Below are positions 1 to 64,000 of a stretch of DNA of 64,000 bases, in pieces. The stretch is from assembly GCA_029210725.1 (NCBI GenBank), contig JARGFM010000013.1:1-64000 (forward strand). Direction: 5' to 3'. The notes beneath the pieces were generated by a model. It did no database searches. It was given only the letters and a program-made list of their open reading frames with translations, and was not told the origin of the DNA. The DNA comes from Bacteroidales bacterium. GTDB lineage: Bacteria > Bacteroidota > Bacteroidia > Bacteroidales > GCA-2748055. The number at the start of each line of letters is the position of its first letter. Positions within the stretch are counted from its first letter, which is position 1. The translations under genes and the position numbers were made by a program.

Positions 1-293
1 AACATAAACTCGCCGTTGAAAGCGACAAATGAGGTACACTGGCCCTCGTTATTAACCGCAGTATTCATGTTCATCGACGGATCGTCGTAATAAACCCTGA
101 ATACTTCATACCCCCGACCCATATAATGAAACACGTCACTCGTAGTCTGCACCACAAAATCGCCAGCTGACGAAGTGGAAGTGCCTGTCAGATAAACCTC
201 TGAGGTTTCTCCATCTGCAAATGCAAATGTGGTAAACACACAGAATGCAACGACCATAGCCGCCAATCTACTAAACAAACTAACCTTCTTCAT
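1..293 (-). CDS. Secreted protein, N-terminal part only (runs off left edge)
   Basis: The reverse strand opens with ATG at 293 and stays open to the left edge, giving 97 residues. The start MKKVSLFSRLAAMVVAFCVF, followed by an Ala-rich stretch ending FAFA, is a clear Sec signal peptide with probable cleavage before DGETSE. The mature part has Thr/Ser-rich and Tyr-rich segments (TGTSTSS, YEVFRVYYDD) of the sort seen at the start of large secreted Bacteroidota proteins. No domain can be named from this fragment. It ends the leftward-reading group that begins with the LytS genes to its right, but 127 bases or more separate it from them, so it probably has its own promoter. Confidence 0.75.
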   Translation of the reverse strand, partial: MKKVSLFSRLAAMVVAFCVFTTFAFADGETSEVYLTGTSTSSAGDFVVQTTSDVFHYMGRGYEVFRVYYDDPSMNMNTAVNNEGQCTSFVAFNGEFM

Positions 294-420
294 AGCATTC
301 ACTTATTGAGATTTAGAATAAAACTACTGCGAAAGAAATGCAGAATCAATAAAGTTCAATCAACGACCCGAAGCAGGATATGTAATACAGGTAAAATAGT
401 GTAAATGACTCTGATGCCTT

Positions 421-1071
421 TTAAGCAGCCACTCTGTCGATGATCAGGTCAACGGCATATACATTTCCGATTGGCCGGGCATTCAGATGAAAATGCTTTC
501 TGTAAGAAGACTCCAGCATCTTTCTAACGGCCTTTATACCCAGTCCGGTGTTTGTTACCGTAGAAAGCTGATTGTCCTCCTCACTCTGCTGAGTACCGTT
601 TCGAACTTTGAGCAGGATTTTATCGTCCTTAACCACCAGATGAATGGTCACCCAGCAGTTATTCCTGCATTTGCGGATACCGTGTTTAAATGCATTCTCA
701 ATCAGGGTATAGATAGTCAGAGGAGGAATGGTAACACCCGCCGTATCACCCTTGACCTGAAAATCCATAAAGAAGGAGCATTCACCCAGCCAGATCTTTT
801 CCAGGGCAATGTATTCTTTGATGAGAGCAATCTCCTCCGACAAAGGGATCGTCTCCCTGCAGGAATAAGAAACAACCCGCTCCAGGAGGCAGGAAAGGCC
901 AGCAATGGCTTCAGGAGTTTCTTCAGACCGCTTTAAAGAAAGTGCATACAGGTTATTCAGGGAATTGAAAAGAAAATGAGGCTGCAGGAGATTCTTGAAC
1001 AACTCAAGCTTGTTGCTGTTTTCCTCAGGCTGCCTGTGATTCCGGTAAATCAAGTATTGATCTGCGACCAT
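421..1071 (-). CDS. LytS-family sensor histidine kinase, soluble, motifs intact
   Basis: This is a 216-residue protein consisting of the His_kinase (LytS/YehU) domain and an HATPase_c domain, with no membrane segment. The H-box LLQPHFLFNSLNNLY (His about residue 32) and the N-box LIENAFKHGIRK are canonical, and the glycine motif NTGLGIKAVRKML is present. It should therefore autophosphorylate and pass phosphate to a LytTR-type regulator; the one at 3898-4617 is the obvious partner (inference). I chose ATG at 1071, preceded by AAGAAG. The frame stays open to a GTG at 1122, which would add 17 residues without adding a membrane helix. Lacking its own sensor segment, it may act with the membrane-bound LytS-like proteins encoded just upstream. 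Confidence 0.85.
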   Translation of the reverse strand: MVADQYLIYRNHRQPEENSNKLELFKNLLQPHFLFNSLNNLYALSLKRSEETPEAIAGLSCLLERVVSYSCRETIPLSEEIALIKEYIALEKIWLGECSFFMDFQVKGDTAGVTIPPLTIYTLIENAFKHGIRKCRNNCWVTIHLVVKDDKILLKVRNGTQQSEEDNQLSTVTNTGLGIKAVRKMLESSYRKHFHLNARPIGNVYAVDLIIDRVAA

Positions 1072-1122
1072 GGTATTATCTTCTTTATACCGTCTCTGTA
1101 CATTCCCTAAAACGAATATCAC

Positions 1123-1451
1123 TTATTATGCCAATTATTTTTATCACTTGAATACCTGAATATTACAATACTTTTCCCTGTATTCCTCAAAGGTTAAAAG
1201 CGTCCGAAATTGAACAAAGCTGTGCGTCTGGGTACGATTTTGAATCTTACATTAACAGCCTGGGTGCCTTAAACCAGCGGAGCCGGTTAAGCAGAGAAGC
1301 AGGAAATGAAAGTGGAGAAAAAAACTTGCCGTCGGGTGAGTTACTTATTAAACCTAAAACCTTAAAGTAAGACTGCTGACGGCAAGTTGTCAATTGATGT
1401 ACATAGAGTCACTTCAAATGTAACAGAGAGATGCAGGGAATAAAAACTTAT
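1123..1451. other. Intergenic region between LytS-like genes
   Basis: There is no convincing open frame in these 329 bases. The right half holds the terminator hairpin at 1317-1388. The left half (1123-1310) is ordinary AT-rich sequence in which I see no tRNA, riboswitch or clear promoter box. It presumably contains the promoter of the soluble kinase gene to the left. Confidence 0.6.
1317..1388 (-). terminator. Rho-independent terminator of the LytS-like operon
   Basis: An 11-bp perfect inverted repeat (AACTTGCCGTC at 1323-1333 and GACGGCAAGTT at 1378-1388) encloses a second, weaker stem. On the minus strand the last arm runs into a stretch of seven T. This is the expected layout for termination after the minus-strand gene ending at 1452. 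Confidence 0.75.
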
Positions 1452-2555
1452 TCAGTTTACAACCTGTTGGGAGCTGTTAATAGCTTCCGGCCGGGGGTAA
1501 AAGGTCTTCTCAGTACCCGGGTCCATGTTTCTGACGATAATGTAATAACCATAAGCGTGCGACTCCGTACTCACAGAAACCTGTCCCTTAAAACAGGATT
1601 CTACCTGTTGGAGTGTTCTCAGGCATTCCTTCATACTCTCCTCTTGCTTTTTTGGTCCGCTGTAAAGTATCTGAATGGTTATCATATTGGAATACCCCGA
1701 AGCCTCAATATTTAACTCAGGCATGGCAGGCTCGCCTTCATACTTCCTGAATATTAGGTCCACCAGTGTAAACAGGATCATGGGGGGCATTTGAATCTGC
1801 CCGGGGTCGCCGGATACAAAAAATTCCACATCTGGTTTGCACTCCTTGATCAGAGAGACCAGCACCACCAGTTTTCTGACCAGCTCAATCTCCTCGGAGA
1901 ACAGTTTATGCTGCTCCTCGTGGTAAGTCATCACGTCGTTCAGAAGTTCAGAAGTTAAGGCAATGGCTCTGGTTACATGGGGCGATGATTCGCTTACCAT
2001 ACGATCGATATGATCAATCGCATACAGCAGCATATGAGGCTGAACCCTCGTGATGGCATTCTCCACCTGCTGCTGCAATTCAATATGCTGCAACTCTTTA
2101 CTTCTGGTATCGGCCCGGTACCATTCCCTGAAGGTCGTGACAGCCAGAAATACAAAAACAATATAAAGATTACCCAGACCGCTCATAACTACATTGGCCG
2201 GAGCCAGATAGAGCTCGGTCACCTCGCTGCTTGTCTGGTACCACTTGAATATGAATTCATTGCTCAGGATAAGTTCCAGCACTGAAAACCCGTAAAAAAA
2301 CAAAAGAAACAGAACAAAGAACACGGGGAACAACCTCTTATTCAGGAAGTAGGGGATCAGAAAATAAGCCACTACATAGGTATGAGCCATAAAGATGGGC
2401 AGAGTGATCAGGTAGTAGGAGAACCAGCCCAGGTAAACTTCAAAAGATTCCCCAAAGCTCTTTATGAATGTAAATCCGATAACCCATATCAACCAGAATA
2501 CCAGATGTCTGAAGCTCCTGTTACCTTCCGGTTTTATGAGGAGGTCCGGTCTCAT
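1452..2555 (-). CDS. LytS-like membrane protein with degenerate kinase domain (probable pseudokinase)
   Basis: This 367-residue protein has four hydrophobic segments in residues about 17-145, then a coiled-coil linker and a His_kinase/HATPase-like region. The phosphoacceptor motif is eroded: it keeps Q-P-H (His174), but the following F-N is replaced by L-Y (QPHMLLYAIDHI). The N-box reads FTLVDLIFRKYEG, where the family has an Asn and a K-H pair, so ATP/Mg binding should be lost. It starts on the last base of the upstream kinase's TAA (TAATG), implying translational coupling. Most likely it is a sensor or allosteric partner in a heteromer with the adjacent kinases (inference) rather than an active enzyme. 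Confidence 0.8.
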   Translation of the reverse strand: MRPDLLIKPEGNRSFRHLVFWLIWVIGFTFIKSFGESFEVYLGWFSYYLITLPIFMAHTYVVAYFLIPYFLNKRLFPVFFVLFLLFFYGFSVLELILSNEFIFKWYQTSSEVTELYLAPANVVMSGLGNLYIVFVFLAVTTFREWYRADTRSKELQHIELQQQVENAITRVQPHMLLYAIDHIDRMVSESSPHVTRAIALTSELLNDVMTYHEEQHKLFSEEIELVRKLVVLVSLIKECKPDVEFFVSGDPGQIQMPPMILFTLVDLIFRKYEGEPAMPELNIEASGYSNMITIQILYSGPKKQEESMKECLRTLQQVESCFKGQVSVSTESHAYGYYIIVRNMDPGTEKTFYPRPEAINSSQQVVN

Positions 2556-3610
2556 TACAGGCTCATATGTAGTTCAACTTCATGCTCGCTTTTTCTCTCC
2601 CGGACAGCCAGTCTGTGACTGTTAGGATACTCCAGCTCCAGTCTTCTTATACTGTTTTCATTTCTTGTATGACTACCTTTGTCAATGTGATCTTGTGAAT
2701 CGGAGAGCGAATTGGCTGCCACAAAACGAAGCCTGGAGTCCTGCACTTTCAACTCTATTCTGATCCATGACTTATAAGGATTTCGTTCAGCACCGTAGAC
2801 AAAACAATTCTCAACGAACGAGTAGAGAATCAGGGGTGCAATCTTTAAACCGCTCATTTGACCCTCCACATCAAGATGAACCTTTAGGCGGTCGCCAAAT
2901 CTTAAAGTCTCAAGGCCTACAAAGTTTTCAATCATCTCTACCTCTTTTTCCAGAAAAACCTTATCGCTTCTGCTCTCATTAAACAGATAATGAAGAATGG
3001 CTTTCATCTTTTTCACTGTAGATTTGAGATATTCGGGCCGGTAGATCGAAATGGAATATAGACTGTTAAAATTATTGAATATCACATGAGGATCCATATG
3101 GCGTTCTATCAGCTGCAGCTCTGCCTCCAGCTCCTTTCGCTGCAACTCCCTGTTGTTCAAATCGACCGTATAATGGTCCCTGGCAAACTTAACCAGTGCA
3201 AAAAGAGCAACAATGAAGGTCATGTCCTTCGTGTTCACCAGCAGCACTTTCAATGAAATCAAATTTACAGATGGTGCATTTTCAGGAGCTATGGCCTGGT
3301 AAAAAATATAATCCGAAAAGAGAAATTTCAGCATGGAAAGCCCCAGTCCGGCAAGAACGAACAAGCTCAGAAAAATGGCTGCCTTCTTCCTGATCAATAA
3401 TCGCGGAATCAGCACGTATACCGTAAAATAGGCGTATCCGAAAAAGAAGAACGCATTGGTAAATACCATGGAAAATCCCCTCCAGAAGCCCCCGGGTTCC
3501 TCAGACCGCGAATACGCCACCCAGGAAAAAAGAAAGACCATGCCCAGAAACAGGAGCAGATGCCTGAAAATCCGGAAGGACAATTTCTGACTGATTAAGA
3601 AATCGTACAT
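2555..3610 (-). CDS. LytS-family membrane sensor histidine kinase, partly degenerate
   Basis: This 351-residue protein has four membrane segments (about 16-33, 47-68, 78-98, 127-143) and a short coiled coil, followed by His_kinase and HATPase_c-like domains. The H-box MDPHVIFNNFNSLY keeps His175 and the Asn. The N-box SFVENCFVYG keeps Asn268 but has V-Y where K-H is usual, and the final glycine motif is not recognisable (RNENSIRRL). Activity is therefore uncertain. It is the first gene of a coupled pair (TAATG overlap with the next gene) and is transcribed away from the LytTR regulator, which begins 287 bases to the right. That arrangement is typical of LytS/LytTR systems in Bacteroidota. Confidence 0.85.
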   Translation of the reverse strand: MYDFLISQKLSFRIFRHLLLFLGMVFLFSWVAYSRSEEPGGFWRGFSMVFTNAFFFFGYAYFTVYVLIPRLLIRKKAAIFLSLFVLAGLGLSMLKFLFSDYIFYQAIAPENAPSVNLISLKVLLVNTKDMTFIVALFALVKFARDHYTVDLNNRELQRKELEAELQLIERHMDPHVIFNNFNSLYSISIYRPEYLKSTVKKMKAILHYLFNESRSDKVFLEKEVEMIENFVGLETLRFGDRLKVHLDVEGQMSGLKIAPLILYSFVENCFVYGAERNPYKSWIRIELKVQDSRLRFVAANSLSDSQDHIDKGSHTRNENSIRRLELEYPNSHRLAVRERKSEHEVELHMSL

Positions 3611-3897
3611 AACTTAAAAATAGCCTTCATTCGGTGAACTACCATCTCTTATCAATCAATGCAGCATGCCAGCCCCCCCAGTTACTGGTATGAGCGTATA
3701 TACGCAGTTAACAGATGTTACTGAGTCATTTGCCGGGGTTTTCTCGCTTTTCACTGAAATATTTTAAGAAAAGCGTGTAAATTTGTTATGTTCAAGTGAG
3801 ATTGTAGGATTGTTTTCATGTTCCTTTATTGTTTTAAGCCCAAACGAAGTAACATACAGCCACCTGTTGGTTGTGGACGACTTATAATTTTAAAAGC

Positions 3898-4617
3898 ATG
3901 AAAACAAGGTGTTTGATCGTTGACGATGAACCCCTGGCCAGAGAGCTGATCCGGGGACATATCCATAAACTGGAGAATTTTGAGGTTGTTGATGAGTGCG
4001 ACAACGCAATGAAGGCTATTGAAGTCCTGCGCAAGCACTCCGTCGACCTGATGTTCCTCGATATCAAAATGCCCCAGATGACAGGGATCGATTTTCTGAA
4101 AACCCTGAAAAGGCCTCCCAAGGTGATTATTACCACTGCCTACAGCCAGTATGCGCTGGAAGGTTTTGAACTGGATGTGATCGACTACCTGATGAAGCCG
4201 GTTACCTTTGAGCGCTTTTTTAAATCGGTCAATAAGTATTTCCAGTCGGGACACACGGAAGAAGTGGAAGTGGAAGGCGGTAAGGGTGTAAACAGTGATG
4301 CCTTTATCTATGTCAAGGAAAATAAAAAAGTCATAAAAATCTATCTGAAGGAGATACACTTTATCGAGGGATTGAATGAATATATCAGGATCCACACGGA
4401 TAACCGGAGGGTAGTTGTGAAAAGCAGTCTTCAGGGGATTGAAAACAAACTGCCTCCGGATCAGTTTATCCGGATCCATAAATCCTATATTATCTCCATA
4501 CCGAGAATCAGAGCATTCAATGCAACCACTATTGAACTGGAAAACGCCAAACTGAGAATCGGGAGGAACTACAAAAACCAGGTTTTCAGTGCACTTCACT
4601 ACAAACAGGAGATATAG
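3898..4617 (+). CDS. LytTR-family response regulator
   Basis: This 239-residue two-domain regulator has a receiver domain (residues 1-118) with acidic pocket D9/D10, phosphoacceptor D55 in FLDIKMP, the T/A switch segment IITTAYS and K-P in LMKPVTF. A LytTR DNA-binding domain follows (about 136-235), with the HKSYIIS and IGRNYK signatures. LytTR proteins bind pairs of short direct repeats spaced about two helical turns. I start it at ATG 3898 because the receiver begins there with KTRCLIVDDEP; an in-frame upstream ATG at 3871 would add an unlikely nine residues. It is divergent from the LytS-like genes, which are its likely partners. Possible targets include the repeat-bearing SusC upstream region at about 10.6 kb (inference). 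Confidence 0.93.
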   Translation: MKTRCLIVDDEPLARELIRGHIHKLENFEVVDECDNAMKAIEVLRKHSVDLMFLDIKMPQMTGIDFLKTLKRPPKVIITTAYSQYALEGFELDVIDYLMKPVTFERFFKSVNKYFQSGHTEEVEVEGGKGVNSDAFIYVKENKKVIKIYLKEIHFIEGLNEYIRIHTDNRRVVVKSSLQGIENKLPPDQFIRIHKSYIISIPRIRAFNATTIELENAKLRIGRNYKNQVFSALHYKQEI

Positions 4618-4620
4618 ATT

Positions 4621-4650
4621 GATTCTCCTCGCAGCAAGCTGCGAGGAATC
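4621..4650. repeat. REP-like palindrome, copy 1
   Basis: A near-perfect palindrome with arms CCTCGCAGC (4627-4635) and GCTGCGAGG (4638-4646), flanked by GATT and AATC. It lies directly after the response regulator stop codon. It shares a core (CGCAGC..AGCT.CG.GGAAT) with the palindrome at 4686-4710. Confidence 0.55.
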
Positions 4651-4685
4651 ATCGATTAATTGTTTATTTTAAATGTGCTCGCTTA

Positions 4686-4710
4686 CCCCGCAGCAGAGCT
4701 ACGGGGAATG
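4686..4710. repeat. REP-like palindrome, copy 2
   Basis: An imperfect palindrome with arms CCCCG (4686-4690) and CGGGG (4702-4706) and inner arms AGC and GCT, followed by AAT. Compared with copy 1 the outer stem pairs differ on both arms while pairing is kept, which suggests a family of structured repeats rather than chance. Confidence 0.5.
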
Positions 4711-4756
4711 CGCTCGCGTAATTCAACATTTTTTCGTGTTGACCGGCCTTTTGCTG

Positions 4757-4796
4757 AAAAAAAAGAGGATGCCCATTTAAGACATCCTCTTTTTTA
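4757..4796. terminator. Bidirectional rho-independent terminator
   Basis: AAAAAAAAGAGGATG at 4757-4771 pairs with CATCCTCTTTTTT at 4783-4795, so there is a U-run in both directions. It sits between the converging response regulator gene (plus strand) and the SusCD operon (minus strand) and can serve both. Confidence 0.9.
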
Positions 4797-4826
4797 TGAA
4801 TCATGCACCTGCTAAAGTGCTACAGT

Positions 4827-5690
4827 CTATTGCTTGGTCAGCACCGCGGTCCATTCCTCGCCGTAACCGGTTCCGCCAACCACCGTAATTGTACCATCCG
4901 GATTGAAGGTGAGATCGCCAAATCCCACTTCCCCCCAGGGATCGAAGGTATTTACCATAAAGAAATTCCCGCAGACATCCTGGATCGTTCCGGGCCAGTC
5001 GCCAAAGGGACACCAGCCTACTGCAGCATAGAAATGATCGTAGGTGCCAAAGGTGAAATCGGAAATCGTATAGAACCCCTCATTCGCTGTAGCTGTGATG
5101 CTTACTTCACTCACCAGACCCCCAACCGGATCGGCAAAGTCAGGAAAAGTGGAATTGGTGACCGAAGTGTAGGTTCCCACAATCACATCGGGATCTGAAG
5201 GACATACCACTGCTGCAGATATTTTGAAACCCTGGAGTTGCTCGGCGCTGGCCACCAGGTTATCCTGCAGGTTATCGTAGGTGGCTACTTTGCCATCGGT
5301 GCCGGTGGCAACACCCCTGAACTCATAGAAGTTGGAAAAAGTCTCTTCCACCGGCACCCCGAACAGGGCTGCCAGTTCATTACCATCCATGGAGAATTGA
5401 TAGGGGAAGCTGGTGATGGTTGTCACCGGCAGAAAATCTGATTCACTTTCCCCATTGTCGTAAATTCGTTTGACCGTAATCTCGTGACTGGCCACATTAC
5501 TCGCAGGAGCATCGAAGGTTCCCGATATTGGGGTACCTTCAATATCCTCCGAATTAATATTGGTGTTCACCGGATCGAAGGTCACAAATATCCCCCGCTC
5601 CACATCTGCCGGATCAATCAGCATGGGAGTCTCACAGGCGTATAGCAAGGCTGTAAGGAAGATGAATGTAATATATCTAGTTATTTTCAT
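4827..5690 (-). CDS. Outer-membrane lipoprotein of the SusC/SusD operon
   Basis: This 287-residue protein has a lipoprotein signal (MKITRYITFIFLTALLYAC, lipobox L-Y-A-C). It contains beta-rich segments, one near the middle with SHEITVKRIYDNGES, and a C-terminal region rich in Gly, Trp and Asp (FGTYDHFYAAVGWCPFGDW) ending in GEEWTAVLTKQ. It starts 17 bases after the SusD stop codon and so is the third gene of the operon. Third genes in such operons commonly encode surface lipoproteins that bind the substrate. The ligand cannot be read from the sequence; the neighbouring SusD subtype is more often linked to peptides or other non-starch substrates than to glycans. Confidence 0.8.
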   Translation of the reverse strand: MKITRYITFIFLTALLYACETPMLIDPADVERGIFVTFDPVNTNINSEDIEGTPISGTFDAPASNVASHEITVKRIYDNGESESDFLPVTTITSFPYQFSMDGNELAALFGVPVEETFSNFYEFRGVATGTDGKVATYDNLQDNLVASAEQLQGFKISAAVVCPSDPDVIVGTYTSVTNSTFPDFADPVGGLVSEVSITATANEGFYTISDFTFGTYDHFYAAVGWCPFGDWPGTIQDVCGNFFMVNTFDPWGEVGFGDLTFNPDGTITVVGGTGYGEEWTAVLTKQ

Positions 5691-5707
5691 GATCTTTCTC
5701 GTTTATG

Positions 5708-7222
5708 TTATTGAATTATCCCTGCAGGATTGGTATCCCAGAACACCTGCACCGTATGTGGTTTCTGTGCTATGGATGAGTTCAGATTCACACAGGTTGC
5801 AGGATAGTTAAAGGTTCTTGGAAAGTTTCCAGCATCGCCCAGCACTCCGGGCTGCAAATTGGATGGCATCCCCGTTCTTCTTACCAGGTTATAGGATTCG
5901 ACGCCGTTCCCAAACAGGGCGATATAGTACTCCTTAACAATTACCTCCAGGCGCTCATCATCGGTGGCAGCAGCATCATACAGGGAGCCCACCTCGGCCA
6001 GGTAATCATTGATATCCTGCTGAGTCGGAATAAAGCTCTGCGCAGCCAGAACTTCGCCAAAGGCCAGCACGTGAGTAATGGAGGCCTCCACGGCATCCAG
6101 CAGGAGTTGCCTGGGATCGCCCGTAGTTCCAAGGGTAAGGGCCGCTTCAGCCAGCATAAATTTAACGAAGCTTTCCTGCATAATCACTTCGGCACCGGCG
6201 CCCAGCAGGCCTGAAGCGGCAGTACCGGGTACTCCCTGGTCCATGTCAAATTCACCACCGGCAGGATATACTCCCCACAGGGTTCTGGACCTGGTATCCG
6301 GTGGAATTCCGTCATCGTCCAGGTGATCCCGTCCCCAGTAACCATCTTCCAGGGTACAGTAGGGAGTTCCGGGTGAATAATGACTCGGAAAATCCGTACC
6401 GTAACAGGGAAGCTCCTGGAAATCCTCCGAAGAATAGGTCTGCTGACGATAGAAGTAGTAGCGCATTCTCGGATCCACCACTGCCTTTTCATCATAGAGT
6501 GTCCACATGAAGTAATTGGCCATATAGTCATTTCCCCCGTTCAGGTAATTATAGGTAAAATAGGGATGACGACTGTCCGGATTATCCGTATTACGGCTGT
6601 ATAAGAATACCCAGTCCTCGGACGGATCATCAATCAGATCATTCCCGGAGATCAGGCTGTTAATCTCTGTCGTGGCTCCGGCTTCATCTACCAGCCTCAA
6701 ATTCAGATACACTTTCAGCTTAAGTGTCTTTGCAAGTGTGATCCAGGCCTCAGTATCCCCCCCGTAGAATAGATCGTTGGATGGAGTTGCGAGGGCTTCT
6801 TTGCCCAAATCAGCGATGGCCTCATTCAACTTGCTGATGGCCACATTATACACGGTCTCATCATCCTCGGCTGCCGGATTGAAATTACTTGCATCAAAGG
6901 CTTCGGTCCAGGGAACATCGCCGAAGAAGTCCACCAGGGTCACCAGTACATAAGCCTCCAGGATCTTCGTAATTCCTGCATGAATCCACCACTTTTGCTC
7001 CTCGTAGATAGGCAGGAAACTATGGGCATCCATCAATAGGCCCTCAAAGGCATTGGCCCAGACATTATCAAAATTAGTGGGATTGTACGCATAGTCAGGA
7101 TTGGCATCAGCCAGCACCACTGCATCGGGATCCGAGGTCAGCTCCAGTTCAAAAAAGTCGCATGCACCGGTAAGGAAGCCCAGCAGAAGGGTGACTGAAA
7201 TAATTATAAATGTCTTTTTCAT
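5708..7222 (-). CDS. SusD/RagB-like nutrient-binding lipoprotein (SusD-2 type)
   Basis: This roughly 504-residue protein has a lipoprotein signal ending LLLGFLTGAC and SusD-like TPR helices. Typical motifs are LVTLVDFFGDVPWTEAF, a TPSNDLFYGGDTEAW segment and a C-terminal FGNGVESYNLVRRTGMP. That combination matches the SusD-like_2 (DUF/SusD-2) branch. SusD forms the lid over the SusC channel and captures ligand at the cell surface. I start at ATG 7222 (MKKTFIII); a TTG nine bases upstream is in frame but adds nothing. The gene begins 12 bases after the SusC stop, so the three genes form one transcription unit. The protein is full length and intact, unlike its SusC partner. Confidence 0.93.
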   Translation of the reverse strand: MKKTFIIISVTLLLGFLTGACDFFELELTSDPDAVVLADANPDYAYNPTNFDNVWANAFEGLLMDAHSFLPIYEEQKWWIHAGITKILEAYVLVTLVDFFGDVPWTEAFDASNFNPAAEDDETVYNVAISKLNEAIADLGKEALATPSNDLFYGGDTEAWITLAKTLKLKVYLNLRLVDEAGATTEINSLISGNDLIDDPSEDWVFLYSRNTDNPDSRHPYFTYNYLNGGNDYMANYFMWTLYDEKAVVDPRMRYYFYRQQTYSSEDFQELPCYGTDFPSHYSPGTPYCTLEDGYWGRDHLDDDGIPPDTRSRTLWGVYPAGGEFDMDQGVPGTAASGLLGAGAEVIMQESFVKFMLAEAALTLGTTGDPRQLLLDAVEASITHVLAFGEVLAAQSFIPTQQDINDYLAEVGSLYDAAATDDERLEVIVKEYYIALFGNGVESYNLVRRTGMPSNLQPGVLGDAGNFPRTFNYPATCVNLNSSIAQKPHTVQVFWDTNPAGIIQ

Positions 7223-7234
7223 GTTTCTCAATAT

Positions 7235-10200
7235 TTAATGTTCCTGGAATGTCACTTTTATGCTGGCACCATACCTGGTGGAACTGGGACCTGTGATAAA
7301 GTCAAATCCAAGTCCGTTCCCCACACCAAGGCTCAGCATATCGGTATCGAAGTTCACATGCTCCGGGAAATTGACGGCTTTGAACCAGATATTCTGGCCC
7401 ACCAGGGAAATATCAATACTTCCAAAAGGTGTTTTGGCCATCCAGTTCTTGGGAAGGGAATAGGTCAGTGAGATTTCCCTGAGCCTGATGGTGGTGCCGT
7501 CAATCACATTGACCTCGCTGGGTGCCTGTGATCCGAAATTGTTAAAGTAGGCATCGGTAGCATTGATTTGAATGTCGTTGGGACTTCCGTCTGCCAGTAC
7601 ACCCGGCATAACAAAAGACTGCATACGGTCAATATTGGTATCTTCGGTGATCCCCCTTCCAATCAATGTATTCACAGTCTCTGAATAAATATCACCTCCC
7701 TGGCGATAGTCCCACTGCATGTTTAAGGATAAGCCTTTAAAGCGAAGGCGGTTGATGATGCTTGTCTCGAAATCGGGATGGGGATTTCCAATGATGGCTG
7801 GTTCATCCGATTGAAGGAAGTTCCCTTCGCCATCGATAATAAAATTCCCCTCCTCATCACGGGCCACTTCGTATCCGTACATAACACCGTATGGCTGACC
7901 GGCAATGGCATAGTTGCCCAGGTCGGTAAAGCCGTTGATCAGAACCCGTTCCAGTCCGGCCCCTAATTCGTCCACTATGCTTTCATACTTGGTGAAGATT
8001 CCCCGGACGGTCCAGCTGAAATTGGTGGTCCGGACCGGTGTTACATGGACCTCCAGCTCCAGCCCGCGGTTGGTCATCTGCCCGATATTTACATAGGTCT
8101 GCGAATAACCGGTCGAGGGATCCAGCCTGGCATCGGTAATCAGATTGCTGGTTTTCTTCTGGTAAACAGTGACATCGGCCCCCAGGCGGTTACCAAACAT
8201 GGCAAATTCAACCCAAAATTCGGCCTCCGCATGCAACTCGGGTTTCAAATCGGGGTTCCCCAGGAACCAGTTAATGCTGTTGGAGGGAATCACTGTTCCG
8301 TCCCTGTCCACATAAGCCCTGGCGTTGGCCGACAGTACGCTTTCTGTCACGTACAGCGGCGGGAATCCGGCCGAGGTACCATAACCGATCCTAAACTTCA
8401 GTAAATCGAATTTAGCATTGGTCTTCAAGCCTTCAAAAAGCTGGGAAGGAATGAAGGAAAGGCTTGCACTGGGATAAAACTGGCTCCTGTTCTCCGGTTG
8501 CAGAGAGGAGAACCAGTCGTTCCGTGCAGAAAGATTCAGAAACAGGTAGTTGCTGTAACTGGTTGTTAACTGTCCGAAAGCACCCAGGGTATTTGCGGCG
8601 GCGTTGCTCTGGAGCGCATAACCATTAAAGCTGTTGTAGGTGCTGTGATCGCTGAAGTTGTAATGGTTCATCACCCCAAAAACCAGCTGGTTGGTACTCT
8701 CCATTCCATCGGTAGTCCGGATATCCCTGACAGAAGAGCCGCCCAGGAGTAAATCCATGGTAATCTTATCCCCGATGTCCTGTTGTAAGGTCAGAAGAAC
8801 CGACTGGTCCCAGGTGGTACTCATAATATGCCGTGTACGATACAGTCCATTGATATAGTTGTCATTCTGAACCGATCCTTTGTTCAGCTGGTACTCCTGT
8901 GTCTCCGAGAAATGGTCAATTCCATACCGGTAGGTCAGGTTCAGTTTTTCCAGGATGTTATAGCTCAGGTTCCCCGATCCGTAGATACGGTTCACATTAT
9001 CGATCGATTTGGCATATTTGGTCGTCCAGCGGGGATTCTGTATGTCGTTACCCCTTCTGTAATATACACTCCGGTGATCCACAGGGCTCTCAAAGGGAAG
9101 TCCCATCAGGTCCACAGACCGCGGTGTATAGAGCACGTCGGCAAAAACAGAAATTCCGCTGCCTCCCCCGATACCGCTTCCATCTCCATAACTGATGGGA
9201 GGGGTTACCATATCGGTTTTAACGAAATTCATGGTGCCACTGAAGGTAAGCCGCCTGGTAATCCGGGAACTACCCCCGATCCCTGCATTAAATTTATTCA
9301 GCTCATTTCCGGGAAGGAATCCTATATCGTTCAGATAGCTCACATTGGCACTGTAGCTGGCCTTGTCATTACCACCTCTCATGGTCACAGCGGTATTGGA
9401 TGCAATCCCCGTGCGGAAGAACTCGGTCACATTGTCGTAGGGTTTCAGTTCATACTGAACTCCATCCTGATACTCCGGGAAAGCCCCTATCAGTGATTGA
9501 TCGGCAAAAAGTGAGTAAGGATGATCTGTCAGAGTGGGAGGATCGGTAAAAGCAGCACCCCAGTTGCTGAAGAAAAATCCGTTCTGCTGGTTAAAGCCAT
9601 TTCCACAGGAATTCTGAAAAGTAGGCAGATTGACCCTGTTCAGGAAAACAGATTGATTCACCGTAATTTCCGATTCCCCTTCTGCATTGGATCCGTTTTT
9701 GGTGGTGATGAGAATCACACCATTTCGTCCCTCAGCCCCGTAAATGGTTGTGGCGCTCAGGCCTTTTAGTACCGAGATGTTCTCCACACTGTTGGGATCA
9801 ATATCCAGGAAGCGGCTCGAGGTGGCCTGGTTCCCTTCGAGGAATCCCTGTTCATTGTCGGTTCCTGAATTGGTGCTTCCGGAGAAGCGTACCCCGTCCA
9901 CAATAAAGAGGGGCTGGTTGTTCCCCTTAATGGATGAATAGCCCCGGATGGTGATATTGGTACCTGACCCGGAAACCCCGCTGGTGGCGGTAACACGTAC
10001 ACCTGCCACCTTCCCGCTGAGTACCCTTCCGATGTCGTTTTCCGAATTTTGTTCGATATCCTCCGCATTGATTTGTGATACCGAATAACCCAGGGCTTTC
10101 TTCTCCCTGGAGATACCGAGCGCGGTGACCACCACCTCATCCAGTTCCAGCAGGTCCTGTTCCATCACAACATCGATCACTGTGCTGGAACCGATCTCCA

Positions 10201-10258
10201 GCTCCCGGGTGAGGAGCCCTACGAATCTGAATACCAGGATTTCACCGTCGGTCGGCAC
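7235..10258 (-). CDS. SusC/RagA TonB-linked outer-membrane transporter, main open frame (lacks N-terminus because of an upstream stop)
   Basis: This 1007-residue open frame begins at a GTG and holds the rest of the carboxypeptidase-D-like domain (ILVFRFVGLL), the TonB box region (LDEVVVTALGISREKKALGY), the plug (GTNITIRGYSSIKGN, PLFIVDG) and the full 22-strand barrel to the C-terminal aromatic end. It carries no signal peptide. In the same frame just upstream, codons 1-59 encode the missing signal peptide and domain start, ended by TAA at 10268-10270. Joined, the gene would be 1070 residues, a normal SusC length. A protein starting at the GTG could not be exported, so the gene is functional only with readthrough or if the stop is a sequencing error. 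The substrate is unknown. Confidence 0.9.
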   Translation of the reverse strand: MPTDGEILVFRFVGLLTRELEIGSSTVIDVVMEQDLLELDEVVVTALGISREKKALGYSVSQINAEDIEQNSENDIGRVLSGKVAGVRVTATSGVSGSGTNITIRGYSSIKGNNQPLFIVDGVRFSGSTNSGTDNEQGFLEGNQATSSRFLDIDPNSVENISVLKGLSATTIYGAEGRNGVILITTKNGSNAEGESEITVNQSVFLNRVNLPTFQNSCGNGFNQQNGFFFSNWGAAFTDPPTLTDHPYSLFADQSLIGAFPEYQDGVQYELKPYDNVTEFFRTGIASNTAVTMRGGNDKASYSANVSYLNDIGFLPGNELNKFNAGIGGSSRITRRLTFSGTMNFVKTDMVTPPISYGDGSGIGGGSGISVFADVLYTPRSVDLMGLPFESPVDHRSVYYRRGNDIQNPRWTTKYAKSIDNVNRIYGSGNLSYNILEKLNLTYRYGIDHFSETQEYQLNKGSVQNDNYINGLYRTRHIMSTTWDQSVLLTLQQDIGDKITMDLLLGGSSVRDIRTTDGMESTNQLVFGVMNHYNFSDHSTYNSFNGYALQSNAAANTLGAFGQLTTSYSNYLFLNLSARNDWFSSLQPENRSQFYPSASLSFIPSQLFEGLKTNAKFDLLKFRIGYGTSAGFPPLYVTESVLSANARAYVDRDGTVIPSNSINWFLGNPDLKPELHAEAEFWVEFAMFGNRLGADVTVYQKKTSNLITDARLDPSTGYSQTYVNIGQMTNRGLELEVHVTPVRTTNFSWTVRGIFTKYESIVDELGAGLERVLINGFTDLGNYAIAGQPYGVMYGYEVARDEEGNFIIDGEGNFLQSDEPAIIGNPHPDFETSIINRLRFKGLSLNMQWDYRQGGDIYSETVNTLIGRGITEDTNIDRMQSFVMPGVLADGSPNDIQINATDAYFNNFGSQAPSEVNVIDGTTIRLREISLTYSLPKNWMAKTPFGSIDISLVGQNIWFKAVNFPEHVNFDTDMLSLGVGNGLGFDFITGPSSTRYGASIKVTFQEH

Positions 10259-10267
10259 AGTAATTAC

Positions 10268-10447
10268 TTAATTGCCATCGACGCTTGTAATGGTCCCCAC
10301 CGAGGTTCCCTTTACGGACACAGAGACACCCGGCAAAGGTTCCCCGTTGTCAGCGCTGACTACCGTACCGGTAATTTCCCGGGCCTGCCCAAAGAGGGTC
10401 AGGGTGCCCAGCGCTATAAATAGCAGAAAGCTTACAAATCTTTTCAT
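10268..10447 (-). pseudogene. N-terminal 59 codons of the SusC gene, cut off by an in-frame TAA
   Basis: From ATG 10447 the reverse strand encodes MKRFVSFLLFIALGTLTLFG (signal peptide). It continues as the start of a carboxypeptidase regulatory-like domain (REITGTVVSADNGEPLPGV, then GTSVGTITSVDGN), and then meets TAA at 10268-10270. Reading continues in the same frame as VITVPTDGEILVF. The family usually has DGN followed by Tyr or Phe at this point, so a single change from TAT or TAC to TAA explains the break. No insertion or deletion is needed. Confidence 0.88.
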
Positions 10448-10550
10448 AGACTCAGATTTAGATTAACATTTAAGAAATTCGAATGAAAGAAAGCAGAAAG
10501 CGTTCTGATTATCCAATAATTTCAGGCAATGGCAGGCTGTTGCAGCCATT

Positions 10551-10635
10551 CGGTCATTTCACATAAGTTGATATCCATTGACAGCCGGATTGCAGTCATT
10601 GACGGGGCAACTTGGCGTCATTGGCTGACAGATTC
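10551..10635. promoter_or_regulatory. Array of phased direct repeats upstream of susC (candidate LytTR-type operator)
   Basis: CATT cores occur at 10555, 10576, 10597 and 10619, that is 21, 21 and 22 bases apart. Two of the four read CATTGAC and a third reads CATTGGC. The period equals two helical turns, the spacing known for LytTR binding half-sites, although the base sequence is not a good match to the published LytTR consensus as I remember it. The array lies 100-190 bases upstream of the SusC start. Confidence 0.4.
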
Positions 10636-10668
10636 CTATAGCAAGAGGGAAAAGAAGCCTATAGCTGA

Positions 10669-10700
10669 GGGTCAATAGGTATCTGAAAGGGGGTCAACGG
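10669..10700. promoter_or_regulatory. Pair of GGGTCAA direct repeats 22 bases apart
   Basis: GGGTCAATAGG at 10669-10679 and GGGTCAACGG at 10691-10700 are direct repeats 22 bases apart. On the other strand they read ATTGACCC and GTTGACCC, so they share the TTGAC core of the array at 10551-10635 in opposite orientation. They lie about 105-135 bases before the symporter start codon. Confidence 0.35.
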
Positions 10701-10803
10701 CCCGGGTTGAGATTTGAATAGTAAAAAGCCCGTACACCGGCTAAATGAAGCCGGTATACAAATTTTCCTATATTTATGAACTTATATACCTAAACTAAAC
10801 TCT

Positions 10804-12177
10804 ATGCTGACTGTTGCCGACTACCTGATTATTTCCGCCTATTTTCTTGTTATTCTGATTGTTGGAGCCCTCACCGGAAGGAACCAGGAGAAAGAGGATT
10901 TTCTGATCTCCGGAAGGAAACTGACTTCCCTCCAGGCCACCACCACCATCTTTTCCAGTCGTATCGGGGCAGCCATCCTTCTTACCTATACGGCCCTGGT
11001 CTACATGTACGGAATGGGTGCCCTCTGGTACTTTGTGGGCTCTGTATTCGGGCTCTTTGTCTTCTACTTCTTCGGATTGAAGGTTAAAAAACTTGCCGAT
11101 AAAGAGAAATTTTACACCATGCCGGACTTTTTCTTCTTCCTGAAAGGAAAAACGGCCGGTTACATGGCCACCATTACCACCATTATCATCATGTTCGGAT
11201 GGGTCGTCCTGAACTTTACTGCCGGAGCCAAGCTGGTATCTGAGTATACCCCTATCACCTACGATCTGTCGGTCATTATTGTGGGAGGCATTATACTGAT
11301 CTACCTGATAGCAGGGGGCTTCGATGCCGTGGTCAAGACCGATATCATACAGACTTTTGGAATTTTCCTGCTTTTCGTGCTGATGATGTATCTTCTGACC
11401 ACCACCAACACCAAACCCGGGCTGGTTTTTATGGACCTCTTCAGCATCCCCGCCATGCAAATAATCAGCTTTTTCCTGGCCGGGTTCTTCATCCCCATGG
11501 CCTCACCGGAACTCTGGCAGAGGGTTTATGCCATCAAAAACAAGAAGCACTTCCGGAGAAGCATCTTTTTGTCTTCCCTGTTCTACATCATTGTTGGCTT
11601 TATCCTCCTGCTGATCGGACTGGTTATCCGTGCCGATATCCCCGGTATTGCACCCGATACCTCCCTGATCGTGGGTTTCAGTAGACTCTTGCCGGTGGGA
11701 CTGGCCGGATTGTCCGTAGTGATCATTTACTCGTCGGTCTCCTCCTCGGCCGATACCTATATGTTTACAGCATCCGCTTCAGTGACCCAGGACTTCCTGG
11801 AGAAAACAGGTTTAACAAAAACGTATAAGCTGAAAACCACCATGCGGTGGAGCATGCTGGTGCTGATGATCCTGGGAGTAACCATGTCCCTGATTCTCCG
11901 GGATATTGTGGATGCCACCTTCTTTTTTGTCTCCCTGACCATGTCGCTTGGACTCCTGGTCCTGGTGCTCTGGATCTATCCAAAAATCAATCGGCTGAGC
12001 GTCTGGCTCGCTATCCTGTTCTGCCTGATCGGGGTGATTGTGCCGGCTATTCTGTTCGGAATCTCTGAGCAGTTGGTGATGTGGGCCTTTGCGGCATGTC
12101 TCTTTGGCGTGCTTCTGGGAATGATCGTGGAAGGGATCCGGAAATTAAGCGGCCGTTCGAAAAACGGACTGCAATAA
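10804..12177 (+). CDS. Sodium:solute symporter family (SSF) transporter
   Basis: This 457-residue polytopic protein has about 12-13 hydrophobic segments. SSF features are the N-terminal ISAYFLVILIVGALTG helix, FLISGRKL followed by the unwound first core helix, the GGFDAVVKTDIIQTFGIF segment and the SSVSSSADTYMFTASAS region matching the conserved SSF motif near the Na+ site. SSF proteins couple Na+ entry to uptake of sugars, amino acids, sialic acid or other small solutes; which one is not evident here. It is shorter than the 500-600 residues common for sugar members. It is divergent from the SusCD operon across a repeat-rich region, so the two could be co-regulated as outer- and inner-membrane steps of one uptake route (inference). 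Confidence 0.92.
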   Translation: MLTVADYLIISAYFLVILIVGALTGRNQEKEDFLISGRKLTSLQATTTIFSSRIGAAILLTYTALVYMYGMGALWYFVGSVFGLFVFYFFGLKVKKLADKEKFYTMPDFFFFLKGKTAGYMATITTIIIMFGWVVLNFTAGAKLVSEYTPITYDLSVIIVGGIILIYLIAGGFDAVVKTDIIQTFGIFLLFVLMMYLLTTTNTKPGLVFMDLFSIPAMQIISFFLAGFFIPMASPELWQRVYAIKNKKHFRRSIFLSSLFYIIVGFILLLIGLVIRADIPGIAPDTSLIVGFSRLLPVGLAGLSVVIIYSSVSSSADTYMFTASASVTQDFLEKTGLTKTYKLKTTMRWSMLVLMILGVTMSLILRDIVDATFFFVSLTMSLGLLVLVLWIYPKINRLSVWLAILFCLIGVIVPAILFGISEQLVMWAFAACLFGVLLGMIVEGIRKLSGRSKNGLQ

Positions 12178-12201
12178 TCTTTCTTTAAGTGGATAAGAAC
12201 A

Positions 12202-12235
12202 AAATGGGAGCAAACTTTTGGGTTTGCTCCCATTT
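12202..12235. terminator. Hairpin terminator after the symporter gene
   Basis: A 14-bp perfect stem (AAATGGGAGCAAAC at 12202-12215 with GTTTGCTCCCATTT at 12222-12235) and a 6-base loop lie 25 bases after the symporter stop. The U-run after the stem is short, but the stem itself is strong. Confidence 0.75.
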
Positions 12236-12951
12236 CACTGATAAGTACCCATAGCCACCAATCAGTGCCGAGCTACAGTTATTATGGCCGGCCCAACCAA
12301 TCATCCCCGAAGGGTTTATAAACAGGCAGGCCCGGGTTCTCGGCCCGTGTTCCGTAAAACACTGACCTGCAACCGTCCTTTCATCCAATGCTTTACACCG
12401 GATTTCCGGGACTGGCTCCTGAAGGCCCCTGCCTCAGCCATTTCTTAAGATATGTCTGAGACCAGAGTGAGAAAGCTTAGCGGAACCCCGGAGGATTCTT
12501 TTTGGCTCTTCATCCTTAAGGACCAACCATTAAAAGAACATCCAATAGGAGATCTGTGGTTAAATATACCCGGAGACTCTGTCTCCCGGCATATGCCTGG
12601 CTCTGGATGAATCTCCGGATCGGGGAAATCCCGATTCCGGCTGGTTCGCTAACCAGATCCCTTGGGTCTGGCTCTCTACACCAGGCGATTCTTCGAGCGG
12701 CCTGTTATCTCTTACTCGGTACAATCAAAAATAGACCATCGCCCGACGGAAATCAAGAAACAGGGACAAATCTATATTCACAATTCATCCACAGGGCTTA
12801 TTAACAAATTGTGAATATCTCCAATCTCAAGCATAGCAAACAATACCTGCCATATCCCGTATGACTATCAACAGGTCCCTGTGCTCTCATGGACGTTTTT
12901 TGAAGGGAATCATATCAGCCTGGAGCAGTTTGAGCTCAGGGTACAGGAGTA
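12236..12951. other. Long non-coding stretch, structured, no recognised gene
   Basis: More than 700 bases lie between the symporter terminator and the end of floA. Two short frames on the plus strand (12556-12804 and 12861-13052) have no recognisable domain and odd composition (many Arg, Ser, Pro), and the second runs into floA on the other strand; I do not call them genes. The part from 12572 to 12704 is a run of back-to-back hairpins listed separately. I looked for tRNA T-loops, cobalamin and TPP riboswitch boxes and found none. Confidence 0.55.
12572..12704. other. Run of consecutive stem-loops, candidate structured RNA
   Basis: In order: GGAGAC-TCT-GTCTCC (12572-12586); the 10-bp palindrome GGCATATGCC (12588-12597); a stem of CCGG plus ATCGGG with CCCGAT plus CCGG carrying one bulge (12615-12640); CTGGTT-CGCT-AACCAG (12641-12656); and CAGGC with GCCTG (12682-12704). 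None has a U-run, so they are not simple terminators. Strand of any transcript is unknown. Confidence 0.4.
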
Positions 12952-13962
12952 TTATTTCTCCGGATTATCGGACCGCCCCGGCTTTCTCCGGGAACCCTGT
13001 GTCCCTTTGGAAATGGAATCCCTCATGGTGGTATCCGCCTCAATATTCTTAAACTTATAGTAATCCATGATGCCCAGGTTCCCGCTTCTGAATGCCTCAG
13101 CCATGGCAAGCGGAATCTGCACTTCCGCCTCAATAACCTTGGCCCTGGCCTCCTGAGACTTGGCTTTCATCTCCTGCTCGGTAGCCACTGCCATGGCCCT
13201 GCGCTCCTCCGCCTTGGCCTGGGCAATATTTTTATCCGCATTGGCCTGATCCATCTGAAGCACAGCGCCAATGTTTTTTCCGATATCTATATCGGCCACA
13301 TCAATGGATAGAATCTCAAACGCTGTTCCCGCATCCAGTCCCTTTTCAAGTACGATCTTCGAAATATAGTCAGGATTTTCAAGCACCTCTTTGTGAGATT
13401 TGGAGGAACCAATGGATGAAACGATCCCTTCACCAACCCTGGCCAGGACAGTCTCTTCACCGGCTCCGCCAACAAGTTGTTTGATACTCGCCCTTACAGT
13501 AACGCGTGCCTTGGCAATCAACTGGATCCCATCTTTAGCTACTGCCGTTACCGGAGGAGTATTGATCACCTTCGGGTTTACCGACATCTGAACCGCTTCG
13601 AGCACATCCCTTCCTGCCAGATCAATGGCTGTAGCCATCTTGAAAGAGAGGTCAATATTGGCCTTGCTTGCCGAGACCAGTGCGTGGATCACCTGTTCCA
13701 CATGTCCACCTGCCAGGTAGTGTGCTTCCAGTTCATCCCGTTGAATTGAAGCAAGTCCTGCCTTATATGCTTCAATCATGGATCTGACGATAATGGTGGG
13801 CGGAACCTTCCTCCATCTCATTAGAATCAGCTGTAACAGAGAGATTCGAACACCCGAAAGCAGGGCGGTGAACCACAATCCGATGGGGATAAAATATAAG
13901 ATAATCCAGAGGCCAATGATACTGGCCACAACAATAATAATCCATGTGAAATCAAATTCCAT
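12952..13962 (-). CDS. floA: Flotillin-like protein FloA
   Basis: This 336-residue SPFH-family membrane-scaffold protein of the FloA/UPF0365 type has an N-terminal membrane hairpin (residues about 6-45). The SPFH core follows, with [33 protein letters not shown] and a [16 protein letters not shown] segment. The long Ala/Glu-rich helix begins at about residue 230 ([20 protein letters not shown]), and the end is [16 protein letters not shown]. FloA assembles membrane microdomains and is normally paired with an NfeD protein. Here the gene ends a three-gene minus-strand run clpS-nfeD-floA and follows nfeD by two bases. Length and motifs are normal for the family. Confidence 0.96.
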
Positions 13963-13964
13963 AT

Positions 13965-14435
13965 CTATTTTTCTTTAACTGGTTTTACACTAATCCGGGT
14001 CCCCTCAACAGAGACTACCATTATATCGGAATGTTCATCAATATATCCTTCGGTAGACTTGGCTTCCCGGACAATTCCGTTCACCTCAATCTTACCCATG
14101 GGTGCAAGCCGGGTCAGGCTGGTTCCCATATCACCTGCTTTGATCTGGTCCTCGGTAATATTACTGTCCACCGTACTATTTACATCGGTCTTTAGCACCA
14201 GACGGTTCCAGGTCCTGGCCCTGAGCGACATGGCAATCACAAATACACTGAGCATCAGGGTGCCGATCAGGACCCATACCCCGGTGGAGGATCCAAAATC
14301 ATTAAAAGCCTTATAAACACCGACAACAGTCAGCACAAGTCCCCCAATGCCCGCAATGGTAACTCCGGGCACCAGCAGGAACTCGATGACAAAAAGCAGA
14401 ATCCCCAGTACAATTAAGATGATAATTACGGTCAT
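13965..14435 (-). CDS. NfeD-family membrane protein (FloA partner)
   Basis: This 156-residue protein has three hydrophobic segments ([20 protein letters not shown]; the [18 protein letters not shown] segment; [17 protein letters not shown]). It ends in an NfeD C-terminal OB-fold domain with [18 protein letters not shown] and the ending [14 protein letters not shown]. NfeD proteins are encoded next to SPFH proteins and are thought to work in the same membrane domains. I chose ATG 14435, seven bases after the clpS stop. An in-frame ATG at 14462 would overlap clpS by 20 bases and add MPPWIINSV. This version lacks the N-terminal ClpP-class protease domain of long NfeD proteins. Confidence 0.9.
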
Positions 14436-14442
14436 AACAGAA

Positions 14443-14727
14443 TTAATTATCCACGGAGGCATTCAAACCCCGCGAAATTAACTGGTACCTGAGTTCCCTC
14501 ATCTCTGTCAGGGAACCGGATCTGACTTCGCACTTGCCTTTAAAATGGGTTATGGTGGCGCATTGCTCTGCCTGTGTCAGGGAGTGATCACAAATTTCCA
14601 CCAGCACCTCCATCACATAATCGAAGGAATTGACATCATCGTTAAGGAGAATCAGTGTTGCCTGGTTCTGATTATCCACTCCACCCGATCGTAACTTATG
14701 AGGCCTGCTGGTAAAATTACTGTCCAT
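14443..14727 (-). CDS. clpS: ATP-dependent Clp protease adaptor ClpS
   Basis: This 94-residue ClpS-domain protein has the core motif LILLNDDVNSFDYVMEVLVE followed by helix QAEQCATITHFKGKCEVRSG. ClpS binds N-degron substrates and delivers them to ClpA/ClpC-ClpP; the conserved N-D-D-x-N segment forms the ligand pocket. The N-terminal tail (residues 1-20) is unstructured, as expected. The gene leads a short minus-strand operon with nfeD and floA, an order that links regulated proteolysis to membrane-domain proteins only by position. No clpA or clpC is in the window. Confidence 0.93.
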   Translation of the reverse strand: MDSNFTSRPHKLRSGGVDNQNQATLILLNDDVNSFDYVMEVLVEICDHSLTQAEQCATITHFKGKCEVRSGSLTEMRELRYQLISRGLNASVDN

Positions 14728-14781
14728 CGTAAATGACTATCACACTCATCAAATATATAAAAAAACTTCTTCAATCAACAC

Positions 14782-16737
14782 TCACTCCAATTGTTTTGCC
14801 TTCTGTGTGGATACCATGATTCCATGATACCACGCCACAATGAACGCATCTTCATAACCCTGGGAATGAACCCTGGGTATGGCCGTCGAAGCATCCTGAT
14901 AGCGGGAGAATTTTCCTGCATAATATTTGACCAGGCCCTTCCCCTCCACGTGCTCTCCCGTAATGGGACTGATTCCGCCAAAAGCATCGGGTTCCACCTC
15001 AGCCCCAAATGCACCCAGTTGAATCCTGTAAAATGTTCCGGATGGCAATCTCAGGTCCATGGGGATGGGATTGACCTCACTATAAGGAGAACGAGTCAGA
15101 ATATCGAAGCTGTGGACCACAGAGGAAACAGGGGGTGTTTTTACCCGGGATGTCCCGACCCCCGGCTTCTCCTTATGTTCAGGTTCCGCATAACGATAAA
15201 CCGTAAGGCCATCCACGACCCTGTCGACTACAATGGTTTCAGGAGGATGAACTGTTTTACTGCTTGCACTTTCCGGTCTTTTTTTCTCCATTTCTGCATA
15301 AAGCAGATCTGCCTCTGCCTCCTCATCACGGGCCCTTTTCTCCCATACCATGATCTGTTTTTGCCAGACCCACCTGTCATTCGAATCGTCCGATTCCCTG
15401 ACCTTTATCCTGGCAATGGCCGCCAGGTCCTTCAGCGAATCGGAAACAGCCTGATGCCTCAGGGCACCTGCCAGGGACTCCCGGTATATGGAAACCTGCT
15501 CAATTTCAGGTTCCTTTGAATCACCTGCAGGAGGAAAATCATTCTTTGAAACGGGCGTCTTTTTACTGACCGGCAAAGAATGCCCGGCTTTCCCGATTCC
15601 GGCCAGCATCATTTCAGCAGCACCTCCCAGCCGGGCTATCTCCCGGAGCCTCTGATGATCATCCGGGGCTACCTCCTTCTTCGGTTCGACCAGGTGAACC
15701 CGGTACACCGTTACCGTGGAATCGGTCCCCATCCTGGTAGAAAAGAAAAGAACCATACCCAGATCTGAACCAGGGAGCAAAAGGTATTCATCCATCACCG
15801 AATTCACCGGGAAGCCCAGATTTACAGGATCGGTCCACTGATCGCGGTCCTTATCGTAATGAGACTTGTACAGGTCAAAGCCTCCCACACCCAAGCGTCC
15901 ATCGGAGGCGAAATAAAGATCATTTTCAATGGGATCAAAATAAGGGAGTATTTCATCTCCGGAACTGTTCAGTGCTGCTACCTCCTCCGGATCGCCCCAT
16001 GATTTTCCCGCCCCTTTCCTGACTCTGAATATCTGAGCTCCATCCTTTCTGCTCCTGGAATATCCGGAAAAATAGAGATAATCCCCCCTGACCGGATCTT
16101 TCGGAATAAACATCAGTCCGGTCAAAGCTTCAGGGTCCTCATCTGACAGAAAATAGGCCTCCGGTTTCTTATTCAGTTCTCCACCTTTCATCTTTACCTG
16201 TGTGAATTGCAGGGAATCGGAGAGATCCATAAAAGTCACATTCATCACCTCGTAGGGATTATAAGAGGATGTAATTTCCATGGCACTCCTGCAGGTGCTG
16301 ATCAGGTGCTTCACATCAAGCTTCTTCCTGTCCTGCCTGCTGGCCAGCATTTCATACTTTTCGTAGCAGTTCCTGGCATCCCTGAAATTATAATGGAGGT
16401 GGTAGGCCCTGCCCAGGTAAAAGACGGCATCGGGGAAGTCACTACTTTTGGAAGCCCCGTAAAGCAGCTCTATCGCCTCATCCAACTCCTCGTTCAATTC
16501 CACCAGGCATCTGCCGGTATAATAGCTGTAGAACGGATCCCTTCCCCGGACTTCCATTAGAGATCTGAATCCTGAAAGCGCAGCACGAAAATGGCCCTGA
16601 TTGAAATGACTCAGCGAGGATTCCTTCAGCTCCTGCCTCCTGTCTGGCTGTTGCTGCCCGTAAAGGCATGATCCGGTGAAAAACAGCAGCAGGACCAGAG
16701 CTGCAACAAAAGTTTTGGAAACTTGTTTAATCATCAT
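14782..16737 (-). CDS. Secreted TPR / PD40 propeller / SPOR-domain envelope protein
   Basis: This 651-residue protein has a signal peptide (residues 1-26, ending CLYGQQ). TPR-like helices follow (about 35-155; SHFNQGHFRAALSGFRSLME). The PD40/WD40-like repeats (about 190-345) include YLYFSGYSRSRKDGAQIFRV and DLYFASDGRLGVGGFDLYKS. A Lys/Glu-rich linker comes next, then a C-terminal SPOR domain (about 565-645; GTFYRIQLGAFGAEV). The TPR-plus-PD40 front resembles the PorE type of type IX secretion and motility proteins, which end in an OmpA peptidoglycan-binding domain. Here a SPOR domain, which binds denuded glycan strands, takes that place. The gene stands alone on the minus strand, 55 bases from clpS. 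A role in anchoring a complex to peptidoglycan is inference. Confidence 0.85.
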   Translation of the reverse strand: MMIKQVSKTFVAALVLLLFFTGSCLYGQQQPDRRQELKESSLSHFNQGHFRAALSGFRSLMEVRGRDPFYSYYTGRCLVELNEELDEAIELLYGASKSSDFPDAVFYLGRAYHLHYNFRDARNCYEKYEMLASRQDRKKLDVKHLISTCRSAMEITSSYNPYEVMNVTFMDLSDSLQFTQVKMKGGELNKKPEAYFLSDEDPEALTGLMFIPKDPVRGDYLYFSGYSRSRKDGAQIFRVRKGAGKSWGDPEEVAALNSSGDEILPYFDPIENDLYFASDGRLGVGGFDLYKSHYDKDRDQWTDPVNLGFPVNSVMDEYLLLPGSDLGMVLFFSTRMGTDSTVTVYRVHLVEPKKEVAPDDHQRLREIARLGGAAEMMLAGIGKAGHSLPVSKKTPVSKNDFPPAGDSKEPEIEQVSIYRESLAGALRHQAVSDSLKDLAAIARIKVRESDDSNDRWVWQKQIMVWEKRARDEEAEADLLYAEMEKKRPESASSKTVHPPETIVVDRVVDGLTVYRYAEPEHKEKPGVGTSRVKTPPVSSVVHSFDILTRSPYSEVNPIPMDLRLPSGTFYRIQLGAFGAEVEPDAFGGISPITGEHVEGKGLVKYYAGKFSRYQDASTAIPRVHSQGYEDAFIVAWYHGIMVSTQKAKQLE

Positions 16738-16869
16738 ATAAATCCATCATTGGAGAGCAAAAATAGTAATAATCCGGTGCAAGCAGGCAGCCTGAATTGT
16801 TAATAAAGACTCTGCCTTACAGGCTACCTGTTTACAGCAATCTTCGTACCTTTAAACTTTAATTTTATT

Positions 16870-17334
16870 ATGTCAGATCTGAAAGAAGGAGATCTCGCTC
16901 CTGCCATAAATGCCACAGACGAAAACGGACAATGGATCACCCTCGAAGAATACAGAGGTAAGAAAGTTGTGCTCTATTTCTATCCCAGGGATAATACACC
17001 CGGTTGTACTGCCGAGGCATGTGATCTGAGAGACAATTACGCCCGCTTCATTGAACAGGGTTATGAAATCATTGGAGTCAGTGCCGATAGCGAAAAATCG
17101 CATCAGAGTTTTAAAAATAAATACGATCTTCCTTTCCGGCTGATCTCAGATGTAAATAAAAAGGTTCTGCAGGATTACGGAGCCTGGGGTGAGAAAAAAA
17201 TGTACGGGAAGAGTTATATGGGTATCTTGCGGAAAACCTTCATCATTAATGAAGAAGGCTTTGTTGATAAGATTATTGAAAAAGTAAAAACCAAAGAACA
17301 CAGCAAACAGATATTCACAGAATCATCACATTAA
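16870..17334 (+). CDS. bcp: Thioredoxin-dependent thiol peroxidase (peroxiredoxin Q / BCP)
   Basis: This 154-residue AhpC/TSA-family protein has the peroxidatic Cys46 in PGCTAEACDLRD and the resolving Cys51 five residues later, the pattern of atypical 2-Cys PrxQ enzymes. It reduces hydrogen and organic peroxides using thioredoxin in the cytoplasm. Length is normal, and the C-terminal motif VKTKEHSKQI is as in the family. It lies 13 bases upstream of recA on the same strand; the pairing bcp-recA puts an oxidative-stress enzyme and a DNA-repair enzyme in one probable transcript. Confidence 0.96.
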   Translation: MSDLKEGDLAPAINATDENGQWITLEEYRGKKVVLYFYPRDNTPGCTAEACDLRDNYARFIEQGYEIIGVSADSEKSHQSFKNKYDLPFRLISDVNKKVLQDYGAWGEKKMYGKSYMGILRKTFIINEEGFVDKIIEKVKTKEHSKQIFTESSH

Positions 17335-17347
17335 GTAATAAAGTCAT

Positions 17348-18367
17348 ATGAGCAACGGAAATGGCAGTGATACGAAGCAGGAGAAACTAAAAGCTCTTCA
17401 GCTTACCCTGGATAAGATTGAAAAAGGATATGGTAAGGGTGCCATCATGAAACTGGGCGATAATGCAATTGAAGATGTTCAGGTGATCCCGTCAGGATCA
17501 CTGGGTCTGGATCTGGCTCTGGGTGTTGGAGGTTATCCCCGGGGAAGAGTGATCGAGATTTACGGGCCGGAATCATCCGGGAAAACTACTCTGGCCATTC
17601 ATGCCATTGCAGAAGCTCAGAAAGCTGGTGGAATTGCTGCCTTTATAGATGCTGAGCATGCTTTCGACCGCTTTTATGCAAAAAAACTGGGAGTTGATAT
17701 TGAGAACCTGTATATCTCTCAACCCGATAACGGGGAACAGGCACTTGAAATCGCCGATCATCTGATCCGTTCAGGGGCCATCGATATTATTGTGATTGAT
17801 TCAGTGGCTGCACTCACCCCCAAGTCTGAAATAGAGGGAGAGATGGGTGAATCAAAAATGGGCCTGCAGGCCAGGCTCATGTCCCAGGCCCTCAGGAAAC
17901 TTACAGCCAATATCAACCGTACCAATACCACCTGTTTTTTCATTAACCAATTGCGGGAGAAGATTGGTGTGATGTTCGGAAATCCTGAAACCACCACCGG
18001 GGGTAATGCACTGAAATTTTACGCATCGGTGCGCATCGATATCAGGCGCATCGGTCAGATAAAAGAGGGAGAAGACATACAGGGGAACCGGACCAGGGTG
18101 AAAGTGGTTAAGAATAAACTGGCACCCCCCTTCCGAAAGGCGGAATTTGACATCCTCTATGGCCTGGGGATTTCTAAATCGGGTGAATTGATTGATATGG
18201 GGGTAGACCTGAACATATTGAAAAAGAGTGGTTCCTGGTTCAGCTACGGGGAGACCAGGCTGGGGCAGGGCAGGGATGCTGTAAGGAATCTTTTAAGGGA
18301 TAATCCCGAATTAGCAGAGGAGATCGAAGAAAAAATCAAGCAGGCCATCCAGGATTCTGAAGTATAG
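17348..18367 (+). CDS. recA: Recombinase RecA
   Basis: This 339-residue RecA has Walker [10 protein letters not shown] (residues 73-81), Walker [11 protein letters not shown], the L1 loop [20 protein letters not shown] and the L2 region [22 protein letters not shown]. It polymerises on single-stranded DNA for recombination and induces the SOS response. No intein or truncation is seen. The C-terminal tail is acidic ([17 protein letters not shown]), as usual. I looked in the short upstream gap (17335-17347) for a LexA box and saw none; any control site would have to lie before bcp. Confidence 0.98.
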
Positions 18368-18396
18368 ATAAAAAAATACTAATCTGTCTGTCAGAC

Positions 18397-18810
18397 ATGA
18401 ATTTCCTGTTACATTTCATATTTATCGCAGCTTTTCTGCTTATTTATATCATTGCGATTATTATTCTAAAACCATTCCGGATACATCGGAAACGCCCCGT
18501 TTCTACCATCCTTATCAAAGCCAGTTACCTGATATATCTGGCCTGCTTCCTGTTGATGGCCTATCTCATTCTTTTCTTTTCAGCCAGTTCAGAGCCGGCC
18601 GATGAGGTAGATGAGGAGAAGATACTCAACGCTCTCACGGTGTTTAGCATCTTCGCTTTTTTCATACCGAATATCGGGATCATGATTCGCCGCAGAATTG
18701 GCACCTGGCGTGTCACCTACAATTATATAGTGGCCGGTTTGAATCTTCTTATAGCCCTGGGAATGATCTGGTTTATTATGGACCTGCCCTGGAAATTCAG
18801 GACTCATTGA
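18397..18810 (+). CDS. Small four-helix membrane protein, unknown function
   Basis: This 137-residue protein has four hydrophobic segments (about 3-25, 41-63, 79-97, 107-129) separated by short basic or acidic loops (KPFRIHRKRP; SEPADEVDEEK; RRRIGTWR). I recognise no family. It starts 29 bases after recA on the same strand and its last 14 bases overlap the end of miaA on the other strand. The predicted membrane topology is strong, so I accept it as a real gene, but nothing in the sequence shows a function. Confidence 0.75.
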   Translation: MNFLLHFIFIAAFLLIYIIAIIILKPFRIHRKRPVSTILIKASYLIYLACFLLMAYLILFFSASSEPADEVDEEKILNALTVFSIFAFFIPNIGIMIRRRIGTWRVTYNYIVAGLNLLIALGMIWFIMDLPWKFRTH

Positions 18811-19711
18811 GCAGTCTCAATGCCGTTTCTATCTTCTCTTCCATGGAGAGAGTACCCTCCAGCCAGTGGATTTTAATGCCCCTGCGCTCCATCCCCCTGA
18901 AGTAGGTCATCTGCCGCTTGGCAAACTGGTGTATGGCGGTATTCAGTTGGCTGAACATCTCTTCAAAGCTGAGCTCGTTTAACAGGTACTTACTCACATA
19001 GCGGTATTCCAGTCCATAGTAGTCAAGCTGAGCGGCCTTCACCCCTCTCCTTAACAGCTCCTCCACCTCTTCCACCATCCCTTCTTCCATTCGCAAGCTT
19101 AGCCGTTGGGTGATCCGCTCCCTTCGCAACGTCCTTTCGAACCGGATTCCCAGTACAAGGGCACTCCGTTCCTTTTCCGGAGCCGGATCTTCTTCCCGGA
19201 CAGACTGGTGCCTGGCAATCTCAATGGCCCGGATCAATCGTTTACGATGCGCTGTATCAGTAATATTATGAAGAGGGACATGCGACTTGAGAATAGCCGT
19301 CAGTTCCTCATCGCTCTTTTTTTCCAGCTCCTGTCTCAGAGAAGAATTCAAAGGCACATTCAACAAGCGGTAATTCCGGAGAACGGCTTCCAGGTACAGG
19401 CCTGTCCCCCCGCAAAGCACCGGGAAAATCCCTCTTTCGGAGATATCAGTAAACACCCGTAAGAAATCACGCTTAAAAAGATAGACATTGTACTCATATC
19501 CAGCATCCAGGATATCAATCAGGTGAACCGGCACCCGGCTGTGTTCTACCAGGTAATCATCGTAATCCTTTCCGGTTCCAATATCCATTCCCCGGTATAC
19601 CTGCCTCGAATCGGCACTGATAATCTCTCCTCCCAGCTCCTTTGCCAGATGAGCGGCAAAAGAGGTTTTACCTGCTGCCGTATGTCCGAGAACCGTTAAT
19701 ATTTCCACCAT
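18797..19711 (-). CDS. miaA: tRNA dimethylallyltransferase MiaA
   Basis: This 304-residue enzyme transfers dimethylallyl to A37 of tRNAs that read UNN codons. P-loop GHTAAGKTS (residues 9-17), the substrate motif ISADSRQVYRGMDIGTGK, GGTGLYLEAVL and RLIRAIEI are all present. I chose ATG 19711. The open frame reaches 19798, but that longer form would add 29 residues before the P-loop and overlap the divergent smpB start at 19752. The C-terminal part keeps QFAKRQMTYFR, the tRNA-contact helix. It is convergent with the small membrane protein gene (14-base overlap) and divergent from smpB. Confidence 0.95.
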   Translation of the reverse strand: MVEILTVLGHTAAGKTSFAAHLAKELGGEIISADSRQVYRGMDIGTGKDYDDYLVEHSRVPVHLIDILDAGYEYNVYLFKRDFLRVFTDISERGIFPVLCGGTGLYLEAVLRNYRLLNVPLNSSLRQELEKKSDEELTAILKSHVPLHNITDTAHRKRLIRAIEIARHQSVREEDPAPEKERSALVLGIRFERTLRRERITQRLSLRMEEGMVEEVEELLRRGVKAAQLDYYGLEYRYVSKYLLNELSFEEMFSQLNTAIHQFAKRQMTYFRGMERRGIKIHWLEGTLSMEEKIETALRLLNES

Positions 19712-19751
19712 TTCCTGGTCACGTGAAATCAAATATACCTTTTTTATATCT

Positions 19752-20222
19752 TTGAGGACATTTACAGTTTTGGGAAATAAAGTCCACATAAGGAACAAGA
19801 AGGCCTACCACGACTACGAGATTCTGGAAAAATACGTGGCAGGGATTCAGCTACAGGGGACCGAGATAAAATCGATCCGCATGGGTAAGGCAAGCCTGGC
19901 AGACTCTTACTGCCTCTTTGTAAACAAAGAACTTTATGTCCGGGGCATGCAGATCGCGGATTATACCTGGGGCAGTTACAACAAGCACACACCAGGCCGT
20001 GACAGAAAACTGCTGATGACGCGCCACGAACTAAAAAAGCTGCAGAGAAAGACCCGGGAAAGCGGCCTCACCATCACCACACTGAAAATCTTCATTTCGG
20101 ACTCCGGATATGCTAAGCTAGAGATCGGATTAGCCAGGGGAAAGAGAGAGTTCGATAAGCGTGAAACCATTAAAAGAAAAGATACCCAGCGCCAGATGGA
20201 TCGCTTGCATAAGATTAAATAG
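19752..20222 (+). CDS. smpB: SsrA-binding protein SmpB
   Basis: This protein of about 156 residues works with tmRNA in ribosome rescue. Diagnostic segments are GIQLQGTEIKSIRMGKASL, DYTWGSYNKHTPGRDRKLL and the C-terminal basic tail KRETIKRKDTQRQMDRLHK. The start is uncertain: no ATG precedes the core, and the frame opens with TTG at 19752 (a second TTG is at 19770). Family members begin about 6-10 residues before the NKKAYHDYEIL segment, so either TTG fits. The ssrA gene itself is not in this window. The end lies nine bases from the convergent barrel-protein gene. Confidence 0.95.
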   Translation: MRTFTVLGNKVHIRNKKAYHDYEILEKYVAGIQLQGTEIKSIRMGKASLADSYCLFVNKELYVRGMQIADYTWGSYNKHTPGRDRKLLMTRHELKKLQRKTRESGLTITTLKIFISDSGYAKLEIGLARGKREFDKRETIKRKDTQRQMDRLHKIK

Positions 20223-20230
20223 CCCGGGTC

Positions 20231-21583
20231 TTACTGAGAGAAAAAGAAATCATTAAGCTTTCTCACCTCCTCCAGGTCCAGCTGATAATCAAAAAACTGA
20301 TCGATCACCTGCAGCAACTCCTCAAATGAGAGTTCGCCATCTCCGTCCGTATCAAGCATCTGGAAATTTTCCGGAATTTCAAGCTGCGAATCCAGCCGGT
20401 ACTGACCGCTGATAATAGTCGTATATGCATCCACATCCTCCCGTGGCATGGCATTGTCCCAAGGCTCCATGACTGTCAGATAATCCTCATCCGTAACCGT
20501 AATACCTTCTTCATCGACCCAGGCGCCCGGTTGTGTGGACAGCTCTCTGTCCAGATAATCAGCCACTCCATCCATATCACCATCCAGCGGGCAGCCGAGT
20601 GAGTCCACCTCAACTCCGTAAGGTGAGCCCGGACAACGGTCCGTGACATCCAGAACAAAATCTCCGTCTTCGTCATCAAAGAGAAGGGGATCAAACTCCA
20701 CATCCGCATACAGGAGCTCGACGGTCCTGGTACTAGGATCGGAGAACAGATCGAAGTGAAGGGACAGGTGGGAAAATACAAAACTGTCATTCCCCTTTCT
20801 TCCTGCAATGCTGGTTCCTTCAAAAGCCACATTATCGAGCATATCTGTCATGGCATAGTGATAGGAAATTCCCAGGCTGAAAAAGGCACGGCTGCTGATC
20901 CTGAAATGACTCCCAAGTCCAATGGGAAGCACCAGGGCCTTCTGACTATAAGCTCCCAGTCCAAATTCCTCCTGCTCCAGAAGACGAAGGTCGGTCTCAT
21001 ATTCGAAGTCCCTGTACAGTGGAAGAGCTCCTTCCGGAAGTGATTCCGGGCTATCCATGATCGAACCATCCGACCAGTAATAATATGTATGTCCACCGGC
21101 ATCTGTCAGGTCCCCTTTTGCACTGAAGGTGAGGACCCCCACTCCCACCGACACATAGGGCCTGAGCAGGGCCTTTTTCTTAATCATATGGCCAAACCTG
21201 TATTCTACATTTGCCCCGATAGAAGACACCGATGATCTGAAATTCAGATTCCTCGATAAATCGCCATAAGAATAGGAGTTGCCACTCAGGTTTCCGAGCA
21301 GATAGGAGAAGTTCCCTGTGAAATGGTGCTTCCTGTCCACAAAAGTGGCGATATTCAACGATACAGCATTGTTTCCGATCACCGGGCTTAGCATACTGTT
21401 GCGCACATCGCCACGGAAATTTAACACCCCGTATGAAAATGAAACCACCGGCATATACACCGGATTCTCCACGGTGTCGATCCGCTGAAGCAGCGAATCA
21501 TAATCGATCTCCTGTGCATTCAGAACAAAGGGGAGCATGGCGAAAACCAGAAACAGCTGCCTGTATGTGCGATTGTGTTGCAA
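20231..21583 (-). CDS. Outer-membrane beta-barrel protein with thrombospondin-3 and EF-hand calcium motifs
   Basis: This 450-residue protein has a signal peptide (residues 1-23, ending VLNAQ). An 8- to 10-strand barrel region (about 45-285) includes SFSYGVLNFRGDVRNS, ANVEYRFGHMIKKKALLRPY and ALVLPIGLGSHFRISSRAFF. Two thrombospondin type-3-like calcium repeats follow (DDEDGDFVLDVTDRCPGSP; DGDMDGVADYLD), and near the C-terminus an EF-hand-like loop, DTDGDGELSFEEL. In the OmpA family the TSP3 repeats normally join the barrel to an OmpA peptidoglycan domain; here that domain is absent and an EF-hand replaces it. It is second in a likely operon with the SPOR protein upstream (25-base gap). Function unknown. 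Confidence 0.82.
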   Translation of the reverse strand: MQHNRTYRQLFLVFAMLPFVLNAQEIDYDSLLQRIDTVENPVYMPVVSFSYGVLNFRGDVRNSMLSPVIGNNAVSLNIATFVDRKHHFTGNFSYLLGNLSGNSYSYGDLSRNLNFRSSVSSIGANVEYRFGHMIKKKALLRPYVSVGVGVLTFSAKGDLTDAGGHTYYYWSDGSIMDSPESLPEGALPLYRDFEYETDLRLLEQEEFGLGAYSQKALVLPIGLGSHFRISSRAFFSLGISYHYAMTDMLDNVAFEGTSIAGRKGNDSFVFSHLSLHFDLFSDPSTRTVELLYADVEFDPLLFDDEDGDFVLDVTDRCPGSPYGVEVDSLGCPLDGDMDGVADYLDRELSTQPGAWVDEEGITVTDEDYLTVMEPWDNAMPREDVDAYTTIISGQYRLDSQLEIPENFQMLDTDGDGELSFEELLQVIDQFFDYQLDLEEVRKLNDFFFSQ

Positions 21584-21607
21584 AGGCCTTGAGAATTACT
21601 TTATTTC

Positions 21608-22915
21608 TTATCTGAGGGCCCCGGCAGAAACACGATTGCCATTTCTGTAACCCACCACAAATGCGCCCACGACCTGCGGATAAGTATCAACTCTCTCTTT
21701 GTACGAAAGAGCCTGCTCATAGGTTTGGAAAGGACCAACCGTATATTTAAAGAAACCCTGATGCTGCTCAACAAATACCTCCCTGTCCACTCCTATCTGC
21801 CTGTAAAATGCATTGGCATCAAAGGCATTCAGATTGGCCGACAGTTGTACCCGGAAATAGCTTCCTGTGCCAGGTTCAAGTACCTTCGTATTGGCTATCA
21901 GCTTTTCCGAAACCCGTCCTTCACTGGATGTGCTGACAGGAGGACTGCTCTCTCGCTCCAGGGCTGTTATTGTTCCTGTACTTCCCGACGGAATCGTTCC
22001 CTTTTCAAGAAGAGCACGTTTCTGAGACTGGTTCAGATTTTCCAGGGGCACATCCATCTCTACCACCTCGGTAACCCTGTTTTCATTTCCAGCTATATAG
22101 GTCAGCAATCCTTCCACCAGCATATTCCCCTGAGGTTCATTCTGTTTGGGCACAAGCCTGTAAACCACCTCAAATTCCGGCTGCTCAGGCAAGTTCATCC
22201 ATATGAACTTTACAGTTGAGGCTGCATGTGAAACGATTCCATCATTTGAATTCACCTCTTCAAAAAGATAGCCCGATGGGATGGTCTCCTCAATTTTGGT
22301 ATATTTGCTTCCAGCGGGAGTATTTATTAAAAGCCGAACCTGGTAAGCACCGCTGGACTGCAGCTCAGGCTTTTGCCTGATAGCCATCGTAAAAGTGGTC
22401 CCCTCCGGAGCCGTGGAAGGAGCCACAACATCCCACCCCCTGAAATCCCCGATATCGAGCATTAAGCCGGGATCGATGGAGCTGTTGGGTACGATGGTGA
22501 TCTCCCTTTTTTGATCGAAATTCAGAAATTTACGTTCGTCTTCAACCACATAAGCAAAAACACCTCCCAATGTGAATGATCCCTTGAGCCTTGGATCCAC
22601 AGACACTTTGTAGGATACAGAAATTTCGTTTGTATTGGGCATTTTCAGCCATATGATCCTCACCCTTTGTTCGTCAAAACTGAAATCTGCATTGGGGGAG
22701 CTCACATTCGTGGCAGACAGCCCCATAGGAAGGTCCTGAGAAAAACGGGAATAGTCTGTAAGTGAGCCCTTTTTGATGGTCACGGTCACTGTAAAATCCT
22801 CTCCGGCGTTCACCCTCAGAGGATGATCTACGGATAGTTCCACCTCCTGTCCGGAAAGAGAGTATGACAGGAGAAACATGGAAACGGCCAGACAATAAGA
22901 CATGTACTTCATCAT
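21608..22915 (-). CDS. Secreted protein with BatD-like beta domains and C-terminal SPOR-like domain
   Basis: This 435-residue protein has a signal peptide (residues 1-22, ending SLSGQ). Two or three immunoglobulin-like segments resembling the N-terminal part of BatD/oxygen-tolerance proteins follow, with VELSVDHPLRVNAGEDFTV and FNVD-like strands. The C-terminal region (about 350-425) looks like SPOR (SYFRVQLSANLNAFDANAFY, then FFKYTVGPFQTYEQALSY). SPOR domains bind peptidoglycan at division sites. The central region repeats the pattern IPSGYLFEEVNSNDGIVSH followed by VKFIWMNLP, echoing the earlier DLPMGLSATNVSSPN and VRIIWLKMP, so it contains an internal duplication. It is first gene of a pair with the barrel protein at 20231-21583. 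Confidence 0.78.
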   Translation of the reverse strand: MMKYMSYCLAVSMFLLSYSLSGQEVELSVDHPLRVNAGEDFTVTVTIKKGSLTDYSRFSQDLPMGLSATNVSSPNADFSFDEQRVRIIWLKMPNTNEISVSYKVSVDPRLKGSFTLGGVFAYVVEDERKFLNFDQKREITIVPNSSIDPGLMLDIGDFRGWDVVAPSTAPEGTTFTMAIRQKPELQSSGAYQVRLLINTPAGSKYTKIEETIPSGYLFEEVNSNDGIVSHAASTVKFIWMNLPEQPEFEVVYRLVPKQNEPQGNMLVEGLLTYIAGNENRVTEVVEMDVPLENLNQSQKRALLEKGTIPSGSTGTITALERESSPPVSTSSEGRVSEKLIANTKVLEPGTGSYFRVQLSANLNAFDANAFYRQIGVDREVFVEQHQGFFKYTVGPFQTYEQALSYKERVDTYPQVVGAFVVGYRNGNRVSAGALR

Positions 22916-23000
22916 AAAGAAGGGTTAATTCACGATACAATGTACAAAATAATTTCTCAAATAGTCCCCGTAATTACTAACACTGAGCCATTAGAGCACT

Positions 23001-23711
23001 CTAGAAATTAGGACTCAGGAGATATTTTGAGTAGAACTTGTTGATTACACTCACAGCATCTTCCGCAGTGTCAACAATAGTAAAAAGACCCAGATCCTCC
23101 TGACTGATATTCTTCTGTTCCTCCTGTACCACATTTTCGATCCAGTCCACCATTCCTTTCCAAAAACCGGAACCAACAAGCACGATGGGAAATCGTCCGA
23201 TCTTCCCGGTCTGAATAAGGGTCGCCGATTCAAAAAATTCATCCAGGGTCCCGAATCCCCCTGGCAATACGATAAATCCCTGAGAATACTTCTGAAACAC
23301 CACTTTTCTGACAAAAAAGTGCTTGAATGTGATCAACTTATCCGCATCAATGTAAGGATTGGAGCCCTGCTCAAAAGGGAGATGTATGTTTAATCCCACA
23401 CTGACCCCATCACCCCTCATTGCCCCTTTATTGGCTGCCTCCATAATACCGGGGCCTCCTCCGGTTATAACCCCGTAGCCACTCTGGGTCAATTGAAATG
23501 CAATCTCATCCGCCAGTTTATAATACTTGCTATCCGGATTTGTCCTGGCCGAACCAAAAACGGAAACGCAGGGACCGATGGAGGTCATTTTTTCGAAACC
23601 CTCCACAAATTCAGCCAGGATTTTAAAAATCTGCCAGGAATCAGAAGCTTTTATCTCATTCCAGGTTTTCTGCTTAAAGGCCTTCTTGATCTTATCTTCA
23701 TTGGCAATCAT
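23001..23711 (-). CDS. LOG-family Rossmann-fold protein (TIGR00730, nucleotide 5'-monophosphate phosphoribohydrolase type)
   Basis: This 236-residue protein has the two LOG signatures GGGPGIMEAANKGA and PGGFGTLDEFFE, whose Glu and Arg residues form the active site. LOG enzymes cleave the N-glycosidic bond of nucleoside monophosphates, including cytokinin precursors; in bacteria many act as general purine nucleotide hydrolases. The N-terminal 45 residues, SWQIFKILAEFVEGFEKMT, resemble the helical lead of the longer bacterial branch. It follows uvrA on the minus strand after 33 bases and is probably co-transcribed. Confidence 0.9.
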   Translation of the reverse strand: MIANEDKIKKAFKQKTWNEIKASDSWQIFKILAEFVEGFEKMTSIGPCVSVFGSARTNPDSKYYKLADEIAFQLTQSGYGVITGGGPGIMEAANKGAMRGDGVSVGLNIHLPFEQGSNPYIDADKLITFKHFFVRKVVFQKYSQGFIVLPGGFGTLDEFFESATLIQTGKIGRFPIVLVGSGFWKGMVDWIENVVQEEQKNISQEDLGLFTIVDTAEDAVSVINKFYSKYLLSPNF

Positions 23712-23744
23712 TATCTTCTGCTTTTTATGAACAATTTAATATAA

Positions 23745-26576
23745 TTATCTCGAAATCAGCTCATCCCTCAGGAAATTACCTGTATAGCTATCCTTCACTC
23801 CGGCAAGCTCTTCAGGGCTCCCTTCGGCAAGAATGCTTCCTCCCTGGCTGCCACCCTCCTTGCCCAAATCAATGATGTGATCGGCCACCTTTATGACATC
23901 CATATTATGCTCGATCATGATCACCGTGTTGCCCCTGTTTACCAGCCTGGCAATTACTTCCAGCAATACCCGGACATCCTCAAAATGAAGACCCGTTGTA
24001 GGTTCATCCAGGATGTAAAGAGTTTTGCCGGTATCTTTTTTTGCCAGCTCGGCTGAAAGCTTCACCCGTTGTGACTCTCCTCCCGAAAGAGTAGTGGAAG
24101 GTTGCCCGAGTCGGATATATCCCAGTCCAACCTCCTGGAGGGTAAATAATTTCCTGCGTATGGAGGGTATACTGGAGAAGAACTCCACGGCCTGGTTAAT
24201 GGTCATCATCAGAACATCATTGATATTTTTGTCCTTGTACCTGACCTCCAGAGTTTCCCTGTTATAACGTTTTCCGTTGCACTCCTTGCAGCGTACATAT
24301 ACATCAGGCAAAAAATTCATCTCAATGGTTTGAAGGCCGGCACCACCACAGGTTTCACAACGCCCCCCTTTCACATTGAAGGAGAATCTGCTTGCTTTAT
24401 ATCCCCGTATCTTTGCATCGGGAGTCTGTTCAAACAACTTCCTGATATCGCTGAAAACGCCCGTGTAGGTCACCGGATTTGACCTGGGGGTCCGGCCCAG
24501 GGGACTCTGGTCCACTTCAATCACTTTATCAACCAGCTCAAGGCCCTCCAGTGACTCATAAGGAAGCGGCTCCCTGTTGGACCGGTAAAGCTTCTGGCTT
24601 ATAATGGGGTGCAGTGTTTCATTAATTAATGTGGATTTGCCGCTTCCGCTGACCCCTGTAACACAGATAAATTTCCCCAGCGGAAAAGCAACACTCACAT
24701 GCTTAAGGTTATTGCCGGATGCTCCGCGAAGGATCAGCAGCTCCCCGCTTCCGGATCTTCGCTTTTCAGGTACAGGGATCTTCTTTGTCAGGTTCAGGTA
24801 CTGGGCGGTAAGCGTCCGGCCCTTCAGAATCTGCTCCGGTGAACCACTTGCCACCAACTCCCCTCCCAGCCGGCCTGCCCCCGGACCCAGATCCACAATA
24901 TGATCGGCAGAAAGGATCATGTCCTTATCATGTTCCACCACGATCACTGAGTTGCCCTGGTCGCGAAGACTCTGGAGTGAAGCAATAAGCTTTCTGTTAT
25001 CCCGCTGATGCAGACCGATACTCGGTTCATCCAGTATATAAAGCACATTGACCAGCCGGGAACCAATCTGTGTAGCCAGACGGATGCGCTGACTCTCTCC
25101 CCCGGATAAAGAACGGGCACTGCGCTGCAGCGAAAGATAGTTAAGCCCCACATCCAGTAAAAATCCAAGCCTGCTTCTGATCTCTTTCAGGATGTCCCTG
25201 GCAATGATATTTTGCCGATCGTTCAGATAATCCTCCATGTGGCTGAACCACCGGGAAAGCTCCCCAATATCCATGGCCGACAGATCAGCGATATTCTTTT
25301 CATTGATCCGGAAATATAACATTTCTGCCTTCAGCCTGTTCCCTTTACAAACAGGGCAGGTCACTTTCCGGATAAATTGCCTTGCTTGCTGTTTTCCCTG
25401 CAATCCGTTTCCCTCTCCTGCATGGTTCTGTATATGGTTGATAATGCCCTCGAAACTTAAAAAATAGTTGGAGTCGGCTCCCAGAGGGGTGTTCTGCAGT
25501 TTCAGGGGCTCCTCCGATCCGAAGAGAATACAGTTCAGAGCCTGTTCGGGGATCTCCTTCACCGGGATATCCAGGCTAAAACCGTACCTGGACGCAATGG
25601 CTTCCAGTTGCCAGAATATCAGGGAATTTCTGTACTTGCCAAGGGGCTCCAGGGCCCCGCTGCGGATGCTTTTACTATCGTCCGGAATGATTTTACGAAT
25701 ATCCACGTCATTAATGGTCCCCAGTCCGTTACAGTTCGGACATGCTCCCTGTGGCGAGTTAAAGGAAAAACTGTGAGGAGCCGGTTCATTATAGGAGATT
25801 CCCGAAGTGGGACACATCAGCTGGCTGGAGAAATAGCGGGGCTCACTTCCATCCTTCTCCATGATCATGGTAACTCCCTTGCCCTGTTTCAAGGCTGTTG
25901 AGAGGGACTTTCTGAGCCTTTCCCGGTCCTTGTCCCGGACAGTGAGCCGGTCTACAACCACCTCAATATCATGATTTTTATAGCGGTCTATACGCATCCC
26001 GGGGATGAGCTCCTCAATCTCACCATCGATCCGGGCATAGATATAACCATTCCGCCTGACCTGCTCAAAGAGCTCCCGGTAATGACCCTTTCGTCCCCTC
26101 ACCACCGGAGCCAGGACATAGATTTTTTTCTCCAGAAAAGCATCCATAATGATGTTCAGGATCTGATCCTCGGTGTACTTCACCATCTTCTCGCCGGTCA
26201 CATAGGAGTACGCTTCGGATGCCCGTGCAAACAATAGTCTCAGAAAATCATAAATTTCGGTTACCGTTCCCACGGTGGAACGTGGATTCTTGTTGGTCGT
26301 TTTCTGTTCGATGGATATCACCGGACTCAGGCCGGAAATCTTGTCCACATCGGGACGTTCCATATTGCCCAGGAACTGGCGGGCATAGGCACTGAGGGTC
26401 TCCATATACCTTCTCTGTCCCTCTGCATAGATGGTATCAAAGGCCAGGGATGATTTACCACTTCCACTTAAACCGGTAATGACCGTCAGGCAGTTCCGGG
26501 GTATAGTAACATCAATGTTTTTCAGATTGTGAACCCGTGCACCCAGCACTTCTATTTGTTGCTCTTTCTTTCTCAC
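23745..26576 (-). CDS. uvrA: Excinuclease ABC subunit A (UvrA)
   Basis: This 943-residue UvrA has the first Walker A GLSGSGKS (residues 35-42), ABC signature SLSGGESQRIRLATQIGS, the second Walker A GVSGSGKST, the second signature TLSGGESQRVKLSAELAK, and both Cys4 zinc modules (CPNCNGLG, CPVCKGNR; CETCGGAG, CKECNGKR). It recognises bulky DNA damage with UvrB in nucleotide excision repair. Length is normal and there is no sign of the truncated UvrA2 form. It is transcribed leftwards with the LOG gene after it; a lytic transglycosylase gene ends 18 bases upstream of its start and could share the transcript. Confidence 0.98.
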   Translation of the reverse strand: MRKKEQQIEVLGARVHNLKNIDVTIPRNCLTVITGLSGSGKSSLAFDTIYAEGQRRYMETLSAYARQFLGNMERPDVDKISGLSPVISIEQKTTNKNPRSTVGTVTEIYDFLRLLFARASEAYSYVTGEKMVKYTEDQILNIIMDAFLEKKIYVLAPVVRGRKGHYRELFEQVRRNGYIYARIDGEIEELIPGMRIDRYKNHDIEVVVDRLTVRDKDRERLRKSLSTALKQGKGVTMIMEKDGSEPRYFSSQLMCPTSGISYNEPAPHSFSFNSPQGACPNCNGLGTINDVDIRKIIPDDSKSIRSGALEPLGKYRNSLIFWQLEAIASRYGFSLDIPVKEIPEQALNCILFGSEEPLKLQNTPLGADSNYFLSFEGIINHIQNHAGEGNGLQGKQQARQFIRKVTCPVCKGNRLKAEMLYFRINEKNIADLSAMDIGELSRWFSHMEDYLNDRQNIIARDILKEIRSRLGFLLDVGLNYLSLQRSARSLSGGESQRIRLATQIGSRLVNVLYILDEPSIGLHQRDNRKLIASLQSLRDQGNSVIVVEHDKDMILSADHIVDLGPGAGRLGGELVASGSPEQILKGRTLTAQYLNLTKKIPVPEKRRSGSGELLILRGASGNNLKHVSVAFPLGKFICVTGVSGSGKSTLINETLHPIISQKLYRSNREPLPYESLEGLELVDKVIEVDQSPLGRTPRSNPVTYTGVFSDIRKLFEQTPDAKIRGYKASRFSFNVKGGRCETCGGAGLQTIEMNFLPDVYVRCKECNGKRYNRETLEVRYKDKNINDVLMMTINQAVEFFSSIPSIRRKLFTLQEVGLGYIRLGQPSTTLSGGESQRVKLSAELAKKDTGKTLYILDEPTTGLHFEDVRVLLEVIARLVNRGNTVIMIEHNMDVIKVADHIIDLGKEGGSQGGSILAEGSPEELAGVKDSYTGNFLRDELISR

Positions 26577-26594
26577 GGCAGATTGCTTTCCCTC

Positions 26595-27566
26595 TTACTT
26601 ATGCGGGTCCCATGCATCACTGCGGCGAAAGCCTTGTTCCGGGATCAGAATCTCGTACTTCTTTCGGGAATTATTAGTTAACTGAATATCTCTTAACCAG
26701 GGATTCAGATACTTTAAAATCTTGTAATTGGTCCCATGGGCTTCTGCAAAATCAACGAAATCAGCTATGGTAGAATCCACTTCCAAGGTATATACAGGAA
26801 TTTCGGGATACATTTCTTTATCTGACAGCTTAAAACCATAGGCCGCAGGGTCTTCAAAGATAAGTTTAAAAGCCAAAACCCTGTACAGGTAGCGTGCGGT
26901 CTCTTCATTCAGGAGCAAATCATAATAATTGTCCTTTTTTTGCCGGTCGATCTGCCGGTCCATTCCCCTTCTCCCGGCATTATATGATGCGGCAGTCATG
27001 GTCCAGTTGCCATATTTCTCAAAGGAATCAATCAGGTACTGACAGGCTGCCTCTGTGGATTTTCCCACATGATAACGCTCATCCACCTCGGAGTTCACCT
27101 CCAGTCCGTAGTCCTCGGCTGTACCCTTCATCAGCTGCCAGAATCCAACAGCCTTTGCGGGAGAGACTTCCTGTGTTAAGCCACTTTCAGCCACTGCCAG
27201 GTATTTGAAATCATCGGGCACCAGGTTTTTCTTGAGCACCGGTTCGATCTGAGGAAAATAGCGATTGGCCATCTTGATCAGCCTGATGGTCTGGGAATGA
27301 AAATATGTATTGGATAGCAACTCCCTGTCCAGCGCCTCGCTGACATCAAAGAGGTCCAGGGGAACCGGTTCACCCGCAAATGTAACCTGGCCGGGGACCT
27401 GCACCCCGTAAACCGTATACGACTCTTTATCTTCAGGCTCTGCCTCGCCCGGTCCGGCTCCGGTAAAACCTGTAGCCGCCAGTCCAACCGCCAGCATAGC
27501 TGTGATGGTGAATAACACAATGAAAAGGGAATGTTTTGCCCTTCTCTCCTTCTTCTCCCAAAGCAT
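26595..27566 (-). CDS. Membrane-anchored lytic transglycosylase (SLT / MltD type)
   Basis: This 323-residue protein has an N-terminal membrane segment (residues 13-34) and a periplasmic SLT domain (about 108-225). The catalytic Glu127 lies in YLAVAESGL, followed by SPAKAVGFWQLM and the ASYNAGRRGMDR motif. It cleaves glycan strands to 1,6-anhydromuramic products. The C-terminal 75 residues (VYTLEVDSTIADFVDFAEAH and ILKYLNPWLRD) look like a single LysM-like or linker region, much shorter than the LysM repeats of MltD. The gene lies 18 bases upstream of uvrA. Confidence 0.9.
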   Translation of the reverse strand: MLWEKKERRAKHSLFIVLFTITAMLAVGLAATGFTGAGPGEAEPEDKESYTVYGVQVPGQVTFAGEPVPLDLFDVSEALDRELLSNTYFHSQTIRLIKMANRYFPQIEPVLKKNLVPDDFKYLAVAESGLTQEVSPAKAVGFWQLMKGTAEDYGLEVNSEVDERYHVGKSTEAACQYLIDSFEKYGNWTMTAASYNAGRRGMDRQIDRQKKDNYYDLLLNEETARYLYRVLAFKLIFEDPAAYGFKLSDKEMYPEIPVYTLEVDSTIADFVDFAEAHGTNYKILKYLNPWLRDIQLTNNSRKKYEILIPEQGFRRSDAWDPHK

Positions 27567-27658
27567 AATTTCTCAAAATAAAATGAAAATCCTTTTCTAC
27601 AGCAACGTGTAAAATTACTTTTTTGTTTCCATTCTGCTAAAGAAAGAGATGAAAGCTG

Positions 27659-29023
27659 CTAGAAGGTGTAGCTAAGGCCGGTATAAAGCCCCAGAGAATA
27701 GGGTCTGGTGGAAGGAAGGGTGGCATCGTTGATCGAGTTGATGAAATAACGGAACCTGGGCTCTACCATAAGACTGAGTTTCCCTCCCAGATGATAGATC
27801 ATCCCCAGGCCTGCATTGCCCGAATAATTAAAGGTGTTTACATTGGAAAGGTAACCAATCTCCTCCCTTCCCGCAGCGGTCTCCATGGTCACATAATTTC
27901 CGACCAGGATATTTGTGCTCATGCCACCCACAAGTTGTAGTTCAATGGTCCGGTCAATAAGCGAATAACGCAGGTTAAAAGGCACCTCCAGGTAATCCAG
28001 ATGCTGCCGGATACCCGCTTCAGAAGCCTCTGCCTGGCTCAGGACTCCGTTTGAGTATGCTGCTGAATTGTTTTCAGCATTGATCTTGTATCCGTTCATA
28101 TAGATATCTCCGGAATAGGCAACAATATTGCCCACCGAATTACTCACAGTCTTTATATCGGCCTGTTCTGTTCCGTTTCCGAAGAACATTTCATCGTAAA
28201 TCTGATTAAATACCTGGATACCAGTGGCCCCGATAGCAATACCGGTTCTGTTGTAATAGATCCCCGTTTCGAAGGCGAGTCTGGAATTTCTCCGGTAACT
28301 TATATGGACACCGGTAGAATATGAGAGCACTCCGGTCTCGGCAGGATTGTCAGGGACAACTCCGGCTTCAGCATCACGGAAACTGTAGAGGGGCGACAGG
28401 GAAGCACCCAGCATCCAGCGGGGATCCCTCTTCCGCTCCGGAACGCTTACCGGGAAGGGATCCTGCTGAAGATCAGGGACTGAATCCGGAAGAGGGTCCA
28501 TGCCTGGATGTTTCACCGGTTCAGGTTCTGAGGGGCTTACAGTGGCCGCTTTAACCCTTATTTCCGGTTCAGCTTCCTGTTCAGCCGGCCTCCCGCTTGC
28601 CGCCTCAGTCAGAGTTTCCATTTCACGCCCTGCTTTCACTGGCGTCTCACCAGCTTCATCTCTGGCCATGGCAATCTGCCTGGCGGCAGGAAGCGCTGAA
28701 TCCTCAGGAAACGCAGCCAGGGCTTCAACGACCTTCTGCTCCAGATTTGTAGGCTTATCTGGTCCGGCAGGCCCTTCTGCATCCGTCTCACTTATCAAAG
28801 AGTCCTCCCGGGGCAGATCGGGACTAAAATAGTGTATTCCCAGGGTAACAACCAATGCAATAGATGCTGCCGAGGCCAGCAGCAGGATATAGATCCTCTT
28901 CCTGTTACGCCCGTCATGGATTTGGCCGGAAATACCCTCCCAAACCTTTTCCGGCGGATCCACCCGGTAATTTACCAGCTTATCCTTCAGCGTTGCTCTG
29001 TTCATATCTGACTGGTCCTTCAT
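27659..29023 (-). CDS. Anti-sigma-like transmembrane protein fused to an outer-membrane-type beta-barrel
   Basis: This 454-residue protein has a cytoplasmic-type N-terminus (1-43; VNYRVDPPEKVWEGISGQI) and one strong membrane helix (44-64). A long Pro/Glu/Ala-rich linker (about 66-200) leads to a C-terminal region of amphipathic strands (about 205-454). That region includes MLGASLSPLYSF, AFETGIYYNRTGI, YLEVPFNLRYSLI, GNAGLGMIYHLG and the final PYSLGLYTGLSYTF, typical of PorT/OMP_b-brl barrels. The start overlaps the stop of the sigma gene by four bases (ATGA), which together with the N-terminus suggests an anti-sigma role. The inner-membrane helix plus outer-membrane barrel in one chain would make it span the envelope (inference). 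Confidence 0.8.
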   Translation of the reverse strand: MKDQSDMNRATLKDKLVNYRVDPPEKVWEGISGQIHDGRNRKRIYILLLASAASIALVVTLGIHYFSPDLPREDSLISETDAEGPAGPDKPTNLEQKVVEALAAFPEDSALPAARQIAMARDEAGETPVKAGREMETLTEAASGRPAEQEAEPEIRVKAATVSPSEPEPVKHPGMDPLPDSVPDLQQDPFPVSVPERKRDPRWMLGASLSPLYSFRDAEAGVVPDNPAETGVLSYSTGVHISYRRNSRLAFETGIYYNRTGIAIGATGIQVFNQIYDEMFFGNGTEQADIKTVSNSVGNIVAYSGDIYMNGYKINAENNSAAYSNGVLSQAEASEAGIRQHLDYLEVPFNLRYSLIDRTIELQLVGGMSTNILVGNYVTMETAAGREEIGYLSNVNTFNYSGNAGLGMIYHLGGKLSLMVEPRFRYFINSINDATLPSTRPYSLGLYTGLSYTF

Positions 29024-29589
29024 TTTACTAATGCTGATCCATACATGGTCCTGACCTTCTCCTGCAAAATAACCCTGGCTCTGGAAAGGTTCGACTTGGA
29101 AGTCCCCTCAGAGATTCCCAGCTCTTCACTGATCTCCTGGTGTGAGTATCCTTCGATGGCATACAGGTTAAAAACCATCCGGTACCTGGGGGTCAAAGTC
29201 TGAATCAATCCCACCAGCTCCTCGCTGGTGATCCTGTCCAGGGCCTCCTCCCCGCTTTCCTTATCATACTCCTCCTTCACCTCATCGACCCGCTGGAGAA
29301 TGATCTGGCTACGGTATTTCTCCAGTGCCGTGTTGATCATGATTCTGCGGATCCAGCCAGGCAGGGCAGCCGGATTCTTCACCTGATCCAGTTTCGTAAA
29401 TACCTTAATGAACCCCTCCTGCAAAATATCCTGGGCATCCTCTTCGCTGGTGGCATATTGCAGGCACAAACCATACATGGCTGAAGCGAAACGCCTGTAA
29501 AGCTCCTCCTGGCTTGCTGCCTTACCACGTTTGCACTTCTTTAATAATATATCCAGCGTATCTGCCAATCCAGTTTTCCTCCGAGACAA
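29020..29589 (-). CDS. ECF-type RNA polymerase sigma factor
   Basis: This 189-residue sigma-70 of the ECF class has region 2 with YATSEEDAQDILQEGFIKVF and LPGWIRRIMINTALEKYR, and region 4 with RYRMVFNLYAIEGYSHQEI and EELGISEGTSKSNLSRAR. The open frame begins at a TTG (29589); no ATG lies before region 2, so a TTG start is likely but its exact position is unsure. The next gene begins inside its stop codon, giving a sigma/anti-sigma-like pair. It is divergent from the serpin gene, with an 18-bp palindrome between them, so the sigma factor or another regulator may control both sides. Confidence 0.94.
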   Translation of the reverse strand: MSRRKTGLADTLDILLKKCKRGKAASQEELYRRFASAMYGLCLQYATSEEDAQDILQEGFIKVFTKLDQVKNPAALPGWIRRIMINTALEKYRSQIILQRVDEVKEEYDKESGEEALDRITSEELVGLIQTLTPRYRMVFNLYAIEGYSHQEISEELGISEGTSKSNLSRARVILQEKVRTMYGSALVK

Positions 29590-29654
29590 ATTTATGCAAA
29601 TTGGCAGGATTTCACATCCAATATCACAGGAACAGGATGCAAATGAGTTTACAG

Positions 29655-29672
29655 AGGTTGCGTACGCAACCT
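29655..29672. promoter_or_regulatory. 18-bp perfect palindrome between sigma and serpin genes
   Basis: AGGTTGCGTACGCAACCT equals its own reverse complement. It sits 66 bases upstream of the sigma gene and 100 bases upstream of the serpin start. A dimeric repressor or activator could bind here. No U-run follows on either strand, so it is unlikely to be a terminator. A TATTTTTG box at 29693-29700 matches the TAnnTTTG promoter element for the serpin direction, but I see no -33 TTG at the right distance. Confidence 0.5.
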
Positions 29673-29771
29673 GCAGCTGTCCTGATACGTCTTATTTTTG
29701 AAAAGGACCTGCCGGATCACCATATGGCAGCAGCGTATTCGTAGTATAAACAACGTTAATAGGCAGGAAAC

Positions 29772-30992
29772 ATGAAACCAAACAGATTTATCCTCCTGTA
29801 TTCCCTGGCACTCTCTGTGCTGGGATGCAGTTGCAGCCAGGAAATAATAGCTCCGGAATTCGACTACAATCTTAAGTCTGCCAGGCTTATCGAAACCAAC
29901 AATGAATTCGGCCTGGAGCTTCTTAAAACGGTATTGACAGCAGAAGAGGAGCCTAATGTGATGATCTCTCCGACCTCTGTCAGCATCGCACTGGGCATGG
30001 CTTATAATGGAGCCGGGACCGCCACCAGAGAGGCCTTTGAAGAGGTCCTGAACTATGAAGGGCTCACCCGGGAAGAGATCAATGAGATCACCAGAGAGCT
30101 GATCCATGTACTGGTCACCAATGTCGATGGCAACCTCCTGGAGATCGCAAACTCCATATGGTACAGGGAGGCTTTCCCGGTGGAACCCGAATTCATCAGT
30201 TTAAACAGGCACTATTTTGATGCGGAAGTAAATGAGCTTGACTTCGGGAGGGCCGATGCCGTTAAGACCATCAACGACTGGGTGAATGACCAGACACATG
30301 GCAAGATCGAAGAGATCATCGATGCCATTGATCCTGAAGAGATGATGTTCCTGATCAATGCCCTCTACTTTAACTGTGTATGGGAGGTGGAATTTGACCC
30401 GGAAAATACCCGTCAGGAAAATTTTTACAACGAAGACGGAAGCCTTTTCGGAAAGGTGGATATGATGCAGATGGAAAGTAACTTTATGGTGGCAGAGGGC
30501 AGCTCTTTCAGAGCCATAGAACTACCTTACAAAAACGGAAAATTCAATATGCTCCTGTTCCTCCCTTCCGCAGAGAGCTCCGTAGACCAGCTGGTGCAGG
30601 AGCTGGATGGTGCAAGCTGGCAAAGCTGGATCGACAGTTTCCAGGAACAGGAAGAGTTTATGGTCTTCCTTCCCAGATTCGAGTTCGAATTTAAACGTTC
30701 ACTGAAGGAGGATCTGGAAGCCATGGGACTGGAAATACCCTTTACAGACCAGGCCGACTTTAACGGAATCAGCCCCATTCCTCTATTCATTTCAGATGTG
30801 ATCCACAAGACCTATATCAAGGTGAATGAAGAAGGAACCGAGGCTGCTGCTGTAACAGCGGTCGTCATGGGAGTAACCTCTGTCGGGCCTCTGAAGGAAC
30901 TTCGTCTGGACCGCCCCTTCCTGTTTGCCATCACAGAAAAGAGCAGCCGGTCCATTCTGTTTATGGGGAAAGTGGACGAGCCGGACTATTGA
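29772..30992 (+). CDS. Serpin-family protease inhibitor lipoprotein
   Basis: This 406-residue protein has a lipoprotein-like signal (LLYSLALSVLGCSC). The full serpin fold includes VMISPTSVSIALGMAYNGA, INDWVNDQTHGKIEEII and MFLINALYFNCVWEVEF. The reactive loop begins EEGTEAAAVTAVVM (residues 353-366), an inhibitory-type hinge with small residues at P14-P9. Counting from E353 as P17 puts P1-P1' at Thr369-Ser370 with Val at P2, suggesting an elastase- or subtilisin-like target rather than a trypsin-like one (inference). Closure motif RPFLFAITEKSSRSILFMGKV is intact. It lies alone, divergent from the ECF sigma gene. Bacteroidota serpins are thought to block host or competitor proteases or the cell's own. 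Confidence 0.95.
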   Translation: MKPNRFILLYSLALSVLGCSCSQEIIAPEFDYNLKSARLIETNNEFGLELLKTVLTAEEEPNVMISPTSVSIALGMAYNGAGTATREAFEEVLNYEGLTREEINEITRELIHVLVTNVDGNLLEIANSIWYREAFPVEPEFISLNRHYFDAEVNELDFGRADAVKTINDWVNDQTHGKIEEIIDAIDPEEMMFLINALYFNCVWEVEFDPENTRQENFYNEDGSLFGKVDMMQMESNFMVAEGSSFRAIELPYKNGKFNMLLFLPSAESSVDQLVQELDGASWQSWIDSFQEQEEFMVFLPRFEFEFKRSLKEDLEAMGLEIPFTDQADFNGISPIPLFISDVIHKTYIKVNEEGTEAAAVTAVVMGVTSVGPLKELRLDRPFLFAITEKSSRSILFMGKVDEPDY

Positions 30993-31023
30993 TCCTCCCG
31001 GCAGTATATACCCGGGTTCAGGT

Positions 31024-32415
31024 CTAGATGTGTATAACCTCCCCGTAAGCGGCTGCGGCAGCTTCCATAATGGCCTCCGACATGGTGGGATGCGGATGGA
31101 CCGCTTTGATGATCTCTTCTCCGGTGGTCTCCAGTTTCCGGGCCACTACAAGTTCGGCGATCATTTCAGTCACATTGGCACCAATCATGTGCGCCCCGAG
31201 CAATTCCCCGTATTTGGCATCAAAAACCAGCTTGACAAATCCATCCTTTGCACCAGCAGCAGAAGCTTTTCCGGAAGCGGAAAAGGGAAATTTACCCACC
31301 TTCAACTCATAACCTGCATCCTTTGCAGCTTTTTCGGTCATCCCCACGGAAGCCACTTCAGGGCTGGTATAGGTACAACCTGGAATATTCGTATAATCCA
31401 CGGGCTGCGGATGATGCCCGGCAATCTTCTCCACGCAGGTAATTCCCTCTGCCGAAGCCACGTGTGCCAGGGCAGGACCACCCACAATATCTCCAATAGC
31501 GTAAACACCGTTTACATTGGTCCGGTAGTAGTCATCCACCTTTACCTTGCCTGCTTCCATCTCAATTCCAAGCTCTTCCAGTCCGATACCCTCCACATTG
31601 GGGGTCACTCCAATGGCGGAAAGAACAATTTCCGCTTCCACCTCCTGCTCGCCTTTGGGGGTCTTTATCTTTACCTTGCAGAGCTTACCGGAAGTATCGA
31701 CGGACTCCACCGAAGAGGAGGTCATGACCTTCATCTTTGACTTTTTAAAAGAGCGCTCCAGCTGCCTGGATACCTCTTCATCCTCCAATGGAACCACATT
31801 TGGCAGAAACTCCACCAGGGTCACTTCTGTCCCCATGGTATTATAGAAGTTCGCAAACTCGCTGCCGATCGCCCCTGAACCAACAACCACCATGGATTTA
31901 GGCAGGGAAGGAAGGGTCATGGCCTCCCGGTACCCGATGATTTTCTTCCCGTCCTGTTTCAGGTTGGGAAGCTCCCTGGATCTCGCTCCGGTTGCCAGAA
32001 CAATATGAGATGCTTTTACTTCCGTGACTTTTCCGTCTTTATCGCTCACCTCAACAACACCTGGAGCTTTTAATTTCCCGGTGCCCTTGATCACTTCGAT
32101 CTTATTCTTCTTAAATAAAAACTGGATCCCCTTGCTCATACCCTCGGCAACCGTCCGGCTGCGTCCGACCACCTTTTCAAAATCTGGTTTTACCGAGCCA
32201 TCAAGCACAATGCCATAGTCGGCAGCATGCAGGAAGTACTCGTATACCTGGGCACTCTTCAACAAAGATTTGGTGGGAATACATCCCCAGTTCAGGCAGA
32301 TCCCTCCCAGGGATTCACGTTCTATCACTGCAGTTTTCAATCCTAGCTGGGTGGCACGAATAGCCGCCACATAACCTCCGGGTCCACTGCCAATCACAAT
32401 AAGATCAAAATTCAT
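31024..32415 (-). CDS. lpdA: Dihydrolipoyl dehydrogenase
   Basis: This 463-residue flavoprotein has the FAD GxGxxG (VIGSGPGGYVAA), the redox disulfide GGICLNWGCIPTKS (Cys40, Cys45), the NAD motif VVGSGAIGSEFA, the second FAD motif GVYAIGDIVGGP and the C-terminal His-Glu dyad in HPHPTMSEAIMEA. It reoxidises lipoamide in 2-oxoacid dehydrogenase complexes or the glycine cleavage system. No other subunit genes of those complexes are adjacent, so it probably serves several. It ends 31 bases from the convergent serpin gene. Confidence 0.97.
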   Translation of the reverse strand: MNFDLIVIGSGPGGYVAAIRATQLGLKTAVIERESLGGICLNWGCIPTKSLLKSAQVYEYFLHAADYGIVLDGSVKPDFEKVVGRSRTVAEGMSKGIQFLFKKNKIEVIKGTGKLKAPGVVEVSDKDGKVTEVKASHIVLATGARSRELPNLKQDGKKIIGYREAMTLPSLPKSMVVVGSGAIGSEFANFYNTMGTEVTLVEFLPNVVPLEDEEVSRQLERSFKKSKMKVMTSSSVESVDTSGKLCKVKIKTPKGEQEVEAEIVLSAIGVTPNVEGIGLEELGIEMEAGKVKVDDYYRTNVNGVYAIGDIVGGPALAHVASAEGITCVEKIAGHHPQPVDYTNIPGCTYTSPEVASVGMTEKAAKDAGYELKVGKFPFSASGKASAAGAKDGFVKLVFDAKYGELLGAHMIGANVTEMIAELVVARKLETTGEEIIKAVHPHPTMSEAIMEAAAAAYGEVIHI

Positions 32416-32551
32416 TTTGCTTGGGTTTTTGTTATCTCACGAATTTACGAGATTATAACAAGCAAAACGAATTAGGGTTTAATGAATCAGTAAAAATCCG
32501 CCGGATTCATGAAGCCACGATTGAACTGTTTTTAAGGTAATAAAGCTGATT

Positions 32552-33760
32552 TTAGATGGATTCCAGGAACAAATCCATGAATGCGGGCACACAACGGGAC
32601 GCCAGGTCATTGGGTGAGTTCTGCAGGAAGGCAATACCTACATCTTCGGAGGGACAAAATGCGATCTCCGCTCTGTAACCCCGTATATATCCGCCGTGAT
32701 AAATGATTTTTCTTCCCTGGTATTGATAGATTCTCCATCCCAGACTATAGTAACGTTCCCTGAAAGGCTTCCAGTACCTGGTGTATTGCCATTTCAGAGG
32801 AGTGTATATCACCGGAGTGGAAATCTTACTGATAAGCGTTTCGGACATCCACTCTTTCCGATGGCCCAGTAAGGCCAGCAGCCACTGCCCCATATCAGAG
32901 ATACTTGCATTGACCCCGGCTGCAGGCAATACGTTATAATAACCCTCATGCGGTTGAAGTGCAACATACCCCTTGCTGGTCCTCACATGAGGGAAAGCCA
33001 TATTTGAATTCTCATTCAGTTCAATGGGGCCGGCCGAAGCATCCCTCATTCCCAGGGGCTTGAATATCTTCTCCTGCAAGAGCACGGGGTAAGGGATCCC
33101 CGTACTTCTCCGGGCAATGGGATCAAACATGCTGAACATGACATTCTGGTAACCGTAGAGTTCCCCGGGGGGCGCCGAGATATCCACTTCATCCAGGTGG
33201 TCTATGATGGTATATAATTCCTGGTTTGCCTCCACCAGGTTATCAAAAGCATAAGGTACCAATCCCGAGGTATGGCTCAGGAGGTGTTTAATGGTAAGAC
33301 CGGCTGTATTGACGGAATCCTTCAGGGAAAATCCCGGATAGTGATCCACGACCCTGTCGTTCAGGGAGAAAGCACCATCCTGCTCCAGCATTCCGGCCAA
33401 AACCCCGGCAAATCCTTTGGATACAGAGGCCAGCCTGAATAGGGTATGCTCATCCACCTCTTTCCGGCTTCCATATTCCCGCTCTCCGTATGTCCCCGTA
33501 TAGACTATCTTCCCGGCATGAACGATCGTAAAAGCTGCTCCCACCGTGGAGCTGCTATCCAGTTCCTGTTCCATGAACCGGACAAATTCCCTGATTGGCG
33601 GGGCAAGGGGGACCGGGATCCTCTCTGCAACCGGCTGCTCCGTCATCTGTACCGAAGGAGTATCCAAAGATTTGGATCCGCTGGCAACAAAAATAGTCAT
33701 TGCGGACAGCAGCACCGTTACTGATAACAATACCGCTGTTTTAATCCATCGACCGCTCAT
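32552..33760 (-). CDS. Serine hydrolase of the beta-lactamase / PBP4* fold
   Basis: This 402-residue protein has an N-terminal signal or membrane anchor (residues 9-26). The class C beta-lactamase-like domain has all three catalytic motifs: S112-V-S-K115, Tyr-Gln-Asn in ELYGYQNVMFS, and H-G-G in IIYHGGYIRGY. Such proteins include penicillin-binding esterases, D-aminopeptidases and many uncharacterised periplasmic hydrolases; the H-G-G in place of K-T-G is common in the non-lactamase branch. There is no ampR-type regulator nearby and no reason to call it a resistance gene. It lies between lpdA and the second SPFH gene, each separated by about 95-140 bases. Confidence 0.87.
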   Translation of the reverse strand: MSGRWIKTAVLLSVTVLLSAMTIFVASGSKSLDTPSVQMTEQPVAERIPVPLAPPIREFVRFMEQELDSSSTVGAAFTIVHAGKIVYTGTYGEREYGSRKEVDEHTLFRLASVSKGFAGVLAGMLEQDGAFSLNDRVVDHYPGFSLKDSVNTAGLTIKHLLSHTSGLVPYAFDNLVEANQELYTIIDHLDEVDISAPPGELYGYQNVMFSMFDPIARRSTGIPYPVLLQEKIFKPLGMRDASAGPIELNENSNMAFPHVRTSKGYVALQPHEGYYNVLPAAGVNASISDMGQWLLALLGHRKEWMSETLISKISTPVIYTPLKWQYTRYWKPFRERYYSLGWRIYQYQGRKIIYHGGYIRGYRAEIAFCPSEDVGIAFLQNSPNDLASRCVPAFMDLFLESI

Positions 33761-33854
33761 ACTACACCCATCTTAAGCTCCTCTATCTGCTAAACAGGCA
33801 AAAGTATAACTATATCCAAAACTACAAGGCGGGTTTTGAAAAAAAAATCAACAA

Positions 33855-34784
33855 TCAGGATTCTTTTGTTGCATCAAAGACCTTGGTTGCCGTAGCAATG
33901 ATACTGGAAATATCGGCCAGGTTGGAAGGCATAATCATGGTATTGGACTCCTTCGCCAGTTTCCCAAATTCAAGAAGATACTGTTCAGCAATCCTCAGGT
34001 TCACTGCATCCTTTCCACCCTTTTCATTGATTGCCATGGCAATGGCCCTGATCCCGTTTGCAGTGGCCACAGCCACCTGTTCAATTTCCGAGGCCTTGCC
34101 TGTAGCCTCATTGATCCGCTTCTGCATCTCCCCTTCCGAATTCTTGATCAGCTCCTGCTTGGAACCTTCAGCCACATTGATCTTGGCCTGCTTTTCTCCC
34201 TCCGACTCGGCAATTACGGCGCGCTTTTCACGTTCGGCACGCATCTGTTTCTCCATGGCATCCTTAATGCTCTGGGGAGGAATGATATTCTTTACCTCGT
34301 AACGGGTCACTTTAACACCCCAGGGATCACTGGCCTTATCCACCGCATTCACAATGCTGTTATTGATGGTCTCCCGTTCTTCGAAGGTCCGGTCCAGCTC
34401 CAGCTTTCCAATAATGCTTCTCATGGTGGTCTGTGCAATCTGTATGGATGCGAACTGATAATTATCGATCCCGTAGGAGGCTTTCATAGGGTCAATCACC
34501 TGCAGGTAGAGGATTCCGTCAACCTCCACCGAGATATTATCTTTGGTGATACAGATCTGTGAGGCCACATCAATGGCCTGTTCCTTCAGGGTATGGCGGT
34601 AGCGTACCCGGTCGATAAAGGGAACAATGATATTAAAACCGGCCGTCAGGGTCACCCGGTATTTGCCCAAACGTTCTACAATAAAGGCGCTGCGTTGGGG
34701 GACCACTTTAATGGAGGATAAAAGGAGAATCAGTGCCAGGAAGATCAATCCGGCATACACAAGGGTGAGTGCATTCATTTCCAT
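33855..34784 (-). CDS. SPFH/Band 7 protein of the stomatin/paraslipin (QmcA) type
   Basis: This 309-residue protein has an N-terminal membrane helix (residues 5-25) and an SPFH core: QRSAFIVERLGKYRVTLTAG, VPFIDRVRYRHTLKEQ and SYGIDNYQFASIQIAQTTMR. A coiled Glu/Ala-rich stretch follows (KQMRAEREKRAVIAESEGEK), with a conserved end (AEQYLLEFGKLAKESNTMI). Stomatin-like proteins form ring oligomers on the membrane and are paired with short NfeD proteins. The nfeD gene lies 41 bases upstream in the same direction. This is distinct in subtype from the FloA protein elsewhere in the window. Confidence 0.94.
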   Translation of the reverse strand: MEMNALTLVYAGLIFLALILLLSSIKVVPQRSAFIVERLGKYRVTLTAGFNIIVPFIDRVRYRHTLKEQAIDVASQICITKDNISVEVDGILYLQVIDPMKASYGIDNYQFASIQIAQTTMRSIIGKLELDRTFEERETINNSIVNAVDKASDPWGVKVTRYEVKNIIPPQSIKDAMEKQMRAEREKRAVIAESEGEKQAKINVAEGSKQELIKNSEGEMQKRINEATGKASEIEQVAVATANGIRAIAMAINEKGGKDAVNLRIAEQYLLEFGKLAKESNTMIMPSNLADISSIIATATKVFDATKES

Positions 34785-34825
34785 AAGATTGTATTAGATT
34801 GTTATAAAATCGAGAATGAAGGTGA

Positions 34826-35269
34826 TTATGAGCCTTTACCGACCTTAAGGGTAAGACTATCCTTGCTGCGGATAAATACCCAGTCGCCTTTGGAGACAGC
34901 TTCATCGGATATGGCAGACCAGCGTGTCCCCTTAAACTCAACCTTTCCGGCTCCGTCCTTGAAATCATCAACAGCTTTGGCTTTTCTGCCAATAAACTCT
35001 TCCAGCTGATCGTCGGTTTCCTTATCGGACCGGCTGAAGAATTTCTTTTTCAGGTATTTCCGGAGTAAAACCAGCCCCAGTAAAGAGGCCACCAGAAAGA
35101 TCAGTATCTGCCCATTCAGAGAAATATCAGAAATGGCGCAAACCAGTGCCGTTACCCATGCCCCGGCACCAAAGAACAGAATGACCAGGCCGGGCAGGAC
35201 CAGTTCCAGAAGCAGCAGGCCCAGTCCGACCAGGAACCATATCACCGCGGGATCAGATAATATTTCCAT
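34826..35269 (-). CDS. Short NfeD-family protein (stomatin partner)
   Basis: This 147-residue protein has two or three membrane segments (residues about 9-50, 55-69) and an OB-fold NfeD domain (about 90-147). FIGRKAKAVDDFKDGAGKVE and GTRWSAISDEAV are the usual signatures of the NfeD1b type, which pairs with stomatin-like SPFH proteins. It is first in a two-gene operon. It is clearly different in sequence from the NfeD at 13965-14435, so the two SPFH/NfeD pairs are old paralogues rather than a recent duplication. Confidence 0.92.
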   Translation of the reverse strand: MEILSDPAVIWFLVGLGLLLLELVLPGLVILFFGAGAWVTALVCAISDISLNGQILIFLVASLLGLVLLRKYLKKKFFSRSDKETDDQLEEFIGRKAKAVDDFKDGAGKVEFKGTRWSAISDEAVSKGDWVFIRSKDSLTLKVGKGS

Positions 35270-35381
35270 GTCAGGGAGTTTTTTACTAAATTAAAAAAAA
35301 ACGGGATATACTCCATTCAAATTCCAGGTAAAATGGGACCTGTATGGCTTATTTCATGCGCTTCAGTTTACAAACTATCAT

Positions 35382-35389
35382 TACATTTG
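35382..35389 (+). promoter_or_regulatory. TAnnTTTG promoter box before ppk1
   Basis: TACATTTG matches the Bacteroidota -7 element exactly and would place the transcript start a few bases before the ppk1 ATG at 35408. It supports that start over the in-frame ATG at 35333. No clear -33 TTG is found at 19-21 bases. Confidence 0.4.
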
Positions 35390-35407
35390 CAGATATATCT
35401 TCTCTCA

Positions 35408-37498
35408 ATGGGCAAATACGAATACACAAACCGCGATATCAGCTGGCTCTCATTTAACTTCAGGGTGCTTCAGGAAGCCATGGATAAAACTCTGCCTTTG
35501 TATGAACGTATTAAATTCCTGGCTATCTATTCCAATAACACAGAAGAGTTTTACCAGGTAAGGGTGAGTTATTACAAACAGATGCTTCGGCACGAAGGGG
35601 AGTTTCCCAAACAACACTTCAGGGAGGTGAACCCGGCAAGCATTATCAGGCAGATCAATGAGATCGTGACCAACCAGCAATCGATCTTCCACCTGATCTT
35701 TGAGGAAGAGATCCTTCCGGAGCTTCGGAAAAACAATATCATCGTCGTAAATGAAAAGGATGAGCTGACCGAAGAACAGCACAGGTTTATCAGGGAGGTA
35801 TTTTATTCGACCATCATCACATCCATTCAACCAGTTCTCCTGGTAAAAAAGAAGGTCCGGCCTTTCATGAAGACCGGTCAGCCCTACATGGCCCTTAAGA
35901 TGGTCAGTAAAGACAGCAATAAGCATAAACAGCAGGAACGCTACGGAATGATAAAAATTCCAACCGATCATAATATCTCCAGATTTTTGGAACTGCCCGA
36001 AAAGGACGGCAAGCATTACATCATGTTCCAGGAGGATGTGATCATGAAGCACATCGATGCTATTTTTCCCGGATACCATGTCAAAGATTCTTACTCTTTA
36101 AAACTGACCAGAGATGCCGATATGGAGTATGACGACTATGAGGGAGAGGATCTCATTGACGCCATCGACCGGATCAGGTCGGTCCGATCGGTTGGGAAAC
36201 CCAACCGTTTCCAGTACGACAGGGCCATGCCGGAGAAACTTCTGGAATACCTGGTCACCTCCTTCGATATCCCCAGAGACATCCTGGTGATGGGTGGAGA
36301 CCGGCACAATTTCAGAGATTTTTTCAGTTTCCCGAATCCTGCCTATCCCAAATTTGAGATCCAAAGCCTGCCGCCCATACCCATCCCTGCTCTGGCCAAC
36401 CAGAAAAAACCCATTGCCAGTCTGATCAGTAAGAAAGATTTTCTTTTAAGCGTTCCCTACCAGCCCTTTGAGCACTACCTGAGGTTCCTCCGGGAAGCTT
36501 CCACCGATCCCAGTGTTAAAGAGATTAAAGCCACCCAGTACCGGGTATCGGATCATTCAGTGGTAGTTAATTCCCTGATTGCAGCCGCTGAAAACGGAAA
36601 GAAAGTAACTGTGTTTGTCGAGTTGAAAGCCCGATTCGACGAGGAGGCCAACCTGAAATGGGCCTATGAAATGACCAAGGCGGGAATTCGCATCATTTAC
36701 AGCATCCCCAAGCTGAAGGTACATGCCAAAATCGCCCTGATTATCCGTAAAAAGGGTACGAAATACGGAGATCAGGCCTATCTCGGAACCGGAAACTTCA
36801 ATGAGAAGACAGCCCGCCTTTATGGAGATCACGGTTTATTCACTTCCAATCCTGAAGTTGTCAGTGAGGTTAAAGAGTTGTACAGGCACCTGGAGGATCA
36901 GGAGATCCGTCCCGATTTAAAACATATAATGGTGCCGGGTTTTAATATGGTTCCGGAATTTACCAGGCTGATCAACAAAGAGATAAGCAATGTGAAACAG
37001 GGTAGAATCGGGTATATCCTATTGAAGATGAACGGGCTGCAGGACAGAGAGATGGTGGACAACCTCTACAGGGCCAGTGAAGCCGGTGTAAAGGTGGACC
37101 TGATTATCAGAGGCGTATGCACACTCCGGACAGGAATGCCCTATAGCAGGAACATCCGGGTCATCCGCATTGTGGACAGGTACCTGGAACATGCCAGGGT
37201 CTTTATATTTCTGAATGATGGGGACCACCAGATCTACCTGGGATCGGCCGACTGGATGAAACGAAACCTGCGGAGCCGGGTGGAGTGCGTCTTCCCGGTT
37301 TACGATCCGGATTTGAAGAAAGAGTTACTGGATATACTGAACCTTCAACTCTCCGATAATGTGAAAGCCTGCGAGATAGATGAAAATCTGAAAAATCAGA
37401 GGATCATTACCAAAGGTCCCGATATCAGGGCTCAGATAGCCATTTATGAATATTTCAAAAATAAGTACACCATACCCAAGTATTCCGTGATTCCCTGA
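35408..37498 (+). CDS. ppk1: Polyphosphate kinase 1
   Basis: This 696-residue PPK1 polymerises inorganic polyphosphate from ATP. The N-terminal domain begins YTNRDISWLSFNFRVL. The catalytic phospholipase-D-like domains contain His439 in PKLKVHAKIAL, which carries the phosphate, plus TGNFNEKTARLYGDHGLF and a C-terminal YLGSADWMKRNLRSRVE. I chose ATG 35408 rather than 35333, since the domain begins at MGKYEYTNRDISW and a promoter-like box lies between the two. The gene is followed after seven bases by meaB. No ppx exopolyphosphatase gene is next to it. Confidence 0.96.
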   Translation: MGKYEYTNRDISWLSFNFRVLQEAMDKTLPLYERIKFLAIYSNNTEEFYQVRVSYYKQMLRHEGEFPKQHFREVNPASIIRQINEIVTNQQSIFHLIFEEEILPELRKNNIIVVNEKDELTEEQHRFIREVFYSTIITSIQPVLLVKKKVRPFMKTGQPYMALKMVSKDSNKHKQQERYGMIKIPTDHNISRFLELPEKDGKHYIMFQEDVIMKHIDAIFPGYHVKDSYSLKLTRDADMEYDDYEGEDLIDAIDRIRSVRSVGKPNRFQYDRAMPEKLLEYLVTSFDIPRDILVMGGDRHNFRDFFSFPNPAYPKFEIQSLPPIPIPALANQKKPIASLISKKDFLLSVPYQPFEHYLRFLREASTDPSVKEIKATQYRVSDHSVVVNSLIAAAENGKKVTVFVELKARFDEEANLKWAYEMTKAGIRIIYSIPKLKVHAKIALIIRKKGTKYGDQAYLGTGNFNEKTARLYGDHGLFTSNPEVVSEVKELYRHLEDQEIRPDLKHIMVPGFNMVPEFTRLINKEISNVKQGRIGYILLKMNGLQDREMVDNLYRASEAGVKVDLIIRGVCTLRTGMPYSRNIRVIRIVDRYLEHARVFIFLNDGDHQIYLGSADWMKRNLRSRVECVFPVYDPDLKKELLDILNLQLSDNVKACEIDENLKNQRIITKGPDIRAQIAIYEYFKNKYTIPKYSVIP

Positions 37499-37505
37499 CA
37501 ATCCG

Positions 37506-38606
37506 ATGCACGAGAGTAAGAAGAATATATCTGCCCTATCAGTCTCTGAAGGTGTCCCGCAACCGGGTTCCATAAACCAGCGGGCCGTGGATCAACGTAA
37601 AAAGGCTAAGAAAAGGCCCTACACCAGCGATGAACTGCTCCTGGAGATCCGCCGGGGAGACATCAGCATGCTGGGTCAGGGCATCACCCTCGTGGAGAGT
37701 TCCCTGGAAAGCCACTTTCTGACCGCCCAGGAGCTTGTTGCGGCTTGCCTGCCCTACTCAGGATCAGCCTTACGGGTGGGCATCACAGGGGTTCCCGGAG
37801 CGGGGAAGAGCACCTTTATTGAATCCCTGGGTAAGCATGTACTCCGTAAAGGGGGCAGGCTGGCAGTGCTGGCCATTGATCCAAGCAGCGAACGCTCCAG
37901 GGGCAGTATACTGGGCGATAAAACCCGGATGGAGGAGCTGGCAGGAAGCCACCAGGCCTATATACGCCCCTCACCCACCGGAGGCACACTGGGCGGAGTT
38001 GCAAGAAAAACAAGGGAAACCATAATTCTCTGCGAGGCGGCTGGTTTCGATACCATTTTCGTGGAAACAGTCGGAGTCGGACAATCCGAAACAGCAGTTC
38101 ACAGCATGGTCGATTTCTTCCTTCTGGTCATGCTGGCAGGGGCTGGGGATGAACTGCAGGGCATAAAAAGGGGAATTATGGAAATGGCCGATGCCATTGT
38201 AATCAATAAAGCCGATGGTAATAATATGGGAAAAGCCCGGAGGGCACAGGCCGAGTTTGCCAATGCACTGCACCTGTTTCCACCTGCGCGCTCTGGCTGG
38301 ACTCCCCAGGTAAAGACCTGTTCCTCCATTTACAACATTGGGATCACTGAAATATGGGAAATGATACAGGAGTATGCTTCCCTGGTATCAAAAAGCGGCT
38401 TTCTGAAAGAACGCAGGCTGGAGCAGTCCAGATACTGGATGTATGAGACACTCAGGGATGGCTTGTACAAGCAGGTATTTAATGATCCAGCACTGAAAAA
38501 GGAGCTGGAAATTCACGAAAAAGCCATTTCCGAGGGGCGCACTACTGCCTTCATGGCCGCCTCTGCTATCTTGAATAAATTTAAATCAGGTAATTCCTCT
38601 TTCTGA
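37506..38606 (+). CDS. meaB: Methylmalonyl-CoA mutase-associated GTPase MeaB
   Basis: This 366-residue G3E-family GTPase has the P-loop GVPGAGKST (residues 95-103), Walker B-like FDTIFVETVGVGQSE and the base-specificity motif NKADGNN. It gates cobalamin loading and protects methylmalonyl-CoA mutase. The mutase genes are not in the window, but the biotin-dependent acyl-CoA carboxylase at the right edge fits the same methylmalonyl-CoA route. It begins seven bases after ppk1 on the same strand. The N-terminal 40 residues are Lys/Gln-rich and probably disordered. Confidence 0.95.
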   Translation: MHESKKNISALSVSEGVPQPGSINQRAVDQRKKAKKRPYTSDELLLEIRRGDISMLGQGITLVESSLESHFLTAQELVAACLPYSGSALRVGITGVPGAGKSTFIESLGKHVLRKGGRLAVLAIDPSSERSRGSILGDKTRMEELAGSHQAYIRPSPTGGTLGGVARKTRETIILCEAAGFDTIFVETVGVGQSETAVHSMVDFFLLVMLAGAGDELQGIKRGIMEMADAIVINKADGNNMGKARRAQAEFANALHLFPPARSGWTPQVKTCSSIYNIGITEIWEMIQEYASLVSKSGFLKERRLEQSRYWMYETLRDGLYKQVFNDPALKKELEIHEKAISEGRTTAFMAASAILNKFKSGNSSF

Positions 38607-38666
38607 CTCTTCCCCTCTTAAAGAATTAGTTGTATCATTGCGCTTCCATACAAAACTCAATTTGAT

Positions 38667-39758
38667 ATGCGCAAGTTAATCTGGATCATGCTGGCCATCA
38701 TCGCCCTGCAGGCCTGTGATCAAAAAAATGAGACTTACAACATCGAAGTCAGCCTGGAGGGATCCGAAGGAAAATGGATCAAATTACTGGCCCGGGAAGA
38801 CCGGAATTATGTGACCCACGATTCTGTCCTGGCGGAAGCCGGTTCGGCTGCAGTACTTAAGAAAGGTGTTAAGGGTGTAACTACCATGTACCTGACCGTG
38901 GAGGATGCCGAGGGATCCATCCGCTTGCTGGTGGATAACAGCAATTATTCCATTCGGGGGAACATGGATGATTTCGAGATTGAAACAGATAGTAAACCCC
39001 AGAGTGACCTGAATAACTATAATGAAACACTGAAGCTCGTCAGGGAAAAAATGAACGAATTGGTGACTGAGCTCCGAAAAAGTCCCGATCCTGAAAATCC
39101 TGCAAAAAGTGACAGCCTGCGAGAGGCATATTATGCCCTTTATGAAAAACAGGATGCCATGGACTCAATTTATATCGCGGAGAATCCAGCATCCTATGCT
39201 TCCGTACTTGCATTGAGGAACACCTTCTATACCCTGGATACCGAAGGACTGGAAACAGCTCTTGCCAGACTGGATGCACCTCTTCACCAGATGGAAGAGT
39301 ATATCTACATGTACGGAAAACTGGAAAGAATGAAGGCGGTGAATATCGGACAGCCCTATACCGATTTTGGACTGGAAACACCGGAAGGCGAAATCCTGAA
39401 AGTTTCGGATGTTCACCAGGGTGGGGTGTTGCTGATCGACTTCTGGGCCAGCTGGTGCGGTCCCTGCCGTAGGGCCAATCCGGAAGTGGTTGAGATTTAC
39501 CATGAGTATCACGATTTGGGCTTCGATATCCTGGGAGTATCCCTCGACCGGGATTCGGCCAGCTGGATAAAAGCCATCGAAGATGATCATCTGGTCTGGA
39601 ACCATATTTCAGATCTGAAGTACTGGAATTCAGAGGGAGCAGAACTTTATGGGGTGCCGGCGATCCCGCATACCGTACTCATTGACAGGAACGGGATTAT
39701 CACAGCCAAGAACCTGCGTGGTGATGAACTCCGCGAAGCCATAGAGTCCCTCTTATAA
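38667..39758 (+). CDS. TlpA-type thioredoxin lipoprotein with DUF4369-like N-terminal domain
   Basis: This 363-residue protein has a lipoprotein signal (lipobox L-Q-A-C, Cys17), a beta-rich N-terminal region like DUF4369 (about 20-110) and a helical linker (about 115-220). The C-terminal thioredoxin domain has the redox motif C-G-P-C at 264-267 (FWASWCGPCRRANPEV) and the cis-Pro in GVPAIPHTVLIDRNG. This architecture is common in Bacteroidota periplasmic disulfide reductases. It lies 60 bases after meaB and is convergent with the DUF1573 gene. Which protein it reduces is not known. Confidence 0.92.
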   Translation: MRKLIWIMLAIIALQACDQKNETYNIEVSLEGSEGKWIKLLAREDRNYVTHDSVLAEAGSAAVLKKGVKGVTTMYLTVEDAEGSIRLLVDNSNYSIRGNMDDFEIETDSKPQSDLNNYNETLKLVREKMNELVTELRKSPDPENPAKSDSLREAYYALYEKQDAMDSIYIAENPASYASVLALRNTFYTLDTEGLETALARLDAPLHQMEEYIYMYGKLERMKAVNIGQPYTDFGLETPEGEILKVSDVHQGGVLLIDFWASWCGPCRRANPEVVEIYHEYHDLGFDILGVSLDRDSASWIKAIEDDHLVWNHISDLKYWNSEGAELYGVPAIPHTVLIDRNGIITAKNLRGDELREAIESLL

Positions 39759-39795
39759 TAATCCCGGGCAGCGGGTACCCCGAAAAGCGATCCCG

Positions 39796-40881
39796 CTAGC
39801 TGGTCTTAATAACTTCTCCTTTGACCCACAGGATCAGTTTACTCTTCCTGGGATCATTGGTTATGATTGTAACCGTTTTGTTCTGGTTCCCAAGCTTGCC
39901 GGCGGAGTTAAATACCGTCTTGATATTAACCGATTCACCCGGAGCAATTACATTTTTTTCAGGCTGAACGGCTGTACACCCGCAGGATGCCTTCACTTTC
40001 CTGATAAGAAGATCTGATTTGCCGGAATTGCTCAGCACATAGGTATGCTCCACCTTCTCTCCCTGACTGATCTTCCCAAACTGAAACTCCGTATCATCCA
40101 CATGGATCACCGGGGCCCTGGCCAGTTCTGCTTCGCTCAGCGCAGAAAAATCCTCCTCAATATTAGCACTGACGACCAGGCTGTAGGTTCTCTCCGTTTT
40201 CCCGTTGATATCCAGCGGCATGCGGTCGATTACAAATCCCCAGTCATTTCTCTCAGGTGCGCTGTAGCCGGCAATGATCATGCCCTTTTGTCCGGGTTTC
40301 AGCGTGGCAGGTTCCATCTTAATGGTCACATGGCCGGGGACCCTCTGAAAAGCCACACTCACATTCTCATCCGAATTATTAATAACTTCCAGCTGCTTCT
40401 CGGTATTGGCAGTATGTTTCAGATTGCCAAAAGCCAGGTGATTAGATTGCAGGCGCAGGGGGCCCATGGCATACCTGTAGTCATCCTCTATAGTTCTGGG
40501 TTTGGGCTCCACCTCTCCGGCAATGGTCAGCCTCACACTTCCAGGATTGGAGTTTGAGATCACGGTCACATATTTCCTGAATGCACCGGGCCTGCCAGCC
40601 GGGTCATACGTGGCGGCTACATAGCCTTTCCCGCCCGGAGGAACCGGCTCCCGCGTCCATCTGGGTGCCGTACAACCACAGGACGCCGAAACATTTTGAA
40701 TGATCAGGTCACTACCCCCCGTATTAACAAATTCAAACTTATAGCTTACTTTCCCATCCGCTTCTCTAAATTTACCGAAATCGTGCTCGATTTCGTTAAA
40801 TGAAATTTTGGGCTGTACCGTCTGTGACATCAGCGGCATCATGAAAGCGGCCAAACAGATCAACAAAAATCTCCGTTTCAT
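39796..40881 (-). CDS. Secreted protein with two DUF1573 domains
   Basis: This 361-residue protein has a signal peptide (residues 1-19) and two DUF1573 modules, one near residues 28-125 and one near 265-358. Each carries the hallmark S-C-G-C-T motif (VSASCGCTAPRW; VKASCGCTAVQPE) and the N-x-G-x-x-D-L-x-I strand (NTGGSDLIIQNV; NSGKSDLLIRKV). A middle Ig-like segment (about 140-245) lacks the Cys motif. DUF1573 proteins are frequent in Bacteroidota and related to the ASH/MSP Ig folds; function unknown. The two CGC motifs could bind metal or form disulfides and the neighbour is a thioredoxin, but that link is only positional. Confidence 0.9.
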   Translation of the reverse strand: MKRRFLLICLAAFMMPLMSQTVQPKISFNEIEHDFGKFREADGKVSYKFEFVNTGGSDLIIQNVSASCGCTAPRWTREPVPPGGKGYVAATYDPAGRPGAFRKYVTVISNSNPGSVRLTIAGEVEPKPRTIEDDYRYAMGPLRLQSNHLAFGNLKHTANTEKQLEVINNSDENVSVAFQRVPGHVTIKMEPATLKPGQKGMIIAGYSAPERNDWGFVIDRMPLDINGKTERTYSLVVSANIEEDFSALSEAELARAPVIHVDDTEFQFGKISQGEKVEHTYVLSNSGKSDLLIRKVKASCGCTAVQPEKNVIAPGESVNIKTVFNSAGKLGNQNKTVTIITNDPRKSKLILWVKGEVIKTS

Positions 40882-41036
40882 ATTCCAAAAATTTATATTT
40901 ATGCGCTAATAAAATAATTAGATTCATTCACAACTGTAAAATTAACACAAATAAACCAAAAATAGTTGCATAATTTTTGAGGTACCCTTAGGAGTACAAA
41001 AATCGGGCCGGGATTAAAAGCTCTGTTTTACGAATA

Positions 41037-44000
41037 ATGCTTACTTTTAAAATGCCAAAACAGGAAATGAGAAGCGTTGCTAGAATAGGGCTCCTGTTGT
41101 TCCTGATGCTCAGTTCTGCAAATTTGTCTGCCCAGTTTTATAACGGGATGCAGATGAACTTCGGAAAGAACAGAGTACAGTATAACAACCGGTACTGGAA
41201 GTATTATCGTTTTGAGAGATTTGATGTTTACTCTTACGAAAACGGGACCGATCTCTCTTTGTATGTGGCCGATTTTGTTGAAAAAGAACTGGCTCTGATC
41301 GAGCGCTTTTTCGATTACGAGATAGAGCGGCGTCTAATTTTCCTGACCTATAACAAACTTTCAGATTTCAGGCAGAGCAATATAGGGCTGGTCTCCGAGG
41401 CCGAGGAGTATAATATCGGGGGAACCACAAAAATTATTCAAAACAAAGTGTTCCTCTATTTTGACGGCGATCATATGAACTTCGAGCGGCAGATCAGGGC
41501 TGCCATAGCAGAGGTATTGCTGACTGAAATGATGTATGGGAATGGGGTCAGGGACAATCTGACCAGCAGCACCATGATCAACCTGCCTGAATGGTACCTG
41601 GAGGGCCTGATCTCTTTTGTCTCCAATCCCTGGGACTATGAACTGGAGAACCGCGTTAAGGATGGGATTGTTTCCAATAAATACCGCAAGTTTGTCAACC
41701 TGCAGGACGATGATGCCCGTTATGCCGGGCACTCCTTCTGGAAGTATGTTGCCGACCTCTACGGAGCCTCCATCATCCCACAGATACTATACATAACGAA
41801 AATCAATAAGAGTGCCGAGAGCGGCTTTCACTATGTTCTGGGCAGCAAACTCAAAGAGCTTTCCATAGACTGGACCGCCTACTACCTGGGCCTGTATACC
41901 TCCACGGAAGAACGTGCAGGGCTCCCGGATCAGGGAAAAATACTGGAGAAACCCCATAAAAGGAGGGTTTACCAGAATATCAGGATTAGTCCCGATGGCC
42001 GCATGGTAGCCTATGTGACTAACCAGAAGGGTCAATACAAGATCTGGATACACGATGAAAGCTCAGGCAAGTCTAAGAGAATTTATAAAAGGGGGGAGAA
42101 ACTGGACCAGATTAATGATTACTCCTTCCCTGAAATCGCCTGGCACCCCTCCTCACAAATTCTGGGTTTTGTGAGCGAAGAGAAGGGTGAGCTTAAATTC
42201 CATGTTTATAACCTGGAGACTAAACAGATCACTACCAGGAACCTGCTCTATTTTGAAAAAGTACTGGACCTTAGCTTCTCACCAGATGCACGAAAACTGG
42301 TCATCTCCGCGGTGGTTGACGGTCAGACCGATATCTGGGTCTTTGATATCGCTGCATCGACCAATGACCGGATCACCAATGACCTGGCCGACGATTTCAA
42401 TCCGAAGTTCATAAACAATATGAACAACATCTCCTTTGTCTCGAACCGCAGAAGCGATACTCTTTACCTGGAAAACGATCCTGAAAACAATACGACAACC
42501 GCCTATGCGGTATTTGTATATGATTATGCGAACAGGAGCCCCGAACTCCAGAAAATATCAGAAGGAAATTATATCAATCATACACAGCCCCTTTCGCCAG
42601 GTCACAACGAATTCTTTTACCTGAGCGACAAGAATGGGATTGTTAACCGCTATTATGCCAGATACGACAGCACGATCAGCCTGGTCGACACCACCATTCA
42701 CTACCGCTATTTTGCCAACAGTTTCCCTCTTTCCAATTATAAACGTAATATTCTGTCGCACGACATCAATACGGAAACCCAGGAGATTGCCGAGATCATT
42801 TACAACGATCGCAGGTATCATATGTATAAATATCCCATGGAATTTGACCGGAAATACGGAAATAAACTGGAAGCTACTGAATACAGGGACCGGCATGTGA
42901 GCAGGCTTACCACGGAAGACTCCATCCATCACGTGGAAAAGAAGGTTATTTCCATGAAGGATATTGCCAACAATCAACTGGTTCATGAGGGCGATACGAT
43001 AGCCCTGCAGGAGTTTAAGATCGATATTAATAAGTACATCTTTGAGCGGGAAAAGCTAAATTACTACAATAACCAACTCCGAAACAGGAATCTGAATCTG
43101 GTGCTGGACTCTATGGAGAACAAGCAAATGGTGTATATCGATTACACTACTTCCTTCTATCCCAACAAGCTGGTTAACCAGATCGACTTCAGTTTCCTGA
43201 ATGCCTCTTACCAGGCCTTCACCGGTGGGGCCTTCTACTTTAATCCGGGTCTGAACCTCTTGTTCAAAGTGGGGGCCAATGACCTGTTTGAAGATTACCG
43301 GCTGGTGGGAGGTGTCCGCTTTTCCACAGATTTTGACAGCAATGAATACCTGCTTAGTTTTGAAAACCTGAAACAGCAACTCGATAAACAACTGATTTTT
43401 CACCGCCAGGTGTTTAAAAACTATATCGATTACAATACCTGGGTCAAAACCTTCACGCATGAACTACTGGCTTCCGTGAAGTATCCCATAAGCCAGACCC
43501 TGGCTGTGAAAGGAACGGCCTCCTTCAGACATGACAACTCCGTGTTCCTCTCCACGAACAGTGAAAATCTCAACAAAGAGAATATACTGAAAGTCTGGGG
43601 AGGGGTAAAAGGGGAGTTAATCTTTGATAATACCAGGAAACTGGGGACCAATCTGTACAGCGGTATGCGATGGAAAGTATTCGGTGAAGCATACCGCCAG
43701 ATAAATGCGGCTAAATCTGACCTGTTTGTAATCGGAGCCGATTTCAGGCACTATACCAGGATCCACCGTTCGCTGATCTGGGCCAACAGGATCGCAGGAA
43801 GCGCCTCCTTTGGCCGGAGTCCCCTGATCTACTACCTGGGAAGTGTGGATAACTGGGTCAACCTGAACCAGTCCAGGACCCCCACTTTCAATGAATCAGT
43901 AGCCATAGATTACTCCCGGAATTATGCCTATCAGGCTCTTGCAACAAATCTCAGGGGCTTCTCACAAAATATCAGGAATGGAAGCAACTTCCTGGTCATC

Positions 44001-44342
44001 AATACAGAGCTCAGGTGGCCCATCTTCCGCTACCTGGCTGGTCACCCTCTGGGATCGGGTTTTCTTAACAATTTCCAGGTGGTCGGATTTGCCGATGTTG
44101 GTACCGCATGGACCGGCCTTCATCCGTTTAACGATGACAATGCCTGGAACACGGAAATTATCGAAAATGGCCCCATGACCATTACCATTGATGCAAACAG
44201 GGATCCAATTGTTGGCGGATACGGATTTGGGGTCAGGAGCCAGCTGCTGGGATATTTTATCCGCCTGGACTGGGCCTGGGGAGTGGAGAACATGCAGGTG
44301 CAGCCAAGAATGTTTTATCTCTCACTGAGTCTGGATTTTTAA
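41037..44342 (+). CDS. Large outer-membrane protein: inactive peptidase-like domain, PD40 propeller and C-terminal beta-barrel
   Basis: This 1101-residue protein has a signal peptide (ending SSANLSAQ). The N-terminal domain (about 45-290) is laid out like a gluzincin peptidase of the MA clan, keeping LPEWYLEGLISFVS but with no HExxH (the helix there reads IRAAIAEVLLTEMM). A PD40/TolB-like propeller follows (about 305-535; NIRISPDGRMVAYVTNQ, DLSFSPDARKLVISAVVDG). A linker leads to a C-terminal barrel (about 725-1101) of the surface-antigen/BamA type (NFLVINTELRWPIFRYLAG, VVGFADVGTAWTG, YGFGVRSQLLGYFIRLDWAWG). It stands alone between the DUF1573 gene and the amidohydrolase. The combination suggests surface assembly or binding rather than proteolysis (inference). 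Confidence 0.82.
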   Translation: MLTFKMPKQEMRSVARIGLLLFLMLSSANLSAQFYNGMQMNFGKNRVQYNNRYWKYYRFERFDVYSYENGTDLSLYVADFVEKELALIERFFDYEIERRLIFLTYNKLSDFRQSNIGLVSEAEEYNIGGTTKIIQNKVFLYFDGDHMNFERQIRAAIAEVLLTEMMYGNGVRDNLTSSTMINLPEWYLEGLISFVSNPWDYELENRVKDGIVSNKYRKFVNLQDDDARYAGHSFWKYVADLYGASIIPQILYITKINKSAESGFHYVLGSKLKELSIDWTAYYLGLYTSTEERAGLPDQGKILEKPHKRRVYQNIRISPDGRMVAYVTNQKGQYKIWIHDESSGKSKRIYKRGEKLDQINDYSFPEIAWHPSSQILGFVSEEKGELKFHVYNLETKQITTRNLLYFEKVLDLSFSPDARKLVISAVVDGQTDIWVFDIAASTNDRITNDLADDFNPKFINNMNNISFVSNRRSDTLYLENDPENNTTTAYAVFVYDYANRSPELQKISEGNYINHTQPLSPGHNEFFYLSDKNGIVNRYYARYDSTISLVDTTIHYRYFANSFPLSNYKRNILSHDINTETQEIAEIIYNDRRYHMYKYPMEFDRKYGNKLEATEYRDRHVSRLTTEDSIHHVEKKVISMKDIANNQLVHEGDTIALQEFKIDINKYIFEREKLNYYNNQLRNRNLNLVLDSMENKQMVYIDYTTSFYPNKLVNQIDFSFLNASYQAFTGGAFYFNPGLNLLFKVGANDLFEDYRLVGGVRFSTDFDSNEYLLSFENLKQQLDKQLIFHRQVFKNYIDYNTWVKTFTHELLASVKYPISQTLAVKGTASFRHDNSVFLSTNSENLNKENILKVWGGVKGELIFDNTRKLGTNLYSGMRWKVFGEAYRQINAAKSDLFVIGADFRHYTRIHRSLIWANRIAGSASFGRSPLIYYLGSVDNWVNLNQSRTPTFNESVAIDYSRNYAYQALATNLRGFSQNIRNGSNFLVINTELRWPIFRYLAGHPLGSGFLNNFQVVGFADVGTAWTGLHPFNDDNAWNTEIIENGPMTITIDANRDPIVGGYGFGVRSQLLGYFIRLDWAWGVENMQVQPRMFYLSLSLDF

Positions 44343-44358
44343 ATCCGTATTAGCACTG

Positions 44359-45573
44359 ATGAACCTGGAGCAGCTGATAGCCCACACCCTGACCGACACT
44401 CTTATGGAAGAGATTATCTCTATCCGTCGTCAGCTTCACCAGTATCCCGAACTTTCATTTCAGGAGTACAAGACCTCCGCACTGATCAGGGAAATTCTGG
44501 ACCGGTGGGGAATCGGCTACACTTTTCCACATGTAAACACCGGTATCGTGGCCCAAATCAAGGGAACAAGTCAGGGCAAACGGATCGCCCTCCGTGCTGA
44601 TATGGATGCCCTGCCCATTTCGGAAAAGAGCGGGCTTCCTTACACCTCAAAGCACAGCGGGGTGATGCATGCCTGTGGTCATGACATGCATATGGCTTCC
44701 ATGCTTGGCACCATCCGTATTTTATCACAACTGAAACATGAGATTAAAGGAGAGATCCTCTTTGTTTTTCAACCAGGCGAAGAGCGAATCCCGGGCGGAG
44801 CTAAACGGATGCTGGAGGAAGGGGTCTTTAAAGGACGGGAACCAGATATGATTATCGCCCAGCACGTTCTGCCCGAGATGGATGCCGGACACGTGGGTTT
44901 CAAACCAGGGGTCTATATGGCAGCCAATGATGAGATCTATATAAGAGTCAGAGGTAAAGGCGGGCACGCTGCATTGCGTCAACAGATCAGGGACCCGGTC
45001 TTAATGGCCTCCCGGATCCTTCTCTCCCTTCAGGAGGAGATCTTGCGTTTGGCTCCCCGGGATTCTCCCACAGTTCTCTCCTTCGGGAAAGTACTGGCTG
45101 ATGGTGCTATGAATGTGATTCCGGATGAGGTAATCATGGAGGGTACTTTCCGGACCATGAACGAGGAATGGCGAAAAGAAGCGCACACACACATCAAAGA
45201 GATTGCCACGGATATTGCCTACGCCGGTGGAGGATCTGTGGAGGTGGAGGTCAGACATGGTTACCCCTTCCTGAAAAACCATGAACAGATAACAAGGGAA
45301 TCCAAAAGACTGGCCATTCAGCTGCTGGGAAAAGAAAAGGTGGAGGATATGGATATCCGGATGACTGCGGAAGATTTTGCCTGGTTTACTCAGGATATCC
45401 CCGGCATGATGTACCGGTTTGGAGTCGGGGTTCCTGGTTCCGGCCAGCCTTATTCCCTCCATACTCCTCAGTTCAGAGCTAACGAATCTGGCCTGCGTAC
45501 CGGAATCTCACTGATGTCTTACCTGGCTGTAGAATTACTCAAAATAGAGCCTTTTGAAAAAATAAATCCCTGA
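44359..45573 (+). CDS. M20-family amidohydrolase (N-acyl-amino-acid / hippurate hydrolase type)
   Basis: This 404-residue peptidase M20D protein has the metal-binding cysteine and histidines of MHACGHDMHMASML, the substrate-side RIALRADMDALPISE, the Glu pair in FQPGEERIPGGAKRML, the dimerisation-domain motif GKGGHAALRQ and the late His of SLHTPQFRANE. Such enzymes hydrolyse N-acetyl or N-benzoyl amino acids. It begins 16 bases after the barrel protein, so the two may share a transcript. No signal peptide is present, so it is cytoplasmic. Confidence 0.93.
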   Translation: MNLEQLIAHTLTDTLMEEIISIRRQLHQYPELSFQEYKTSALIREILDRWGIGYTFPHVNTGIVAQIKGTSQGKRIALRADMDALPISEKSGLPYTSKHSGVMHACGHDMHMASMLGTIRILSQLKHEIKGEILFVFQPGEERIPGGAKRMLEEGVFKGREPDMIIAQHVLPEMDAGHVGFKPGVYMAANDEIYIRVRGKGGHAALRQQIRDPVLMASRILLSLQEEILRLAPRDSPTVLSFGKVLADGAMNVIPDEVIMEGTFRTMNEEWRKEAHTHIKEIATDIAYAGGGSVEVEVRHGYPFLKNHEQITRESKRLAIQLLGKEKVEDMDIRMTAEDFAWFTQDIPGMMYRFGVGVPGSGQPYSLHTPQFRANESGLRTGISLMSYLAVELLKIEPFEKINP

Positions 45574-45578
45574 CAGGG

Positions 45579-45609
45579 ATTGCTTAATAGAAATTTGAAA
45601 TTAAATTTG
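45579..45609 (+). promoter_or_regulatory. Bacteroidota-type promoter of the ferredoxin gene
   Basis: ATTG at 45579-45582, a 19-base spacer and TAAATTTG at 45602-45609 match the -33 TTG / -7 TAnnTTTG pattern exactly. The start codon at 45636 lies 26 bases downstream, a normal leader. Confidence 0.7.
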
Positions 45610-45635
45610 CTGCGTAGGAATTAAAAAAAACAGAT

Positions 45636-45803
45636 ATGGCTTACGTAATTTCAGATGATTGTACTGCATGTGGCACCTGTATTGATGAATGTCCGGTTGA
45701 AGCAATAAGCGAAGGAGATATTTATATAATAGACCCTGAACTGTGTACTGACTGCGGCGCTTGCGCAGATGTTTGTCCCGTTGAAGCAATCAGCCCGGAA
45801 TAG
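45636..45803 (+). CDS. Small 2[4Fe-4S] ferredoxin
   Basis: This 55-residue gene lies between the amidohydrolase and the K+ channel. It encodes two Cys motifs, CTACGTCIDECPVEAI and CTDCGACADVCPVEAI, each C-x2-C-x2-C-x3-C-P, which is a clostridial-type bacterial ferredoxin. It carries low-potential electrons for anaerobic enzymes such as pyruvate:ferredoxin oxidoreductase. It has its own exact promoter at 45579-45609 and a strong terminator at 45824-45859, so it is a single-gene transcript. Length is normal for the family. Confidence 0.96.
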   Translation: MAYVISDDCTACGTCIDECPVEAISEGDIYIIDPELCTDCGACADVCPVEAISPE

Positions 45804-45823
45804 GGTCGGGATATTAAAGCATG

Positions 45824-45859
45824 AAAAAAAGACCGCCTCCCGAGGGGCGGTCTTTTTTT
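45824..45859. terminator. Strong terminator after the ferredoxin gene
   Basis: GACCGCC (45831-45837) pairs with GGCGGTC (45846-45852), with a run of A before and a run of T after, so it can act in both directions. It lies 20 bases after the ferredoxin stop. Confidence 0.93.
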
Positions 45860-45875
45860 ATAACTTTGTTCTGAG

Positions 45876-46688
45876 ATGAATCTCAGGAACAGGATATTTG
45901 TGATCATTTTCGGCACCGATACCCGGGCCGGAAAAACCTTTGATGTGCTGCTGCTCTGGATGATTATTCTGAGCGTCACTGTAGTAATACTGGAGAGTGT
46001 TTCCTCTCTCATGGAAGCTCATCACCAGATTTTTATTTCCACTGAATGGTTTTTTACCATTGTTTTTAGTCTGGAGTATTTACTGAGAATATATAGCTCC
46101 CCCCGGCCATGGAGGTATATCAGCAGCTTTTACGGGATTATTGATATTATGGCCATTCTTCCCACCTATCTGGGACTGATTTCTGATCAAGCCACCTTCC
46201 TGCTTACCATCCGCGCGCTCAGGCTGCTCCGAATGTTCAGGGTGTTAAAGCTGGGAAGATATATCAGTGAAGCTGCCATTCTGGTGCGGGCGTTGAAAAT
46301 GAGCATCCATAAAATAATCGTATTTTTCGGTGCCGTGATGAGCCTGGTTCTGATCCTGGGCTCTATCCTCTACCTGATTGAAGGCGAGGAGAACGGATTT
46401 ACCTCCATTCCTCAGAGTATTTACTGGGCCATTGTGACTGTGACGACTGTCGGCTACGGTGATCTTGCCCCGGTCACGGTTCTGGGAAAAATCATAGCCT
46501 CCATGGCTATGCTCACTGGTTACTCCATCATTGCGGTTCCCACCGGGATCATAACCGTGGAAATGGGAAAGGCTGCAAAAGCGAGCCTGAATAGCAGACC
46601 GGCAAGCTGCACAAATTGTGGACATAAACAACACGATAAGGATGCCCGTTACTGCAAGATCTGCGGCACCAGGATAGTGGATTCGTAA
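45876..46688 (+). CDS. Voltage-gated-type potassium channel with C-terminal zinc ribbon
   Basis: This 270-residue six-helix ion channel has a voltage-sensor S4 helix (residues 111-129) with basic residues at every third position (R113, R116, R119, R122, K125, R128). The pore loop has the K+ selectivity filter T-V-G-Y-G-D (191-196). After S6 a short cytoplasmic tail ends in a zinc-ribbon C245-x2-C248-x11-C260-x2-C263. Prokaryotic Kv channels usually end in a coiled coil or a nucleotide-binding domain, so the zinc ribbon is unusual. It follows the ferredoxin terminator and has no close partner gene. Confidence 0.92.
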   Translation: MNLRNRIFVIIFGTDTRAGKTFDVLLLWMIILSVTVVILESVSSLMEAHHQIFISTEWFFTIVFSLEYLLRIYSSPRPWRYISSFYGIIDIMAILPTYLGLISDQATFLLTIRALRLLRMFRVLKLGRYISEAAILVRALKMSIHKIIVFFGAVMSLVLILGSILYLIEGEENGFTSIPQSIYWAIVTVTTVGYGDLAPVTVLGKIIASMAMLTGYSIIAVPTGIITVEMGKAAKASLNSRPASCTNCGHKQHDKDARYCKICGTRIVDS

Positions 46689-46874
46689 CAGTATGGTATA
46701 TGTCTTGATTCGGGTAGTTTAATCAAAAAATACTACGCTTTCAGGAAACGAACTGAAGCTTCCTGCAGCTATACACGCATGCTCTTTTATTTCATATCCT
46801 GCTTTAAACTTTCATCCTTCGAATCTGTCTAACTCTCATAACACTAAGCTCAACCTGTACTAAATCAACTGACC

Positions 46875-49196
46875 ATGAAAACATGCAACACCTTTTTACT
46901 TCTTTTTACAGGGCTCGCCCTTCTGACCCTGAGCGGATGCGGCCCCAAATATACCGTTGAAGACCAAAATGGTATATCCATCGTCCAAAACAAAGGCGGC
47001 CAGACCCTGGGGTTTTCTTCCGCTTCCGGAGTGACTCTGATCGAGAATAATGGCTTTGCCTTTAAGGACCTGAACAAGAATGGTGAACTCGACGTTTATG
47101 AAGACTGGAGGCAGGCCGTGGACGACAGGGCCAGGGACCTGGTCAGCCAGATGAGCGTGGAGCAAATGGCCGGACTGATGCTTTACAGCGGTCACCAGGC
47201 TATTCCGGCCGGAGGCCGTGGCCGCTTTGGCGCAACCTACGGGGGTAAATCCTTTCCGGAGAGCGGGGCCGCGCCCTCCGATCTTTCCGATGCCCAGGTG
47301 AAATTCCTTTCCGAGGACCATCTGCGTCATGTGCTGATCACCTCTGTGGAGAGTCCCAAAATTGCCGCAGAGTGGAACAACAACGCCCAGCAACTGGCGG
47401 AGGGACTGGGATTGGGTATTCCGGTGAATACCAGTTCAGACCCACGCCACAGAAGCGTGGCCGATACAGAATACAATGCCGGTTCCGGCGGGACCATTTC
47501 CATGTGGCCGGCCACCCTGGGAATCGCAGCCTCCTTTGATCCGGAGCTGATGAAACAATTCGGAGAAATCGCCTCGATAGAATACCGGGCACTGGGAATT
47601 GCCACAGCCCTTTCGCCGCAAATCGACCTGGCCACAGAACCCCGCTGGAGCCGTTTCAGCGGTACCATGGGCGAAGATCCGGACCTAGCTTCCGATCTGG
47701 CCCGTGCCTATGTGGATGGCTTTCAGACTTCCACCGGTGAAGATGAGATCCTGAATGGATGGGGATATCACAGCGTAAATGCCATGGTCAAACACTGGCC
47801 GGGGGGAGGACCCGAAGAGGGGGGCCGTGATGGACACTTTGGCTATGGGGCCTATGCGGTCTATCCGGGTAACAATCTGGAGGACCATCTGAAACCCTTT
47901 ACAGAAGGAGCCTTTAAACTGGAGGGAGCCACCGGCATGGCCTCCGCGGTGATGCCCTACTACACCATTTCCACCGATGTCGATACCAAATACGGGGAAA
48001 ATGTGGGCAATGCCTACAACAAATATATCATTACTGACCTCCTGCGCGATAAGTACAGGTACGATGGCGTGGTATGTACGGACTGGGGCGTTACCGGAGA
48101 TGTAAGCAGCGTGGAGGAGTTCTCGGGAAAATCCTGGGGCGTGGAAACCCTGAGTGTGGCCGAGCGCCATTACAAGGTCATCGAGGCCGGAGGGGATCAG
48201 TTTGGCGGAAACAATGACATGGGGCCGGTGCTGGAAGCATACAAGATAGGAGTGGCCGAACATGGAGAGGAATATATGAAAGCCCGTTTTGAAAAATCGG
48301 CCATCCGGCTTTTGCGCAATATATTCCAGGTGGGTCTGTTTGAAAATCCTTACCTGGTCCCGGACGAGACAGCAAAAATCGTGGGGAATCCCGAATACAT
48401 GAAAGCAGGATACGAAGCGCAGTTGCGTACGGTGGTCATGTTGAAAAACCATGAACAGGCCCTTCCCCTGGAGAAGCAATTAAAGGTTTACATTCCCCAG
48501 CGCTTTGTCCCCGGAGGAAGAAACTGGTTCGGACAGACCGCTCCGGACAGATGGGTGGATGCTTTCAGCAAGGAGATCGTAGCCAAATACTACCAGGTGG
48601 TGGACAAGCCTGAGGAGGCCGATTTCGCGCTTGTAGGAATCTCCAGTCCCGATGGAAGGGTCGGATATGAAGGTGCGGACCGGGAGAAGGGAGGCAATGG
48701 CTATGTTCCCATTTCACTGAAATACGGTCCCTACAAGGCAGAGTATGCCCGCGAGACCAGTCTGGCCGGTGGAAGTCCCTTTGAGGATTTCACCAACCGC
48801 AGCTACAAAAACAAAACCACTACCGCTCTGAACATCCCCGATATGACCCTGGTGGTGGAGACCCGGAACCAGATGGGTGAGAAGCCGGTGATCGTCCTGG
48901 TCAACGTGTCCAAACCCATGGTATTTGAAGAAATAGAACCCCTGGCCGACGCCATCCTGGTTCATATGGGTGTGCAGGACCAGGCCCTGCTGGATCTGGT
49001 TTCCGGTGAAGCCGAACCTTCGGCCCTTCTGCCATTCCAGATGCCGGCTTCCATGAAGACCGTCGAAGAGCAGTTTGAGGATGTCCCCAGGGATATGGAG
49101 TGCTACACCGACGCTGACGGCCATGTGTATGACTTTGCTTTCGGATTAAACTGGAGCGGAGTGATCAGCGACGACAGGGTTTCCAGATACAGGTAA
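46875..49196 (+). CDS. Glycoside hydrolase family 3 lipoprotein
   Basis: This 773-residue GH3 protein has a lipoprotein signal (L-S-G-C, Cys22) and an EF-hand-like loop DLNKNGELDVYED (residues 65-77). The first (alpha/beta)8 domain carries the substrate-binding MVKHWPGGGPEEGGRDGH and the nucleophile Asp in VCTDWGVTGD; the second alpha/beta-sandwich domain includes VVMLKNHEQALPL and VLVNVSKPMVF. GH3 enzymes release glucose, xylose or N-acetylglucosamine from beta-linked chains; this large lipoprotein form suggests action in the periplasm or at the surface. It sits apart from the SusCD locus, with its own terminator, and no other polysaccharide enzyme is near. Confidence 0.94.
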   Translation: MKTCNTFLLLFTGLALLTLSGCGPKYTVEDQNGISIVQNKGGQTLGFSSASGVTLIENNGFAFKDLNKNGELDVYEDWRQAVDDRARDLVSQMSVEQMAGLMLYSGHQAIPAGGRGRFGATYGGKSFPESGAAPSDLSDAQVKFLSEDHLRHVLITSVESPKIAAEWNNNAQQLAEGLGLGIPVNTSSDPRHRSVADTEYNAGSGGTISMWPATLGIAASFDPELMKQFGEIASIEYRALGIATALSPQIDLATEPRWSRFSGTMGEDPDLASDLARAYVDGFQTSTGEDEILNGWGYHSVNAMVKHWPGGGPEEGGRDGHFGYGAYAVYPGNNLEDHLKPFTEGAFKLEGATGMASAVMPYYTISTDVDTKYGENVGNAYNKYIITDLLRDKYRYDGVVCTDWGVTGDVSSVEEFSGKSWGVETLSVAERHYKVIEAGGDQFGGNNDMGPVLEAYKIGVAEHGEEYMKARFEKSAIRLLRNIFQVGLFENPYLVPDETAKIVGNPEYMKAGYEAQLRTVVMLKNHEQALPLEKQLKVYIPQRFVPGGRNWFGQTAPDRWVDAFSKEIVAKYYQVVDKPEEADFALVGISSPDGRVGYEGADREKGGNGYVPISLKYGPYKAEYARETSLAGGSPFEDFTNRSYKNKTTTALNIPDMTLVVETRNQMGEKPVIVLVNVSKPMVFEEIEPLADAILVHMGVQDQALLDLVSGEAEPSALLPFQMPASMKTVEEQFEDVPRDMECYTDADGHVYDFAFGLNWSGVISDDRVSRYR

Positions 49197-49223
49197 GCTT
49201 ATTATATAAGATTCTCAGGTATT

Positions 49224-49260
49224 AAATGAGGCTGTCAAAAGGGACAGCCTCATTTTTTTT
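49224..49260. terminator. Terminator between GH3 gene and gldB
   Basis: AAATGAGGCTGTC (49224-49236) pairs with GACAGCCTCATTT (49243-49255), a 13-bp perfect stem followed by a run of T. It lies between convergent genes and can serve both. Its arms belong to the GAGGCTGT family that recurs at 60245. Confidence 0.93.
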
Positions 49261-49272
49261 GTCAGAATCCGC

Positions 49273-50295
49273 TTATGGATCATACTTCGAGAGTCTGAGC
49301 AATTCCTGGTAATTACGTTCAGCCATGATCTGGGGGACTGTCAGTTTCGGGTTCCTTTTCGCAAAGGCGTTAATAATCTGCCAGCCCTGCCATACCGCTG
49401 CCCTTCCGGGCGATTCGGAGGTATAAAATCTGGTATAGGGCGCATCTTCCACCAGTTTACGGATGTTCATCGGATCGGTGGAAAAGAGTAACTTCTCCTC
49501 CACCAGGTGGGTCCACATTTGTTTTTCATTGTTCCTGCACCACTTCATCTGGTCATCGGTGAAGCCCATAATCAGCTGCTCTTCCAGCTCAGGGAACATA
49601 GCTCCGACAAACCAGGCCAGCTGTCCAAAATAGATCATCCTGGAAAGTACGTTATCCACTGAGTCATTGAAAGGATATAGCTGGGTGGCCCAGGCAAGCA
49701 TCGCATCTGCAGGTATTCGCCACGGCTCTTTTTTCTGAGCCAGGTAACGGGGCAGCCCCATCTGCTGGTAATAGTCACAATCACTCCCCAGGTACTGGTC
49801 CAGGCCAATCCCCACAAAACGATCCACCGTAAAAAGCCCCTGGTTGAACCTGCTCACATAAGCCACCACCCGGGGAGCCGCCGAATCGGGATAGTGATAC
49901 AGATAGTGCCGGAATCCGTCACTCAGAACAGATTCAGTTTCAGAGGTGGAGGCAAAGACCTGATTGGTGTACTCAAATACCTCTCTGTTGGTGGGATCAT
50001 TGATAAACATGGATAAGTAGGAGGAGTATCTTCTGGAGGAGGCCTGTCCGATGCTGATCACATGAACATTGAACACATCAAAAAAATCTCCGTATCGCCT
50101 GTATAGGCTTCCAATGGCAGCATCTATGGTATCCTGATCCATTTCAAACAGATCCCTGTCGAAACGCTCCAGTTCAAGCTGTAAGTCAATTCCTGAAATA
50201 TCAACATCCAGGGGATCGCTGCTGCATGCGGTTATCAATAGGGCGATGCCCAACAGAAAAAGCCGGGTCCCATGGACAGGTCTCATCATAATCAT
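49273..50295 (-). CDS. gldB: Gliding motility-associated lipoprotein GldB
   Basis: This 340-residue protein has a lipoprotein signal (LLITAC, Cys24) and GldB segments such as ELERFDRDLFEMDQDTIDAAI, RRYGDFFDVFNVHVI, YVSRFNQGLFTVDRFVGIGL and YLGSDCDYYQQMGLPRYLA. GldB is a predicted zinc-metalloprotease-like lipoprotein needed for gliding in Flavobacterium; homologues are also common in non-gliding Bacteroidota, so its presence does not prove motility. In Flavobacterium gldB lies beside gldC and nadE; here a small barrel protein gene and nadE follow divergently, so part of that neighbourhood is kept while gldC is missing. Confidence 0.93.
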   Translation of the reverse strand: MIMMRPVHGTRLFLLGIALLITACSSDPLDVDISGIDLQLELERFDRDLFEMDQDTIDAAIGSLYRRYGDFFDVFNVHVISIGQASSRRYSSYLSMFINDPTNREVFEYTNQVFASTSETESVLSDGFRHYLYHYPDSAAPRVVAYVSRFNQGLFTVDRFVGIGLDQYLGSDCDYYQQMGLPRYLAQKKEPWRIPADAMLAWATQLYPFNDSVDNVLSRMIYFGQLAWFVGAMFPELEEQLIMGFTDDQMKWCRNNEKQMWTHLVEEKLLFSTDPMNIRKLVEDAPYTRFYTSESPGRAAVWQGWQIINAFAKRNPKLTVPQIMAERNYQELLRLSKYDP

Positions 50296-50434
50296 TAAAT
50301 TTGAGTTCTATTTCGCCAGACAAAAATATAAAATATGCAGCGTACGTTATAATAATTACACAAACAAGCCAGGTGAAAGGTAATTGTAGTTCTGATAAGT
50401 GACAAGAGAGCATTTAAAATCTAAATTATTTCGG

Positions 50435-51091
50435 ATGAAACGAGTATTAGCCATATCCATTATTCTGGGAGGAATGATCTCTGTTCAGGCCCAGTCAAAT
50501 ATAAAATTCAATTTACATGCGGACCCGCAATTCTCCTGGTTCAGCTCGGATGAAGAGACTGTTGAACCCGATGGTTCCGTCTTTCACCTGCAGGCCGGAC
50601 TGCATATGGATTATTTTTTCGCAGAGAATTATGCCTTTACTTTGGGACTGGGCATTAATAACCTGGGAGGGAACCTGCTTTATGCCGATTCCACCGAGTT
50701 CAGCTCCGGGGGCGAGACCCTGCTGGTGGAACCCGTTCAGTCTGTAAAACTGAATCTGCAGTACCTGGATATCCCGGTCGGGCTTAAACTGAAAACCGAA
50801 GAACTGGGATACAGCACCTTCTTTTTTCAGCTGGGCTTCAATCCGATGTTCAATCTGAATGGGAAAGCCACGTCCAACGAGGCCTTTATGGATAAGGAGG
50901 ATATCCGTGACAACATTCACTTGTTTCATCTGGCTTATCATGCAGGTCTTGGTGTCGAATATAAACTGGGAGGAAGTACTGCTTTCTTAGGAGGTATCCG
51001 CTGGACCTCCGGGTTAACCGATGTGACCAAAAACGACCGGGCCAACGTGAAGATAAATACGGTCTCCATCCACCTGGGAATTCTCTTTTAA
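50435..51091 (+). CDS. Small outer-membrane beta-barrel protein (PorT/OMP_b-brl type)
   Basis: This 218-residue protein has a clear signal peptide (MKRVLAISIILGGMISVQAQ) and a barrel of about eight strands. Examples are FNLHADPQFSWF, VFHLQAGLHMDYFF, FTLGLGINNLGGNLLY, LQYLDIPVGLKLK, FFFQLGFNPMFNLNG, HAGLGVEYKLGG and the aromatic C-terminal strand VSIHLGILF. I chose ATG 50435; an in-frame ATG at 50399 would put 12 charged residues before the signal peptide. It lies divergent from gldB and seven bases before nadE. PorT-like barrels are often part of type IX secretion or motility systems, but this one cannot be assigned. Confidence 0.88.
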   Translation: MKRVLAISIILGGMISVQAQSNIKFNLHADPQFSWFSSDEETVEPDGSVFHLQAGLHMDYFFAENYAFTLGLGINNLGGNLLYADSTEFSSGGETLLVEPVQSVKLNLQYLDIPVGLKLKTEELGYSTFFFQLGFNPMFNLNGKATSNEAFMDKEDIRDNIHLFHLAYHAGLGVEYKLGGSTAFLGGIRWTSGLTDVTKNDRANVKINTVSIHLGILF

Positions 51092-51097
51092 TCTGTC

Positions 51098-52756
51098 ATG
51101 AAGATTGCCCTTGCTCAGCTAAACTATTTCATCGGTGATTTTGAAGGAAACCTGGCAAAAATCACGGCAGCTGTTTCTGAGGCTGCTGCATCTGGTGCCG
51201 AACTGGTAGTTTTTTCGGAACTCTCCATATGCGGCTATCCTCCCCTGGACCTCCTGGAAAGAAAAGAGTTCATCTCTCAGTGCCTGGACTACGTGGGGAA
51301 ACTGGCAGCCACGGTGGACCCGGGCACAGGGGTTCTGGTCGGGGGCCCTGAGTTTAATTCCTGCAGCGATGGAAAACTGCTGTTCAATTCAGCATTTTTT
51401 CTCTATGAAGGAAAGATTCAGCAGGTCTTCCGGAAAGCCTTGCTTCCCACCTACGATATTTTTGATGAGTACCGTTATTTTGAACCCAACAGGGAGTTCA
51501 GGATTCTGAAGTTCAAAAACAAAAAGCTGGCCGTGACCATTTGTGAAGACCTCTGGGATGAGCAACCTTTCGAGAATGAGTTTTCGCGCAGCAGGCTCTA
51601 TACCACCAATCCCCTTGAAGAATTGGCCGGATTTGCACCCGATGCAATTATTAACATAGCTGCATCGCCCTTCTCCCACCGGAAAATGGATGTCAAACAA
51701 TCCATCTTCACCGGAAAAGCAGCGCGATACAAACTCCCTTTACTCTATTGCAACCAGGTGGGTGCACAGACAGAACTTATATTTGAAGGGGGATCCATGG
51801 CCATTAACCCGGACGGACAGGTAGCCAGCAGGCTCCCTTACTTCAGGGAGGATATTCTGATCACCGATCTGGATGAACTGGCCGCATCCAGGCCACAGCT
51901 CTCTCTTGCCAGATTGCCCGGTCGTATCGAAGCCATGGCCGATGCGCTTATTTGCGGGATCAGGGATTATTTTGGTAAACTGGGATTCCCCACGGCCACA
52001 CTTGGACTATCGGGGGGCATCGACTCGGCGGTAACGCTGGCCCTGGCAGCTGAGGCTCTGGGTACCGGCAATTTGCACGTCCTGTTGCTGCCCTCCCAGT
52101 ACTCTTCTGATCATAGCGTGAACGACTCGGTAGAAATGGCCCGGAACCTGGGAATCAAATACAATATCCTGCCCATTGAATCTCTGTTTAATCAGTTCCG
52201 GGCGACCCTGGACCCTCTTTTTACCGGCCTGCCTGAAGATATTACGGAGGAAAATATCCAGGCCCGTATCCGGGGCGCTTTGCTGATGGCCCTTTCCAAT
52301 AAATTTGGGAACATCCTCTTGAATACCAGTAATAAAAGTGAAACCGCTGTGGGATACGGCACCCTTTATGGAGATATGAGCGGCGGACTCTCCGTGCTGG
52401 GAGATGTATACAAAACCGATGTCTATTTACTGGCTGAATACCTGAACCGGGACAGGGTGATGATCCCGTCAAATATCATTGCCAAACCCCCATCGGCTGA
52501 GCTGAGACCCGGCCAGAAAGATAGCGATTCACTTCCCCCATACGAAGAGCTGGACCGGATCCTGGAGGCTTACATTGAGAAGCAGCTGCCGCCGGAGAAA
52601 GTCGCTGAGATGGGATATGATCCGGCACTGATCGACCGGATTATCAGGATGGTGAATCAGAACGAATACAAACGCTACCAGACACCTCCGATTCTGCGTA
52701 TATCCTCAAAAGCCTTCGGTATTGGGAGACGACTCCCGCTGGTAGCCAGATATTAA
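51098..52756 (+). CDS. nadE: Glutamine-hydrolysing NAD+ synthase
   Basis: This 552-residue two-domain enzyme has an N-terminal nitrilase-type glutaminase with the catalytic triad Glu41 (VFSELSICGYPP), Lys113 (FRKALLPTYD) and Cys149 (TICEDLW). The C-terminal synthetase domain has the ATP P-loop LSGGIDSAVTLAL and the NKSETAVGYGTLYGDMSGG motif. It makes NAD+ from deamido-NAD+ using glutamine nitrogen. It is the second gene of a plus-strand run after the small barrel protein. Length and motifs are normal. Confidence 0.97.
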   Translation: MKIALAQLNYFIGDFEGNLAKITAAVSEAAASGAELVVFSELSICGYPPLDLLERKEFISQCLDYVGKLAATVDPGTGVLVGGPEFNSCSDGKLLFNSAFFLYEGKIQQVFRKALLPTYDIFDEYRYFEPNREFRILKFKNKKLAVTICEDLWDEQPFENEFSRSRLYTTNPLEELAGFAPDAIINIAASPFSHRKMDVKQSIFTGKAARYKLPLLYCNQVGAQTELIFEGGSMAINPDGQVASRLPYFREDILITDLDELAASRPQLSLARLPGRIEAMADALICGIRDYFGKLGFPTATLGLSGGIDSAVTLALAAEALGTGNLHVLLLPSQYSSDHSVNDSVEMARNLGIKYNILPIESLFNQFRATLDPLFTGLPEDITEENIQARIRGALLMALSNKFGNILLNTSNKSETAVGYGTLYGDMSGGLSVLGDVYKTDVYLLAEYLNRDRVMIPSNIIAKPPSAELRPGQKDSDSLPPYEELDRILEAYIEKQLPPEKVAEMGYDPALIDRIIRMVNQNEYKRYQTPPILRISSKAFGIGRRLPLVARY

Positions 52757-52777
52757 CGTGAAATCGATAATTTTTTC

Positions 52778-52785
52778 TAATTTTG
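52778..52785 (+). promoter_or_regulatory. TAnnTTTG promoter box before the Crp/Fnr gene
   Basis: TAATTTTG matches the -7 element, 42 bases before the start codon. A -33 TTG is not evident at 19-21 bases, so it is a weak call. It would give the regulator its own transcript, separate from nadE. Confidence 0.35.
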
Positions 52786-52826
52786 TCTGTTATTCAACAT
52801 AATTACGATCTAACCGGAAGATTACA

Positions 52827-53528
52827 ATGCAGGAAAGGAACTATAATGCAGATGATTGCATAGACAATCCAAAATCTGTATTTACGGTACTTACTCCCAA
52901 AGAAAAAGAATTCCTGAAGCAGAACTACACCTGCGCTTTTTACAAAAAGGGTGAAATTATTTTCAAGGAAGGGGATAAACCCATGGGGCTGATGATCCTG
53001 GCTGAGGGGAAAGTGAAGATATTCAAGGAGGGTGTGGGCGGTAGAGAGCAGATTGTCCGGATGGCAAAACCGGTTGGTTTCATTGGCTACCGGGCGCTTT
53101 TCGCAGAGGAAAATCATACGGCCACTGCCGTGGCCATTGAAGATTGTGTATCGTGCGTCGTCGATAAAGAGAGTGTATTCAGGGTCATGCGAAGCAACGC
53201 AGATTTAAGTATGAGTGTTATTCAGTCTTTTGCTTCAGAACTTGGATTCTCACATGATCGTACGGTCACTTTGACTCAAAAACATATCAGGGGCAGACTG
53301 GCGGAGTCTCTGATCTTTCTGAAGGATACCTATGGCTATGAGGATGACAGCAAGACCATCAAAATATACCTCTCCCGGGAAGATGTAGCCAATCTCTCCA
53401 ACATGACCACCTCCAATGCCATCCGCACCCTGTCCACCTTTGCACAGGAAGGGGTGATCTCCATCGATGGACGGAAAATCAGGATCCTGGACTTGCCCAA
53501 GCTGGAACGCATCAGTGAGCTGGGATAG
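52827..53528 (+). CDS. Crp/Fnr-family transcriptional regulator
   Basis: This 233-residue protein has an N-terminal cyclic-nucleotide-binding-like barrel (residues 18-140; KGEIIFKEGDKPMGLMILAE), a long dimer helix and a C-terminal winged helix (LSREDVANLSNMTTSNAIRT). The effector cannot be told: the R-S cAMP contacts of Crp are missing, and there is no N-terminal Fe-S cysteine cluster as in Fnr (Cys at 12 and 32 only). It is followed after three bases by an acyltransferase gene and is probably co-transcribed with it, so it may respond to membrane or redox state (inference). Confidence 0.92.
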   Translation: MQERNYNADDCIDNPKSVFTVLTPKEKEFLKQNYTCAFYKKGEIIFKEGDKPMGLMILAEGKVKIFKEGVGGREQIVRMAKPVGFIGYRALFAEENHTATAVAIEDCVSCVVDKESVFRVMRSNADLSMSVIQSFASELGFSHDRTVTLTQKHIRGRLAESLIFLKDTYGYEDDSKTIKIYLSREDVANLSNMTTSNAIRTLSTFAQEGVISIDGRKIRILDLPKLERISELG

Positions 53529-53531
53529 AAC

Positions 53532-54428
53532 ATGAAGTTCCTGGCCTATATCTTCACCAACAGTTTTGTATGGCTGCTCCATCTATTGCCTGAGCGCTTC
53601 CTTTATCTGATATCAGATCTCCTCTACCTGCTCATGTACCAGGTGGTGGGCTACAGGAAAAAAGTAGTTTATGAAAACCTCGAAAAGGCTTTCCCTGAAT
53701 TTGACAAACCCGGAAGAAAGCGAATCGCTAAGAAATTCTATCACCACCTCAGTGACTTGATCCTGGAATCAGCTGTATTCCCCTTTTATTCTGAATCAAA
53801 GGCCAGGCAAAGATTTCGGGTTAAAAATCCCGGACTGCTCAATGAACTCCACGGGAAAGGAAAAATGGTGATGGCCGTACTGGGGCATTATGGAAACTGG
53901 GAATACCTCTCCTCACTTGGACTGTCTGTCGATTACCCGGTTGTGGCCATCTATAAACCGCTTCGAAACAGCTATTTCGACAGAATGGTTCAGAAAAACC
54001 GGAAAACATATGGGGTGATTCCCGTCCCCATGAACCAGATTGCACGTAGACTGATCGAATTTAACAAGAATAAGAAAGCTGTTCTCACCCTTTTCCTCGG
54101 CGATCAGAGACCCCAGTATCATCAGATTCACTACTGGACCAAATTTATGGGCCGCGATACCCCCATGTTCCTGGGAACGGAAAAACTGGCCCGGAAATTA
54201 GATGCTGCTGTTGTATTCCTTAAGATCAGAAAGCTGGAAAGAGGCCGCTACGAAATGGAAGCGGAACTGATTTGTGAAGAGCCCGGAGATCTGAAGACTT
54301 TTGAAATCACAGACCGCCATGTGCGTATTCTTGAGGATCTGATTAGGGAGGAGCCCGCCCACTGGCTATGGTCGCACCGGCGCTGGAAACACTCATACGA
54401 AAAATACAGGCAGGAACACGGGGAGTAA
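53532..54428 (+). CDS. Lysophospholipid/lipid A-type acyltransferase
   Basis: This 298-residue LpxL/HtrB-like protein has an N-terminal membrane helix and the catalytic H-x4-E motif in VLGHYGNWEYL (His119, Glu124). The acceptor-side motif LFLGDQRPQYHQI and the C-terminal WLWSHRRWKH signature are present. Enzymes of this family add secondary acyl chains to lipid A or related lipids at the inner membrane. It starts three bases after the Crp/Fnr gene and ends directly against the glycosyltransferase gene on the other strand, a cluster pointing to envelope lipid synthesis. Confidence 0.93.
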   Translation: MKFLAYIFTNSFVWLLHLLPERFLYLISDLLYLLMYQVVGYRKKVVYENLEKAFPEFDKPGRKRIAKKFYHHLSDLILESAVFPFYSESKARQRFRVKNPGLLNELHGKGKMVMAVLGHYGNWEYLSSLGLSVDYPVVAIYKPLRNSYFDRMVQKNRKTYGVIPVPMNQIARRLIEFNKNKKAVLTLFLGDQRPQYHQIHYWTKFMGRDTPMFLGTEKLARKLDAAVVFLKIRKLERGRYEMEAELICEEPGDLKTFEITDRHVRILEDLIREEPAHWLWSHRRWKHSYEKYRQEHGE

Positions 54429-55190
54429 TTACTTTTCCTGTTTATAAATAGCCCTTAGTTTAACAAATCGCAGAAACACAGCCTGGGCTGAGTTGACACT
54501 TACCACAAATCCGTAAAACCCATCCATAAAACCTCTTAAAATGATAAAGTCCTTGAAGAAACGCCAGAACGGTCGAAAAACAAGCTTAAAAAAATCGACT
54601 TTTATGCCCTGTTCATAATAGGTACGTGCCATAATTGAAGAAAACGAATCTATCTGCTGCATGTGCTCACTCACTGAATAATAGGAGTAGTGCAAAAGAT
54701 CTCCTTTCAAATAGGAGCGGCTAGCTCCCTTATTCAAAATAAACCTGTCATGAGGATTAAAACCACCCCAGCTACCTTTTCTGGAATCCCAAAGCCTCAG
54801 TTTCCTGGAAGGATACCAGCTGGTGTGACGGATCCATTTGCCGCAGTAAGAGGTTAGCCTCTTAAAATAGTAGCCGTCGTGCATCCAGTTCTCCTTGATC
54901 CTGAGGATGGAATCCATCAACTCCCTGGACAGAGCTTCATCAGCATCCAGAGAGAGGATATATGGATAGCTAGCCTGGAGAATGGCCCAGTTCTTTTGCT
55001 CGATATGTCCAATAAAGCGATGCGGGATGAATACCGTATCATAGGAACGGCATATTTCTTCGGTGCGGTCGCTTGAATAACTGTCCACAACCACGATTTC
55101 ATCGGCCACCCCCTTCAGAGACTCCAAGCAACGCCTGATATTGGCCTCTTCGTTGTAGGTTATTATAACTGCTGAGATCTTAACCTTCAT
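54429..55190 (-). CDS. Family 2 glycosyltransferase (WaaE/KdtX-like)
   Basis: This 253-residue GT-A-fold protein has the N-terminal nucleotide motif ISAVIITYNEEANIRRCLES and the D-x-D-type motif LSLDADEALSRE. A central HTSWYPSRKLRLWDSRKGSW segment is typical of lipopolysaccharide core glucosyltransferases such as WaaE. It has no strong membrane helix apart from a C-terminal amphipathic stretch. It begins two bases after the stop of murF-alr on the same strand, so tdk, murF-alr and this gene form one operon. It is probably for LPS core or a surface glycan (inference). Confidence 0.92.
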   Translation of the reverse strand: MKVKISAVIITYNEEANIRRCLESLKGVADEIVVVDSYSSDRTEEICRSYDTVFIPHRFIGHIEQKNWAILQASYPYILSLDADEALSRELMDSILRIKENWMHDGYYFKRLTSYCGKWIRHTSWYPSRKLRLWDSRKGSWGGFNPHDRFILNKGASRSYLKGDLLHYSYYSVSEHMQQIDSFSSIMARTYYEQGIKVDFFKLVFRPFWRFFKDFIILRGFMDGFYGFVVSVNSAQAVFLRFVKLRAIYKQEK

Positions 55191-55192
55191 TT

Positions 55193-57649
55193 TTACTCCT
55201 GTAAATAGACCCTCTTTACCCGTTCGGGAACGGAGCTCAGTATTTCGTATGGTATCGTGCCGGCCTGTTTGGCCAGCAGAGTGACAGACTGGTGTTTCCC
55301 AAACATTTCGACAGTATCCCCCTCAGATACATCCAATCCGGTCACATCAATCATGGCCATGTCCATACAGATATCTCCGATGGTAGGCGCAAGGTGACCA
55401 TTCACATATACACTTCCGGCTCCATTGCCCAGAGAACGGTGAAATCCATCTGCATATCCAACGGGTATTGTCGCAATGAGGCCCGGCATTTTCAAAAGTC
55501 CGCTACGGGAATAGCCCACTGTTTCACCTGCCTGAACCGATCTGAGCTGTGAAATGGTAGTTTTAAATGAGCTGACCGCCTTCAGGCCTGAGTCTTGTCC
55601 TATCCCATGCAGTCCAATCCCCAGTCGCACCATATCATACTGAGCATCGGGGAAGCGTTCTATCCCGGAAGAATTCAGAATATGCCGCCTGAAAGACCCT
55701 CCTGTTTCTTTTAACAATAGAGAACTCATCCTGTTAAAGCGATTTATCTGCTCCTCCGTAAAGCGATCATGGTCCGGATCGCCTGATGCTGCCAGGTGAC
55801 TGAATACAGTGGATACCTCTATCTCTGGCTCCTGCAGCCAGGGAAGCAGCTGGCCAAGGTCCTCCTCACCAAAACCCAGACGGTGCATACCTGTATCCAG
55901 CTTCACATGAACCGGGAAACCAATGATTCCCCGGTTGTGCAATATTTTATGTAGTGCCTGCACTCCCCTCAGGTTATAAATCTCCGGCTCCAGATGATAA
56001 TCGAGCATGTATCCAAAGCCGGAGGGATCCGGATTCAATACCATGATGGGCAGGTGGATTCCGGCCTTTCGCAACTCAACTCCTTCATCAATAAATGCAA
56101 CTGCCAGATAATCGACCTGGTGATATTGCAATAGCCTGGCAATTTCAATATTCCCGCTGCCATAAGTGAGGGCCTTAACCATGACCATGGTTTGCACCCC
56201 CCGGCTTAAGAGTGAGCGGAAGTGATTCAGGTTGTGTACCATGGCATTCAGATCCGTTTCAAGCCTTGTCTGGTGTGTCTTTAGTTGAAGTTCCCGGGTT
56301 ATCCTTTCGAAAGCATAGCTCCTGGATCCCTTGATCAGTACAGTCCTCCCATTAAACCGGGCCCGGTCCATTTGTGCCAGGAACTCTTCGGTATCGGGAT
56401 AAAAAAGGGAGGTTGCAGGGAACAATGCTCTCTGGCCTGTCAGCGCAGGGCCAATTCCGATAAACTGATCCAGCTCTTTGCTTCTGAGCAGAGAAGCTAT
56501 TTCGGAGTAGAGTACTTTATCCTCCATTCCGCTTTGAAGCAGATCGGAAAGAATTACAATCCGACCCTGATTTGTATCCTGCTGCCCCATCAGATCAAGA
56601 GCCGCAGCAACGCCACCCGTATCGGAGTTATAGGTATCATTAATCAGCATGCTCCCCCCGGTTCCCTGAAGGATTTCCAATCTCATGGAAACCGGTTCAA
56701 GAATAGCCATCCTGGCCCTCATATACTCCCTGGGTAATCCACGCTCCAGGCAGTAGGAGAGCACGTGCAAGGCATTTTCCACGGAGGCATCATCCGCGAA
56801 TGGCAGGATGAAATCCGTCTCCTCATCCTCATGTTTAAGGTGAACCCTGGTCTGCGCAGGTGTCTGGCCGGTTAAGGTATAGATGTATCTGGCCTCCCCC
56901 CCGAGGCTCCAATCCACTATTTCTGTTTCAAGTTCTTCCATATAGGAGAGAAGTGAGCGGGAAGCAATCGTGACATCTGACCTGCAGATTACCTTTTTGC
57001 ATCCCTGGAACAGTTTCAGCTTCTCTTTGAGTTTCTCCTCCAGGCTGTTGAAATTTTCCTGATGGGCAGTGCCCAGATTAGTAAAGATCCCGGTATCGGG
57101 CTGGATGATCTGCTGCAGTTTTTCCATCTCGCCGGGCCGCGATATTCCAGCTTCAATCAGGGCCAGCTCATGACGGGCATCAACACCCCACACCGACAGG
57201 GGAACGCCCACCTGGCTGTTATAGCTTTTGGGGCTTCTGTGGATCCGGATCCTCTCTCCAAGACACTGATGGAGCCACTCTTTCACGATGGTCTTTCCAT
57301 TACTTCCGGTGATAGCCAGTACTTCCCCGTCAAACTGCAGCCTACTGGCATTTGCAATCCCCTGCAAGCCAAGCAGGGTATCCTTCACATAACAGAACCC
57401 TGCGTCCGGAAAGGCTTGACAATCGGGCAGCATGGAAACAAGGAAGGAACGTATCCCAAAACTGTACAATTCAGCGATATAGTTATGTCCGTCGTGCTGT
57501 TCACCTTTTATTGCAACAAAGAGCGTCTCTCCCGACCGTGTAAGCACCCGGCTGTCGATCGAGAGTCTCTTAACAGGAAGATCCCCTCTTCCATAAATTG
57601 TCCCATGGATGAATGTTGCTAACTTTTCAAGGGTCCAGTCGGGTATCAT
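55193..57649 (-). CDS. murF/alr: Bifunctional MurF (UDP-MurNAc-tripeptide:D-Ala-D-Ala ligase) / alanine racemase
   Basis: This 818-residue fusion has MurF in residues 1 to about 450, with ATP P-loop ITGSNGKTIVKEW, SPKSYNSQVGVPL and NDTYNSDTGGVAAALDL. Alanine racemase (about 455-818) has the PLP lysine in VMVKALTYGSG, the C-terminal GYADGFHRSLGN and the catalytic-Tyr segment AGTIPYEILSSVPERVKR. The racemase makes D-Ala, which forms D-Ala-D-Ala for MurF to add, so two steps of one pathway are joined. The fusion is known in Bacteroidota. Both halves look active. Confidence 0.96.
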   Translation of the reverse strand: MIPDWTLEKLATFIHGTIYGRGDLPVKRLSIDSRVLTRSGETLFVAIKGEQHDGHNYIAELYSFGIRSFLVSMLPDCQAFPDAGFCYVKDTLLGLQGIANASRLQFDGEVLAITGSNGKTIVKEWLHQCLGERIRIHRSPKSYNSQVGVPLSVWGVDARHELALIEAGISRPGEMEKLQQIIQPDTGIFTNLGTAHQENFNSLEEKLKEKLKLFQGCKKVICRSDVTIASRSLLSYMEELETEIVDWSLGGEARYIYTLTGQTPAQTRVHLKHEDEETDFILPFADDASVENALHVLSYCLERGLPREYMRARMAILEPVSMRLEILQGTGGSMLINDTYNSDTGGVAAALDLMGQQDTNQGRIVILSDLLQSGMEDKVLYSEIASLLRSKELDQFIGIGPALTGQRALFPATSLFYPDTEEFLAQMDRARFNGRTVLIKGSRSYAFERITRELQLKTHQTRLETDLNAMVHNLNHFRSLLSRGVQTMVMVKALTYGSGNIEIARLLQYHQVDYLAVAFIDEGVELRKAGIHLPIMVLNPDPSGFGYMLDYHLEPEIYNLRGVQALHKILHNRGIIGFPVHVKLDTGMHRLGFGEEDLGQLLPWLQEPEIEVSTVFSHLAASGDPDHDRFTEEQINRFNRMSSLLLKETGGSFRRHILNSSGIERFPDAQYDMVRLGIGLHGIGQDSGLKAVSSFKTTISQLRSVQAGETVGYSRSGLLKMPGLIATIPVGYADGFHRSLGNGAGSVYVNGHLAPTIGDICMDMAMIDVTGLDVSEGDTVEMFGKHQSVTLLAKQAGTIPYEILSSVPERVKRVYLQE

Positions 57650-57655
57650 GAATCG

Positions 57656-58237
57656 CTATCTTCCAGCTTTCTCCTTTGCAAAGCAAACCCTGCAAAGAGG
57701 TTCGTAAATATCTGTTTCACCCAGAACGATCAGCTTATCATCCTCTGAGAGCCTGTGTGTGTAATTTGCAAGATTACCACATCTGACACAAATAGCATGC
57801 ACCTTGGTCACATATTCAGCAACGGCAATCAGGCCGGGCATTGGTCCGAAGGGCACTCCCTTAAAATCCATATCCAATCCAGCAATAATCACTCGTATTC
57901 CGCTATCTGCCATTTGATTACAAACTCCAATCAAGCCATCGTCAAAAAACTGGGCCTCGTCAATACCAACTACCTCTACCCCACTTGCCAGAAGAAGAAT
58001 ATTGGCAGAGGAGTCCACCGGTGTGCTATGAATGGCATTCTCGTCATGTGAAACTACCTCTTCAAGCGAATATCTTACCTCAATCCGGGGCTTAAATATC
58101 TCCACCTTCTGCCTGGCAAATCTGGCCCTCCGGAGTCGTCGGATCAGCTCCTCTGTTTTTCCGGAAAACATAGATCCGGTGATAACCTCGATCCATCCCT
58201 GTCCTCTGGAGCTTCCGGCTTTATTTTCAAGAAACAT
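57656..58237 (-). CDS. tdk: Thymidine kinase
   Basis: This 193-residue type II thymidine kinase has P-loop [19 protein letters not shown], the DEAQFF motif with the active-site Glu and a C-terminal zinc site ([15 protein letters not shown] and CRVCF). It phosphorylates thymidine in the salvage pathway. It begins the minus-strand operon tdk, murF-alr, glycosyltransferase, with only seven bases before murF-alr. A region of 66 bases separates it from the divergent hypothetical gene and must hold both promoters; a TAGTTTTG box at 58265-58272 faces the hypothetical gene. Confidence 0.96.
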
Positions 58238-58303
58238 GATACAAGATTATATGAAGATTATCGTTAGTTTTGTAATACCCCAGATAAAATTCTGTAGAAA
58301 ACC

Positions 58304-58933
58304 ATGGAGCTGAAATACACCATTGAAATCCTGACTAAAGATATACAAGATATCGAAAAACTGGTGGGGAACCTTAGGAATTCTGAGGATCCTTCGACCA
58401 TTGATCTTGACCTTGCACTCTCCAAACTCCGGAATATATATGAGATCTTATCCTTGATCAAATCGGACCGTCTCAGTGAGCTGATCAACGAAAGAATAGT
58501 TCTCAAACAACCTGCAGTTGAATCAAAACCTGAAGCTGTGGAAAGGTCCGACGCTGTTGAAACCAGACCTGAAGCTGTGGACAGCACCAGGGCGGAGCCT
58601 GCAGATTCTTCAATTCTGGCCGAAAGATTTTCTGCAGAATCCAGCATCAATGAGAACCTGGCAGGAAAGCGGGGATATCATATAGATTCAAAATTATCCG
58701 GGCAGGCCATCGACAATATTAGCCGCAACATCGGGATTAATGACCGTTTTTTTATTATCCGCGAACTTTTCCAGGGGGATGCTGAGCAATTCATGGAGCT
58801 TGTTGGTCGTCTGGACAGCGCAGAGAACTGCGAGACTGCCTTGGGAATACTGGAGAAACAGTTTTCAGAAAACATGGATCACCAGGGAGTGATTATACTG
58901 TCGGGACTCGTTAAAAGAAGGCATATCCGCTAG
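58304..58933 (+). CDS. Conserved hypothetical protein with coiled coil and C-terminal alpha-helical domain
   Basis: This 209-residue protein has three parts. The N-terminal helix/coiled-coil (1-65) includes LTKDIQDIEKLVGNL. A Glu/Ala/Val-rich linker (about 66-105) has degenerate repeats with a heptad-like V-E-x-x-P-E-A-V-E pattern. The C-terminal domain (about 118-205) has IGINDRFFIIRELFQGDAEQ and CETALGILEKQFSENMD. The I-N-D-R-F-x-x-x-R-E-L-F motif recalls a domain I associate with uncharacterised Bacteroidota proteins; no function is known to me. It is followed after three bases by rsmI. Confidence 0.85.
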   Translation: MELKYTIEILTKDIQDIEKLVGNLRNSEDPSTIDLDLALSKLRNIYEILSLIKSDRLSELINERIVLKQPAVESKPEAVERSDAVETRPEAVDSTRAEPADSSILAERFSAESSINENLAGKRGYHIDSKLSGQAIDNISRNIGINDRFFIIRELFQGDAEQFMELVGRLDSAENCETALGILEKQFSENMDHQGVIILSGLVKRRHIR

Positions 58934-58936
58934 TAT

Positions 58937-59614
58937 ATGTCCAAGCTCTACCTGGTTCCCACGCCCATTGGAAATCTGGGAGACATTACCCTCAGGGCCA
59001 TTGACGTATTGAAGGAGGTAGATCTTATACTGGCCGAGGATACAAGGAAATCAGGGATTTTATTAAGACACTTTCAGATCAGTAAGCCGCTTCATTCCCA
59101 TCATAAGTTTAACGAACACCGCACCATTGAATCCCTGGTCCAGCGCATCCTGGGTGGCACTTCCATCGCCCTGATTACGGATGCCGGTACACCCGGCATA
59201 TCGGATCCGGGATTCCTGCTTGTAAGGGCATGCATAGAGCAGGAAATTCAGGTTGAGTCCCTCCCTGGTCCAACCGCCTTTGTTCCAGCCCTTGTGAATT
59301 CAGGACTTCCCTGTGAAAGATTTGTTTTCGAAGGCTTTCTTCCACAAAAAAAAGGCCGTCAGAAACGACTTGTTGAACTCTCTCTTGAAGGCCGTACCCT
59401 GGTACTCTATGAGTCGCCTTACAGGTTGCTCAAGACCCTTAGCCAGATGGCTGAATATTTTGGTTCGGACAGAAAAGGATCGGTCTCCAGGGAACTGACA
59501 AAAGTTCACGAGGAGACCGTAAGGGGTACCCTGAAGGAGCTGACACAATACTTCAGTACCGGAACCGTTAAGGGTGAAATCGTTATTGTGGTTGAAGGAG
59601 CAGGTAAGCAGTAA
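58937..59614 (+). CDS. rsmI: 16S rRNA (cytidine(1402)-2'-O)-methyltransferase
   Basis: This 225-residue tetrapyrrole-methylase-fold protein has the SAM motif YLVPTPIGNLGDITLRA, ALITDAGTPGISDPGF and the PGPTAFVPALVNSGL segment. It methylates the 2'-O of C1402 in 16S rRNA. It lies three bases after the hypothetical gene, which is probably part of the same transcript. The usual partner of this locus in other phyla, a YraN/LppC pair, is absent. Confidence 0.95.
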   Translation: MSKLYLVPTPIGNLGDITLRAIDVLKEVDLILAEDTRKSGILLRHFQISKPLHSHHKFNEHRTIESLVQRILGGTSIALITDAGTPGISDPGFLLVRACIEQEIQVESLPGPTAFVPALVNSGLPCERFVFEGFLPQKKGRQKRLVELSLEGRTLVLYESPYRLLKTLSQMAEYFGSDRKGSVSRELTKVHEETVRGTLKELTQYFSTGTVKGEIVIVVEGAGKQ

Positions 59615-59795
59615 GCCCTGAGGCTGTCAACTTCCTGTACGTTATCGTACACCTCTGTTACACTTTCGTTCGAAATTGATCCCTGTTAACATTTTTACAA
59701 AGTGAGCATATATCATTGCCTGTTAGGCATTTATGGATTTTGGCACGACTTATGAAAATAGAAAGGAGCATTACATCTATAAATTTGCATGAGTC

Positions 59796-60191
59796 ATGAA
59801 AACAACTAAGTTAATCGTAGTCTTCCTGCTGCTTACCCTGGGAGCTGCAATAAACAGACAGACAGGCCAGGAACGTTTTATTACTGCTGATTACAGTGTT
59901 AAAAACAACAGGTTTGAAGACCGGGTCAGCGGATTCTTGAGCAGAACGGAGAACATCATTAGCAAGGAGAACATGGAACCTGCGGTATATAAGTATTACT
60001 TCTATGATCATGCCGACATCGTTTACGAAGAGGTCTTAGGACTGGAAGAGTGGATGACAACTCCCTTCGAAAGTGCTGTAGCTGAAAATGAGATGACCCT
60101 GGAAGAGTGGATGACCACGCCCTTCGAAAGCAGGTTAACGGAGGAGGAGCTCACCATCGAACCCTGGATGCTTTCTCCATTCAATAGCTAA
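59796..60191 (+). CDS. Small secreted protein with three 19-residue W-M-x-x-P-F repeats
   Basis: This 131-residue protein has a signal peptide (residues 1 to about 19: MKTTKLIVVFLLLTLGAAI), a charged and aromatic middle and a C-terminal half built of three repeats. The cores are LEEWMTTPF at 83-91, LEEWMTTPF at 102-110 and IEPWMLSPF at 121-129, exactly 19 residues apart. The first two repeats are also nearly identical in DNA (30 of 32 bases). The chain is strongly acidic. I recall similar short W-M-x-x-P-F motifs in small exported Bacteroidota proteins but know no function. A TAAATTTG box lies only nine bases before the start codon. Confidence 0.85.
   Translation: MKTTKLIVVFLLLTLGAAINRQTGQERFITADYSVKNNRFEDRVSGFLSRTENIISKENMEPAVYKYYFYDHADIVYEEVLGLEEWMTTPFESAVAENEMTLEEWMTTPFESRLTEEELTIEPWMLSPFNS
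60042..60185 (+). repeat. Three tandem 57-base coding repeats
   Basis: Units start at 60042, 60099 and 60156. The first two share CTGGAAGAGTGGATGAC followed by ACTCCC or CGCCC and TTCGAAAG, with two differences in 32 bases; the third is diverged. The 57-base period keeps the reading frame. Confidence 0.85.
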
Positions 60192-60244
60192 ATAAAAATC
60201 CATTTCAGGATATTCATACAGACCTGGAATCTGTATATGTCAGG

Positions 60245-60270
60245 GAGGCTGTATCAAAAGGTACGGCCTC
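60245..60270. terminator. Hairpin terminator between the repeat protein gene and dnaB
   Basis: GAGGCTGTAT (60245-60254) pairs with GTACGGCCTC (60261-60270) through ten pairs, two of them G-U. The loop CAAAAG and the GAGGCTGT arm resemble the terminator at 49224. The genes on either side converge. Confidence 0.7.
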
Positions 60271-60277
60271 TTCCGCT

Positions 60278-61789
60278 TTAAAAGGGTGCCGAACCTTCAA
60301 AACCATCGTTCATGCCAATGTCATTGTTGGCCAATCCCCCCTCTTCCTGATTCATCTTCGAGGAGATCGTAAAGCCATTCTCGTCGTCATCTACCAGGGC
60401 CAGCGTATCGTCCATATCCACAAACTTGGCAAACTCACGCACAAATTTCAGATGAATATCTCCCGTAGGACCGTTCCTGTGCTTGGCAACAATGATCTCC
60501 GCAACCCCTTTCAGGGAGTTGCCTTCGTCGTCCATATCAATTCCGTAGTATTCCGGACGGTGTATAAACAGAACCAGGTCAGCGTCCTGTTCAATAGCCC
60601 CTGATTCCCGCAGGTCGGAAAGTTGTGGCCTTTTGTTCCCGGAACGCATCTCCACACTTCGGTTCAACTGCGACAGGGCAATAATGGGGATATCCAGCTC
60701 CTTGGCAATACTCTTCAGTGAACGCGAGATATTACTTACCTCCTGCTCCCGGCTGCCCGAATCTTTGGAACCGGTCATCAGCTGAAGGTAGTCTATCACC
60801 ACTGCCTGAATATCATACTTCTGTTTCAGCCTCCTGCATTTGGCGCGGAACTCAAAGATGGAAATGGCTGGTGTATCATCCACATAGATCGGAGCTTTCT
60901 CCAGGTCCTTAATCTTATACTCCAACTGCTCCCACTCATAATTCTCGAGGCGCCCGGTCCGGATTTTATCCGAGGCCAGTTGGGTCTCTCCAATGATCAG
61001 GCGGTTCACCAGCTGAATGGAAGACATCTCCAGAGAGAAAAAGGCCACCGGACGATTATGATCCACTGCCATATTCCTGGCCATAGAGAGAACAAAAGCC
61101 GTCTTCCCCATGGAAGGACGTGCAGCCAGAATCACCAGGTCTGATTTCTGCCATCCGGAGGTTAACCGGTCCAGACGGGTAAAACCCGAAGGAACTCCAC
61201 TCAGACTATCCTTTCTTTTCCCGGCCTCATCGATTTGTTCAAGAGCAATCTTAATCAGATTATTCAATTTGACAGTCTCCTTCTTGATATGGCCTTCAGC
61301 AATATTCAGCAACTCCCTTTCAGAAAAATCCAGGAGATCATCCACATCGGTGCCCTCATCAAATGCACGTTCCTGTATATCAGAGGAGACACGGATCAGC
61401 TCACGTTGAATATATTTCTGGGCCACAATTCGTGCATGGTATTCCAGGTGAGCTGCCGATCCTACCCTGGAGGTCAACTGTGAAATATAGACAGCTCCCC
61501 CTAATGCATCCAGTTGTTCTGTCTTTCTCAGCTCCTCAGTAACAGTGAGCAAATCAATAGGCTTTTCCGCCTGGGAAAGTGATTGCGCCACTTCAAATAT
61601 ACGTTGGTTAGCCTCCTTATAGAAACTGCCTGGCTCCAGGATATCCAGTACTGAAAGTATGGCATCCTTCTCCAGCATAATGGCTCCGAGAACAGCTTCC
61701 TCGAGATCAATTGCCTGAGGAGGAATTTTACCATAATCAAGGGCAATGGCAGGATTTTTTTTAAGGGTGTTGCTTTGCTGTTTAGCCAT
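60278..61789 (-). CDS. dnaB: Replicative DNA helicase DnaB
   Basis: This 503-residue helicase has an N-terminal primase-binding domain (AIDLEEAVLGAIMLEKDA), a linker and the RecA-fold motor with Walker A ARPSMGKT (residues 223-230), AVVIDYLQLM and the SGAIEQDADLVLFIHRPEYY finger. It unwinds DNA at the replication fork. I start at ATG 61789; the longer frame from 61825 adds 12 residues with no known role. No intein is present. It is convergent with the repeat protein gene and divergent from ispE. Confidence 0.97.
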   Translation of the reverse strand: MAKQQSNTLKKNPAIALDYGKIPPQAIDLEEAVLGAIMLEKDAILSVLDILEPGSFYKEANQRIFEVAQSLSQAEKPIDLLTVTEELRKTEQLDALGGAVYISQLTSRVGSAAHLEYHARIVAQKYIQRELIRVSSDIQERAFDEGTDVDDLLDFSERELLNIAEGHIKKETVKLNNLIKIALEQIDEAGKRKDSLSGVPSGFTRLDRLTSGWQKSDLVILAARPSMGKTAFVLSMARNMAVDHNRPVAFFSLEMSSIQLVNRLIIGETQLASDKIRTGRLENYEWEQLEYKIKDLEKAPIYVDDTPAISIFEFRAKCRRLKQKYDIQAVVIDYLQLMTGSKDSGSREQEVSNISRSLKSIAKELDIPIIALSQLNRSVEMRSGNKRPQLSDLRESGAIEQDADLVLFIHRPEYYGIDMDDEGNSLKGVAEIIVAKHRNGPTGDIHLKFVREFAKFVDMDDTLALVDDDENGFTISSKMNQEEGGLANNDIGMNDGFEGSAPF

Positions 61790-61919
61790 GAATTCTCGTA
61801 TTGGGCTGTAAAGATAAGAAAGCACCCCCAGTGGTATGATGACCCTCCGGCTTACTTTTGCACACTGACTCCAAAGTTTTAATTAACAAATGTTGAAAAA
61901 TGCAATATCTTTATGTGAC

Positions 61920-62738
61920 ATGATACTCTTTTCGCCGGCCAAGATCAACCTGGGATTACAGATCCTTGAACGCAGAGAGGATGGTTTTCATACGCTCCGG
62001 TCGGTCATGTATCCCACTGATCTATGTGATATCATCGAAATCAATCAGCTACCGGAAGGCAATCCTCCGGTCTGCTTCACCCAATCCGGAATCCGGTTTG
62101 ATGCCGATCTGGAGGATAACCTTTGTATAAGAGCCTGGAAACTTCTGGCAAGCGAGTGTTCACTTCCTCCGGTTTCCATCCACCTTCACAAACAAATACC
62201 GGTGGGTGCCGGACTGGGAGGAGGATCTTCCAATGCATCCACGATCCTGAAAGGGCTGCATCAAATAGCGGGCTCCACTCTCCCGGCTGAAAAGATGGCG
62301 CAACTGGCAGGCCAGCTTGGAAGTGATTGTCCTTTCTTTCTCCAGGACGAGCCCATGATGATGGAAGGCAGGGGTGAGATCCTTAGCCAGGTGAAAGTCT
62401 CCCTGGATGATTTCTACCTGGTCTTGCTGTTTCCGGAGATACATATTTCGAGTGCTGAAGCCTATAGCACGGTCTCCCCTGCCATTCCGGAACAGCACCT
62501 CCGGCAACTGATCGAAAAACCAATTAATGAATGGAAAGAATCCATAGTCAATGACTTTGAGAAGAAAGCCTTTCGAAAATACCCCATCCTTGAAAAACTG
62601 AAACACTCCCTCTACAATTCGGGAGCTAGGTATGCATCCATGAGTGGAAGCGGTTCGGCCCTATACGGGATCTTCGAAACACTTCCCGACTTTCCCGGGC
62701 TGCTTAGACGCTTTATGATCTGGAAAGGGCCAGCCTAA
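61920..62738 (+). CDS. ispE: 4-diphosphocytidyl-2-C-methyl-D-erythritol kinase
   Basis: This 272-residue GHMP kinase of the non-mevalonate isoprenoid pathway has the N-terminal MILFSPAKINLGLQI, the ATP loop PVGAGLGGGSSNAS (residues about 94-107) and the C-terminal SMSGSGSALYGIF. I chose ATG 61920, since the fold begins there; the frame stays open to 61890. A TACTTTTG box at 61853-61860 faces this direction. The last four bases overlap the end of the biotin carrier gene on the other strand. Confidence 0.95.
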   Translation: MILFSPAKINLGLQILERREDGFHTLRSVMYPTDLCDIIEINQLPEGNPPVCFTQSGIRFDADLEDNLCIRAWKLLASECSLPPVSIHLHKQIPVGAGLGGGSSNASTILKGLHQIAGSTLPAEKMAQLAGQLGSDCPFFLQDEPMMMEGRGEILSQVKVSLDDFYLVLLFPEIHISSAEAYSTVSPAIPEQHLRQLIEKPINEWKESIVNDFEKKAFRKYPILEKLKHSLYNSGARYASMSGSGSALYGIFETLPDFPGLLRRFMIWKGPA

Positions 62739-63085
62739 TCCATCTCCACAAGCAGATGTGATTTGGGCACCATCTCCCCGACAGTCACATGGACCCTGGT
62801 GATTGTTCCGGACAAAGGTGCCAGTACTTCATTTCTCATTTTCATGGCCTCCAGAATCAACAGAGGGGTACCAGCTGTGACTGTATCTCCCTCCTTCACC
62901 ATGATCTTCTGGATCGTACCTGGAATAACCGCTTCGACCCTCTTCTCATCGGGCTTTTCCCAAAGCGGCCTGTTCTTGAACTTGTTGGTGAGCCTGGTTC
63001 TGTAAACGGCACTCCCTATCTCCAGTGATTCCAGTTTAGTGTCGCCCGACAGAGGCCTTTCTGCAGATTTCTCTTTCTTGCTCAT
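62735..63085 (-). CDS. Biotin carboxyl carrier protein subunit
   Basis: This 116-residue protein has a Lys-rich N-terminus (1-45) and a biotinyl domain (about 48-116) with the biotinylation site Lys82 in LILEAMKMRNEV. It carries carboxyl-biotin between the biotin carboxylase and the carboxyltransferase. It follows the carboxyltransferase gene after nine bases on the minus strand. The enzyme could be acetyl- or propionyl-CoA carboxylase, or a Na+-pumping methylmalonyl-CoA decarboxylase; the biotin carboxylase or membrane subunit is not in the window. Confidence 0.94.
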   Translation of the reverse strand: MSKKEKSAERPLSGDTKLESLEIGSAVYRTRLTNKFKNRPLWEKPDEKRVEAVIPGTIQKIMVKEGDTVTAGTPLLILEAMKMRNEVLAPLSGTITRVHVTVGEMVPKSHLLVEMD

Positions 63086-63094
63086 GAATAGTTT

Positions 63095-64000
63095 TTAAAA
63101 TGGTGGTATCCCGTGCTTTTTCATTGGCATTCCGACACTTTTTTCTCCAGACACTTCCAGTGCATGCAACAATGATTTGCGGGTCTCCCAGGGTTCGATG
63201 ACAGAATCAATATAGCCTTTGGCAGCAGCCACATAAGGATTGGCGAACTTCTCTTTATACTCCTGGACCTTCTGTGCCCGCATTTTCTCCGGATCCTCTG
63301 CGGTGGCTATTTCCTTCCTGAAAATGATATTAGCGGCTCCTTCCGGTCCCATGACAGCCACCTCGGCATCGGGCCATGCAAAGACAAAGTCGGCCCTCAG
63401 ATGCCTGGAATTCATAGCAATATACCCTCCGCCATAGGCCTTGCGGAGGATCAACGTGATTTTAGGAACTGTTGCTTCACTGTAAGCATACAATACCTTG
63501 GCTCCATGCCTGATTACTCCGGCGTGTTCCTGGTCTACTCCCGGCAAATATCCCGGCAGGTCAACCAGGGTAATAATGGGAATATTAAAGGCATCACAAT
63601 ACCGGATAAACCTACCGGCTTTATCAGAAGAATCCACATCGAGTACACCGGCCAGAACAAGCGGCTGGTTGGCTACAAACCCTACGGTGCGCCCGCTCAT
63701 GGTTCCGAAACCAATCACTATGTTGGCTGCCCAGTTCTCCTGGATTTCGAAAAAATCCGATCCGTCAGTTACCGCCCTGATCACGTTCCTGACATCGTAA
63801 GGTTGTCGTTTGTCTGTGGGTACAATCTCTGCCACATTAAACTCCTTACCGGGTTCCACCATCTCCTTCCTGGCAGGGACATCCGTATTGGACCAGGGCA
63901 AATAACCGAGCAATGATTTAATCTGATCAAAACACTCATCCTCCGATTCTGCAAAAAAGTGTGCATTCCCCGTAATCTCACTGTGAACCCTGGCTCCTCC
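63095..64000 (-). CDS. Acyl-CoA carboxylase carboxyltransferase subunit (propionyl-/methylmalonyl-CoA type), partial
   Basis: The reverse strand is open to the right edge (301 residues seen). The piece has the carboxyltransferase core: GARVHSEITGNAHFFAESE at the edge, the NWAANIVIGFGTMSGRTVGFVA segment, ITLVDLPGYLPGVDQEHAGV, KVLYAYSEATVPKITLI, AYGGGYIAMNSRHLRADF and the C-terminal GYIDSVIEPWETRKSLLHAL. It transfers carboxyl from biotin to an acyl-CoA, or removes it from methylmalonyl-CoA. With the adjacent biotin carrier and MeaB it fits propionate/methylmalonyl-CoA metabolism. The N-terminus lies outside the window. Confidence 0.95.
   Translation of the reverse strand, partial: GGARVHSEITGNAHFFAESEDECFDQIKSLLGYLPWSNTDVPARKEMVEPGKEFNVAEIVPTDKRQPYDVRNVIRAVTDGSDFFEIQENWAANIVIGFGTMSGRTVGFVANQPLVLAGVLDVDSSDKAGRFIRYCDAFNIPIITLVDLPGYLPGVDQEHAGVIRHGAKVLYAYSEATVPKITLILRKAYGGGYIAMNSRHLRADFVFAWPDAEVAVMGPEGAANIIFRKEIATAEDPEKMRAQKVQEYKEKFANPYVAAAKGYIDSVIEPWETRKSLLHALEVSGEKSVGMPMKKHGIPPF

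Follow-up and report, generated by a model that had tools for sequence, protein, structure and literature searches.

The window analysed here is a stretch of 64,000 nucleotides (64 kb) from a Bacteroidales bacterium. One of its genes belongs to an undescribed and unannotated family of small, apparently exported Bacteroidales proteins that carry two to eight Trp-Met motifs. Judged by sequence, this family is real. The gene itself is predicted, by strong inference, to be transcribed from a sigma-54 promoter. This predicted promoter is new here and would be the strongest clue to the role of the gene. With middling confidence, the protein can be read as an exported, disordered array of docking motifs that is controlled by an alternative sigma factor and has a role in envelope stress.

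The reading frame runs uninterrupted from an ATG start codon to a TAA stop codon over 131 codons (Table 1). A small acidic protein of 131 residues had been claimed in the original prediction, and this was borne out, the mature part having a pI of 4.2 and a net charge of about -15. The claim that the protein is exported is supported as well, since a signal-like N-terminus is present family-wide. In relatives, this segment ends in FGQ or YGQ (alignment A1), as predicted by the Bacteroidetes Q-rule, in which Q follows the signal peptide of exported proteins (PMC5837995). The N-terminus of the window protein is hydrophobic and resembles a signal but shows no clear Q site, and the cleavage position is approximate. 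It is probably exported. The linker that precedes the repeats contains a semi-conserved segment, PAVYKYYFYDHADIVYEE.

Table 1. Features of the repeat gene and of the region upstream, in window coordinates.
Feature	Position	Strand	Remarks
Predicted sigma-54 (RpoN) promoter, TTTGGCACGACTTATG	59739..59754	+	-24 TGGCAC 59741-59746; -12 TG 59753-59754
Whole gene	59796..60191	+	131 aa repeat protein (P0001), probably exported; relatives found
Sec signal-like N-terminus	59796..59870	+	about residues 1-25; MKTTK and hydrophobic stretch; helix 3-20 in AlphaFold model
Variable linker, residues 26-82	59871..60041	+	alignment A1; low pLDDT
Repeat unit 1, LEEWMTTPFESAVAENEMT	60042..60098	+	
Repeat unit 2, LEEWMTTPFESRLTEEELT	60099..60155	+	
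Repeat unit 3, IEPWMLSPFNS	60156..60188	+	at C-terminus; C-terminal position common to family

The motif E-x-W-M-x-x-P-F is found at residues 84, 103, and 122, which confirms three W-M-x-x-P-F repeats with a spacing of exactly 19 residues, or 57 nucleotides. When the mature sequence was shuffled 200,000 times, three copies of WMxxPF never appeared, and at least one copy appeared in 89 cases. The array is C-terminal, as had been proposed, but it does not make up half of the protein; its 49 residues (83-131) are nearer 40%. Tandem Repeats Finder, at a score of 40, did not call the array in the window gene.

The first two units had also been described as nearly identical in DNA and as a recent duplication. 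Near identity holds for the core LEEWMTTPFES, in which 3 of 33 nucleotides differ, all of them synonymously. It does not hold for the whole unit, where 14 of 57 nucleotides differ (four synonymous and five non-synonymous codons), and a recent duplication is therefore not supported. The third unit has 13 differences in the 33 nucleotides of the core. Spacer codons between the motifs have changed freely while the core was kept. Because only the core is kept, its differences are synonymous, and the spacers have diverged, the pattern points to selection on the motif rather than to fresh duplication. Constraint on the motif can be read from the sequences themselves, as can the gene, its repeats, the family, and the variation in copy number.

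The core shared throughout the order is L-x-[ILV]-E-x-W-M (phi-E-x-W-M), with aromatic residues downstream. The invariance of E/D, W, and M is by construction, since these residues belonged to the search motif; the hydrophobic residue at -1 and the Leu at -3 did not. The P-F pair is the version of the window's lineage, and elsewhere the aromatic residues are shifted downstream by one or two positions (YF, YW). Thus, of the Trp, Met, Pro, and Phe that were claimed to be conserved, W-M is found order-wide and P-F is lineage-specific. The spacing between motifs is typical of a lineage (19, 18, 16, 25, 21, and so on) yet differs among lineages, and ranges from 13 to 46 residues within and between them. 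The array usually extends to the C-terminus, with the last W-M lying at most 8 residues from the end of the chain in 51 of 74 proteins.

Neither the window protein (pLDDT 60, pTM 0.20) nor a six-unit relative (pLDDT 57, pTM 0.19) is given a fold by AlphaFold with an input of about 20 sequences, a depth at which a real fold can be missed. In both models, helices are confined to the signal and the motifs; those of the window protein outside the signal are at residues 104-110 and 123-129, in the second and third motifs. The suggestion of short linear motifs without a fold is supported by the low pLDDT and pTM and by the variable spacing, and the mature chain is likely to be largely disordered. 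A folded solenoid is unlike this family, which has no constant repeat length (13-46 residues) and a pTM of 0.19-0.20. A closer parallel is found in the endocytic adaptors with DPF and NPF motifs. These are multivalent linear-motif proteins in which short motifs occur in variable copy number along a disordered chain. The family likewise has repeated aromatic and acidic motifs in a disordered chain, but it is bacterial and apparently exported, and its motif is unrelated.

The window protein has no match in Pfam or NCBIfam. Searches of PDB sequences and of PHROGs returned chance-level matches only (E about 1 and E 0.14, respectively), and a literature search with motif strings returned no relevant paper. 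No homologue was found among 50,697 records of phages and 72,556 of plasmids, in which respect the gene differs from phage or plasmid cargo. A protein search and the exact WMxxPF pattern found no second family gene in the same genome.

Relatives occur in 24 of the 28 genomes of the taxonomic family, in all six genera, and in most genomes of the genus. Within the order, 37 of 393 genomes are positive by a three-repeat profile. An independent three-motif DNA pattern was also positive in 37 of 393, with 0 matches for the reversed control pattern. Among 394 further genomes of the phylum (A2 profile and three-motif DNA pattern), the sole match was a low-complexity TGGATGATG run in one search, and a phylum-wide family is rejected at this sensitivity. 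At this sampling, the family is restricted to the order Bacteroidales and is patchy within it. The named matches (A3 profile, 16 loci) are uncultured Bacteroidales or Bacteroidota assemblies.

The relatives are about 70 to 240 residues long, with two to eight units, and their genes frequently form tandem pairs or triplets. The claim that repeat number varies holds even at the same syntenic site, and motif homologues in other species, for which a check had been proposed, were found across 14 families of the order. In one relative (L061:9278-9625, G015:C34), a stop codon stands precisely where the last motif should have its Trp (...EVVEIEE-stop), possibly through a recent truncation of the array.

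The predicted promoter lies 57 nucleotides upstream of the gene. It is the only exact match to TTTGGCAC-N6-TG within the window, and the C that would follow the -12 TG has not been retained. When the upstream regions of family genes are aligned, the pattern TTTGGCAC-N5-[ATG]TG is seen 37 to 88 nucleotides before the start codon. The sigma-54 pattern precedes 55 of 86 family genes, compared with 6 of 733 other genes of the same loci. A strict form precedes 37 of 86 family genes and none of the 733 neighbouring genes. Gene-level P values for such counts ignore kinship among family genes and are descriptive only; since these genes are related, the values overstate independence. In 11 of 14 taxonomic families, a sigma-54 site is found before at least one family gene.

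The window also has a match to the Bacteroidetes housekeeping promoter TAnnTTTG, at 59780. This candidate was rejected. Such matches are rarer before family genes (6 of 87) than before others (141 of 557), and in the alignment the position falls in a conserved leader that is not a promoter (...GCAAGAGTC).

The sigma factor itself is encoded in the same genome (PF04552 at G000:C2:84893), together with about eight sigma-54 activators (PF00158), and of 42 genomes tested, 40 have rpoN. The remaining two (G648 and G004), one of which is only 83% complete, gave no rpoN hit, and their sampled family genes have no sigma-54 site.

Another type of site, the ECF-type GTAAC-N15-18-[CA]GTC, precedes 13 of 86 family genes and none of the 733 neighbouring genes. 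It is carried by f22, f126, and two genes of f93. ECF-type sites replace sigma-54 sites in f22 and f126, which suggests that these genes stay under an alternative sigma factor even though the factor itself differs. G648, in which rpoN was not detected, offers an example from nature of such a replacement: it has at least three repeat genes (L172, L183, L235), two of them behind ECF-type sites. Under the patterns used, 20 of 86 family genes have neither promoter type, notably those of f110, most of which lack a recognisable site, and f97. By eye, some of these 20 are near-misses or have a misassigned start (L076, L070).

In the bacterium's own genome, the strict sigma-54 pattern has 15 matches, compared with 7 for the reversed control. 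One site precedes groES-groEL, and another precedes a HlyD/MacA-like gene with a divergently oriented sigma-54 activator gene next to it. A third site precedes a MacB/FtsX-like permease, about 55 nucleotides before the likely MSLL start and about 21 before an upstream in-frame GTG. In two relatives, htpG is preceded by a similar site. Targets of sigma-54 in Bacteroidota include groES, grpE, Hsp90, and COG0577 permeases, according to the part of a genome-scale study drawn on here (PMC12316311). As far as that part goes, the window gene shares the -24/-12 promoter at the correct distance, and groES, the FtsX/MacB-type permease, and the htpG of relatives match classes enriched in Bacteroidia. The study scored known COGs, and the same part of it does not mention an exported motif-array protein. 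The company of groES, MacA, and MacB, taken with these targets, suggests that the response is probably one to protein-folding and envelope stress.

Sites in the same genome also precede two other exported proteins, one of which is basic and has its own repeats. The basic one, with PAQKVQNPQVRKQNAR repeats (L276:3660-4138; G000:C27, about 46,660-47,137), stands behind an exact TTTGGCAC-N6-TG site and has no Pfam match; it may be a charge-opposite companion of the family. A candidate regulator of this regulon is a 414-residue sigma-54 activator (L274:2278-3522; G000:C10, about 22,777-24,021). Its AAA+ domain begins almost at the start of the protein, and no receiver domain was seen. In its run, it is joined by lipoprotein, TPR-like, and SecG-like proteins, and then by the sigma-54-preceded groES-groEL. 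Elsewhere (G000:C36:29815-30316), a sigma-54 activator domain is spread over two frames with an internal TGA, marking a broken or frameshifted gene.

In the genus, the repeat gene lies between rsmI and dnaB, and the window has the same neighbours. Distant relatives in f14 and f97 (L171, L173) also adjoin rsmI. For these relatives at least, the shared site and the shared motif speak for common descent and against convergence. Across the 14 families, neighbours are heterogeneous, and a fixed partner gene was rejected. The repeat gene of f116 lies next to an operon of an ABC ATPase and a MacB-like permease. Genes for DUF2147 proteins lie directly beside repeat genes at unrelated sites in f14 and f98 (L174, L182, L185, L176, L186).

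In the preferred reading, stress sensed by a sigma-54 activator would switch on transcription from the sigma-54 promoter, and the protein would be produced alongside GroESL and the MacA/MacB-like envelope pumps as part of one response. Once exported through Sec, the mature chain, acidic and largely disordered, would bear three phi-E-x-W-M-x-x-P-F docking motifs, each of which would probably form an amphipathic helix of one to two turns upon binding. In the envelope, the motifs could together provide multivalent binding to a single conserved hydrophobic groove, or else to hydrophobic patches that are exposed there, with repeat number tuning avidity. A role in envelope stress is favoured because of the alternative-sigma sites, the stress-type company, and the GIN/PspC/PadR and MacB-like neighbours. 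A broader version, held more tentatively, is that the family forms a Bacteroidales-specific class of envelope-stress effectors, defined by motif arrays, alternative-sigma control, a single conserved envelope receptor, and tuning by repeat number.

The protein may instead be a stress-induced periplasmic holdase or sponge, whose acidic Trp, Met, and Phe motifs would have no single dedicated receptor and would associate without specificity with unfolded proteins, membranes, or cationic antimicrobial peptides. This is somewhat unlikely. It agrees with a regulon of chaperones and MacB/MacA-like pumps, with the operon beside the f116 gene, with the missing fold in both AlphaFold models, and with a median net charge of -19 among 88 members. 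However, that charge varies from -5 to -52, and the order phi-E-x-W-M is strictly kept over families, whereas a sponge would need composition only. The chaperones Spy and CpxP are likewise small, exported, and stress-induced, as is predicted for this family, which has no Pfam match to them. Spy is a folded helical cradle.

It is unlikely, too, that the repeat protein docks on the beta-helix of a GIN (Toastrack) lipoprotein or on PspC and thereby sets a PSP/Lia-like response. The idea draws on the neighbourhoods of several families. In f1 relatives, a GIN gene is divergent from the repeat gene; in f14 and f29, it lies directly downstream; f22 has an operon of repeat gene, PspC, GIN, and PadR (L229); and the repeat gene of f126 is followed by PadR and PspC, a pair also seen in f22. 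By a local GIN/DUF2807 profile, 14 such genes lie at a distance of one gene, one at two, and two at three, with none among about 370 genes at a distance of four or more. The f22 and f29 cases account for 2 of the approximately 12 sites added once the idea had taken shape, where about 0.06 would be expected, an estimate from about 4 GIN genes and an assumed 3,500 or so genes per genome. In E. coli, psp is sigma-54 dependent.

Toastrack (DUF2807/DUF4097; it unifies DUF2807), PspC, and HAAS-PadR have been described as PspA-free membrane-stress modules (PMC11237479). By Pfam and NCBIfam, the window protein contains none of the PspA, PspC, and Toastrack domains, and most family sites, including the window, have no GIN or PspC neighbour. 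GIN as an obligate partner was rejected, as 20 GIN genes elsewhere have no adjacent repeat gene, and GIN is also present in genomes without the family. The link is suggestive but not defining. In most members of the genus, a divergent GIN/DUF2807 gene lies between rsmI and the repeat gene; it is missing from the window (59615-59795), and the GIN genes of this genome are located on other contigs (C18, C15, C6).

A structural protein of the surface or envelope, such as an adhesin or a cargo anchor without a stress role, is very doubtful. Variation in repeat number is typical of surface proteins, and a DUF2807 protein has been reported as a P. gingivalis adhesin (PMC10949514). Against this stand the alternative-sigma sites and the result that no anchor and no C-terminal T9SS-like domain were detected with Pfam and NCBIfam; the Ig-like C-terminal domain of about 80 residues that T9SS cargo carries was not found by these or by AlphaFold. 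Least probable of all is a precursor from which each unit is excised as a signal or defence peptide: the tandem similar units, the Sec signal, and an array that reaches the C-terminus would fit, but no dedicated protease or modification enzyme was found near repeat genes, the spacers have no constant cleavage motif, the core is conserved order-wide, unlike peptide signals, and the modification enzyme and dedicated exporter of a multi-core RiPP precursor are absent beside the window gene, which has rsmI and dnaB as neighbours.

The predicted sigma-54 site, the company of chaperones and MacA/MacB-like genes, and the sporadic GIN, PspC, and PadR neighbours provide a first functional handle on this family. 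They make it a candidate effector of a poorly known envelope-stress response in Bacteroidales, a role that can be tested directly. An invariant motif in a variable chain would be an easy bait for a conserved receptor.
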